The notes under the pieces: generated by a model
The model's input: the letters and a program-made list of their open reading frames with translations, nothing else
What the model was told of the DNA's origin: nothing
Database searches by the model: none
Part shown: in pieces, positions 1-33,370 of the stretch
How positions within the stretch are numbered: the stretch's first letter is position 1
Layout of the letters: each line of letters starts with the position of its first letter
Position numbers and translations under genes: made by a program
DNA from: an uncultured Erysipelotrichaceae bacterium
GTDB taxonomy: Bacteria > Bacillota_I > Bacilli_A > Erysipelotrichales > Erysipelotrichaceae
DNA: 33,370 nucleotides
NCBI GenBank assembly: GCA_902786245.1
Contig: CADABS010000035.1
Location: 1 to 33,370, forward strand
Direction of reading: 5' to 3'

Positions 1-1329
1 CAGAACCTCTTCATCTGAAGCACCGTGCTTGCCCAGACGGATATTTTCCATCACGGTATCGTCAAACAATACCACATCCTGGAACACCATGGAGTAATCG
101 GTAAGCAGCGTTTCCGGGTCGATATCTGCTATGTTCACGCCGCCGACACGGATGGTACCGCTGTCGATATCCCATAGTCTTGCAGCAAGCCTGGCGCAGG
201 TGCTCTTGCCGGAGCCGGAAGGACCGACCAGTGCGGTCACTTCGCCCTCTTTCGCCGTGAAGCTTACACCGCGCAGGACCTGTTCATTGTCGTAAGCAAA
301 GCTCACATTCTCAAAGACGATATCATGACCATCCGGCGCGAAGCTATCTTCTCCTTCTGCTGTCTTCGCATCATAGATCTCCATCAGACGGCTGGCGGAG
401 ACCTGAGACATGAACATCTCGGCGATCAAAGCCAGAGCCTGATCAAACGGTGCGTAGACGCGGGTAATGACCAGCAAAAACATAAACAGCAGCATGAAAT
501 CAATCTGTCCGGAAAGGATCATACCCGTACCGGTAAGAATCGTTGTTGCTGCACCAAGGCGCATGATCACGCTGGCTGCGTTGACAAAAATACCGGTGGA
601 CAGCTCGCCGTGGATCATCGTTCTTTCGTGGTGGTCGATTTTCGCGTTCAGCTCATTCAGGAACCGTTCTTCCTGATTCGTAGCACGGATCTCCCGAATG
701 TTTTCGAGAGTTTCCTGAATGCCGTCAGACACCTGAATTCCCGCTGCTTTTGTGATCTCTGAATTCTTCTTTGCCAGCTTGCGGCTTCCGAAAAGCAAAG
801 CGAAGGCCAGCGGAACGCCCCACAGGCAGGCAATCGCTAATTTCCAGTTATAGCAGAAGAGCGCAACCGCAATGATTGCTGTGGAGATATATGAACCGTA
901 AAGATATCCCAGACAATGGGACCAGACATGCTCCAGACGGTTCACATCCCCCATGATGGTCTCTGTCAGGTCCGCAAGATCCCGCTTTCCGAAATAGCCA
1001 AGGGGCAGCTTTCTTAAGCGCTCGGCAATGCTGATGCGGACCGCTTTGACTTCGCTGTATACCAGGCCATAGGTCGTGCGATACTGCTGCATATGTGTGA
1101 TCAGCGAAAGAACCACGAAGGCAAGCGTCAGCAGGATAAAGGTTAGGGCATTCGGAAGCGGAGCTCCTTCAGTCAAAGTATCCATGAACTTCGTCATGAG
1201 GAGATACAGGATACCCATTCCGCCCATGACCGTAAGGTTTGCGATAACCGTGAAGAGAGTTCCCTGTTTTGTGTTCTTTATACCCTGATCGGTAAGCGCA
1301 TATTTACGCTGAAAATCTTTTCCGAACAT
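1..1329 (-). CDS. ABC transporter half-molecule, permease plus ATP-binding domain (partial, 3' end outside window)
   Basis: The frame is open from an ATG at 1329 through position 1, so 443 codons are visible and the C-terminus is cut off. The first ~320 residues hold hydrophobic segments of a type I exporter-fold membrane domain (for example a segment containing GGMGILYLL). The nucleotide-binding domain follows, with Walker A GPSGSGKST near residue 367 and a Q-loop VFQDVVLF. The signature motif and Walker B lie beyond the edge. The start overlaps the stop of the upstream ABC gene by one base (TAATG), so the two are almost certainly co-translated and probably form a heterodimer. Substrate cannot be read from the sequence; paired half-transporters of this kind include drug exporters and IrtAB/YbtPQ-like siderophore importers. 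Confidence 0.93.
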   Translation of the reverse strand, partial: MFGKDFQRKYALTDQGIKNTKQGTLFTVIANLTVMGGMGILYLLMTKFMDTLTEGAPLPNALTFILLTLAFVVLSLITHMQQYRTTYGLVYSEVKAVRISIAERLRKLPLGYFGKRDLADLTETIMGDVNRLEHVWSHCLGYLYGSYISTAIIAVALFCYNWKLAIACLWGVPLAFALLFGSRKLAKKNSEITKAAGIQVSDGIQETLENIREIRATNQEERFLNELNAKIDHHERTMIHGELSTGIFVNAASVIMRLGAATTILTGTGMILSGQIDFMLLFMFLLVITRVYAPFDQALALIAEMFMSQVSASRLMEIYDAKTAEGEDSFAPDGHDIVFENVSFAYDNEQVLRGVSFTAKEGEVTALVGPSGSGKSTCARLAARLWDIDSGTIRVGGVNIADIDPETLLTDYSMVFQDVVLFDDTVMENIRLGKHGASDEEVL

Positions 1330-3158
1330 TACTGCACCTCCTTTTTGGCAGATACAGCCTCTGTGGGATCCACCTGCGAGATCCGCCATTTGACTGCCTG
1401 ATTATATTCTTTCCACATCCGGGCATACAGGCCGTCTGCCTGTACCAGCTCTGTATGGGTTCCTTCCTCGGAAACCCTTCCGTTATCCAGTACGATGATC
1501 TTGTCCGCGCCGACGACAGTGGACAGCCGATGGGCGATCATGATGACCGTACGTCCTTTTGTAAGCGTTGCAAAAGCCTTCTGAATCATGGCTTCGTTTT
1601 CAGGATCGGCAAAGGCGGTAGCCTCATCCAGCACAACGATCGGCGCATCTTTCAGGATGGCTCTTGCCAGTGCCACACGCTGCTGCTCGCCGCCGGAAAG
1701 ATAAGTTCCTTCCGTCCCGATGACTGTATCCATACCGTCCGGCAGTTTTTCCAGGATATCATCGCATTGTGCTGCAGTAAGCGCTGCCTGCACCTCTTCA
1801 CGGCTCGCTTCCGGACGGGAAGCCCTGACATTCTCCAGAATGCTGGTCTTGAACAGACGGTTATTCTGGAAGACAAAAGCCACCTGGCCCATCAGCACAT
1901 GAGGATTTGTATCTCTGACATCGATGCCACCCACAAGAACACTGCCGGAAGTGACATCCCAGAACCGGGGAATGAGGCTCGCTGCCGTTGTTTTGCCGCC
2001 GCCGGAAGGCCCGACCAAGGCTACCGTCTGTCCGGGTTCCACCTTGAAGGATACATGATCAAGGGCAGGATTCTCTGCTCCGGCGTAAGTGAAGCTTACA
2101 TCTTTAAATTCCACACTGTTGTCTTTCGGAACCTGGGGATTGTCTGTGATCTTAAGGACCGGTGCACTCATGACCTCGCTGATCCTTCCAAGTGCCGTGC
2201 TGGCGAGCATCATGCCGCTGGCAGCAAACATGATTTTGGCCAGCGCTGTGGAGATGATGGCAGAAAACACCGCATAGAAAGCAAAGTTGGTAACGAACCC
2301 GGCAAAGTTGCCGGAGTTAAGCGCTGCCGGTGCCAGAAGGAGTGCCGTTGGAACCAGAAAGACAAAGGCTCCTTCGGTAAAGGTCAGGTTCACGGACTGG
2401 GGCACTTTGCAGACATCCGCCTGATAATGCTCCGCCTTTGCGCTGTAATCTTCGATAGCCTGCTTAAAAGCCCTGAAGGAATACACGGTCTGCTGGAACA
2501 CCTTGACCACGGGGATCCCGCGGACATATTCCGTCCCGGCTTTACTCATTACATCCTGGGCTGCCTGATATTCCGCCATGAGCCCGGCATTTTTCCCGCC
2601 CATCATCGTGGCCATGGCAATGACAGATATAACTGCTGCCAGCAGACAGGAAACACCCATACGCCAGTCAAAAACAAACATCAGGACCAGCATGGCGATA
2701 AACATGGCCACCGTTCCGACGATGTCTGCCAGGTTGTGGGCAAGCAAGGTTTCTGTTTCGGAAGCCGCTCCATCCAGACGATTTCGAAGAAGCCCGGAGG
2801 CATTGGAATCGAAGAAGCCTAAAGGCGTTTTCATCAAATGCTTCATACCGGCTTTACGGATATTGGAAGCCGTCCGGAAGGCTGCCAGATGCGTACACAT
2901 GAGTGCCGCGAAATATACAGCAATCCCTGCTACGGCAAACCCAAAGGCCATCCAGCCATATTTCGCGATTCCCGCAGCTTCAGTCCAGTTCGGTGCGACA
3001 GCGATCAGATCCCGCGCCACCAGCCAGATGCAGATGTACGGGAGCATCCCGAGCACCATGGCGGCCGCTGAAAGACCAAGGCCCAGGAAAGTCAGGCCTT
3101 TATAGCTGCCTGTATATCCCAGCAGCACCGCCAGATCGCTTTTTTTCTTTTCTTTCAT
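1329..3158 (-). CDS. ABC transporter half-molecule, permease plus ATP-binding domain
   Basis: A 609-residue protein with an N-terminal exporter-fold membrane domain (residues ~1-330) and a complete nucleotide-binding domain. Walker A is GPSGGGKTT (~382), the signature LSGGEQQR (~487), Walker B IVVLDEAT, and the H-loop AHRLST. Its stop overlaps the start of the downstream half-transporter by one base, so the two subunits form an operon. The membrane domain has a motif around LLAHNLADIV, where an acid/His-rich loop also occurs in the IrtAB/YbtPQ siderophore-transporter group; this resemblance is from memory and is only suggestive. An inverted-repeat operator overlaps the predicted promoter (3202-3234). 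Either multidrug export or metallophore traffic is possible. Confidence 0.94.
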   Translation of the reverse strand: MKEKKKSDLAVLLGYTGSYKGLTFLGLGLSAAAMVLGMLPYICIWLVARDLIAVAPNWTEAAGIAKYGWMAFGFAVAGIAVYFAALMCTHLAAFRTASNIRKAGMKHLMKTPLGFFDSNASGLLRNRLDGAASETETLLAHNLADIVGTVAMFIAMLVLMFVFDWRMGVSCLLAAVISVIAMATMMGGKNAGLMAEYQAAQDVMSKAGTEYVRGIPVVKVFQQTVYSFRAFKQAIEDYSAKAEHYQADVCKVPQSVNLTFTEGAFVFLVPTALLLAPAALNSGNFAGFVTNFAFYAVFSAIISTALAKIMFAASGMMLASTALGRISEVMSAPVLKITDNPQVPKDNSVEFKDVSFTYAGAENPALDHVSFKVEPGQTVALVGPSGGGKTTAASLIPRFWDVTSGSVLVGGIDVRDTNPHVLMGQVAFVFQNNRLFKTSILENVRASRPEASREEVQAALTAAQCDDILEKLPDGMDTVIGTEGTYLSGGEQQRVALARAILKDAPIVVLDEATAFADPENEAMIQKAFATLTKGRTVIMIAHRLSTVVGADKIIVLDNGRVSEEGTHTELVQADGLYARMWKEYNQAVKWRISQVDPTEAVSAKKEVQ

Positions 3159-3201
3159 AATTACCTTCCTTTTCTTTGATTTTAACTGCGTATATCCCGG
3201 A

Positions 3202-3234
3202 TCGGTTAGATTTCGCTAACCGACGGTCAGTAAA
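3202..3234 (-). promoter_or_regulatory. Promoter and overlapping inverted-repeat operator of the ABC pair
   Basis: An 8-bp perfect inverted repeat, TCGGTTAG-N6-CTAACCGA, spans 3202-3223. On the minus strand a weak -35 (TTTACT, 3229-3234) is followed after 18 bp by TCTAAC (3205-3210), so the repeat would cover the spacer and the -10. This is the usual geometry of a repressor site. The same GTTAG-N6-CTAAC core recurs at 6433-6448. The regulator is not identified. Confidence 0.55.
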
Positions 3235-3277
3235 AAATGATTTCTCATTCTGCAGACATGCAAAGCGTTATTGTTGA

Positions 3278-3427
3278 CTATTTCTTTCCAGCAAGCAGTG
3301 TCGGTGTTCCGTGAAAGACCGTCCCTGTCGTGCCAGGCAGCAGGAAAGCTGCAAATGCGGCAATGGTTCCGCCTGCCAGCCCGTACACCATGCTCTTCGG
3401 TACCCCGTTTTTACAATCCGGTTTCAT
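3278..3427 (-). CDS. Small 49-residue single-span membrane peptide, coupled to the MBL-fold gene
   Basis: ATG at 3427 overlaps the TGA of the upstream hydrolase gene (ATGA, 3424-3427). It has a good ribosome binding site, AAAGGTGG, seven bases before the ATG. The peptide begins MKPDCKNGVPKS, carries one Gly/Ala-rich hydrophobic stretch (about residues 13-38) and ends in GKK before TAG at 3278. The coupling and ribosome binding site argue for real translation. I recognise no family. It may help localise or regulate the hydrolase, but that is inference. Confidence 0.55.
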   Translation of the reverse strand: MKPDCKNGVPKSMVYGLAGGTIAAFAAFLLPGTTGTVFHGTPTLLAGKK

Positions 3428-4290
3428 TTGACTGCCACCTTTCCAAGCAGTGTATTTCTTGCGCCATTTTCTGTATCATCGTCCTCGATATACCCGTCAT
3501 ACGGAGCTGAAGGATCCGTATATTTCTTCGTGAACGGTTTGCAGATCTCTGTTCTATGCCGGAAGGCAAAGTCCAGGTCATCTGTCCATCCGGTATGTCC
3601 GGTAATAATCTTGATCGGCCGGTTCCTTGCGCGGATGTTCTTCTCCAGTTTCTCAAGCGACTGTACTGCCAGCTTGTTGTCCTCCGCCAGCGTACTGATG
3701 AAACTGTAGCCGCCGTCCGCACCGAACCAGATCGTATCTCCGGTGAAAAGATACTCGTCATCGATCAGGTAGACCAGGTGGCCCCATGTATGCCCGGGAA
3801 CCAGAATACACTCAATTTGGATATCCCCGATATGGAACACTTCGCCATCTTTCAGAAGCATTCTCCGGTTATCCGTTTTGACCATCGGCAGCTTATATGC
3901 CCCATGGAACACCTTCCGCCTGACCTCACCGGTCAGGTACCGGTTTTCGATCTCCCCGATATAGACCGTTGCATCTTTGAACAGGAGCTCGCTGTCCCGC
4001 TCCAGAGCACCAACGTGATCTGTATCCTGATGCGTGATCAGGATATGCCGGATCGTCGCCGGATCCAGGTCCAGCCAGCCCATTTTTTCCTGCAAACGTG
4101 CATAGTTGTAGCCGGCATCAATCATGATGGTGGTGCCGTTCTTCGTATAGAAGAAGATGTTGGCGATCCACTCCCGGACGCAGCTGACATGCTCATCGAT
4201 CCTGCCTGTGTTCAGCGGTTTGAAGATCGCCTTTCCCCGGAACAGCATACTCATAGATTTCTTTTGATGTTCCGAATCTTTTCGTGCCAT
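3424..4290 (-). CDS. Metallo-beta-lactamase-fold hydrolase with HxDxDH metal motif
   Basis: 288 residues, a normal length for a single-domain MBL-fold protein. Metal motifs appear in order: ITHQDTDHVGAL (~80-91), HTWGH (~167), FTGDTIWFG (~182) and TGHTG (~230). The first motif is H-x-D-x-D-H, whereas the family consensus is H-x-H-x-D-H, so an Asp replaces the second His ligand. No signal peptide is visible, so a cytoplasmic enzyme is expected. The substrate could be a thioester, lactone or phosphodiester and cannot be decided. It starts 12 bases after the stop of a small membrane-protein gene and overlaps a 49-residue peptide gene, so the three form a transcription unit. Confidence 0.88.
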   Translation of the reverse strand: MARKDSEHQKKSMSMLFRGKAIFKPLNTGRIDEHVSCVREWIANIFFYTKNGTTIMIDAGYNYARLQEKMGWLDLDPATIRHILITHQDTDHVGALERDSELLFKDATVYIGEIENRYLTGEVRRKVFHGAYKLPMVKTDNRRMLLKDGEVFHIGDIQIECILVPGHTWGHLVYLIDDEYLFTGDTIWFGADGGYSFISTLAEDNKLAVQSLEKLEKNIRARNRPIKIITGHTGWTDDLDFAFRHRTEICKPFTKKYTDPSAPYDGYIEDDDTENGARNTLLGKVAVK

Positions 4291-4302
4291 ATCTGATTCC
4301 TC

Positions 4303-4782
4303 CTAAAACAGTAATACGATGATCCCGGCAGCTATGGCCGCCCCTGCGATCCAGATCAGCGTCAGTATTCCGCGTTTCTTCAGGACCTGAGGCCAGGTTT
4401 GTACGAATGGGATTTCTTCTGTGCCGGGTATGATCCAGAACCGGCTATGACCGACCCAGAGACGGTCAATCACGATCCCGTCATACCAGTTCATAACCTC
4501 AAGGAAGAGAAGCGCCTGCAGGTATACCGGAAGGAAGTTGTGTATCCCATTCCAGACACGGATAATAAGAAGCAGAGCTGCCGCCATGACTGCGAAAAAG
4601 GCAGTCATAAAGCGTTTCCGCTTCCTTGCGACCGTATTCCGATCTGTCAGTCCCAGTTCATAAACCTTTTCCTGTACAGGTTTGGGATAGAAATATAAAC
4701 CGTTCAGTGCATTGTTCCCCACACCGATCTTCACCATCAGTGTAAACAGGGCACAATACAAAGCAAGCTGCAGGATGATCAT
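4303..4782 (-). CDS. Small multi-span membrane protein of unknown function
   Basis: I start this 159-residue protein at the ATG at 4782 (MIILQLALY), which has AAAGGA seven bases upstream. The longer open frame reaching 4863 runs back into a decayed gene and has no ribosome binding site. About four hydrophobic segments are visible (residues ~1-20, ~63-82, ~88-103 and ~137-159). A conserved-looking hydrophilic stretch contains NWYDGIVIDRLWVGHSRFW. I do not recognise a named family. It sits 12 bases before the MBL-fold hydrolase, suggesting co-transcription. Confidence 0.8.
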   Translation of the reverse strand: MIILQLALYCALFTLMVKIGVGNNALNGLYFYPKPVQEKVYELGLTDRNTVARKRKRFMTAFFAVMAAALLLIIRVWNGIHNFLPVYLQALLFLEVMNWYDGIVIDRLWVGHSRFWIIPGTEEIPFVQTWPQVLKKRGILTLIWIAGAAIAAGIIVLLF

Positions 4783-4826
4783 CTTGATTCCTTTCTCTCT
4801 CCTGGAAGAGGACAATTTACTTCTCT

Positions 4827-5060
4827 CTACTTCGGATCCCGGATTTTGTCCCCGACGACCCAATAGTCACAGACGGACTCTCCGTTTGCGATGGTGTGCT
4901 CCCGGTACAGCCTCCCGTGCTGCAGACGGAACATGACCTCATCCGTCAAACACAGTCCGAAGAAGCCGCGATTCCAGCACGTCGGTCATGACAAGCGCCA
5001 TTTCATCCGGCGCAATCGTCCTGTCGCTTCCCAGCCAGGCTGCTGCAAATGTGTTTCACA
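4827..5060 (-). pseudogene. Decayed fragment of a second ATC-hydrolase-like gene
   Basis: Reading the minus strand, one frame gives a stretch containing GSDRTIAPDEMALVMTDV. After a frame change near 4990 the next frame gives CWNRGFFGLCLTDEV and ends SVCDYWVVGDK...DPK before TAG at 4827-4829. The end matches the C-terminus of the intact gene just upstream (SDCCDYCIVGDKNP). A GGGAGG site with a GTG sits near the left end of the reading (about 5060). I interpret it as the 3' remnant of a tandem paralogue broken by at least one frameshift. Confidence 0.6.
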
Positions 5061-5077
5061 GTTCCTCCCGCCCCGTT

Positions 5078-5791
5078 CTATTTCTTCTCGCTGATCCAAA
5101 GGCCGTTGTCTGCTTGTTTCAATTCATACTCCGCTGCCATGGGATTCTTATCGCCGACAATGCAGTAGTCACAGCAGTCGGAGGTCACACAGGTCCCTTC
5201 CCGGATCAAAGACGCGTGGATTGCCTGCATGGCCAGATGGTCGCAGTTGCACAGGACCGGCAGCACGTCTTCCATGTGATGTCGTTTCGCAAACTCTGCG
5301 TTCGGGCACTGGATAAAGCTGTAGCGAATGATGCCGTTCTCCTTGTCGTAAGAGCAGCTGCCCATCCGGAAAGACTCCGGGAACCTTTTGATCTCCTTGA
5401 CCCGGATATTGTTGGCCTTCTGAAAGATCTTACTGGCCAGTTTATTGTCCAGCTTCCGGTTCAGATCGAATACTTTGCCCATCAGGCCGAAAGAACCGAA
5501 GAAGCTCTGATAGACGTCCTGCTGCACCTCTTCCAGAGGAGGCTTGTCCGGAATGACCGCATACCAGGCAAAGATCAGGATCGGATCGTAAATGCTGGCC
5601 GTGATTTTCAGGTCCTTCAGCGCCGGCTCGTCCTTTAAGTATTCGCAGTACTGAAGCTGCACCTTCTCCCAGAGCATGGCAGCTGTTTTTTCATCGTAAT
5701 AGCGGTTCAGGAGCTTCTGCACGCACTTTTTGGCGTTCTTTGAGTATACCTTGTGTTTTGTCAGATCGATCGGCAGGTCTTTTTCTTTCAT
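5078..5791 (-). CDS. Probable L-2-amino-thiazoline-4-carboxylic acid hydrolase-family protein
   Basis: 237 residues from the ATG at 5791, chosen because AAAGGAG lies nine bases upstream; a longer frame to 5827 starts inside the preceding decayed gene. The protein is soluble, with a Cys-rich C-terminal part: CNCDHLAMQAIHASLIREG followed by SDCCDYCIVGDK. This pattern, with a final CDY/CDF motif, resembles the ATC hydrolase family. Many members of that family act on unknown substrates, so a true role in thiazoline hydrolysis is not established. A degraded paralogue lies directly downstream (4827-5060). Confidence 0.6.
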   Translation of the reverse strand: MKEKDLPIDLTKHKVYSKNAKKCVQKLLNRYYDEKTAAMLWEKVQLQYCEYLKDEPALKDLKITASIYDPILIFAWYAVIPDKPPLEEVQQDVYQSFFGSFGLMGKVFDLNRKLDNKLASKIFQKANNIRVKEIKRFPESFRMGSCSYDKENGIIRYSFIQCPNAEFAKRHHMEDVLPVLCNCDHLAMQAIHASLIREGTCVTSDCCDYCIVGDKNPMAAEYELKQADNGLWISEKK

Positions 5792-5805
5792 ACCCCGAAA
5801 CTCCT

Positions 5806-6126
5806 TTACTTCTTGCAGCAGAAGCATCCGATTCCTTCCACCGCCGTGACCTCGGTCTCCTTATAAAGGCCGGAAAGCCTGGTGCAGAGACTTTGCTCCG
5901 TCTCATAAGGCTAGGCGAAAAAGCCTTTCGGCTGGTACAGATGCTTAATGAAGCAGTCAGTCCGCTTATGACCGCTTTGCACCGGTGCGACGTAATGATA
6001 ATCGTATAAAATACGGATACATCAGTGGTACAGGTTCTCACCCGATACCATCATCGGTGCCGGAAGCAGGAAAAGCGGATTATTCCTATTGCCGTACACA
6101 TAATTAACATAGAATCTCCCTTGCAT
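5806..6126 (-). pseudogene. Broken gene with two in-frame stops, N-terminus alpha/beta-hydrolase-like
   Basis: From an ATG at 6126 a single frame of 107 codons runs to TAA at 5806 and reads like protein throughout. It is interrupted by TGA at codon 35 (6022-6024) and TAG at codon 72 (5911-5913). The first part (MQGRFYVNYVYGNRNNP, then SGENLYH, then YDYHYVAPVQSGHKR) resembles the start of a short alpha/beta hydrolase. The last part ends in GIGCFCCKK. The two halves may come from different parts of one gene joined by a deletion. The ribosome binding site of the next gene overlaps its stop. Confidence 0.55.
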
Positions 6127-6135
6127 TAGCGTCAG

Positions 6136-6377
6136 CTAACTGCTTGGGTAAAAAAATAGTTCTGCTGATTTTCTTGTAATATTCTGAGCAGAAGAAGACC
6201 TCTTCGTCTTCACGCCCTGTGTAAGCTGCTTCGTTTTTACAGCATCCTCAGGAACAGCCCACACGCGCCCAAATCGTCCGCAGCCCGGTATTCTTCCTTC
6301 AAGTATATACTGATTCACCCAACGTACAGAAACACCCATTTATCGGCTGTCTGTTGAACTGATAGATACCCTTTCAA
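6136..6377 (-). pseudogene. Frameshifted excisionase/HTH-type DNA-binding protein
   Basis: AAGGAGG lies six bases before a TTG at 6377, and this frame reads ...GYLSVQQTADK. It then loses phase at a run of three As around 6340. The other frame continues perfectly with MGVSVRWVNQYILEGRIPGC and GRVWAVPEDAVK and ends with TAG at 6136. Together these give a standard MerR/excisionase-like HTH_17 domain (SVQQTADKMGVS...RWVNQYI). One extra A would restore it. A strong promoter (6457-6485) and a ribosome binding site remain. Either it is a recent pseudogene or a sequencing/assembly slip. Confidence 0.65.
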
Positions 6378-6432
6378 TCTGCACCTCCTTCTCTTGGAAG
6401 GCCTGTATAACAGGTTATGGCGGCAAACGCCG

Positions 6433-6448
6433 GTTAGCCGTTTCTAAC
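6433..6448. promoter_or_regulatory. GTTAG-N6-CTAAC inverted repeat, candidate operator
   Basis: GTTAG (6433-6437) and CTAAC (6444-6448) are separated by six bases, exactly as at 3202-3223; the left flank CGGTTAG is also shared. It lies just downstream of the -10 of the HTH-gene promoter, where a bound repressor would block transcription. Confidence 0.5.
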
Positions 6449-6456
6449 TGTTTTTT

Positions 6457-6485
6457 ATTATGTTACATGAGCGGAAGAAAATCAA
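6457..6485 (-). promoter_or_regulatory. Sigma-A-type promoter of the HTH/ATC-hydrolase cluster
   Basis: TTGATT (6480-6485), a 17-bp spacer and CATAAT (6457-6462) on the minus strand, about 80 bases ahead of the TTG start at 6377. The whole gene-free stretch 6378-6671 is AT-rich; besides this promoter, the operator and the hairpin at 6631-6663 I see nothing in it. Confidence 0.65.
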
Positions 6486-6630
6486 GAAAAAGCGAGGCTG
6501 CTGAAAATGTATGCCTCTCAAATTAGAATGCATTGAATTATTATCGCTTTATATAATTAAAAAACAAGGCACTTCCATATACCCTGTTTTACTGTTTTCA
6601 ATCCTTTTACAGATCCGGTTCTGGCAAGGT

Positions 6631-6663
6631 GGGAACAGCTGCCGGTGACTGACAGCTGTTCCC
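6631..6663 (-). terminator. Hairpin after the 5'-nucleotidase gene
   Basis: A perfect 11-bp stem, GGGAACAGCTG / CAGCTGTTCCC, with an 11-base loop lies nine bases beyond the stop at 6672. No U-run follows on the minus strand, so it is either a weak terminator or an mRNA-stabilising 3' hairpin. Confidence 0.5.
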
Positions 6664-6671
6664 GGGAATAT

Positions 6672-8129
6672 TCATTCATCGATGACTGTAATGCGTCCTT
6701 CAATATGGGCATCGAGATTGGGATGTGTGATCATATATTCTTCGATGATGTTGTTCTGGCTCAGTGCAACGACCTTCGGTTTGCCGTTGCGGATGACCTC
6801 TTCATACGGTACGCCGAAGAAATCCGTGAAATTGTCAAAATGGAATCTCTGGATACCCAGACGCAGAAGCTGATCATCTGTCACTTCCTTTCCGTTGAAA
6901 GAGAGTTCCAGCAATTGTTTTGTGCTTCTGTTATAGACGATTCTGACGCCCCTGGAGAACTGATAGAACTCCGTATGGCCGCCCCATGCCTCATCCCGCA
7001 GCAGATGTCTGACGATCCTGCGGAACTGTTCACCGGTGACCGTTACCATATAGATCTTGTCTTCATAGGGGGTAGTTTCCACCAGATCCGAGTATTCAAC
7101 GACCGGTCCGAGTCTTTCATTGCGGATCGAACCTGATCCGAACAGCATGATATCGAAGGAACTTTCATCCTGCAGAATATCCGCATACAGGTTGCCCAGT
7201 TCTGTTTCCATGTTTCTTGCAGGATGGGTCAGTTCTCTTTTGAAATGGGTAACGACTCTTTTGTATTTCTGATCCGTCTTTGATTTATATTCATCGATCA
7301 GATCATTCATGACCGGATCTTCCGGTGCAGTATCCGGATTGATCGGCACGCACTGCCATTTCAGTTCATGGATGCAGTTGTTCTCTTCGTCGACGGTAAG
7401 ATCCAGTCTGCCGATCTGGTCGGTTCCCCACCCTGCCTGGACGATTGGAATGCCGTTGACGTATTCCGGGTGTTCCATGTACGTATGGGAATGGCCGCCG
7501 ATGATCAGATCGACACCGGTCTCTCTGTCCAGCATGGCTGCGAGTTCCTTGTCCTTTTCAATGCCGATATGGGTCAGCAGAATGGTCAGATCGGTATCTG
7601 TCGTACGGTAGTTGTCGCAGATCTTTTCCACCGTACGGGCTGCTTCTTCCAGATCGACAAAAGAACCGATGACCTTTTCCGTCTTGGTTGAAGCGATGAC
7701 CTCGTCTGTCAGGATTCCGATAAAGAGAATATGCAGACCGTTGCAGTCGATATTCAGATACGGCGTAAACAGACGGGCATGGTTCATGGTAATGAACAGA
7801 TTGGCATTGATGATCGGGAACGTTGCACATTTCTCGAGAAACAGAAGATGCGCAATGCCGTAGTCAACTTCATGATTGCCGAGCGCTGCAACATCCGGGT
7901 TCATGATATTGACCAGATCGATCGTGGATAATCCGAGATACTCACTGTCGATGACCGAGCCTCTGAACATGTCTCCGGCCATGACATACAGCGTATCCGG
8001 GTTGACGGAGCGTTCTCTCTGCACATAGCCGGAAAGCCGGACCAGACCTCCGCTTTCAGTTCCGTCTCTGTTTTCAATCAGAAAATCGCCGTGCATATCA
8101 TTGGTATGCAGTATGGTAAGATTCCTCAT
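6672..8129 (-). CDS. Metallophosphoesterase / 5'-nucleotidase (UshA/YunD-like, cytoplasmic)
   Basis: 485 residues with the two-domain layout of the family. The N-terminal calcineurin-like phosphoesterase domain has TNDMHGD (~9-15), GDMFRGS, LGNHEVDYG, LLTHIGIEKD and GGHSHTY. The C-terminal 5'-nucleotidase domain (~290-485) contains LFGSGSIRNERLGPVVEYSD. No signal peptide is present, unlike secreted UshA, so it resembles cytoplasmic YunD. It probably dephosphorylates nucleotides or related phosphoesters. AGGAGG lies six bases before the ATG. It begins 12 bases after the large zinc-ribbon gene and should be co-transcribed with it. Confidence 0.9.
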   Translation of the reverse strand: MRNLTILHTNDMHGDFLIENRDGTESGGLVRLSGYVQRERSVNPDTLYVMAGDMFRGSVIDSEYLGLSTIDLVNIMNPDVAALGNHEVDYGIAHLLFLEKCATFPIINANLFITMNHARLFTPYLNIDCNGLHILFIGILTDEVIASTKTEKVIGSFVDLEEAARTVEKICDNYRTTDTDLTILLTHIGIEKDKELAAMLDRETGVDLIIGGHSHTYMEHPEYVNGIPIVQAGWGTDQIGRLDLTVDEENNCIHELKWQCVPINPDTAPEDPVMNDLIDEYKSKTDQKYKRVVTHFKRELTHPARNMETELGNLYADILQDESSFDIMLFGSGSIRNERLGPVVEYSDLVETTPYEDKIYMVTVTGEQFRRIVRHLLRDEAWGGHTEFYQFSRGVRIVYNRSTKQLLELSFNGKEVTDDQLLRLGIQRFHFDNFTDFFGVPYEEVIRNGKPKVVALSQNNIIEEYMITHPNLDAHIEGRITVIDE

Positions 8130-8141
8130 AGCCGCCTCCTG

Positions 8142-11100
8142 TTATTTCATGATTTCAATGATTCTTGTGCTGGTAAATTCATCCGTCGTGGATGTCTCAT
8201 TGCTTTTGGATTCCTCCCAGGAAGTTGTTGTCCTCTGGTTTTTGCCGTTGATATTCAGAGTAACAGACGATAATGTACCGTCCCTGAAATACAGCGTTAT
8301 GCCGGATTCAGGCGAGCTGATATCTGTCATGATCACAGTGCGTCCGCCGCCGATCGGCACAACAGTTTTTTCCTTGCCTGCGTATTCAATATCCGTAGCG
8401 TCAACGTAATTGGATCCTTTGATCTGCCGGGGCGGATCCGTAATTCTCGCATACCATGTATCGCCATTGCGGCTGGTGATCTCGCAGCCGATCGTAAATG
8501 CATCGCGGGAATATGTCATATCGCCTCTGAAGTCAGGCTCCGCCGGATCCTGCATATGGAATTCAAATGCGACCGCAGACAGTTCGATCGTCAGCTCATC
8601 GCCTCTGATCCGGACTGTATTGCCGCCCGGCCATGCCGACTGCGATACTTTCATATCTTCATAATCCCGGGTGAAATCATCTGCTTCAAAACTGCAGAAC
8701 TGGTCCCGCATCAGATACAGACCGGAATATACGGTCTCGTCCGCATTGTTTTCACCGATTGTCAGTTGTGCCGGATCGGATTCAATACCCCGCAGAGTAC
8801 CGTCATTGGTATCCTTGACATATTCGCAGATCGTAACGCTGATGTTCATCGGAGTATTCTCGTCTCTGTTCTTGTACAGAGCGCTCTTTTTCAGATTCAG
8901 TGATTTACCGAAATAGTCCTTTGTCAGTTCCGTTTCGTAAATGACAGTGTCCCCTTCTTTCACCGTCAGAACATAGCCGTCAATCACGCCTGCTTTGACT
9001 GCACCATCCATCTGCGGCAGCTGGATGACGACGGCTTCTTCCTTCTCGGCCAGAAGCACCGCCGGCGTCTTTTTCAGGAAGTACATCGTATATCCGGTCT
9101 TCATATTCTCCGAGGGACTGATACTGCCGTAGATTTCCATGATATTCAGGAATGTCAGGTTCGGAAAATAGCCGCCGTTTTTCAGATTGCTGTAGCTGCT
9201 CTCCAGCGGCACCAGATTGATGGAAGGATGGGTTTTGCGGAAGTTATCATCAAAGATCAGCAGACACGGCAGTGTACCTGCCTGTGACTTTTTGAAACCG
9301 CGCAGGCTCATGAACCAGCTGTCATCCTGATCCAGATCGACATGGATGATATCTCCCGGATTTGCTTTGAGCCATTCTTTGCGTTTGTATTCCGCTTCAT
9401 TGAAGCAGTTGACGCCCCGTTCGGTAATGATATTTCTGCGGGCGATGAGCCATTTGCGGAAATACAGATCATATTCATCCGCTGTCATGCCGAAAGCCGA
9501 GCGCAGAGGATCGGAGACAGTCGTGCCGGAGATATAGTCTCTTGCCCGCATCAGCTTATGCGGCGTGACATTTTTCTCAGGGTACTGTTCCTGCAGATAC
9601 ATGACAAAATCACCGAGCTGGTAGCCTTCCTTCATCATGATGGTCTTGCCTTCATCCCCACTCAGACCGGTCGGCCAGCTGTCGGCAGGCAGCCGCAGCA
9701 TATCCCAGCGTTCTTTTTCCGTCAGGGGCGGATCATTGGAAATGATTTCATGGAGTTCATACCATTCCTTTGCGTCCCGCTCCAGCACCATCGTGATCAT
9801 TTCATCAAAGCGCACATCGTCGGTCAGTTTATTGGCAACCGGCACGGAAAGACGGTAGCGCTCCTGACAGATATGAAAGAGCTCATGGGTGATCGTCAGA
9901 AGATAATTGTCCTTCTCTTTTTCAGAGGAAACTGCTTTGTAGGGCCACAGCGAGACGATCGATGTGAAATTCAGTTTTTCCGCTGTACCGAGTTTGGTCT
10001 TGTTTTCCGAAGTATTGCCGTCCGTACGGATCAGGAATATGACCTTGCTCAGAGGCATGCGCACCTTTGCAATCCTTCCCAGATAGTCATATGCCTTATC
10101 GATGCATTCCATGGACCAGCGCACCTGTTCGGGAACCGCGATTTCCTGCTTCAGCTTTTTGTATTCTTCATTGATCTGCAGCAGATAATTGTAATGCTCT
10201 GTCTTTTCCTTCTTTTTTGAAAACCAGGAGACATTCTGCAGAGTCTTTTCGTATTCCTCTGCTTCTGCCATGCATTCGGCTTCGATTTCATGGACCCGGT
10301 CGATCTTATCGCCGACAGAGGGATCGATATCCCGGGTGATCCACTGGACTTCGTATGTGCCGTATTTCGTTTTGTTTTCCTTCGCTTCGACATGGAGTTT
10401 GAGATAATCGCCCCGGCTGAAGAAATAGGAACTCTTGCTGTACCAGTCGATTGCCTGTCCGGTCCTGTAAAGAACCGCACCGCCCACAGCAATCAGCGCA
10501 GCGGCACTGTTCTGCCGGGTGGCATAGGTCAGTCTGTTTTCTTCCAGTGAACAGGCATATTCATACCAGCTGCCGTCATCGCCCAGACGCACAACGCTCA
10601 GTGATGCATACTCCTGCGGATCGATCCCGAGGGTTTCCAGATCGAGTTCCACCTCAAAGGCACCCGGTATGACTTCGTTGTCTTTGAGACCTGCATCGAC
10701 ATGCCAGGCGGCAATTGCATACATACCCTGCTCTTCCAGTTCCTGCAGAGCTGCTTCATATGCTGTATCGGGTGTATCCAGCGGTGTGATCTTCACCTGT
10801 GTATCCTGCTTAAATGCATTCTCTTCCGCACGGACATGCACGCCTTCACAGGCTTCATAATCCAGGGCTTTGCTTGAACCTGCAAATTCCGTACCTTCCG
10901 GGATTTCCTCTGTCTTCCCCTGCGGAGTGATCACCGGTGTATCGACAGGCGGTTTCTCTTCTCCGGTAAAAAATCCAGGCCAGACAAAACCGGCAAAGCC
11001 GACGGCTGCCGCAAGCAGAAAAACAAGGAACAGTTTTCCTTTGCCTTTGGAAGATTTCTGTACAGAAACAGCTTTGTTCTTTTTTTCATTGACTGACGGC

Positions 11101-11183
11101 TTCGCCACCGGTGTACCGCAGGAAGGACAGAATCTGCTGTCCGGCTGCAGCGCGGCGCCGCATTTCATACAGTATTTTGCCAT
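8142..11183 (-). CDS. Zinc-ribbon, membrane-anchored protein with extracytoplasmic HExxH peptidase-like region
   Basis: I use the ATG at 11183 (MAKYCMKCG), with GGAGGTG six bases upstream; an in-frame GTG sits inside that site. The 1013-residue protein opens with a zinc ribbon, CMKC...FCPSCGTPV (residues ~5-26). A Ser/Lys-rich linker and one membrane span (LFLVFLLAAAVGFAGFVW, ~51-68) follow, then about 940 residues likely outside the cell. Inside is THELFHICQE (His433, Glu434, His437), a zinc-peptidase signature. A later DEMITMVLERD could supply the third ligand, as in gluzincins. The rest has beta-rich domains I cannot name. Substrate unknown. Confidence 0.8.
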   Translation of the reverse strand: MAKYCMKCGAALQPDSRFCPSCGTPVAKPSVNEKKNKAVSVQKSSKGKGKLFLVFLLAAAVGFAGFVWPGFFTGEEKPPVDTPVITPQGKTEEIPEGTEFAGSSKALDYEACEGVHVRAEENAFKQDTQVKITPLDTPDTAYEAALQELEEQGMYAIAAWHVDAGLKDNEVIPGAFEVELDLETLGIDPQEYASLSVVRLGDDGSWYEYACSLEENRLTYATRQNSAAALIAVGGAVLYRTGQAIDWYSKSSYFFSRGDYLKLHVEAKENKTKYGTYEVQWITRDIDPSVGDKIDRVHEIEAECMAEAEEYEKTLQNVSWFSKKKEKTEHYNYLLQINEEYKKLKQEIAVPEQVRWSMECIDKAYDYLGRIAKVRMPLSKVIFLIRTDGNTSENKTKLGTAEKLNFTSIVSLWPYKAVSSEKEKDNYLLTITHELFHICQERYRLSVPVANKLTDDVRFDEMITMVLERDAKEWYELHEIISNDPPLTEKERWDMLRLPADSWPTGLSGDEGKTIMMKEGYQLGDFVMYLQEQYPEKNVTPHKLMRARDYISGTTVSDPLRSAFGMTADEYDLYFRKWLIARRNIITERGVNCFNEAEYKRKEWLKANPGDIIHVDLDQDDSWFMSLRGFKKSQAGTLPCLLIFDDNFRKTHPSINLVPLESSYSNLKNGGYFPNLTFLNIMEIYGSISPSENMKTGYTMYFLKKTPAVLLAEKEEAVVIQLPQMDGAVKAGVIDGYVLTVKEGDTVIYETELTKDYFGKSLNLKKSALYKNRDENTPMNISVTICEYVKDTNDGTLRGIESDPAQLTIGENNADETVYSGLYLMRDQFCSFEADDFTRDYEDMKVSQSAWPGGNTVRIRGDELTIELSAVAFEFHMQDPAEPDFRGDMTYSRDAFTIGCEITSRNGDTWYARITDPPRQIKGSNYVDATDIEYAGKEKTVVPIGGGRTVIMTDISSPESGITLYFRDGTLSSVTLNINGKNQRTTTSWEESKSNETSTTDEFTSTRIIEIMK

Positions 11184-11320
11184 ATTTTGCACCTCCAGAT
11201 TTCTGACGGTGTTTTCAATACATGATATTTGATGAATATTCCTTCATAATTCATCATATATAAATAAAGGCACCAAAAGTCTGTGCCATTATAAATGTCA
11301 TTGACAACTGTATGCATAAA

Positions 11321-11343
11321 AAGAAAACACATGTTTCCATGTG
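11321..11343 (-). terminator. Intrinsic terminator of the glucosidase/HAD operon
   Basis: CACATG-GAAA-CATGTG stem-loop on the minus strand followed by TTTTCTTTTT, immediately after the HAD gene stop at 11346. Confidence 0.8.
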
Positions 11344-11345
11344 CT

Positions 11346-12170
11346 TCAGTCTTTCAGATAATGGTCAAAGATCCAGTGTCCGAAGCCGCCTTCAGCTGCC
11401 GGATATTCTGTCACGGCATCGGCGATGGCTTTGTTTTCCGGCATGCCGTTGCACAGGCATACGCTGTATCCGGCTGCCTTCATCATCTCCAGATCATTTT
11501 CGGCATCCCCGAATGCCATGACATCGGCCTGGGTATATCCGTATCTCTGACAGAATGCTTCGACACCGGCGCCTTTGTTGTTGCGGCGGTCCTGGAATTC
11601 GATCAGATCGGCCCGGGTCTTGAACGAGAAGAAGACATCGTTGTCCAGGGTATGGGCAAGCGGTTCTGCGACCGTTTCCATCTCTTCGACCGTATGGGTC
11701 CTGTACATGATCTTGCCGACGGGTTCCTGCCAGAATTCACTGATATCCCTCACCGTTCTGGATTCATTCTGATTTCTTGCCGCGCTCTGACGGATCAGAT
11801 CGTCATCCCATCCGGAAAGCATATAGCCTTCCCGGTAGATGAAGGGATTGCATCTGGAAGGTTCCATGCCGAGAATGATCTCTTTGATCGTATCGGGCTG
11901 CAGAGGGTGCAGACGGATCGTTTCATCCGTCTTTGCGTCATAGATCTCGCCGCCGTTGAGTCCGATGATGAAATCAAATTCAAAGTCCAGTCCCCATTCC
12001 TTTGCATGTTCCTTCAGTTTCTGCCACAGCGGTCTCCCGGAAGCCAGTCCCAGCAGTACGCCTCTTTTATGCAGTTCTCTGAACGCCTCGGCATTGATTG
12101 CGGGAAATTCCGTATCTCTGTCTCTTAATGTGCGGTCGATGTCTGCAACGATGATTTTGTATTCTTTCAT
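11346..12170 (-). CDS. HAD-superfamily Cof-type sugar phosphatase
   Basis: 274 residues with the HAD motifs in order: ADIDRTL (motif I, nucleophile Asp at ~10), SGRPLW (motif II), a Lys before the last motif, and GDAENDLEMM (motif IV). The size and the C2-type cap agree with Cof/YidA phosphatases, which hydrolyse sugar phosphates and similar metabolites in the cytoplasm. Its ATG overlaps the TGA of the upstream GH13 glucosidase (ATGA, 12167-12170), so translation is coupled. A role in clearing sugar phosphates formed during oligosaccharide use is an inference from that coupling. A strong terminator follows. Confidence 0.9.
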   Translation of the reverse strand: MKEYKIIVADIDRTLRDRDTEFPAINAEAFRELHKRGVLLGLASGRPLWQKLKEHAKEWGLDFEFDFIIGLNGGEIYDAKTDETIRLHPLQPDTIKEIILGMEPSRCNPFIYREGYMLSGWDDDLIRQSAARNQNESRTVRDISEFWQEPVGKIMYRTHTVEEMETVAEPLAHTLDNDVFFSFKTRADLIEFQDRRNNKGAGVEAFCQRYGYTQADVMAFGDAENDLEMMKAAGYSVCLCNGMPENKAIADAVTEYPAAEGGFGHWIFDHYLKD

Positions 12171-13804
12171 AGTACCTCCAGCAATATCGCTTCCAGCGGC
12201 TGCAGTTCTCCTTTTGTATGGGACGGGTATGAACAGAGCACGGTCTTTCCGTTATCTTCCAGATTTCCGTCATAGGTACAGGGCTGATCTGAAAGATTGA
12301 CAAAGATACGCATTCGGCCGCGTCTGTATGCAAGTATACAGGAATCTTCTTCCAGCATCTCGTCATATGCACTGTCTGTGAGATCGCTGTATGTCTTCCG
12401 GATCTCTGCAAGTTTCATATACCAGTGCAGTACGGAATCCGGATCGTCTGACTGTGTCTTCACATTGTCGCTCCGATAGTCTTCATGGACCGGCAGCCAG
12501 GGTGTACCGGAGGTGAATCCGGCATTGGCCGAATCATCCCACTGCATCGGTGTACGGGCGCTGTCTCTGGAAAAGCGGTGCACACAGGCAAGGGCTTCTG
12601 TTTCCGATAAGCCTTCCGACAGGGCAAAAGCATACTGGCCATGGGAAGAAATATCGTTATAGCAGTCAATCGAAGGCCAGGCGACATTGCCGTAGCCGAG
12701 TTCCTGTCCCTGATAGACAAACGGCGTTCCCCGCATCGTCTCCAGGATCATGCCGATGGCTTTGGCTGCTTTGTTCCGGCTGCATCCTTTCGGGAAGAAA
12801 TGATCGGGGCAGCGGGGCTTGTCATGGTTTTCAAAGAAGACGGGAACCCAGCCGTTGTCCTTTGTCATGTTCTGGGAACTGCGCAGGGCTGCTTTCAGAT
12901 CGGAAACGGTCCAGGGCCGGGGTCTGCACCATGTTTCAATGCCTTTGAATTCCAGATTGATATGGCTGAATTCAAACAGCATGTCAAACACGCCGTTTTC
13001 CCCTACCCATTCCGGCAGTTCCGCTGCGCTGACACCGTTGGCTTCCCCGACGGTAAAGACATCTTTTCCCTCTGTTACATTTTCCTTGAATTCATGCAGA
13101 TACTCCAGGATCCCCGGGGTATTGGCAGTCATATCATGAACCGATATCATGCCGTCTTCCCCGTCCGGTTTTCCGTCTTCAAATACATCGGGCTTGCGGA
13201 TATAGGTGATCGCATCGATCCGGAACCCGCCGGCGCCTTTGTCGATCCAGAAATTCGCTGCGTCATACAGCGCTTTTCTGACATCCGGATCGGCCCAGTT
13301 GAGATCGGGCTGTCCGGCTGCGAATGTATGCAGATAGTACTGCTGTCTTTTTTCACACCAGGTCCAGGCGGAACCGCCGAAGATACCGCGCCAGTTGGTC
13401 GGCTCTCTGCCGTCCTTCGCATCCCGCCAGATATACCAGCTGCTTTTCGGATTGTCTTTTGAAGAAGACGATTCGATAAACCAGGGATTCTGATCGGAAG
13501 TATGGTTGAATACCAGATCCATCACGATCCGGATGTGATGCTTTTCTGCCTGGGCAAACAGTTCTTCCATGTCTTCCATGGTTCCGTAGGAAGGATCGAT
13601 CTGACAGTAGTCGGCGATATCATAGCCGTTGTCGACCATCGGCGAAAGACATACCGGTGTCATCCATACCGCACCGATACCCAGCGATTCCAGATAATCC
13701 AGTTTTTCAATGATGCCCCGGATCGTACCGGTCCCCTGTCCTTCTGTATCCAGAAAACTCTTCGGATACAGTTCATATACAATTGTTTTCTGCCACCATT
13801 TCAT
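12167..13804 (-). CDS. GH13 alpha-glucosidase (glucan/oligo-1,6-glucosidase type)
   Basis: 545 residues from the ATG at 13804 (MKWWQKTIVYELYPKSF), chosen for the AAGGTG site before it; a start 21 bases upstream is also open. GH13 regions are all present: DLVFNHTSD (~95), GFRIDAITYI with nucleophile Asp (~197), VGEANG with the acid Glu (~252) and ENHDK with the third Asp (~325). The IDAITYI form is like DexB glucan-1,6-alpha-glucosidases rather than trehalose-6-phosphate hydrolases. No signal peptide, so it acts on imported oligosaccharides. It is coupled to a HAD phosphatase, and a terminator-like hairpin sits only ~30 bases upstream of its start. Confidence 0.9.
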   Translation of the reverse strand: MKWWQKTIVYELYPKSFLDTEGQGTGTIRGIIEKLDYLESLGIGAVWMTPVCLSPMVDNGYDIADYCQIDPSYGTMEDMEELFAQAEKHHIRIVMDLVFNHTSDQNPWFIESSSSKDNPKSSWYIWRDAKDGREPTNWRGIFGGSAWTWCEKRQQYYLHTFAAGQPDLNWADPDVRKALYDAANFWIDKGAGGFRIDAITYIRKPDVFEDGKPDGEDGMISVHDMTANTPGILEYLHEFKENVTEGKDVFTVGEANGVSAAELPEWVGENGVFDMLFEFSHINLEFKGIETWCRPRPWTVSDLKAALRSSQNMTKDNGWVPVFFENHDKPRCPDHFFPKGCSRNKAAKAIGMILETMRGTPFVYQGQELGYGNVAWPSIDCYNDISSHGQYAFALSEGLSETEALACVHRFSRDSARTPMQWDDSANAGFTSGTPWLPVHEDYRSDNVKTQSDDPDSVLHWYMKLAEIRKTYSDLTDSAYDEMLEEDSCILAYRRGRMRIFVNLSDQPCTYDGNLEDNGKTVLCSYPSHTKGELQPLEAILLEVL

Positions 13805-13833
13805 ATTGTTCACCTTCGTATCCATCCTATCAC

Positions 13834-13864
13834 AAAAAGAAAAGATCCCGCTTTCCGCAGGATC
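13834..13864 (-). terminator. Terminator-like hairpin directly upstream of the glucosidase gene
   Basis: On the minus strand GATCCTGC-GGAAA-GCGGGATC (8-bp stem with one G-U) is followed by TTTTCTTTTT. It lies between the 38-bp repeat copy and the glucosidase ribosome binding site. It could end a small upstream transcript or act as an attenuator of the glucosidase operon. Confidence 0.7.
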
Positions 13865-13884
13865 AAAGTTAATAAAACCAGTTA

Positions 13885-13922
13885 CAGTTTGCAGCCGGTC
13901 TTATTCATAACCCTCTGCAACC
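13885..13922 (-). repeat. 38-bp direct repeat, copy 1
   Basis: Identical over 38 bases to 14327-14364, in the same orientation, 442 bp apart. The unit has inverted ends (TTTGCAG...CTGCAAC) and could fold. On the minus strand a good AGGAGG site and an ATG just before this copy open a 13-residue frame (MSQVRKGRGCRGL) that ends inside the repeat. This looks like a deletion scar. Confidence 0.85.
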
Positions 13923-13975
13923 TCTGCCCTTGCGGACCTGTGACATACTCCTACCTCCTGTTTTTGTTACATAAG

Positions 13976-13997
13976 AAAAACACTCCGAAGAGTGTTT
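13976..13997 (-). terminator. Intrinsic terminator of the low-GC orphan gene
   Basis: AACACTC-TTCG-GAGTGTT followed by TTTCTTATG on the minus strand; a UUCG tetraloop hairpin that overlaps the stop codon at 13996-13998. Confidence 0.8.
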
Positions 13998-14298
13998 AAG
14001 AGTTTATTTGCTTTACTGCTTCTGTGTACAACGTATTCACATCGGGATAATCCGGAATATAAATCCACTCACCATCGTAAAACAGATCCTTTTCAGCATC
14101 TTGCAAATTATCTGCATATTCAAAGTAAAGACAGTCGATTTCTTTGTTGTCCGTAACATATCTTGGGATAAAGAATTCACCACTATTATTTTCATAACAT
14201 TTTTTGCCATTAATGATTGTGCTTTTGAATTCTTTATCAATCAAGAAACGTAAGTGTTCCATCTTCTGCAATGACAAACTCTTTTCCGTTAATGTCAT
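13996..14298 (-). CDS. Low-GC orphan protein of unknown function, 100 residues
   Basis: An acidic, Tyr/Phe/Asp-rich small protein (for example SGEFFIPRYVTD and YDGEWIYIPDYPDV) with GC clearly lower than its neighbours, so probably acquired. GGAGG lies 11 bases before the ATG, slightly far. The first ~19 residues (MTLTEKSLSLQKMEHLRF) look less natural than the overlapping frame there, which reads YDINGKEFVIAEDGTLTFL. A single-base shift near 14245 would join that frame to the rest, so the present start may be a frameshifted version. The size and acidity fit immunity-type proteins, but I cannot name a family. It is bracketed by the 38-bp repeats and has its own terminator. Confidence 0.6.
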   Translation of the reverse strand: MTLTEKSLSLQKMEHLRFLIDKEFKSTIINGKKCYENNSGEFFIPRYVTDNKEIDCLYFEYADNLQDAEKDLFYDGEWIYIPDYPDVNTLYTEAVKQINS

Positions 14299-14326
14299 AA
14301 TGATGTTTTCCTCCTTTCCCAGTATT

Positions 14327-14364
14327 CAGTTTGCAGCCGGTCTTATTCATAACCCTCTGCAACC
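14327..14364 (-). repeat. 38-bp direct repeat, copy 2
   Basis: Exact second copy of 13885-13922. Here it is continuous with ~125 further bases (to about 14490) that remain open in several minus-strand frames and on the plus strand but look like no known protein. The repeat pair brackets the low-GC gene at 13996-14298. Confidence 0.85.
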
Positions 14365-14492
14365 CAAATGTCGTAAAGTATTGATTGCACTGTTCGTATT
14401 TGGCAGCCGACAGAGCACTGAACGATACTCTTTCAAACGTTCTGATCTTTCCGGCGAACAGGGCTGTCCGGGTTTTCCATCCGATGTTTCCT

Positions 14493-15113
14493 TCAGAAAT
14501 CCTGCTGTTCTGTTTCTTTTTCGACGGTAACAGCGGTCCCGCTGATCATGAAACAGATCAGTTCACTGCCAAGAGAAATCAGGTTCAGTTTTGCGCCGAC
14601 AATGGCGTTGGCGCCTTTGTTCACCGCTTCCCGTAATGCGCTGTATGCGGCCGCTTCCCGGGCTTCATTGATCTTCGCTCCGCCGCGGGAATCTTCCCCG
14701 CTCAGCACGGCGGAGATTTCCTGATCCGCAGCGCAGAGCGAAGAGGTCTTCAGAATCACTTCTCCGGAAACAAGACCATGGTATTTTCTGATGCGGAAGC
14801 CGGAGAACTCCTGAGCCGTTGTGATCATTTCCATATCAACCGGTGAAACAGCATATTTCTCCGGGTTTTTCTTTTTGTCAAAATATGTCAGATAGTCTTC
14901 TATGACTTTCTGCGGAAACGCGTTTTCTTCCAGTTCTTTCATGACAGCAGCTTCATTTTCGTTCCATTCCTGCGGGGTCTGAAATGTCTGGTGCATGGAA
15001 AAACTCTTGATTTTGCTGTAGCAGTTCCAGCAGATCACGGATGACCCGAGCACATTGCCGGTCTGGAATGCCGTATCGGCTTTTTTGCCGCAGACAGAAC
15101 AGATTCTTGCCAT
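14493..15113 (-). CDS. Zinc-ribbon protein with C-terminal YbjQ-like domain
   Basis: 206 residues. The N-terminus has a zinc-ribbon-like set of cysteines (CSVCGKK...CWNC, residues ~5-29). A helical linker follows. The C-terminal ~100 residues carry the YbjQ/UPF0145 pattern: ITTAQEFSGFRI, a Glu/Ala-rich helix, GANAIVGAKLNLISLGSELICFMISGTAV. This fold is often called a heavy-metal-binding domain, but its biochemical role is poorly known. AAAGGAG lies seven bases before the ATG. It appears monocistronic, with a TATAAT-like -10 at 15148-15153. Cytoplasmic; function unknown. Confidence 0.85.
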   Translation of the reverse strand: MARICSVCGKKADTAFQTGNVLGSSVICWNCYSKIKSFSMHQTFQTPQEWNENEAAVMKELEENAFPQKVIEDYLTYFDKKKNPEKYAVSPVDMEMITTAQEFSGFRIRKYHGLVSGEVILKTSSLCAADQEISAVLSGEDSRGGAKINEAREAAAYSALREAVNKGANAIVGAKLNLISLGSELICFMISGTAVTVEKETEQQDF

Positions 15114-15147
15114 GATTTCACTCCTTTATTGTTCTGATAACAGTTTT

Positions 15148-15153
15148 ATTATA
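15148..15153 (-). promoter_or_regulatory. -10 element for the YbjQ-like gene
   Basis: A perfect TATAAT on the minus strand about 35 bases before the ATG at 15113. The matching -35 (GACAAA, 17 bp upstream) is poor, so only the -10 is supported. Confidence 0.45.
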
Positions 15154-15202
15154 TTCCTGCCGCACGGGAATTTGTCCTGTCATTCTTCCTTTCTGAATGC
15201 AT

Positions 15203-15226
15203 GTAAAAAAAGTCCTTTCGGACTTT
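15203..15226 (-). terminator. Intrinsic terminator of the large ABC gene
   Basis: AAAGTCC-GAAA-GGACTTT with a following U-run on the minus strand, touching the stop codon at 15226-15228. Confidence 0.85.
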
Positions 15227-18200
15227 TATTCGGAACGGAGTGCTTCGACCGGATCCTTGCGGGCTGCCTTCTTGGAAGGAATGAATCCGCCGATCAGTGT
15301 GAGAATGACGCTGATGATGACCAGGATCACCGCACTTGAAGCCGGCAGGAACGCATTGACATTAGGGTTGTCCGAGACAGAATGTATGATCCTATTGATC
15401 GGTACAAGCAGTGCATAGGTGATGCCGATGCCCATCAGACCGGAGAGCAGACCGATGATGAATGTCTCCGCATTGAATACTTCCGAGATATTCCGCTTGG
15501 AAGCACCGATGGCTCTCAGAATACCGATTTCCTTGATTCTCTCCAGAACGGAAATATAGGTGATGATGCCGATCATGATCGAAGAAACGATCAGCGATAC
15601 GGCAACGAAGGCGATCAGTACATAGCTGATCGTATCGACGATATTGGTGACAGAGGACATCAGTGTACCGACCATATCGGTATAGGTGACGACCTTCTCA
15701 TCCATCTTCGCTTCGGTCATCATCGTGTTGTAGCGGTCGATGATGTTCAATATTTTCTCTTTTCCGTCAAAATCACGGGGATAGACGGAAATGACATAGG
15801 GTTCGCTGAGATCGGCATAGCCGAGTTTGGTCAGATTGGATGCATAGGAAGCGGTGTCAGAGGTCATCATCGATGCCAGCAGTTCGCGCAGTTCATCTTC
15901 GCTGAAACCGATCTGCACGGCATTTTTAAACGCATCCGCATCAAACCGGAAAGCACCCTGCATGGCATTGGCAATCGATGCCATCTGTGAAGACATGGCA
16001 GTAGCGATCGCCCCGGAAATCTGATCCATCATCTGGGATGCAGAGGACTGAATCGATGCGCTGAGCGTATCCGCATATCCGGCAAACGCCTTCGTGAAGC
16101 CGGCCGACAGCGCCGACATGATCTCATCCGTATTGACTGCTTTGCGGACACCGTCCATGACCATCGTCCGGACTTCTTCTTTTTCCATATATGTCTGCAC
16201 GGACCCGGTAAACTGCTCCGGATCAGGCAGTTCATTCGCCCGGGCATAGGCACAGTAGCCTTCATACAGCTTTGTGCTCAGCTTCTGCAGCTGCTCATCG
16301 CTGACGGTGAAATTCTGCAGCGACTCGATGACGGGATTGACATAGTTCTGTATTTTCTCCCGGGTTTCCGGCAGATTCAGATATTCCTGCAGATACTGGG
16401 CGGACGCATCGGGATCCGTCTTTTCATTTTCGGCAGCCCACTGGGCATAGCTGCTCATGATATCGGTGATGGCTGCGGTGAATGACTCTTCGTCAATGAC
16501 AATAATGTCGTTTTCATTGATGATATCCTGTACGGATGCTTCGAGGATCTGCCGTACTTCTTCTTCCGACATATACTTCTGCAGAGCCGGTCCGATCTTT
16601 GTGTAATCGGTAGCCGGATCTTCTTTGGCAAATTCCAGATACCCTTCCGCGACATCCTGAAACAGCTGTGCTGCCAGGGGCAGATCGACTTTCACATCGA
16701 CGTTTTTCATGATTTCGGCCAGGTCGATATTCTCCGGGACGGGGATCGAAAGATTCATTGCCGAGGGATCGATGGCACCGGAGAGATCGAAGCCGGAGAA
16801 GTCGATATTCAGGGCACTGCCGTCAAAGGAGAAGGCATTGGCCATGGCATCCGTATCGATCGTAAACATCTTTGACATGTCAAAGCCCGAAGACTCTCTG
16901 TCATCAAACGATTTGCCGGTGAAGACATTGATTTCCTTATTGTTCAGCTGCGACTGCACGATCGCGCTTTCATTGGCGGCAGCAGCGGCGTGTCCGATCA
17001 GTCCGGGCGGATAGCAGATGCCCATGGAAAGCATCGCGGCGGAATCGTCGTCTTTGGGCTGCACGACGCCGACGATCTTCAGATCTTCGCCGTTTTCGAC
17101 GATCTGCCGGACATAGGCGGTATCTTCGCTCTTGTCCTTCCAGACTTTGTATTCTTCATCATACTGATAGAAATCCGCATAATTGACCAGTTTGAACGAT
17201 ACATCCAGGAATGCCGAATAATCCAGCAGAAGCGGACTGTCCGTCACCGCTGTCGTTTCATTTTCGGCAAAGTTCCGGATCATCTTCTCCAGTTCCGCCG
17301 GATCGCGGAATCCCATGGAATACATCGCAAAGTCGGTGACTCTTCCCATCGGGGACAGAACCAGCACGCATTCGTGATCGTTTTCCGGCCAGCGTCCGGC
17401 CTTGATATCATACTGATGGATATAGAGATCCTCTTCTTCCGGCATGGCATGGAAGATATCCGTGCTCATCATCGCCGTCATCATCGGATTGGCGGTCGAA
17501 CCCTGGTTCATGCCGAGCGAGGCAAACGATACATCGGGATTGACCTGGCGTACGGTATCACCGTAGATCTGATAGATCAGCGGAGAAAGATTATAGGAAT
17601 ATTCAATTGCCTTGGCATAGTCATAGACACCGCTGTCCGGGCTTTCCAGATATTCGCGCAGGGATTTCAGATCGTTCTTGGAGATCCGTGAGAACATTCT
17701 TGAAATCGTCTGGCGTTCCTTGACCTTGCCTTCTTCATCTTCCGGATCGGTTTCGGGCTGTTCGACCATGGCCGAAAAATCAAACGAACTCTGCAGCACC
17801 TGCACCGGATATTCCGAGAGCGTATCTTCTTCAATGTTCTTGATGTACTGGTTGACGCCGGTGGACAGCGAAAGGATCAGGGCAATGCCGATGATGCCGA
17901 TCGAGCCGGCAAAGGATACCAGGACCGTTCTGGCCATCTTGGTGCGCAGATTGTTGAAGCTCAGCTGCAGCGCTGTCAGAAAAGACATGGACGAGCGGCC
18001 GAGATTCTTCGAATCCAGTTCCTGTTCTTCATTGACAATATACGGATCGGTATCGGAAATGATCTTTCCGTCTTTGAGCCGGACGATCCTTGTCGCATAG
18101 TCTTCCGCCAGTTCCGGGTTATGGGTGACCATGACGACGAGTCGGTCGCTGGCGACTTCCTTGAGCAGGTCCATGACCTGGATCGATGTTTCCGTATCCA

Positions 18201-18714
18201 GGGCACCGGTCGGCTCATCGGCCAGCAGGATATCTGGGTCATTGACCAGAGCTCTGGCAATGGCGACTCTCTGCATCTGGCCGCCGGAGAGCTGGTTCGG
18301 TTTCTTGTGCACCTGATTGCCCAGCCCGACTTTCTCCAGTGCTTCTTTTGCCCGCCGGGTGCGCTCGCTTCCGGAGATGCCGGAGATGGTCAGCGCCAGC
18401 TCGACATTGGAAAGGATCGTCTGGTGGGGAATCAGGTTATAGCTCTGGAATACAAAGCCGATCGTATGGTTGCGGTAGCTGTCCCAGTCCCGGTCTTTAT
18501 AGTTCTTCGTGGAAGTGGCATTGATGATCAGATCGCCGCTGTCATAGCGGTCCAGACCGCCGATGATATTCAGCATCGTCGTCTTGCCCGATCCGCTCGG
18601 ACCCAGGATCGCAACGAATTCGTTATCGCGCAGAGAAAGTGAAACATGATCCAGTGCGGTCTGTTTCAGTTCCCCCGTTACATAGGTTTTGCATATATCT
18701 TTTAACTGCAGCAT
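15226..18714 (-). CDS. Fused ABC ATPase / FtsX-MacB-type permease with large extracytoplasmic insert
   Basis: 1162 residues. The N-terminal ATPase domain has GPSGSGKTT (~39), LSGGQMQRVAIARAL (~143) and ILLADEPTGALD (~163), typical of the MacB/LolD group. A membrane span (~258-280, GSIGIIGIALILSLSTG) is followed by ~700 residues expected outside the cell. The C-terminal FtsX region has three spans, ending GGFIPSKKAARKDPVEALRSE. Such proteins act by mechanotransmission rather than classical transport. The outer region has three related helical units of ~55-60 residues (~680-735, ~748-805, ~813-868), each with a Y-x-x-(F/W/Y)-A start and an (E)EVR-like end. It is probably transcribed alone, from 18739-18767. 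Confidence 0.93.
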   Translation of the reverse strand: MLQLKDICKTYVTGELKQTALDHVSLSLRDNEFVAILGPSGSGKTTMLNIIGGLDRYDSGDLIINATSTKNYKDRDWDSYRNHTIGFVFQSYNLIPHQTILSNVELALTISGISGSERTRRAKEALEKVGLGNQVHKKPNQLSGGQMQRVAIARALVNDPDILLADEPTGALDTETSIQVMDLLKEVASDRLVVMVTHNPELAEDYATRIVRLKDGKIISDTDPYIVNEEQELDSKNLGRSSMSFLTALQLSFNNLRTKMARTVLVSFAGSIGIIGIALILSLSTGVNQYIKNIEEDTLSEYPVQVLQSSFDFSAMVEQPETDPEDEEGKVKERQTISRMFSRISKNDLKSLREYLESPDSGVYDYAKAIEYSYNLSPLIYQIYGDTVRQVNPDVSFASLGMNQGSTANPMMTAMMSTDIFHAMPEEEDLYIHQYDIKAGRWPENDHECVLVLSPMGRVTDFAMYSMGFRDPAELEKMIRNFAENETTAVTDSPLLLDYSAFLDVSFKLVNYADFYQYDEEYKVWKDKSEDTAYVRQIVENGEDLKIVGVVQPKDDDSAAMLSMGICYPPGLIGHAAAAANESAIVQSQLNNKEINVFTGKSFDDRESSGFDMSKMFTIDTDAMANAFSFDGSALNIDFSGFDLSGAIDPSAMNLSIPVPENIDLAEIMKNVDVKVDLPLAAQLFQDVAEGYLEFAKEDPATDYTKIGPALQKYMSEEEVRQILEASVQDIINENDIIVIDEESFTAAITDIMSSYAQWAAENEKTDPDASAQYLQEYLNLPETREKIQNYVNPVIESLQNFTVSDEQLQKLSTKLYEGYCAYARANELPDPEQFTGSVQTYMEKEEVRTMVMDGVRKAVNTDEIMSALSAGFTKAFAGYADTLSASIQSSASQMMDQISGAIATAMSSQMASIANAMQGAFRFDADAFKNAVQIGFSEDELRELLASMMTSDTASYASNLTKLGYADLSEPYVISVYPRDFDGKEKILNIIDRYNTMMTEAKMDEKVVTYTDMVGTLMSSVTNIVDTISYVLIAFVAVSLIVSSIMIGIITYISVLERIKEIGILRAIGASKRNISEVFNAETFIIGLLSGLMGIGITYALLVPINRIIHSVSDNPNVNAFLPASSAVILVIISVILTLIGGFIPSKKAARKDPVEALRSE

Positions 18715-18738
18715 AGTACCTTCTTCTTTAACAGGACT

Positions 18739-18767
18739 ATTTTAAACGCGGGCACGGCAAACGTCCA
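18739..18767 (-). promoter_or_regulatory. Predicted promoter of the large ABC gene
   Basis: TGGACG (18762-18767), 17 bp and TAAAAT (18739-18744) on the minus strand, 25 bases before the ATG. A perfect CAGCA-A-TGCTG palindrome starts just upstream of the -35 and may be an operator. Confidence 0.5.
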
Positions 18768-18806
18768 CAGCAATGCTGCGGCGGACTGAGGTTTCGTGAT
18801 ATTGAT

Positions 18807-18834
18807 TTGAAATTGTACAGACTGCAGGTATGAT
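18807..18834 (+). promoter_or_regulatory. Predicted promoter of the MgtC-like pair
   Basis: TTGAAA (18807-18812), 16 bp and TATGAT (18829-18834), about 34 bases before the ATG at 18868. It diverges from the ABC-gene promoter. Confidence 0.6.
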
Positions 18835-18867
18835 AATGATGACAAGATTCACAGAGCAGAGGTTTCC

Positions 18868-19590
18868 ATGAAAAATGCACTGACAGAATTCACGTTCCTT
18901 TCCGTCTGCGCAAGACTGGTGCTGGCAGTATGTGCCGGCGGTCTGATCGGCTATGGCCGGACCAGAAAATCGCGTACGACCGGACTGCGGACGTTTTCCC
19001 TGACTGCCCTCGGTGCGGCATTGTCCGTACTGATTGCGGCTTATGAATATGAAATGATGCTGGGGGACTGGGCCCTGATCGTTGCACAGGCCGGTCTGAA
19101 ATTTGACGCTTCCCGGTTTGCGGCAGCGGTCATCGGCGGCATCGGCTTTCTTGCGGCGGGATCGATCATTGCCATGCCTCACCAGCAGGTCGAAGGCCTG
19201 ACCACGGCGACCGGACTGTTTGCCAGCGTATGCATGGGCATCGCTGCCGGTGCAGGTTTCTACTGGGCGGTGCTGCTGTCCATATTCCTGATCATTCTGG
19301 CACTGGAAGTCATGCAGCCGCTGGAGAGAAAAATACAGCGGCGGCTGCGGAACATCACCTTCGCAGTCGAATTCGAATCGATCGAGAATATCGATGACAT
19401 CTCCGCCGTCATCCGGGATCTGTCTGCGGTCATTCAGGATATCGATATTGAAAGAACAAACCCGGAAGGAGATAAAAATCCTTCTGCCGTCTTCAGGGTA
19501 AGGATGGCCAAAAAGCATCTGTCGCATACGGCCATGCTTTCCTCTATTGCCGAACAGACCTATGTCTATTCCATTGAAGAAATCGTATAG
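18868..19590 (+). CDS. MgtC/SapB-family membrane protein, divergent copy
   Basis: 240 residues: a four-to-five-span N-terminal membrane domain and a soluble ~75-residue C-terminal domain. Family landmarks are present but altered. Where its partner has GFERTYRNKPAGFRTH, this copy has GYGRTRKSRTTGLRTF, losing the Glu, and its second motif reads GFLAAGSIIAMPHQQVEGLTTA. MgtC proteins modulate cation/ATP homeostasis and virulence in other bacteria; transport itself is unproven. GAGG precedes the ATG. It is followed 14 bases later by a second, more canonical MgtC copy, so the two are co-expressed and may pair. Confidence 0.88.
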   Translation: MKNALTEFTFLSVCARLVLAVCAGGLIGYGRTRKSRTTGLRTFSLTALGAALSVLIAAYEYEMMLGDWALIVAQAGLKFDASRFAAAVIGGIGFLAAGSIIAMPHQQVEGLTTATGLFASVCMGIAAGAGFYWAVLLSIFLIILALEVMQPLERKIQRRLRNITFAVEFESIENIDDISAVIRDLSAVIQDIDIERTNPEGDKNPSAVFRVRMAKKHLSHTAMLSSIAEQTYVYSIEEIV

Positions 19591-19604
19591 GAGAACCCAA
19601 GGCT

Positions 19605-20294
19605 ATGTTACCGATATTTAATTCACTGCGTGACCTGAGTGTCCTTTCCACTGCCGCACGGCTGCTGCTGGCCTTTGCAATCGGTGCGATTGTCGGCTTT
19701 GAGAGAACCTACCGCAACAAACCGGCCGGATTCCGGACGCATATTCTTGTATGCCTTGGCGCTGCGATTTCCGCACTGACCGGTCAGTATCTCTATCTCT
19801 CTGCCGGGCTGCCGGCAGACATGTCGCGTATCCCGGCCGGGGTCGTGACCGGACTGGGTTTCATCGGTGCCGGCACGATCATCATCACAGACAAGAAAAA
19901 AGTCAAAGGCCTGACTACCGCTGCCGGCATGTGGACGACCGGCATGATCGGACTGGCTGCCGGTTCCGGCTTCTATGAAGGCGCGATCCTGAGTCTGATC
20001 CTGCTGCTAACCGTTGAAACCGTGTTCAACCGGATCCGCGAAAGCATTCAGTATGACCCGGTATTCCGGCTGGCAGTCAGTTATTACAGCAAAACCGATC
20101 TGGACCAGGTCCTGCATTACTGCAGAGACTGCGATGTAACCCTCTCCAATCTGAAGATCACCGGCACAAATGCCGGCAGTGCACCGGTATATGCAGCGGT
20201 GCTGCTGCTCCGTTCCGATCCCGGACTCGACCGGGTCGCACTGATCCGCACCATCTGCGGTATGGACGGCATCATCTCAGCTGAAGAACTCTGA
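19605..20294 (+). CDS. MgtC/SapB-family membrane protein, canonical copy
   Basis: 229 residues with the usual signature: GAIVGFERTYRNKPAGFRTH (~25-44), LVCLGAA, then GFIGAGTIIITDKKKVKGLTTAAGMW (~85-110) and GLAAGSGFYEGA. A soluble C-terminal domain of about 75 residues ends the protein. It lies 14 bases after the first MgtC-like gene, with GGAGA upstream of the ATG, and is followed by a bidirectional terminator. No magnesium riboswitch was recognisable in the leader. It is expected in the cytoplasmic membrane. Confidence 0.92.
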   Translation: MLPIFNSLRDLSVLSTAARLLLAFAIGAIVGFERTYRNKPAGFRTHILVCLGAAISALTGQYLYLSAGLPADMSRIPAGVVTGLGFIGAGTIIITDKKKVKGLTTAAGMWTTGMIGLAAGSGFYEGAILSLILLLTVETVFNRIRESIQYDPVFRLAVSYYSKTDLDQVLHYCRDCDVTLSNLKITGTNAGSAPVYAAVLLLRSDPGLDRVALIRTICGMDGIISAEEL

Positions 20295-20301
20295 AAAATA
20301 C

Positions 20302-20328
20302 GAAAGCACGGTCAGTTTCCGTGCTTTT
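20302..20328. terminator. Bidirectional terminator between mgtC-like genes and tyrA
   Basis: A GAAAGCACGG / CCGTGCTTTTTC stem with a 7-base loop between two converging genes; T-run on the plus strand and an A-tract on the other side serving the minus strand. Confidence 0.85.
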
Positions 20329-21177
20329 TCATTTCTCAAACATTCTTCTGCGCCGGGTCGATCCGCGCAGTTTTTCTTTCATGCCTTCTTCATCTTCCGT
20401 TTCAAGCAGTGCCCGGAAGGACTGCATCTCTGCGGTAAACGCATCGATTTCACTGAGCAGATAGTCTTTGTTCATCAGGAACAGTTCCGGCCAGAGATCT
20501 TCATTGATCACCGCGATCCGGGTAAGATCCCGGAAGGAATCGCCGGAGTATTCCGCCAGATACTCTGTATCCCGGCTGTTCATCAGACAGACCGCAATGA
20601 CATGGGTCAGCTGCGACAGGAAACCGATCATCTCATCATGTTTTTCTGCGCTCAGGCGGGTGACGGTGCCGAAGCCGAGGATCTTTGCCAGCTGTTCCAT
20701 GGCGCTGATCGCATCTCCGGTATTCTTTTCAGCCGGAACGATGATGAAATTGGCATTTCTGAAGCGTTCCGGATCGGAATAGCGGATGCCCCTGAATTCC
20801 CTTCCTGCCATCGGATGGCAGGCAATGAATTCAATGTCCTCATCCAGCAACGCATTGACCTGTTCAATGATCATCCGCTTGACGCCGGTGACATCGGTCA
20901 GAAGACATCCTTTTTTCAGAACATGTCCGTATGTACGGATCCACTGAATGAATGCATGGGGATACAGACAGCTGATCACGATATCGCAGTCTGCGATCAG
21001 CCGCGGATCAGCGGATCCTTCACTGATCCATCCGTTTTCCTCTGCGATGGCAAGCGTTTCCGCATTGATATCAATGCCTTTGACGGTATACCCGGCACTG
21101 CTCAGTGCTCTCACATAGCTTCCGCCGAGCACACCGAGACCGATGACGCCGAATACGGTATCCTTACTGATATTCAT
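20329..21177 (-). CDS. tyrA: Prephenate dehydrogenase (tyrosine branch)
   Basis: 282 residues from the ATG at 21177 (MNISKDT), which has AGGCGG seven bases upstream; an in-frame GTG three codons earlier is possible. The NAD-binding motif GVIGLGVLGGS, IDIN, DVTGVKR and CHPMAGREFRG identify the family, which converts prephenate to 4-hydroxyphenylpyruvate. The start lies 14 bases inside the 3' end of aroA. It is the last gene of the aromatic operon. The C-terminal ACT domain found in many Firmicute TyrA proteins is absent, so direct tyrosine inhibition through such a domain is not expected; control may lie in the operon attenuator. Confidence 0.92.
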   Translation of the reverse strand: MNISKDTVFGVIGLGVLGGSYVRALSSAGYTVKGIDINAETLAIAEENGWISEGSADPRLIADCDIVISCLYPHAFIQWIRTYGHVLKKGCLLTDVTGVKRMIIEQVNALLDEDIEFIACHPMAGREFRGIRYSDPERFRNANFIIVPAEKNTGDAISAMEQLAKILGFGTVTRLSAEKHDEMIGFLSQLTHVIAVCLMNSRDTEYLAEYSGDSFRDLTRIAVINEDLWPELFLMNKDYLLSEIDAFTAEMQSFRALLETEDEEGMKEKLRGSTRRRRMFEK

Positions 21178-22429
21178 CTGCTTCACCGCCTGCTTTACGG
21201 AAATCTTCGAAAAAGGAAGGATAGCTTTTGTTTACTGCTTCCGCACCGCTGATCCGTACCGGTCCGTCCGCAATGGCAGACAGTACGGAAAGTGCCATGA
21301 CGATCCGGTGGTCGCCATGTCCATCCAGTACCGTATTTCCCCGAATGGCTGTTTTCCCATGGACGCGGACAGTATCTTCCGAAGAAGAGATGATACATCC
21401 GAGCTTCCGCAGTTCTGTTTCCATCGCTGCGATCCGGTCGCTTTCTTTCAGGCGCAGCCTTCCGGCATGCAGGAATACGGTTTCCCCTTCCGCCTGGCTT
21501 GCCAGCGCAAACAGGACAGGACCGAGATCCGGGCAGTCGCCAAGATCAATCTCTGTCCCATGCAGATGCCCCGGCAGAAACCGGTATCCGGATTCCGTTT
21601 CTTCATATGCACAGCCCATATCACGCAGGATGCGCAGAATAACATGATCGCCCTGCCGGCTGTCATGGCGCATGTTGTCCGCCTGCAGTTCTCTGCCGCT
21701 GATGGCACTGAGCACGGCGAAAAACGCCGCCTGTGAATCATCGCCTTCCGCTTTCATTTCAAACGGTCTGTATTTCTGTTTGCCGGGAATCAGGAAGCCG
21801 TCTGCGGTTTCCGTGATGCATATGCCGGCATGGCTGAGAACATCCGCAGTCAGACGGACATAGGACGCTGACGCAAAAGGCGGACGGATGATGATCCGGC
21901 TGTCTTCATGTACCAGAGGAAGCGCAAACAGCAGACCGCTGATGAACTGGGAAGAGATGTTTCCGTCGATTTCAAATGTTCCTCCCCGCAGCGGTCCCTG
22001 TACGGTCAGGGTATCGTTTTTCCGCTCAAACAGAAGCGCCTGGCGGCTGAATATTTCTTCATAGATCTGCAGCGGACGTTCCATCAGTCTGCCCCGTCCC
22101 GTAAATACCGTTTTCTGATCTGACAGTGCAGAAACCGGAATCAGAAAGCGCAGCGTACTGGCGGATTCCCCGCAGCAGATCGCTGTGCCGTCCGGTCTGA
22201 TCATTCCGCCGGTGACAGTCAGAACATCGCCATTGCACTCAACCGCTGCACCGAGTCTGCACAGAGCCTCTGCGGTCGCCTGAATATCGTCATTCATGTC
22301 AATGCCGTGCAGAACGCTTGTCCCTTCCGCCAGCGCCGCCCCGATCAGCATCCGGTGGCTGATGGATTTGCTGGATGGTATTGTGACAGGCGCCTTCTGC
22401 GGATGCATTCCGCCTATGATGACGTCCAT
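21164..22429 (-). CDS. aroA: 3-Phosphoshikimate 1-carboxyvinyltransferase (EPSP synthase)
   Basis: 421 residues, the usual length. Hallmarks include SKSISHRMLIGAAL near the N-terminus, CCGESASTLRFLIP (~85-98), LKESDRI, DGHGDHRIVMAL and NKSYPSFFEDF. It joins PEP to shikimate 3-phosphate, the sixth step of the shikimate pathway. The residue aligned with E. coli Gly96 is Ala (residue 90), and the following Pro101 position is Phe, as judged by aligning on the Arg of this motif. The Gly-to-Ala change is known to reduce glyphosate sensitivity. The ATG is one base from the DAHP synthase stop, and its end overlaps tyrA. Confidence 0.95.
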   Translation of the reverse strand: MDVIIGGMHPQKAPVTIPSSKSISHRMLIGAALAEGTSVLHGIDMNDDIQATAEALCRLGAAVECNGDVLTVTGGMIRPDGTAICCGESASTLRFLIPVSALSDQKTVFTGRGRLMERPLQIYEEIFSRQALLFERKNDTLTVQGPLRGGTFEIDGNISSQFISGLLFALPLVHEDSRIIIRPPFASASYVRLTADVLSHAGICITETADGFLIPGKQKYRPFEMKAEGDDSQAAFFAVLSAISGRELQADNMRHDSRQGDHVILRILRDMGCAYEETESGYRFLPGHLHGTEIDLGDCPDLGPVLFALASQAEGETVFLHAGRLRLKESDRIAAMETELRKLGCIISSSEDTVRVHGKTAIRGNTVLDGHGDHRIVMALSVLSAIADGPVRISGAEAVNKSYPSFFEDFRKAGGEADEYQ

Positions 22430-22430
22430 G

Positions 22431-23447
22431 CTACATATCCCTTCCGATGGCAGCTGCTACCTTGCGGCATCTGCGGATCAGTTCCTGGAAATTCTCCGGT
22501 TTCAGGGACTGGGCACCGTCTGACCAGGCTGAAGACGGATGGTCATGCACTTCAATGATCAGACCGTCTGCCCCGGCCGCAATGGCTGCCAGGGATATCG
22601 GCTCGATCAGTTTCCAGTCGCCGGTCGCATGGGAAGGATCGATAATGACCGGCAGATGGGTGCGCTCCTTGAGAATCGGGATGACCGAAAGATCCATCGT
22701 ATTGCGGGTATAGGTTTCAAAGGTACGGATGCCCCGTTCACAGAAAATGACATTGGGATTGCCGGAAGAAAGAATATACTCGGCCGACATGATCCAGTCT
22801 TCAATGGTCGCGCTCATGCCCCGCTTCAGCAGCACCGGCTTTTTCACATGGCCGACTGCCTTGAGCAGATCGAAGTTCTGCATGTTGCGGGCTCCGATCT
22901 GGATCAGATCGACATTTGCGGCAAATTCATCCAGTTTATCTGCGCTCATCAGTTCGCTGACAACAGGGAGTCCGGTCCTGTCTCTTGCTTCGCACAGATC
23001 CATGATGCCTTCATAGCCGAGTCCCTGGAAGGAATACGGAGAAGTTCTGGGCTTGTAGGCGCCGCCTCTGAGCATATCCGCACCGCATTCGCTGACTTCC
23101 TGGGCGATCCGGCAGATCTGCTCTCTGCCTTCGACGGAGCAGGGCCCGCCTATGACGACGATCTTTTCCTTTCCGCCGACTTTGACACCGGCGACATCGA
23201 CGACCGTATCCTCGGGATGGAACATCCTGTTTGCCAGTTTATAGGGGGCAGAGACACGCTGTACATTCTCAACCCACATATTGGCAAGAATATCTCTTTC
23301 ATAGATATGGGCGGTATCGCCGACCAGACCGAAGACATTGAAGTCCTTGCCTTCGATCAGACTGACCTGCAGTCCTTTTTCTTCGAATGAATCATGCAGT
23401 TTTCTGATTTCTTCCGCCGGAGCGTTTTTCTTCAGGGTGATTATCAT
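22431..23447 (-). CDS. aroF: 3-Deoxy-7-phosphoheptulonate (DAHP) synthase, type I beta
   Basis: 338 residues. The first ~75 residues form a small ferredoxin-like regulatory domain (MIITLKKNAPAEEI...DFNVFGLVGD). The TIM-barrel enzyme follows with IGGPCSVEG, RGGAYKPRTSPYSFQG, KRGMSATIEDW, CERGIRTFE and DPSHATGDW. This is the Thermotoga-like arrangement, where the N-terminal domain mediates Tyr/Phe inhibition, and not the chorismate-mutase fusion of Bacillus. It condenses PEP and erythrose 4-phosphate, the committed step. Its ATG overlaps the aroE-aroK stop (ATGA). The gene symbol is by convention only. Confidence 0.95.
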   Translation of the reverse strand: MIITLKKNAPAEEIRKLHDSFEEKGLQVSLIEGKDFNVFGLVGDTAHIYERDILANMWVENVQRVSAPYKLANRMFHPEDTVVDVAGVKVGGKEKIVVIGGPCSVEGREQICRIAQEVSECGADMLRGGAYKPRTSPYSFQGLGYEGIMDLCEARDRTGLPVVSELMSADKLDEFAANVDLIQIGARNMQNFDLLKAVGHVKKPVLLKRGMSATIEDWIMSAEYILSSGNPNVIFCERGIRTFETYTRNTMDLSVIPILKERTHLPVIIDPSHATGDWKLIEPISLAAIAAGADGLIIEVHDHPSSAWSDGAQSLKPENFQELIRRCRKVAAAIGRDM

Positions 23448-24685
23448 ACAGCAATTCCTGTCCTTTCCACGATCTGCTTTGCCGCATCTTCAGGTGCGGT
23501 GTTGTTGTCGATCTGTATATCGCAGTATTTCCGGTACAGCGGCTCCCGTTCCGCAGCCAGCCGGCGGACAGCCGCAAGGCTGTCTGCCAGCGGTCTTGAA
23601 TCGGTCGGGAACAGTTTTCCGGGATCTCTGCTGATCCGGCAGATAATGCCGTTTTCGCTCAGATACCGCATGGTTTCCTCATCTTTGATGACGCCTCCGC
23701 CGCTGCTGATGATGCGTCCGCCGCCGGAACGCAGCTGTCTGGCCAGATCTTTTTCCGCCTGCCGGAACCAGGCTTCGCCTTTTTCTTCAAAGCAGGTCCG
23801 GATCGGCATCTGCAGCGTTTCTTCCAGCACCTCATCCATCTCGATCCGCTCCATGCCGGTCATTTTCTCCAGCATGGCTGACAGTGTCGTCTTGCCGGAT
23901 GTCGGCATGCCGATGAGAACGATGTTCCGCTGCCGGTTCAGCAGCTGCCGGATACATCTGTCCGTATCTTCCTGCGAAGGCTTTGTGCCGGTAAACAGGA
24001 AGTCGGCCGCGGCTGCCTGGTATACGAGCATCTCAAATCCGCCGATGGCAGGTATCCCCCGCAGCTTTGCCTCAAACTGCAGCCGGGTGCGCAGCGGATT
24101 GGCGACGATATCAATGACATATGACAGATGGCTGAAGCGTGAAAGATCTGCCGGTGCTTCATCATTGCGGGGCACCATTCCGACCGGTGTCGTATTGATC
24201 AGACAGCGGAACATGTCCTCCCGGGCATACATCTGGGCATAGGTCAGTGCCCCGTCTTTCCCGGTCCGGCTGATGACATGCGGTATGCCTCCAAGCTTCA
24301 GGACTGCCTGCACTGCGGCTTTGGAAGCGCCGCCGCTGCCAAGGATTGCCGTATGCAGTCCGGCCAGATCGAATCCGTGTGCTTCGATCATCTGCTGCAG
24401 ACCGATGACATCCGTGTTGTATCCCGTCAGGATGCCATTGCGGCAGACGATGGTATTCACCGCTCCGCACTGTTCCGCCAGCGGATCGGTCCGGTCCAGA
24501 TACGGCATGACTTTCTGTTTATAAGGAATGGTCACATTCAGACCGTCAAAGTCTCTTTTTTCAAGAAATGCCTGTACTTCGTCTTCCTGCAGTTCAAAGA
24601 GCCGGTAATCGGCACCAATCAGGCTCTGATGGATTTCCGGCGACCGGCTGTGTCCGAGCGGGCAGCCGATCAGACCGAGCTTCAC
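23444..24685 (-). CDS. aroE-aroK: Bifunctional shikimate dehydrogenase / shikimate kinase fusion
   Basis: 413 residues joining two enzymes that act in sequence. AroE part (1-~245): SRSPEIHQ, NVTIPYKQ with catalytic Lys56, GYNTD with Asp92, GSGGASKAAV for NADP, NTTPVGM. AroK part (~252-413): Walker A GMPTSGKTT (259-267), EMDEVLEE, SSGGGVIKDEE, DSRPLA and a final YRKYCDIQID. It should reduce 3-dehydroshikimate and then phosphorylate shikimate. The start is GTG at 24685, overlapping the aroC stop (GTGA), and the stop overlaps DAHP synthase. Both active sites look intact. The two genes are normally separate in bacteria. Confidence 0.94.
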   Translation of the reverse strand: MKLGLIGCPLGHSRSPEIHQSLIGADYRLFELQEDEVQAFLEKRDFDGLNVTIPYKQKVMPYLDRTDPLAEQCGAVNTIVCRNGILTGYNTDVIGLQQMIEAHGFDLAGLHTAILGSGGASKAAVQAVLKLGGIPHVISRTGKDGALTYAQMYAREDMFRCLINTTPVGMVPRNDEAPADLSRFSHLSYVIDIVANPLRTRLQFEAKLRGIPAIGGFEMLVYQAAAADFLFTGTKPSQEDTDRCIRQLLNRQRNIVLIGMPTSGKTTLSAMLEKMTGMERIEMDEVLEETLQMPIRTCFEEKGEAWFRQAEKDLARQLRSGGGRIISSGGGVIKDEETMRYLSENGIICRISRDPGKLFPTDSRPLADSLAAVRRLAAEREPLYRKYCDIQIDNNTAPEDAAKQIVERTGIAV

Positions 24686-25776
24686 CGTTCACCTCCGAAG
24701 TGTTCATAGCCATAGCGTCCGATCAGCAGGTCGGCAAAGACGATTGCCGTAACCGCATCGATCACCGGACAGGCTCTGTGCACGATGGCCGGATCATGGC
24801 GTCCGCCGATGCGGATCTGTGTGTTTTCCATGGTTTTCAGATTGACTGTGGACTGGGGTATTCCGATCGAGGGAGTCGGCCGGATCACCGTCTGAAAGCA
24901 GACCGGCATGCCGGTGGTAATACCGCCGCAGATACCGCCGTTATGATTGGTCAGGGTAATGATCTTTCCGTCTTTGACGGCATAGGGATCATTGGCCTGC
25001 GATCCTTTCATATCCGCAAAGCCGAAGCCGCTGCCGAAGGAAACGCCTTTGACTGCAGGCACCGCGAACAGGGCATGGGCCAGCAGGCTTTCGACGGTAT
25101 CGAAGAACGGATCCCCGGTTCCTGCTTCCAGACCGGTCACCGCTGTCTCCAGGATTCCGCCGAGGGAATCATTTTCCCGGGCTGCGGTACGGATCTTCTC
25201 AAGCATCTTCTCTCCCTGTTCATCGGAAAGAACCGGAAATGCTTTGTCTTTCAGTGCATCCATGTCTTTCAGCGGATCCATGGGTCTGTCTTCTATATCC
25301 GCCAGACGCAGAATATGCGTCGCAATATGTATTCCTTCCTGTTCCAGCATATGCATGCATATTGCGCCTGCAGCCGTCAGAGCGGCTGTCAGACGGCCGC
25401 TGAAGTGGCCGCCGCCGCTGGCATCTTCATAGCCCCGGTAGCGGATATGACCGGTATAATCCGCGTGGGAAGGACGCGGTGTATCAGCGAGACGGTCATA
25501 GTCGCTGCGCCGTACATTTTCATTGGGAATCATGATCGTCAGAGGCGTTCCGGTGCTGTATCCGTCTTTGACGCCGGAAAGAAACTGCGGAATATCCGAT
25601 TCGTGGCGGGCAGTTGCGGTTTTTCCGGCAGGTCTGCGCCGGTCCATCAGCGTCATGATTTCTTTTTCATCGATCCTGACGCCGGAAGGCATGCCGTCAA
25701 TGACTGCGCCGACCATCGGTCCGTGCGATTCGCCGACCAGTGTAACGGTCAGATTTCTTCCAAATGTATTATTCAT
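24682..25776 (-). CDS. aroC: Chorismate synthase
   Basis: 364 residues from the ATG at 25776 (MNNTFGRNLTVTLVGESHGP), with AAAGGA upstream; the longer frame to 25866 lies inside aroB and is not used. Signatures are GESHGP, RRRPAGKTATARHESD, GHIRYRGYEDASGGGHFSGRLTA in pieces, and RHDPAIVHRA near the end. It makes chorismate from EPSP with reduced FMN. The start sits eight bases inside the 3' end of aroB and the stop overlaps the aroE-aroK start, so the operon is translationally linked. Confidence 0.95.
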   Translation of the reverse strand: MNNTFGRNLTVTLVGESHGPMVGAVIDGMPSGVRIDEKEIMTLMDRRRPAGKTATARHESDIPQFLSGVKDGYSTGTPLTIMIPNENVRRSDYDRLADTPRPSHADYTGHIRYRGYEDASGGGHFSGRLTAALTAAGAICMHMLEQEGIHIATHILRLADIEDRPMDPLKDMDALKDKAFPVLSDEQGEKMLEKIRTAARENDSLGGILETAVTGLEAGTGDPFFDTVESLLAHALFAVPAVKGVSFGSGFGFADMKGSQANDPYAVKDGKIITLTNHNGGICGGITTGMPVCFQTVIRPTPSIGIPQSTVNLKTMENTQIRIGGRHDPAIVHRACPVIDAVTAIVFADLLIGRYGYEHFGGER

Positions 25777-26776
25777 AATGCAGTTTCCTTTCTGTCTCTT
25801 CCATCGTCCAGGTCTCGATTGTGCCTTTTCCGATCTGATGAACCTGTATGAGAGAAATTGTATCATGGTCCGCCTTTTTATCGGTGCGGATCATCCGCAT
25901 GACTTCCTGCGGATCGGCCTGGCATCGGACGGGAAGACCCATCCGTTCCAGCACCTTCCGCAGTCTTGCCCGGATCTCTTCATCTGCCAGCACGGTCATC
26001 ATGCCCATGGCAACGCATTCGCCATGGAGATATGCATGCAGGCCGCTGACCGATTCATAGGCATGGCCGAAGGTATGGCCGAAATTCAGCAGTTTTCTTT
26101 CACCGCTTTCCCGCTCATCGCGCTCAACGATATCCCGCTTGATTTCCAGACAGCGGCAGATGATCTCATCGAGATGATCCATATAGTCGTCTTTTTCAAA
26201 TACGGCAAAGAGTTTCTCATCGCAGATCATGCCTTCTTTGACTGCCTCGGCCAGTCCGTTGACTACGTGTCTTTTGGGCAGCGTGGAAAGCGTATCCGGG
26301 TCAATCAGAACCATATCCGGCTGCCAGAATGCACCGACGCTGTTCTTATGGCCGTGCAGGTCGACTGCTGTCTTTCCCCCGATCGAGGAATCGATCATCG
26401 ACAGGGTCGTTGTCGGAATATTGACATAGCGGATGCCACGCATATAGCAGGCTGCCGCAAAGCCGCCCATATCCCCGGCGACGCCGCCGCCCAGCACGAT
26501 CACCGTATCATTCCGCGATACATGATGATCCAGCATATCCGCAAGTATATCCTGCAGGACCGTCATATTCTTGTTTTCCTCGCCATGCGGGAATATGTGC
26601 ATATGCGCCTGCGGATACTGCTTCTGCAGGATGCTCTGCCATTGCACGGGTACGCCGTCATCGCTGATCAGAAACACATGGCCGCTGCGGCCGATGATCT
26701 CTGCCGCCCTGGTCAGGATCCCTCTTTCAATGTATACCGGATATGTTCTGTCTTTTGTGCGGACTGTCAGTTTCAT
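25769..26776 (-). CDS. aroB: 3-Dehydroquinate synthase
   Basis: 335 residues with the family motifs VLGGGVAGDMGGFAA, the SMIDSSIGGKTAVDL region, KNSVGAFWQP, KEGMICD and HTFGHAYE. It is NAD- and metal-dependent and converts DAHP to 3-dehydroquinate. GGAG lies ten bases before the ATG at 26776. This is the first structural gene of the aromatic operon, placed only ~18 bases after the U-run of the attenuator terminator (26794-26823), so its expression depends on read-through. Confidence 0.95.
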   Translation of the reverse strand: MKLTVRTKDRTYPVYIERGILTRAAEIIGRSGHVFLISDDGVPVQWQSILQKQYPQAHMHIFPHGEENKNMTVLQDILADMLDHHVSRNDTVIVLGGGVAGDMGGFAAACYMRGIRYVNIPTTTLSMIDSSIGGKTAVDLHGHKNSVGAFWQPDMVLIDPDTLSTLPKRHVVNGLAEAVKEGMICDEKLFAVFEKDDYMDHLDEIICRCLEIKRDIVERDERESGERKLLNFGHTFGHAYESVSGLHAYLHGECVAMGMMTVLADEEIRARLRKVLERMGLPVRCQADPQEVMRMIRTDKKADHDTISLIQVHQIGKGTIETWTMEETERKLHYE

Positions 26777-26793
26777 ATCGTTAAATCTCCTTC

Positions 26794-26823
26794 AAAAAAA
26801 ACCATACGGCATTATCCGTATGG
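26794..26823 (-). terminator. Attenuator terminator of the aromatic operon
   Basis: A perfect 8-bp stem, CCATACGG-ATAATG-CCGTATGG, followed by eight Ts on the minus strand, between the leader peptide and aroB. Its loop and inner bases (26808-26816) are also complementary to an upstream segment (26844-26852), so it can be disrupted. Confidence 0.92.
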
Positions 26824-26886
26824 CTTTCATTGCTTTTCCATCAGATAATGCCTGCAAACAGAAACGGGCAATATCTGTGATTGCCC
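26802..26886 (-). promoter_or_regulatory. Four-segment alternating RNA switch (attenuator) in the aro leader
   Basis: In transcript order: segment A GGGCAAT (26880-26886), B GATATTGCCC (26866-26875), C GGCATTATC (26844-26852), D GATAATGCC (26808-26816, inside the terminator). A pairs perfectly with B (7 bp). B pairs with C (GATA/TATC and TGCC/GGCA around one T-T mismatch). C pairs perfectly with D (9 bp, plus ATGG/CCAT further in) and would destroy the terminator. A begins four bases after the leader-peptide stop codon, so a ribosome at that stop would cover it. The predicted logic: stalling frees A, giving A:B, C:D and read-through; complete translation hides A, giving B:C and termination. 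Confidence 0.82.
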
Positions 26887-26889
26887 TGT

Positions 26890-26934
26890 CTATCTAAAGT
26901 AAAAGCTGTAAAATCTTTTTGTCAGTGTATGCAT
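26890..26934 (-). CDS. Phe/Tyr-rich leader peptide of the aromatic operon
   Basis: A 14-codon reading frame, MHTLTKRFYSFYFR, from ATG at 26934 to TAG at 26890, with purine-rich GGAGACGGAAG upstream. Five of its last seven residues are aromatic (F-Y-S-F-Y-F). It lies between the promoter and the attenuator of an operon for Phe/Tyr precursors, like the pheA and trp leader peptides of enteric bacteria. The role is as a sensor of charged tRNA-Phe and tRNA-Tyr rather than as a protein. Confidence 0.85.
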   Translation of the reverse strand: MHTLTKRFYSFYFR

Positions 26935-26953
26935 GTTTTCTTCCGTCTCCGTA

Positions 26954-26982
26954 ATCGTACACGAGCAGGATTCATATTTCAA
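26954..26982 (-). promoter_or_regulatory. Promoter of the aromatic operon
   Basis: TTGAAA (26977-26982), 17 bp and TACGAT (26954-26959) on the minus strand. It fits in the gap after the EIIB-ROK gene stop (27000) and would start the RNA just before the leader-peptide ribosome binding site. Confidence 0.7.
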
Positions 26983-26999
26983 GAAAAATTTTCTGAAAA

Positions 27000-28409
27000 C
27001 TATTCCGGTTTGTTTTCAAAATCCTTTGCCAGAGCGATTCCGCCGGCGAACATGTATTCGGAAACATCATCCACCTTGATCATATCCGGCAGGAAATCAG
27101 GCCGGATATCCATGGCCAGGCGGTTGCGGAGGATATCGAGATCGGGAATCATATCGCAGGAAATCGCGATCGCTTCAGGATCGACGCAGGAGATGATCGC
27201 GGTCAGATACTTCGAGACCAGTTCCAGGCTTCCTTCCGGTGTCCGGGCAAGTTCCCGGGGCTCGGCGGAGAATTCCATGATATTGACAATGAACTGCATT
27301 TCTCCGGCAATATTGTTTCTGCCCCGCAGCAGTTTTCCGTCGACAATGTGTCCGACGCCGCAGATCCTTGCGGCATGGGGATGGAAGTAGAAACTGATAT
27401 TGCTGTATTTTTCCTGCAGTGCGTGGAAGCCGAGGGCCATGGCATTGGCGTCATTGATGAAGATGACCCGCTTCTCATAGCGGTTCTCAAAGCGCTTCTG
27501 CACTTCAACATCATAGATGCGCGATTCTTTGAAAGTCAGGCGGCCGCGGTCGATGACACCCGGTGTCGCAATGCATATGGTATCGATCAGATTGTTCGAG
27601 ACGACGACATCGATCAGGTCTTCGAGGTCGCGGACCGTATAGGTTCCCTTGATGATCTGGTTCTGACGCACGATCCGGCCATGTTCATAGACCCGGTACA
27701 TGATCTTTTTGACATCGTATTCGCAGATGACTGCGATGACCAGGATCGATCCGGCAAAATACAGTTTTTCCGTATTTTCATGCACTTCCCGGACAACACG
27801 CTTCTTTTCTGCTGTTTTTTCAGCGACCAGCCGCAGCAGTCCTTCTGTGTCATACTGGGCGAAGATCGCCGTCGGCACGCTGGTGACGATTGTGTCTTTC
27901 AGGATGCCGCGCACGGTCGGATACAGATAGCGGATCTGGGGTGCGAGCAGTACGACATCGGCACTGAAGCCGGAGACAAACAGACGGTCATAGGAAACAG
28001 CCGAAAATTCATAATTCAGATTCAGAAGATCTGCGGCTTCCTGCAGCTTGAGAACAAAGAAAGAAGTCGTCAGGGCACTGCTGCAGCAGAGAATGACCTT
28101 TGTCTTCTGCTTATCCTTGAGTTCGATAAAGCATTCGATCATCTCCCTGAACAGTTCTTTGGCATGATCGAGATCATACATTTCAAAATGGAGATAAAAC
28201 TGGTTGGAATCATCTTTGCGGCTGATGATCTCCAGTTCGCATACTGTTGCCTGCAGTTCGATGAAATCGACAAACGCATCGGCATACGGCGCTGACAGTT
28301 TAATGCGCTCATGGCCGTTGACGCTGATCTGCTCGATCGTATACTCATCGGAAGTCTGCTGCAGGATCCATTCTTTGTATTCCCGGATGATTTCTTCAGT
28401 ATTTGCCAT
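27000..28409 (-). CDS. PTS EIIB-like / ROK-like fusion protein, probable sugar-linked regulator
   Basis: 469 residues in three parts. Residues 1-~100 are an unfamiliar mixed helical/strand domain. Residues ~103-195 look like a lactose/cellobiose-type PTS EIIB domain: KVILCCSSALTTSFF with the phosphorylatable-type Cys109, then DVVLLAPQIRYLYP. Residues ~218-469 follow the ROK fold (CIATPGVIDRG, INDANAMALGFHALQ, GHIVDGKLLRGRNNIAGEMQF). The ROK part lacks the N-terminal DxGxT phosphate loop and the CxCGxxGC zinc motif, so kinase activity is doubtful. No winged-helix domain is evident. It probably senses PTS phosphorylation or a sugar. The start ATG has GGAAGG upstream; it lies just before the aro promoter. 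Confidence 0.75.
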   Translation of the reverse strand: MANTEEIIREYKEWILQQTSDEYTIEQISVNGHERIKLSAPYADAFVDFIELQATVCELEIISRKDDSNQFYLHFEMYDLDHAKELFREMIECFIELKDKQKTKVILCCSSALTTSFFVLKLQEAADLLNLNYEFSAVSYDRLFVSGFSADVVLLAPQIRYLYPTVRGILKDTIVTSVPTAIFAQYDTEGLLRLVAEKTAEKKRVVREVHENTEKLYFAGSILVIAVICEYDVKKIMYRVYEHGRIVRQNQIIKGTYTVRDLEDLIDVVVSNNLIDTICIATPGVIDRGRLTFKESRIYDVEVQKRFENRYEKRVIFINDANAMALGFHALQEKYSNISFYFHPHAARICGVGHIVDGKLLRGRNNIAGEMQFIVNIMEFSAEPRELARTPEGSLELVSKYLTAIISCVDPEAIAISCDMIPDLDILRNRLAMDIRPDFLPDMIKVDDVSEYMFAGGIALAKDFENKPE

Positions 28410-28468
28410 AGTTCACCTTCCGCTCTATGCATTTATTTTAGCGCGCCTGCGGTTTCTCTGCATTTAAT

Positions 28469-28497
28469 TTAACATTTTGTATGCAAAGTCTTATGAT
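28469..28497 (+). promoter_or_regulatory. Promoter of the serine hydrolase gene
   Basis: TTAACA (28469-28474), exactly 17 bp and TATGAT (28492-28497), each one mismatch from consensus, 38 bases before the ATG at 28535. Confidence 0.75.
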
Positions 28498-28534
28498 AAA
28501 GACAGAGGAACACTGTTCAAAGGAGATAATCATT

Positions 28535-29470
28535 ATGCTGATGGAAGTAAGTTTTTCTTCATTCAACGGCCGTGATCAGGTACAGGGATGGATCTATGTT
28601 CCCGCCTGCAAACCGCGCGGCGTGATCCAGCTGATCCACGGTTTCGGCGAGCATTCCCGCAGATACCTGCACATGATCGTGCGGTATCTGGATGCCGGAT
28701 TCATTGTCGCCGCCGATGACCATGTCGGACACGGCAAGACCGCCATTTTCAATGACCGGTGGGGAGACTGGGGCGACAAGGGCTGCCACACCATGATGGA
28801 AGATGAAAAGATCTTCCATGATCTGGTTGCGGAGAAATATCCCGAACTGCCCTATTTCATGTTCGGACATTCCATGGGTTCCTTCATCACCAGAGACTAT
28901 ATCGCAAAATACGGCAGCGATCTGACCGGTGCGGTGATCTGCGGCACAAGCGGTGTCTGGCCGGATCTTGCCAAAGGCATTGCCATGGCACAGAAGCTGG
29001 TCGATGAAGGCAAGGGCGATGAATCCGATCCGAACCTGGCAACGGCAATGATGGGATGGATGTTCAGCCGCTGCACCGAGGGTGTAAAGCTCGGCAATGA
29101 ATGGATCTGCGATGATCCGTATGTCCAGGAAGACCATGCCCGTGATCCGTTCGATGCATTCACCAGACCGACATGCAACAGATCCTGGCTGTATTTCATG
29201 CAGATGATCGATGTCATTACCGGTGAGGAATGGGCAAAGAAAGTTCCATCGGATCTGCCGGTCTACAATATCGCCGGCGACCAGGATCCGGTCGGACAGT
29301 TCGGAACCGGTGTATACCAGTGCTCCAACTGGCTGATCGATACCGGCCATGATGTCACGACCGTGCTGTATCCGGGCTACCGCCATGAGATCCATAATTA
29401 TGCGGACATCCGCGATCTGGTATGCGACGGCATTATCGGCTTCATCGAAGACTGCCTCGAAGAGGAATGA
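28535..29470 (+). CDS. Alpha/beta hydrolase, monoacylglycerol-lipase/lysophospholipase type
   Basis: 311 residues from the ATG at 28535, chosen for AAAGGAG ten bases upstream; a longer frame from 28481 overlaps the promoter. The Serine aminopeptidase S33/lysophospholipase pattern is clear: LIHGFGEHSRRY oxyanion region, DDHVGHGKT, nucleophile elbow FGHSMGS, acid in AGDQDPVGQFG and base His in YRHEIHN. No signal peptide, so it is cytoplasmic and likely cleaves monoacylglycerols or related esters. It is followed by a bidirectional terminator and seems monocistronic. Confidence 0.9.
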   Translation: MLMEVSFSSFNGRDQVQGWIYVPACKPRGVIQLIHGFGEHSRRYLHMIVRYLDAGFIVAADDHVGHGKTAIFNDRWGDWGDKGCHTMMEDEKIFHDLVAEKYPELPYFMFGHSMGSFITRDYIAKYGSDLTGAVICGTSGVWPDLAKGIAMAQKLVDEGKGDESDPNLATAMMGWMFSRCTEGVKLGNEWICDDPYVQEDHARDPFDAFTRPTCNRSWLYFMQMIDVITGEEWAKKVPSDLPVYNIAGDQDPVGQFGTGVYQCSNWLIDTGHDVTTVLYPGYRHEIHNYADIRDLVCDGIIGFIEDCLEEE

Positions 29471-29493
29471 TCCCTTACTGAAAAACCCGAAAT

Positions 29494-29527
29494 AAAAGAA
29501 CCGGAATTTGAACGTTCCGGTCTTTTT
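29494..29527. terminator. Bidirectional terminator between converging genes
   Basis: CCGGAA (29501-29506) pairs with TTCCGG (29515-29520), with flanking A- and T-tracts (TCTTTTT on the plus strand), between the hydrolase and the pyrophosphatase-like gene ends. Confidence 0.75.
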
Positions 29528-30254
29528 ATGCTTCAAAGCGGGTATCCGCAAATATGAATCTTGTATCGTAATACTGTTCTTCAAAAGCACAGGCTGCGAT
29601 GATTTCATCATGGGAAGGACTTACACCTGCCGGTGCGACGATCAGCCGCAGACGGCTGTCATCCTTCCGGTATACCGCCGCAATGGCTATGCCTGTACAT
29701 TCCTCCGCCGGCTGGCTGATGCCGTATACATAAGCATCAATCAGTTCTCCCTCCGCCATGGATTCTTTCAGATATCCGGCGTTGAGCGGATAGAGCACAT
29801 CAGGCAGATGGGGATGGAAGCTGCCGTAGGGATGATCAACGATCACAGTTACTGTTTTTCCCAGCCAGTTTCTTCCGGCCAGGTATTCCATCTCAGCGGA
29901 AGTTCCGTCGCTGTTTTCGATATCAAAGCCTGCCGCCCGGTAGATGTCTGTCTGGGACAGAGATACCGCTGCGCTGAGTCTGGCCGCATGGTCCTTTTCC
30001 GTCTCTTCCCGGGCGTATTCGATCAGGGCATGCATGCCCTCTTCCGTTCCGGCGCACAGCAGGATCCGATGGGCAGTCTCATTCAGACACATCACGGCAG
30101 CCATGCCGTTTTCTTCTGCCTTGAATACCGTGCATGCTCCGCCGCTCATCAGTTCCATCAGTTTCTGTGTCACATCGGCACCGGGAAACAGATGTTCCAT
30201 CACCAGTGCGGCAGCGGCTTCTCTTTCGTTTTCAGGCAGCCGGATGATTTCCAT
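29526..30254 (-). CDS. GNAT-like domain fused to inorganic-pyrophosphatase-like domain
   Basis: 242 residues. Residues ~1-118 have the flow of a degenerate GNAT acetyltransferase (HRILLCAGTEEGMHALIEYA..., ending IYRAAGFD). Residues ~130-240 match the short family often annotated as inorganic pyrophosphatase in Firmicutes: VIVDHPYGSFHPHLPDVLYPLNAGYL, EGELIDAYVYGI, CTGIAIAAVYRKDD, VAPAGVSPSHDEI, FEEQYYDTRF. In true pyrophosphatases the central motif is DGDPxD; here it is EGELID, keeping only the last Asp, so hydrolysis of pyrophosphate is uncertain. Its ATG overlaps the SseB-like gene's TAA by one base (TAATG). Confidence 0.75.
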   Translation of the reverse strand: MEIIRLPENEREAAAALVMEHLFPGADVTQKLMELMSGGACTVFKAEENGMAAVMCLNETAHRILLCAGTEEGMHALIEYAREETEKDHAARLSAAVSLSQTDIYRAAGFDIENSDGTSAEMEYLAGRNWLGKTVTVIVDHPYGSFHPHLPDVLYPLNAGYLKESMAEGELIDAYVYGISQPAEECTGIAIAAVYRKDDSRLRLIVAPAGVSPSHDEIIAACAFEEQYYDTRFIFADTRFEA

Positions 30255-31114
30255 TACAGCTCCAGAGCCCTATCATACAGGGCAACAGCGTCTTTGATGA
30301 TATCCTTCATGATCCTGTCATTGATGAATTCGGCTTCGACCGGGACTTCCTTGGCCAGCGGCACTGCCGTTTCAATGATCCGGTTCAGGATCGTTTCATC
30401 GTTCTTGTCGGCTTCGACAAAGAACGCAAAGGTCATCGTCATGCCTGCGACCTTGCCCTTCATCCATACTCTGTCGATTTCCGGAATTTCCGCACAGCAG
30501 TCATAGACCGCATTGATCATCCGGGTCGGATAGACGGAAGGCTCGGTATAGATGACATTGACCGGTGCATTCTCCGGCTGCTTCTGCGGGGCCGGACGCA
30601 TCTGGATCTTTCCGGCAGCGGCAGCGGCCAGTCCTTTGGGAATGATCATGTTATCGCTGCCCGGATTGATGACAACGCCTTCCGCAATGCAGTCCTTCTG
30701 GGAAAGAAGATTCCAGTAATCCGGCATCGTTCTGACGATATTGACCGGCTTGGGATCATTCTCACCGGTGACATTGAACTTGCCTGCGTCTTCGATGGAA
30801 GTAAACGCCGGGAAGAATGTCTTGCCGTCTTTGGTATTGATCAGATAGAATCTGATTTCATTCGGCCGGACCTGGGGCAGACGTCCGTTTGCGTCCGGCT
30901 TCAGTTCTTTGCCGAGATTCACCGGTGCAAGCAGTCTTGCATTTTTCAGTGCTTCCAGCAGCGCCTGCTGCTTTTCGATCGACTTATTCTGCGGGTCTTC
31001 GCCTTTCAGCGCATCGATCGCTTCTTTCAGTTCGGGATTGGTTACCGGTTCCATCCGTACAGCTGCCGGCTGGGGCTGCTGTGTCTTTTTCTTCTTCTTT
31101 TTCTTCTGTGCCAT
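30254..31114 (-). CDS. SseB-like protein with Lys-rich N-terminus
   Basis: 286 residues from the ATG at 31114 (MAQKKKKKKKTQQ), preceded by GAGGTG. After the basic tail, residues ~25-150 carry an SseB N-terminal domain (ALLEALKNARLLAPVNL, IRFYLINTKDGKTFFPAFTS, GVVINPGSDNMIIP). Residues ~185-286 look like the SseB C-terminal domain (YPTRMINAVYDCCAEIPEIDRVWM...TFAFFVEAD). The original SseB name refers to sulfurtransferase/secretion contexts that do not define its function here; it is a cytoplasmic protein of unknown role. It is first in a two-gene operon with the pyrophosphatase-like gene. Confidence 0.85.
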   Translation of the reverse strand: MAQKKKKKKKTQQPQPAAVRMEPVTNPELKEAIDALKGEDPQNKSIEKQQALLEALKNARLLAPVNLGKELKPDANGRLPQVRPNEIRFYLINTKDGKTFFPAFTSIEDAGKFNVTGENDPKPVNIVRTMPDYWNLLSQKDCIAEGVVINPGSDNMIIPKGLAAAAAGKIQMRPAPQKQPENAPVNVIYTEPSVYPTRMINAVYDCCAEIPEIDRVWMKGKVAGMTMTFAFFVEADKNDETILNRIIETAVPLAKEVPVEAEFINDRIMKDIIKDAVALYDRALEL

Positions 31115-31135
31115 AAAACACCTCGTTTCCCTAAC

Positions 31136-31164
31136 AGTATACGTTCTGATTTCCAAAATCACAA
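31136..31164 (-). promoter_or_regulatory. Promoter of the SseB-like operon
   Basis: TTGTGA (31159-31164), 17 bp and TATACT (31136-31141) on the minus strand, ~22 bases before the ATG. Confidence 0.7.
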
Positions 31165-31174
31165 TCGAATGTCA

Positions 31175-31180
31175 TATAAT
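31175..31180 (+). promoter_or_regulatory. -10 element of the rhomboid gene
   Basis: Perfect TATAAT, 18 bases before the ATG at 31198. The -35 position is poor and overlaps the divergent SseB promoter, so the leader is very short and the call is modest. Confidence 0.45.
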
Positions 31181-31197
31181 AGAGCGGAGGTGCTCAA

Positions 31198-31761
31198 ATG
31201 AAAAAGATTACGTTCAACTCGCCTGTCGTTCTGTGCTTCGCAATCGGCAGCGGGCTTGCATTGCTGGCAAATTATCTGACGGCAGGACTGGCAAACAGCC
31301 TCTTTTTCTCCGTCTACAAGAGTTCGTATACAGATCCGCTGTTCTATGTGCGTCTGTTCGGACATGTGCTGGGCCACTCCAGCATTTCGCATTATGCCAA
31401 TAACATGATCCTGTTCCTGCTGGTCGGTCCCCTGCTGGAAGAAAAATACGGTTCGAAACGTCTGCTGGAAATCATTGCCATTGTTGCGGTGATTACCGGG
31501 CTTGTCCATATTTTCCTGCCCGGGAACGCAGCCCTGCTGGGAGCTTCCGGCATCGTCTTTGCCTTTATTCTGCTGTCATCGGTCACCGGTACATCCAAAG
31601 GAATCCCGCTGACCACGATCATCGTTGCGGTCATCTATATTTCGCAGCAGATGTATGAAGGATTCACATCCGTCAATAATGTGTCCTATCTGACCCATAT
31701 CATCGGCGGATCGATCGGTGCGGTCTGCGGCATGGCACTGCGGGGCAAAGGCAGATATTGA
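31198..31761 (+). CDS. Rhomboid-family intramembrane serine protease
   Basis: 187 residues with about six membrane spans. GHVLGHSSISHYANNM (~60-75) is the conserved His/Asn-rich span of rhomboids. GASGIVFAF (~118) supplies the nucleophile Ser, and THIIGGSIGAVCG (~168) the catalytic His. GGAGGTG lies five bases before the ATG. It cleaves membrane-protein segments inside the lipid bilayer; the substrate is unknown. The next gene encodes a membrane-bound HtrA protease, so the two may both serve envelope quality control (inference). Confidence 0.92.
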   Translation: MKKITFNSPVVLCFAIGSGLALLANYLTAGLANSLFFSVYKSSYTDPLFYVRLFGHVLGHSSISHYANNMILFLLVGPLLEEKYGSKRLLEIIAIVAVITGLVHIFLPGNAALLGASGIVFAFILLSSVTGTSKGIPLTTIIVAVIYISQQMYEGFTSVNNVSYLTHIIGGSIGAVCGMALRGKGRY

Positions 31762-31787
31762 GATGTTTGCCGTTCTTTAATGCAAAA

Positions 31788-31819
31788 TTCACCTTTTGTT
31801 CACATTTCATGACTATAAT
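31788..31819 (+). promoter_or_regulatory. htrA-like promoter with 11-bp-spaced direct repeats
   Basis: TTCAC at 31788, TTCAC at 31799 and TTCAT at 31806 precede a perfect TATAAT (31814-31819); no good -35 is present. Direct repeats with a one-helical-turn period are typical of OmpR-family response regulator sites, and htrA genes in other Firmicutes are under CssRS control. Confidence 0.5.
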
Positions 31820-31850
31820 ACCTTATGTATGAAAAAGGAGGCAGAGCAAT

Positions 31851-33017
31851 ATGTCAGATATGTATGACAGAAACTATAGAAAAACAGGAAAAGGACATCC
31901 GGTGCTTCTGGTCCTGCTGTGTGCAGTGCTGTCGCTGTTCTGCGGCATCGGCGGCGGATGGTTCGCCTATTCCCATCTGGACAGGTCGGACACAAAGGCA
32001 GGCAGTTCGGAAATCACATATTCCGATACAGCCAGCACATCGAAAGAAACATCGGTTTCTTCTTCGGATACAGGCACCGGCCTGACACTCAGTGAAGTCG
32101 CCGCAAAAGCAGGTCCGAGCGTAGTCGAAATCGTCGTGGAAGCCACCCAGACAACCTACGGTCTCTGGGGCGGCACCTATACGACCCAGGGCGCCGGATC
32201 CGGTGTCGTACTGACAAAGGACGGCTATATCATTACAAACAACCATGTCGTCGAGGATGTGGAAAAAGTTACCGTAACAACCTATGACGGAAAGACATAT
32301 CCGGCAGAAGTCATCGGCACGGATGTCAATACGGATATCGCAGTGATCAAGGTCGATGCGGATGACCTGCAGCCGGCTGTCATCGGCGATTCCTCTCTGA
32401 TCCAGGCAGGAGATACTGCCATTGTCATCGGCAACCCCTTAGGTACGCTGGGCGGCAGTGTTACCGCCGGCATCATCTCGGCACCGAGCCGTGAACTCGT
32501 ACTGGAGAACCAGGCAATGGAACTGATCCAGACAGATGCGACGATCAATTCCGGCAACTCCGGCGGCGGACTGTTTGACGGCAACGGCAACCTGATCGGT
32601 GTTGTCAATTCCAAGGACTCCGGCACGACCAGTTCCGGTGCAGTGATTGAAGGTATCGGATTTGCAGTGCCGATCAATATCGCAATGGACGTTGCACAGC
32701 AGCTGATGGAATACGGTGAAGTCAGAGACAGAGCGACCATCGGCGTCTATCTGCAGACACTGACCCAGGATACACAGAAGTATAAAGCAGGTGTCTATAT
32801 CACCGGTATCATCGCCGGCAGCGGTGCTGAAACCGCAGGTCTGCAGGCATATGACCGGATCATTTCCGTCGATGGTGAAGATATTACCTCCTATACACAG
32901 ATTTCCATTATGCTCCGCTCCAAAAAACCGGGCGATGAGATCGATATGAAGATCGAGCGTGATGGCAAGGAGATGGATTTCAAGGTCACACTGACGGGTA
33001 CCCTTTCGACCCAGTAA
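31851..33017 (+). CDS. htrA: HtrA/DegP-type membrane-anchored serine protease with PDZ domain
   Basis: 388 residues from ATG 31851 with AAGGAGG upstream. A cytoplasmic start is followed by one span (~22-45), a Ser/Thr-rich linker (~47-78), a trypsin-like domain (~80-285) and a PDZ domain (~295-385). The triad is visible: His in TNNHVVEDV, Asp in NTDIAVIKV, Ser in NSGNSGGGLFDG. It degrades misfolded proteins at the outer face of the membrane. A strong terminator follows. Possible response-regulator repeats precede its -10. Confidence 0.95.
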   Translation: MSDMYDRNYRKTGKGHPVLLVLLCAVLSLFCGIGGGWFAYSHLDRSDTKAGSSEITYSDTASTSKETSVSSSDTGTGLTLSEVAAKAGPSVVEIVVEATQTTYGLWGGTYTTQGAGSGVVLTKDGYIITNNHVVEDVEKVTVTTYDGKTYPAEVIGTDVNTDIAVIKVDADDLQPAVIGDSSLIQAGDTAIVIGNPLGTLGGSVTAGIISAPSRELVLENQAMELIQTDATINSGNSGGGLFDGNGNLIGVVNSKDSGTTSSGAVIEGIGFAVPINIAMDVAQQLMEYGEVRDRATIGVYLQTLTQDTQKYKAGVYITGIIAGSGAETAGLQAYDRIISVDGEDITSYTQISIMLRSKKPGDEIDMKIERDGKEMDFKVTLTGTLSTQ

Positions 33018-33031
33018 GCAATCACAAGGAG

Positions 33032-33076
33032 GCTGTACAGTCTCCGGTTCAATCCGGAATCTGTACAGCTTTTTTT
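33032..33076 (+). terminator. Intrinsic terminator of the htrA-like gene
   Basis: GCTGTACAG (33032-33040) pairs with CTGTACAGC (33061-33069), with an inner CCGG/CCGG stem, followed by seven Ts. Confidence 0.9.
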
Positions 33077-33124
33077 GCGCAATTCGCTCCTTCACCGCGA
33101 ATAAAACAGTGAAAGGAGCAGTAC

Positions 33125-33370
33125 ATGAAAAAGAAAAAACAGACTAAAAAGACATTCACGATGGTCAGTGCACCTAAAGGGAAAACTCTGACAGATGAAG
33201 AAAGATGGCAATATGCCAATTTCACCAATGCCTTTATCTTTTCTGCTATCCTGCAGAAAAATGCACGGATCACCAAAGACCTGATCAGACTCTTTGTCCC
33301 GGATCTCCCTGTCCGTAAGATCAAATCGATCCGCCGGGAAGAAAGACAGGATGCCTATCATGATTCAAAG
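33125..33370 (+). CDS. Rpn-family PD-(D/E)XK nuclease/putative transposase (partial, 3' end outside window)
   Basis: Open from an ATG at 33125, with AAAGGAG seven bases upstream, to the window edge (82 codons). After a Lys-rich start, LTDEERWQYANFTNAFIFSAILQKNARITKDLIRLF matches in style the N-terminus of Rpn (recombination-promoting nuclease, TIGR01784-type) proteins, where ANxxxFxF(x)xVMQ is followed by a long helix ending in LL/LI. The catalytic core lies beyond the edge. Such genes are abundant in Erysipelotrichia and related gut Firmicutes. Confidence 0.65.
   Translation, partial: MKKKKQTKKTFTMVSAPKGKTLTDEERWQYANFTNAFIFSAILQKNARITKDLIRLFVPDLPVRKIKSIRREERQDAYHDSK

What the first reader, a model, noticed from the sequence alone, without database searches (positions are those of the whole stretch)
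26794..26886. Four-segment alternating RNA structure forming a ribosome-read switch
Seen: A:B (7 bp), B:C (8 bp around one mismatch), C:D (9 bp) and a perfect terminator that uses D. Each pair excludes the next. A starts four bases after the leader stop codon, where a terminating ribosome would cover it. This gives a consistent logic: stall at Phe/Tyr gives A:B, then C:D, operon on; full translation gives B:C, then terminator, operon off. It is one segment longer in logic than the simple trp attenuator drawn as 1:2/2:3/3:4.
Basis: partly seen in the sequence, partly recalled or inferred. Interest (0 to 1): 0.88.

Follow-up and report, generated by a model that had tools for sequence, protein, structure and literature searches.

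The report
Phe/Tyr-sensing attenuator before shikimate operon
A short RNA in front of the genes for making aromatic amino acids most likely switches them on when a ribosome stalls on phenylalanine or tyrosine codons; it is a new, lineage-specific design of a long-known kind of bacterial gene switch.

Summary
The pairings exist at the stated place (minus strand), before an aroB-aroC-aroEK-aroF-aroA-tyrA operon of an uncultured Erysipelotrichaceae. A 14-residue leader peptide (MHTLTKRFYSFYFR) ends four bases before A. B:C is 10 bp around one mismatch; C:D is 15 bp, not 9. The element recurs in 31 of 70 genus and 47 of 315 order genomes; all 46 distinct loci carry Phe/Tyr-rich leaders without Trp. 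Tree-aware tests support A:B, C:D and the terminator strongly, B:C moderately.

Two additions: a pause signature (G-10 Y-1 G+1) placed ten bases after A:B, and a segment Z (leader's last codons and stop) that also pairs with C.

Best reading: ribosome-mediated transcription attenuation. A stall covering Z but not A gives A:B and C:D (on); a ribosome at the stop covers A, so B takes C (off). At equilibrium the terminator wins in every state of the window, but E. coli trp behaves alike. Z's role and the untranslated default are unsettled. No Rfam match. New variant of a known kind; nothing tested at the bench.

The parts
26977..26982 (-). -35 box TTGAAA
   Evidence: 17-nt spacer; equivalent promoters in relatives
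26954..26959 (-). -10 box TACGAT; start site inferred near 26947
   Evidence: start site inferred
26890..26934 (-). Leader ORF ATG...TAG, MHTLTKRFYSFYFR, five Phe/Tyr codons in the last seven, no Trp; SD-like GGAAG at 26944-26940
   Evidence: Phe/Tyr fraction 0.71-0.97 at each of codons -2 to -7 over 38 loci
26890..26899 (-). Segment Z CTTTAGATAG (last codons and stop), complementary to C
   Evidence: moderate support (double-change p 0.006, paired fraction p 0.12; same-branch co-change p 0.51)
26880..26886 (-). Segment A GGGCAAT, on the fourth base after the leader stop
26866..26877 (-). Segment B CAGATATTGCCC; pairs with A or with C
26855..26865 (-). Candidate polymerase pause signature GTTTCTGTTTG: G-10 at 26865, T-1 at 26856 (predicted RNA 3' end), G+1 at 26855; A:B is the presumed pause hairpin
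   Evidence: consensus and 10-nt spacer from PMC9291695
26838..26852 (-). Segment C GGCATTATCTGATGG, hub with rival partners Z, B and D
26808..26823 (-). Segment D CCATACGGATAATGCC, antiterminator partner of C (15 bp); overlaps terminator 5' arm, loop and first bases of the 3' arm
26816..26823 (-). Terminator 5' arm CCATACGG
26794..26809 (-). Terminator 3' arm CCGTATGG (26809-26802) and T8 (26801-26794)
25769..26776 (-). aroB, first controlled gene
   Evidence: Pfam DHQ_synthase
20329..25866 (-). rest of operon: aroC, aroE-aroK fusion, DAHP synthase, aroA, prephenate dehydrogenase
   Evidence: Pfam; gene adjacency

Best explanation
It is a ribosome-mediated transcription attenuator that senses charged tRNA-Phe and tRNA-Tyr and controls the shikimate/tyrosine operon. 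Transcription starts about 13 nt before a leader of 14 codons plus stop that ends in a run of Phe/Tyr codons. RNA polymerase makes hairpin A:B and probably pauses ten bases later (inferred). If Phe/Tyr-tRNA is scarce, the ribosome stalls on the last aromatic codons: it covers Z but leaves A free, A:B persists, C is single-stranded when D emerges, and the 15-bp antiterminator C:D forms before the terminator's 3' arm exists, so the operon is transcribed. [quoted passage not shown] B is freed, takes C, and the terminator forms. A:B thus relays 'ribosome at the stop' to C, which begins 38 nt beyond the stop. If the leader is not translated, or the ribosome stalls too early, Z can pair with C around A:B and favour termination (weaker inference). 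Shown by sequence: segments, leader, conservation, pair-preserving changes. Inferred: pausing, ribosome positions, termination and antitermination.
For: Phe/Tyr leader at all 46 distinct loci; in 38 non-redundant ones 215 of 491 codons after the start are Phe/Tyr and 0 Trp, concentrated at codons -2 to -7. Model R1 holds only the last four codons, yet 13 of the 15 regions fetched that were not in the training set (11 of the 13 from other genera) all have such leaders, 12 before aroB and 1 (L116) before the DAHP synthase gene; the other two, L105 and L106, are training loci L058 and L067 again. Operon makes chorismate and Tyr. Tree-aware null on an AroB tree, 44 of 46 loci, p for paired fraction / double changes: A:B <0.001/<0.001, C:D core <0.001/<0.001, terminator <0.001/<0.001, B:C 0.025/0.009, Z:C 0.12/0.006. 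Sliding the partner drops pairing from 84-96% to 26-47%, for Z:C from 90% to 36-46%. Last codon AGA in 35 of 36 leaders that end in Arg, against 209 of 686 Arg codons in the aroB genes; GAT kept at the leader end in 45 of 46 whatever the frame. Full pause consensus at exactly +10 after A:B in 16 of 38 (at most 3 at any other offset), YG there in 22 of 38. Greedy co-transcriptional folding (46 loci, barrier 5 / 8 kcal/mol): terminator forms in 4 / 8 with the ribosome over Z only, 34 / 24 with it at the stop, 24 / 19 with Z exposed.
Against: No experiment. Full-length equilibrium folding leaves the terminator dominant in all three ribosome states of the window, and C:D beats it in only 11 of 46 loci (16 of 46 with A:B locked) in the stalled state; E. 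coli trp shows the same. With the RNA ending at D, C:D has 6 or more pairs even with the ribosome at the stop in 34 of 46. Greedy folding gives the wrong outcome for the window itself (stop: C:D at both barriers; stall at barrier 5: terminator). Same-branch co-changes: B:C 7 against 4.0 expected, p 0.095; Z:C 5 against 4.7, p 0.51; C:D distal part 4 against 2.4, p 0.195. Aromatic codons at -6 and -7: a ribosome stalled there would leave Z exposed and so turn the operon off under the harshest starvation, which sits badly with Z as an off-lock.
Confidence: 0.82

Rival explanations
1. Exactly the first reader's four-segment switch, without a role for Z: an untranslated leader is ON because A:B and C:D form by default, and only a ribosome at the stop turns it off.
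For: A:B, C:D and terminator have the strongest covariation; the 181-nt fold gives A:B and C:D as minimum energy (though it also pairs the leader start with the terminator's 3' side); RNA ending at D favours C:D without a ribosome in 39 of 46.
Against: Z keeps complementarity to C (helix score 7 or more) in 41 of 46 loci and its nucleotides whatever the frame; from the leader start to the terminator, Z:C (median 7.9 pairs) plus terminator is the equilibrium state.
Confidence: 0.3
2. Classical trp-type attenuator in which A:B is only the pause hairpin and B:C is incidental.
Against: B:C keeps 89-94% of cells paired, double-change p 0.009; C begins 38 nt past the stop, out of reach of a ribosome there.
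Confidence: 0.1
3. Arrest-peptide sensor: the nascent peptide binds free Phe/Tyr and holds the ribosome at the stop, as TnaC does with Trp (TnaC recalled, no call).
For: Short peptide with conserved C-terminal character; the off state needs a ribosome at the stop.
Against: Phe and Tyr interchange, the last residue is R, G, F or S, and the Arg codon is AGA in 35 of 36: constraint on codons and RNA, not on peptide sequence.
Confidence: 0.05
4. A riboswitch, T-box or protein-binding leader.
For: Structured 5' leader of a biosynthetic operon.
Against: No Rfam family at gathering score in the window; best weak match 22.1 bits, cut-off 45; Phe/Tyr leader ORF in 46 of 46.
Confidence: 0.02

Closest known systems
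Enterobacterial trp and his attenuators (trpL, hisL)
   Same: Leader peptide rich in regulatory codons, pause hairpin with G-10Y-1G+1, antiterminator against terminator; his also has an extra hairpin that locks the off state (PMC1183508 passages; PMC9291695 passages)
   Different: In trp the hairpin that defines the pause (I:II) is melted by the ribosome as it moves through the leader (PMC1183508); here A lies wholly after the stop, so only a ribosome at the stop can reach it. One more alternating segment than trp; C has three rival partners. Rfam Trp_leader does not match the window's genome.
uORFC-13-1 motif upstream of aroF in Acholeplasma (Brewer et al. 2021, PMC8632094, passages)
   Same: Candidate Phe-sensing leader ORF and terminator before a DAHP synthase gene
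   Different: 24 representatives, Acholeplasma and environmental sequences; alternating segments not described in the passages read. Not compared by sequence here.
His leader-peptide attenuators of Erysipelotrichales (Ashniev et al. 2022, PMC9413887, passages)
   Same: Same order of bacteria; leader peptide, terminator, antiterminator
   Different: His codons and his operons, six species; structures not compared here
Corynebacterium glutamicum ilvBNC attenuator (PMC11857589, passages)
   Same: Terminator, antiterminator and anti-antiterminator; described as a leaderless type of leader ORF
   Different: Branched-chain codons, three hairpins, other lineage
Two shikimate-associated uORF candidates with Phe/Tyr (PMC6429828, figure legend and passages only)
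   Same: Phe/Tyr uORFs before shikimate genes
   Different: Hosts and structures not stated in the passages read; overlap not excluded

Membership tests
Ribosome-mediated transcription attenuators of amino-acid operons | Short ORF with repeated codons of the pathway's product | tested here: met
   46 of 46 loci; translation itself not testable here
Ribosome-mediated transcription attenuators of amino-acid operons | Intrinsic terminator between leader ORF and first gene | tested here: met
   98% of cells paired, p <0.001
Ribosome-mediated transcription attenuators of amino-acid operons | Conserved, mutually exclusive antiterminator | tested here: met
   C:D core 95% paired, p <0.001
Ribosome-mediated transcription attenuators of amino-acid operons | Ribosome position decides between the two | tested here: inconclusive
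   One search supports it over 46 loci but not for the window alone; equivocal
Ribosome-mediated transcription attenuators of amino-acid operons | Read-through rises on starvation for the amino acid | not testable with these tools
   Needs bench work
Hairpin-stabilised pause (hisL/trpL type) | Hairpin about 10 nt before G-10Y-1G+1 | tested here: met
   window fits; full consensus in 16 of 38 loci, YG at the position in 22 of 38
Hairpin-stabilised pause (hisL/trpL type) | Polymerase pauses there | not testable with these tools
   Needs in vitro transcription
Rfam Trp_leader RF00513 | Covariance model match | tested here: not met
   none in the own genome; E. coli control matches
Rfam trpB motif RF04312 | Score above gathering | tested here: not met
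   20.3 bits, cut-off 59
T-box | Rfam match | tested here: not met
   none
uORFC-13-1 (Acholeplasma aroF) | Sequence and structure consensus of that motif | not tested

The most novel reading that the evidence does not exclude
A position-window attenuator: one RNA hub (C) is contested by three segments that each carry a GAUA-like core (Z in the leader's own last codons, B, and D), so that only a ribosome stalled within about three codons of the leader end, covering Z but not A, turns the operon on; no ribosome, an early stall and completed translation all turn it off. The paused polymerase is released by the ribosome only at the stop, because the pause hairpin lies wholly downstream of the leader ORF.
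Probability: 0.35. Interest if true: 0.7.

Novelty: new variant of a known kind. Interest (0 to 1): 0.52.

Why it matters
Leader-peptide attenuation is textbook biology from enterobacteria; in Firmicutes, amino-acid operons are mostly described with T-boxes and repressors (PMC9413887 and PMC2965389, passages). Here is a conserved Phe/Tyr attenuator family controlling the whole shikimate operon in rumen and gut Erysipelotrichaceae, with no Rfam model. Its pause hairpin and first regulatory arm lie after the leader stop codon, so the signal that represses is arrival of the ribosome at the stop, passed on by strand exchange. That makes a clear test of how attenuators read ribosome position, and 46 natural variants give compensatory mutants for free.

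Tried and rejected
A GUUUC/GGAAAG helix (conserved stretches flanking C) was considered and rejected by eye: variants such as GCUUUG/GGUUAG do not covary, and in the B:C state it would be a pseudoknot with too short a loop; GUUU is better explained as pause signature and GG as the end of the C:D helix. An arrest peptide was considered and judged unlikely. One class/phylum hit outside the family (L123, G755) was inspected and rejected as chance: no aromatic leader. Genomes with the prephenate dehydratase gene directly before aroB have no R1 match (7 loci, L048 L049 L050 L053 L054 L064 L069), no T-box or other Rfam leader and no aromatic leader ORF in 3 kb upstream except one chance candidate in L050. 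L065 and L066 have Phe/Tyr leaders but another architecture and no R1 match; L035 has no leader. Equilibrium folding proved undecisive, hence the greedy co-transcriptional run, which is a single-trajectory approximation without pausing.

Rows dropped or chosen: the training alignment A1 holds 28 of the 70 loci (the rest were duplicates, lacked the upstream DNA, had pheA first, came from other families without the leader, or were L062, L065, L066). In one search, 58 sources were given and 48 matched; 46 distinct. Leader starts were picked by script, two (L071, L118) by hand to an internal ATG. L079 and L116 are missing from the AroB tree. The 38 non-redundant loci come from the 46 by a 0.9 similarity cut. 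A2 was fitted to A:B and C:D, so pair counts for these lean to the structure; Z:C, B:C and the terminator were not in the model, and A1 (plain MAFFT) gave the same picture.

Full report
Setting. On the minus strand the operon is aroB, aroC, an aroE-aroK fusion, DAHP synthase, aroA, prephenate dehydrogenase. Upstream lies a gene with PTS-IIB and ROK domains ending at 27000. Between them are a promoter (TTGAAA-17-TACGAT), a leader ORF (26934-26890, MHTLTKRFYSFYFR) and the structures of the finding.

Observation. All four pairings are there. A:B 7 bp; B:C 10 pairs with one mismatch; C:D 9 bp as stated but really 15 bp, since AUGG after the core pairs with CCAU of the terminator's 5' arm; terminator 8 bp plus eight T. 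The leader RNA is more stable than any of 200 shuffles (z -4.2). No Rfam family at gathering score in the whole window; with relaxed threshold the best are SR1 22.1 bits (cut-off 45) and the trpB motif 20.3 bits (cut-off 59).

Relatives. AroB searches gave 70 loci. Their upstream regions showed the same order in 28 loci: Phe/Tyr leader, A, B, C, terminator. From a plain MAFFT alignment (A1) the on-state pairs (A:B plus C:D) form standard pairs in 83.8% of cells, the off-state pairs (B:C plus terminator) in 95.7%, against 26-47% when the partner is slid by 1-3 columns; cells with changes on both sides are 24 and 40 against shuffled means of 9.5 and 13.1. A covariance model R1 found the element in 31 of 70 genomes of the genus and 47 of 315 of the order, 9 of 79 genera, all hits in the window's family. 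In even samples of the class (4 of 395) and phylum (6 of 392) the only hit outside the family was a chance one. Fifteen regions of weaker hits were fetched; 13 are new to the model (L105 and L106 repeat L058 and L067), and all 13 have a Phe/Tyr-rich leader ending at the right place, 12 before aroB and one, L116, before DAHP synthase. Together there are 46 distinct loci.

Leader peptides. In 38 non-redundant loci 215 of 491 codons after the start are Phe or Tyr, none Trp; Phe/Tyr fill 71-97% of positions -2 to -7 and 16% or less at -1 and at -8 to -12. The stop-to-A gap is 1-3 nt in 34 of 38, so a ribosome with the stop codon in its A site would cover most or all of A (footprint recalled).

Covariation with relatedness taken into account. 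Changes were placed on a tree of 44 AroB proteins. Same-branch co-changes between standard pairs: A:B 12 against 4.1 expected (0 of 2000), terminator 12 against 2.7 (0 of 2000), C:D core 8 against 3.4 (p 0.012), C:D distal 4 against 2.4 (p 0.195), B:C 7 against 4.0 (p 0.095), Z:C 5 against 4.7 (p 0.51). With changes re-placed at random on the tree, paired fraction and double-change cells give p <0.001 for A:B, C:D core and terminator, 0.025 and 0.009 for B:C, 0.12 and 0.006 for Z:C. So A:B, C:D and terminator are firmly supported, B:C moderately, Z:C moderately at best.

Segment Z. The end of the leader, CTTTAGATAG in the window, is complementary to C. Z:C, which was not in the model, pairs 90.1% of cells in A1 (slid: 36-46%) and 89.6% in A2 (slid: 29-61%), with 13 and 21 double-change cells against 5.1 and 8.1 in shuffles. 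Examples: TGTGGATAG with TTATCCATA (L059, L061), TATAGATAG with TTATCTATA (L009/L073), ATTCAGATA with TATCTGAAT (L014), CCTTTAGATA with TATCTGAAGG (L111). A helix score of 7 or more is reached in 41 of 46 loci (median 9, shuffled mean 5.4). Weak or failing cases: L077, L104, L058, L108, L110. The nucleotides stay when the reading frame moves (TTT TAG ATA in L106, L109, L112) and Arg is AGA in 35 of 36, while AGA is 209 of 686 Arg codons in aroB. Z would be exposed when no ribosome, or one stalled too early, is on the leader, and would then keep C from D. Against this, aromatic codons at -6 and -7 would put a stalled ribosome too early.

Pause. After the A:B stem come GTTTC-like bases (TT at positions 3-4 in 38 of 38). 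The consensus G-10 Y-1 G+1 with the hairpin ten bases before the 3' end, as for hisL and trpL (PMC9291695, passages), is met in full by 16 of 38 at exactly that offset and by at most 3 at any other; YG alone 22 of 38. In trp the ribosome frees the paused polymerase by melting the pause hairpin while it moves through the leader (PMC1183508); here it could do so only at the stop.

Energies. At full-length equilibrium: no ribosome, Z:C 7.9, A:B 5.9, terminator 8.0 expected pairs (medians), C:D ahead in 4 of 46; ribosome at stop, B:C 10.7, terminator 8.0, C:D ahead in 0 of 46; stalled with Z covered, C:D ahead in 11 of 46, or 16 of 46 with A:B locked; the window itself has the terminator ahead in every state. 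With the RNA ending at D, C:D has six or more pairs in 46 of 46 stalled, 39 of 46 untranslated and 34 of 46 stop-state loci. In a greedy co-transcriptional run the terminator formed in 4 of 46 (stalled), 34 of 46 (stop), 24 of 46 (early stall), 12 of 46 (no ribosome) at a 5 kcal/mol barrier, and 8, 24, 19, 17 at 8 kcal/mol: the contrast between stall and stop fits, the untranslated state is ambiguous, and the window's own trajectories do not fit.

Leaderless starts. The best promoter's -10 box ends 6-9 nt before the leader ATG in 15 of 46 loci, exactly 6 in 8, which puts the start codon at or next to +1; the others have mostly 12-24 nt (two poor calls, 0 and 1). The window has 19. Leaderless leader ORFs are known for S. 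meliloti trpL (PMC7298713, passages) and C. glutamicum ilvB (PMC11857589).

Prior description. Searches on Erysipelotrich + leader peptide + attenuat, aromatic attenuation in Firmicutes, aroF/Phe/Tyr codons, trpB/uORF motifs, T-box/shikimate, anti-antiterminator and absence of translation found no account of this element in the library held; papers were seen only as search listings or passages. Nearest are uORFC-13-1 in Acholeplasma and His attenuators in Erysipelotrichales; the two shikimate uORFs of PMC6429828 could overlap.

Verdict. A real, conserved Phe/Tyr attenuator; a new variant of ribosome-mediated transcription attenuation, with the first regulatory arm and pause hairpin beyond the leader stop and probably a third competitor for the hub segment.

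Noticed in passing
L055, L058, L059, L061, L062, L073, L075, L077, L078, L080, L084, L089, L090, L098, L118 (relatives): The leader ATG lies 6-9 nt after the -10 box in 15 of 46 loci (exactly 6 in 8), so these leader mRNAs look leaderless, while others of the same family have a Shine-Dalgarno.
   Followed up: partly
L065 (Traorella) and L066 (Faecalimonas umbilicata), upstream of aroB: Phe/Tyr leader peptides (MKIVNNAFFYFYR, MRMNYLVSVFYFYR) before aroB with a terminator but another segment layout; no match to the model. Perhaps independent attenuators.
   Followed up: no
L012, L013, L017, L019, L020, L022, L050, L054: In part of the genus a prephenate dehydratase gene directly precedes aroB and no attenuator was found; what regulates these operons is unknown.
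   Followed up: partly
window 23444-24685 (-): Shikimate dehydrogenase and shikimate kinase fused in one protein.
   Followed up: no
window 27000-28409 (-): A 469-residue protein with a PTS IIB-like stretch followed by a ROK domain, an odd pairing, just upstream of the leader.
   Followed up: no
L116 (G250:C51): In this genus the same kind of element stands before the DAHP synthase gene instead of aroB, so the attenuator has moved between genes.
   Followed up: partly
window 18868-19590 and 19605-20294 (+): Two adjacent ORFs that look like MgtC-type membrane proteins in tandem (by eye, recalled motif, no search).
   Followed up: no

Follow-up and report, generated by a model that had tools for sequence, protein, structure and literature searches.

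Sequence evidence for a probable Phe/Tyr leader-peptide attenuator upstream of the aroB operon in Erysipelotrichaceae

The window, by which we mean the whole stretch of 33,370 nucleotides analysed here (contig CADABS010000035.1 of an uncultured gut Erysipelotrichaceae bacterium), carries an operon for aromatic biosynthesis on the minus strand. It begins with aroB, encoding 3-dehydroquinate synthase (25769..26776; Pfam PF01761, PF24621), followed by aroC for chorismate synthase (24682..25776; Pfam PF01264), the start of which was inferred at MNNTFGRN and overlaps aroB. Further downstream are an aroE-aroK fusion for shikimate dehydrogenase and shikimate kinase (23444..24685; Pfam PF08501, PF01202; NCBIfam), a gene for a DAHP synthase with a ferredoxin-like domain (22431..23447; Pfam PF00793, PF18152; TIGR01361), aroA for EPSP synthase (21164..22429; Pfam PF00275) and tyrA for prephenate dehydrogenase (20329..21186; Pfam PF02153, PF20463). 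These genes form a single run in which neighbours overlap or abut. A terminator-like hairpin in the sequence directly 3' of tyrA (20303..20327) is likely the operon end. The pheA gene of this genome sits elsewhere. On the same strand upstream of the operon, a gene at 27000-28409 encodes one protein with weak matches to both ROK and PTS_IIB domains, which is an odd pairing.

The leader upstream of aroB, also read on the minus strand, starts with a promoter sequence. A -35 hexamer (TTGAAA; 26977..26982) and a -10 hexamer (TACGAT; 26954..26959) are separated by a 17-nt spacer, and transcription is predicted to start at about 26946-26948. An SD-like sequence, GGAGACGGAAG (GGAG/GGAAG; 26940..26950), with an anti-SD pairing energy of -6.6 kcal/mol, lies 5' of a leader peptide frame of 14 codons, MHTLTKRFYSFYFR (26890..26934), that has its ATG at 26934, ends with the stop codon TAG and is conserved as a Phe/Tyr frame in relatives. 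The frame reads ATG CAT ACA CTG ACA AAA AGA TTT TAC AGC TTT TAC TTT AGA TAG (26934-26890), with TTT TAC AGC TTT TAC TTT (F-Y-S-F-Y-F; 26896..26913) as putative control codons. A terminator, CCATACGG-ATAATG-CCGTATGG-U8 (26823-26794), follows, and then come the SD of aroB (AAGGAGA; 26792-26786) and its ATG at 26776. The leader folds at -46.6 kcal/mol, compared to -29.5 kcal/mol for dinucleotide shuffles (z -4.9). The first-pass annotation had named a promoter, an SD-like site, a 14-codon frame ending in Phe/Tyr codons, a terminator and aroB, and all of them were found at these minus-strand positions. The range that it gave, 26890-26982, is right for promoter and peptide, but the switch extends on to 26794. 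A longer frame starting with TTG (26982) was rejected as the peptide; it overlaps the promoter.

T-box or TRAP-type control is usual for Firmicutes, and T-boxes are the usual Gram-positive sensors. Such control of the aroB operon would fit a genome that has 19 T-box matches (L071-L089), many of them before tRNA-synthetase genes and including sites before pheS-, tyrS- and trpS-like genes. Among the proteins encoded after these T-boxes are synthetases, named by inspection, for Val, His, Ser, Met, Tyr, Cys, Leu, Ala, Phe, Thr, Trp and Ile. However, none of the 19 T-boxes is located in this contig, and a T-box would not fit into so short a leader. An Rfam search of the whole window yielded neither a T-box (RF00230) nor any other family at threshold (gathering score), and at the sensitivity of Rfam T-box control is refuted. 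The series of about 11 closely spaced (G/U)AG triplets of a TRAP-regulated leader was absent when the leader sequence was read. The probability that a T-box or a TRAP-type system controls this operon is negligible.

Relatives were fetched by means of AroB (48 of 60 genomes), giving 40 loci, mostly from metagenome-assembled genomes of Erysipelotrichaceae and 'Solobacterium', many of them ruminant. AroB identity within the genus was 55-70%. Before most close aroB genes there is an ATG frame of 8-15 codons with a terminal Phe/Tyr run, usually closed by Arg and the stop codon (for example MNTKASLFYFYFR, MKTFRSYYYYYVG, MISNMYYYFYR and MKKTVLFYFYYFR), and the distance from this stop codon to aroB is 102-148 nt. 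The N-termini of the peptides vary among relatives, while the Phe/Tyr run and its position are kept. Of the final seven in-frame codons in 37 leaders, 74% specify Phe or Tyr; the two alternative frames yield 15% and 14%. The eight-codon end contains 5.19 Phe/Tyr codons, compared to 2.29 in stop-free dinucleotide shuffles (37 leaders). Over the whole peptides (498 residues), 121 Tyr, 86 Phe and no Trp were counted. An ATG and an in-frame stop codon are present in all leaders, with varying nucleotides in between. The comparison thus bears out the expectation that a short aromatic frame is conserved in position before the aroB genes of relatives while its other residues vary. Two loci stand apart taxonomically. 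A contig filed as Mogibacterium (L062) has an Erysipelotrichaceae-type aroB with leader and likely reflects a binning error or a transfer. Faecalimonas umbilicata (Lachnospiraceae; L066) carries MRMNYLVSVFYFYR before aroB, with unrelated RNA downstream.

The last residue of the peptide is R in 30 and G in 5 of the 37 leaders. An aromatic peptide with such an ending (R or G in 35/37) could also be an arrest peptide of the TnaC type, where the ribosome is halted by the nascent chain, with free Phe or Tyr acting as its ligand, and not by uncharged tRNA. Arrest peptides in general require fixed residues, whereas F and Y interchange freely along the run. The R or G is explained by an RNA segment, AGATA or GGATA, that pairs with TATCT or TATCC, and some leaders end without R. 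In L067/L121, L201 and L202 the Arg codon has been lost (FYF* then ATA) and the AGATA nucleotides are retained. Because these nucleotides persist after loss of the codon, AGATA appears to be an RNA element. We regard an arrest peptide as very improbable.

Between the control codons and aroB, the RNA can be divided into segments with alternative partners. Segment 1 (26891..26906), consisting of the last control codons and AGATA, is complementary to segment C. Segment A (GGGCAAT; 26880..26886), with which the first hairpin of the leader starts 4 nt past the peptide stop codon, pairs with segment B (CAGATATTGCCC; 26866..26877), and B can pair with either A or C. This hairpin is followed by a second complementary stretch and then by the terminator. 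Segment C (GGCATTATCTGATGGAAAAGC; 26832..26852) can pair with 1, B or D, and segment D (GCCATACGGATAATGCC; 26808..26824) can pair with C, as antiterminator, or with segment E, as terminator. Segment E comprises CCGTATGG and the U-tract of the terminator (26794..26809). Segment C is complementary to both B and D, segment B to both A and C, and segment D to both C and E, so that the helices are mutually exclusive. Pairing was counted on an alignment of 26 leaders, whose relatedness inflates the counts and from which the helices themselves were derived, and compared with shuffles: the D:E terminator was paired to 98.3%, with 5 of 9 pairs changed on both sides, and A:B to 87.5%. Taken jointly, A:B and D:E had 93.6% of cells paired and 31 double-changed cells, compared to 10.5 in shuffles. 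The alternative helices showed the same tendency, with 96.9% pairing for the C:D antiterminator (double-changed cells 4 vs 0.7 in shuffles), 87.6% for B:C (10 vs 4.0) and 94.5% for 1:C (11 vs 4.3). When the partner was slid by 1-3 columns as a control, pairing was only 25-52%. The leader therefore shows several features of a leader-peptide attenuator, namely a translatable frame with a start signal directly upstream of the operon, a cognate codon run, an intrinsic terminator and an exclusive antiterminator.

The pairing of segment 1 raises the question whether the Phe/Tyr codons are a mere by-product of a U-rich strand that pairs with C, the switch being thrown by a protein or a small molecule. 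Indeed, the control codons pair with C and the tail of C better than shuffled sequences do; this duplex reaches past AGATA further than with shuffled tails (mean z -1.23; negative in 24/27), and AGATA is kept as RNA. However, pairing alone requires no Phe/Tyr in a single frame, and Phe and Tyr are enriched only when the codons are read in register with the ATG (74% vs 15/14%), where they are far more frequent than in dinucleotide shuffles. Moreover, every leader retains the ATG and a stop codon in frame with it, though the nucleotides between them vary. We therefore consider a by-product very improbable. The position of the hairpin just 5' of the aroB SD (26792) would also suit translation attenuation, where the hairpin hides this ribosome binding site and transcription is not ended. 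This is contradicted by the U-rich tract that follows the terminator stem on its 3' side in the aligned copies and by the SD, which is located outside the hairpin; such a mechanism is extremely improbable.

Very probably, the aroB operon is controlled by ribosome-mediated transcription attenuation via the Phe/Tyr codons of the leader peptide. The proposal of the first-pass annotation, that the leader peptide controls the shikimate operon down to tyrA, gains support from the conserved frame and from the covarying alternative helices. From these features we infer that the ribosome stalls, that tRNA charging is the signal and that folding proceeds in the following order. Transcription would start about 13 nt 5' of the peptide, and a ribosome would begin the 14-codon leader. 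A shortage of charged tRNA-Phe or tRNA-Tyr would make the ribosome wait on the F-Y-S-F-Y-F codons. There it would cover segment 1 and leave A free, so that A:B could form and C would be available for D. The C:D antiterminator would then let RNA polymerase enter aroB-aroC-aroEK-DAHP synthase-aroA-tyrA. With both tRNAs charged, the ribosome would reach the stop codon and cover A, whereupon B:C would pair and the D:E terminator would form. If the ribosome has gone or was never loaded, segment 1 may also capture C.

Equilibrium folding of 36 leaders was carried out with a ribosome footprint extending 12 nt beyond the first A-site base. The mean terminator probability was 0.90 without a ribosome and rose to 0.97 once the ribosome was placed on the stop codon. 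With the A site at codons -7 to -2, it was 0.88, 0.78, 0.67, 0.60, 0.63 and 0.74, respectively. Several of the 36 leaders show no such dip. The window leader favours the antiterminator in the absence of a ribosome (terminator probability 0.28), and its dip lies at codons -7 to -5, not at -4 to -3. For leaders from genera further away, equilibrium folding gives a weaker switch or none; the model is uninformative for several of them, and their means were set aside because the frames of L199 and L207 had been taken on the wrong strand. In RNA truncated before segment E, C:D dominates, with 0.87 for the stalled ribosome compared to 0.66 at the stop codon, and the two states are poorly separated. 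Since folding without the second arm of the terminator is indecisive, the course of events proposed for transcription is an inference.

The distribution of the switch was analysed with two covariance models. R1 includes the peptide codons and therefore favours Phe/Tyr codons; R2 was built from the region 3' of the stop codon only, which corrects for that bias. In 70 genomes of the genus, R2 found one strong copy in 31 (E <= 1.6e-10; next best 0.002), and R1 found the same 31 genomes. All R2 copies read at sequence level carry a Phe/Tyr-rich frame; a few copies were read via the matching aroB locus. Among the copies inspected as sequence, no relative combined the same switch and terminator with the lack of an aromatic frame, a finding that would have spoken against the proposed control. 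At the level of the family, R1 had matches in 56/273 genomes and 15/60 genera. The matches inspected were mostly located before aroB and once before a DAHP synthase gene (L200). In another family, a leader also precedes a DAHP synthase gene (L122). In genomes G531 and G532, the leader matched by R1 has an all-Phe run (SFFFFFR) and precedes a gene for a TrpX-like ABC substrate-binding protein, named after an NCBIfam TrpX match below the cut-off of that model. Codon content thus goes with the gene controlled, because the all-Phe run precedes a different target in these genomes. For the R1-matched all-Phe leader (MVNNHNITNISFFFFFR) of L209 (301-446) and L210, the TrpX-like ABC substrate-binding protein that follows suggests an aromatic importer, perhaps for Phe, as the target. 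Weak matches in the family (E about 0.001-0.01), L211-L215 among them, are of doubtful validity. L211, L212 and L214, which are weak model matches with a self-pairing frame, have a short frame with a conserved K-W-Q-F-Y-F; in L211 this frame precedes a family 3 solute-binding protein.

The element is absent from a clade (L012, L013, L050, L054 and relatives) with aroB immediately after pheA, and a search for a leader before the pheA-aroB operons of this clade found none. Since the clade is a single group on the aroB tree (100/100), its absence is consistent with one loss. Such a leader was also sought before the window genome's own pheA, and none was found. A search of 395 genomes of the class for the codon pattern alone (TWY x4 then MGATAR) gave as many matches as the reversed control. 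Recurring sites of this pattern in one sister family lie inside ordinary genes.

Candidate promoters with spacers of 16-18 nt are found before nearly all related leaders. The ATG is positioned only 6-9 nt past the -10 box in 15 of 37 leaders, and exactly 6 nt in eight of them; this count excludes L047 and L067, where the distance would be an implausible zero or one nt. Loci with such a short distance include L009, L010, L023, L055, L058, L059, L061 and L065. At the same 27 loci, the mean SD pairing energy was -2.8 kcal/mol for the leaders compared to -9.2 kcal/mol for aroB (Wilcoxon p 8e-6). Because the ATG is close to the -10 box and the SDs are weak, these leader transcripts look leaderless. 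The leader of the window is not of this type, and in other genera of the family most leaders have SDs (about -6 to -7 kcal/mol). Mapped onto the aroB tree, the leaderless appearance switched about six times, with good branch support for at least three of these changes. One documented leaderless leader peptide is trpL of Sinorhizobium meliloti (PMC7298713). Judged from sequence, the prediction that many attenuator peptides of the genus are translated from leaderless transcripts has an even chance of being correct. If true, it would represent leaderless ribosome-mediated attenuation in a Firmicute, repeatedly gained or lost.

Leader-peptide attenuation is best known from E. coli. The aroB leader resembles pheL, trpL and hisL of that organism in having a short peptide with codons for the end product, mutually exclusive hairpins and an intrinsic terminator before the first gene, and it resembles the his attenuator in its chain of more than four segments. 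In contrast to pheL (Rfam Phe_leader, RF01859), it is unrelated in sequence, mixes Phe and Tyr codons and would control the common shikimate operon and tyrA, not pheA. RF01859 scored 15 bits over the leader, against a cut-off of 55. The leu/phe leader of Lactococcus lactis (RF01743; PMC2864571) is a Gram-positive RNA family; it had no match at the gathering score in the window and was absent among the weak matches listed for the leader. The view that leader-peptide control is exceptional for Firmicutes was overstated. His leader peptides were predicted earlier for hisS/hisZ of Firmicutes (PMC2965389) and for his operons, including those of six Erysipelotrichales (PMC9413887); these attenuators are of the same kind and come in part from the same order, but have His codons and his genes. 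For aromatic genes, Fig. 6b of Stav et al. 2019 (PMC6429828) reports uORFs with Phe/Tyr codons near shikimate genes among candidates from a set of five genomes that includes Clostridium novyi. They share Phe and Tyr codons and shikimate genes with the aroB leader, a likeness drawn from the description in that figure. uORFC-13-1, reported only from Acholeplasma and environmental DNA (Brewer et al. 2021, PMC8632094), is similar to the aroB leader in its Phe-codon uORF, its terminator and its DAHP synthase gene, but is located upstream of aroF, whereas the leader described here precedes aroB. Because Firmicute leader peptides and Phe/Tyr uORFs of shikimate genes had been predicted, this kind of attenuator was already known. 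A description of the aroB leader family, of its five-way pairing or of the variation in its start signals was not found in the literature searched (supplements excepted).

Taken together, the sequences support an attenuator family for aromatic biosynthesis, with dozens of members and covariation, in a Gram-positive family that is rich in T-boxes. As a prediction, the aroB leader family is a new and well-supported addition to the known leader-peptide attenuators of Firmicutes. In the genome of the window, T-boxes stand before genes for tRNA synthetases, among them pheS and tyrS, and the biosynthetic operon is apparently read out by the ribosome. The family also offers natural experiments. Runs of Phe/Tyr and of Phe-only codons track different targets, a clade in which aroB follows pheA has no element, and SD-led leaders exist alongside apparently leaderless ones.
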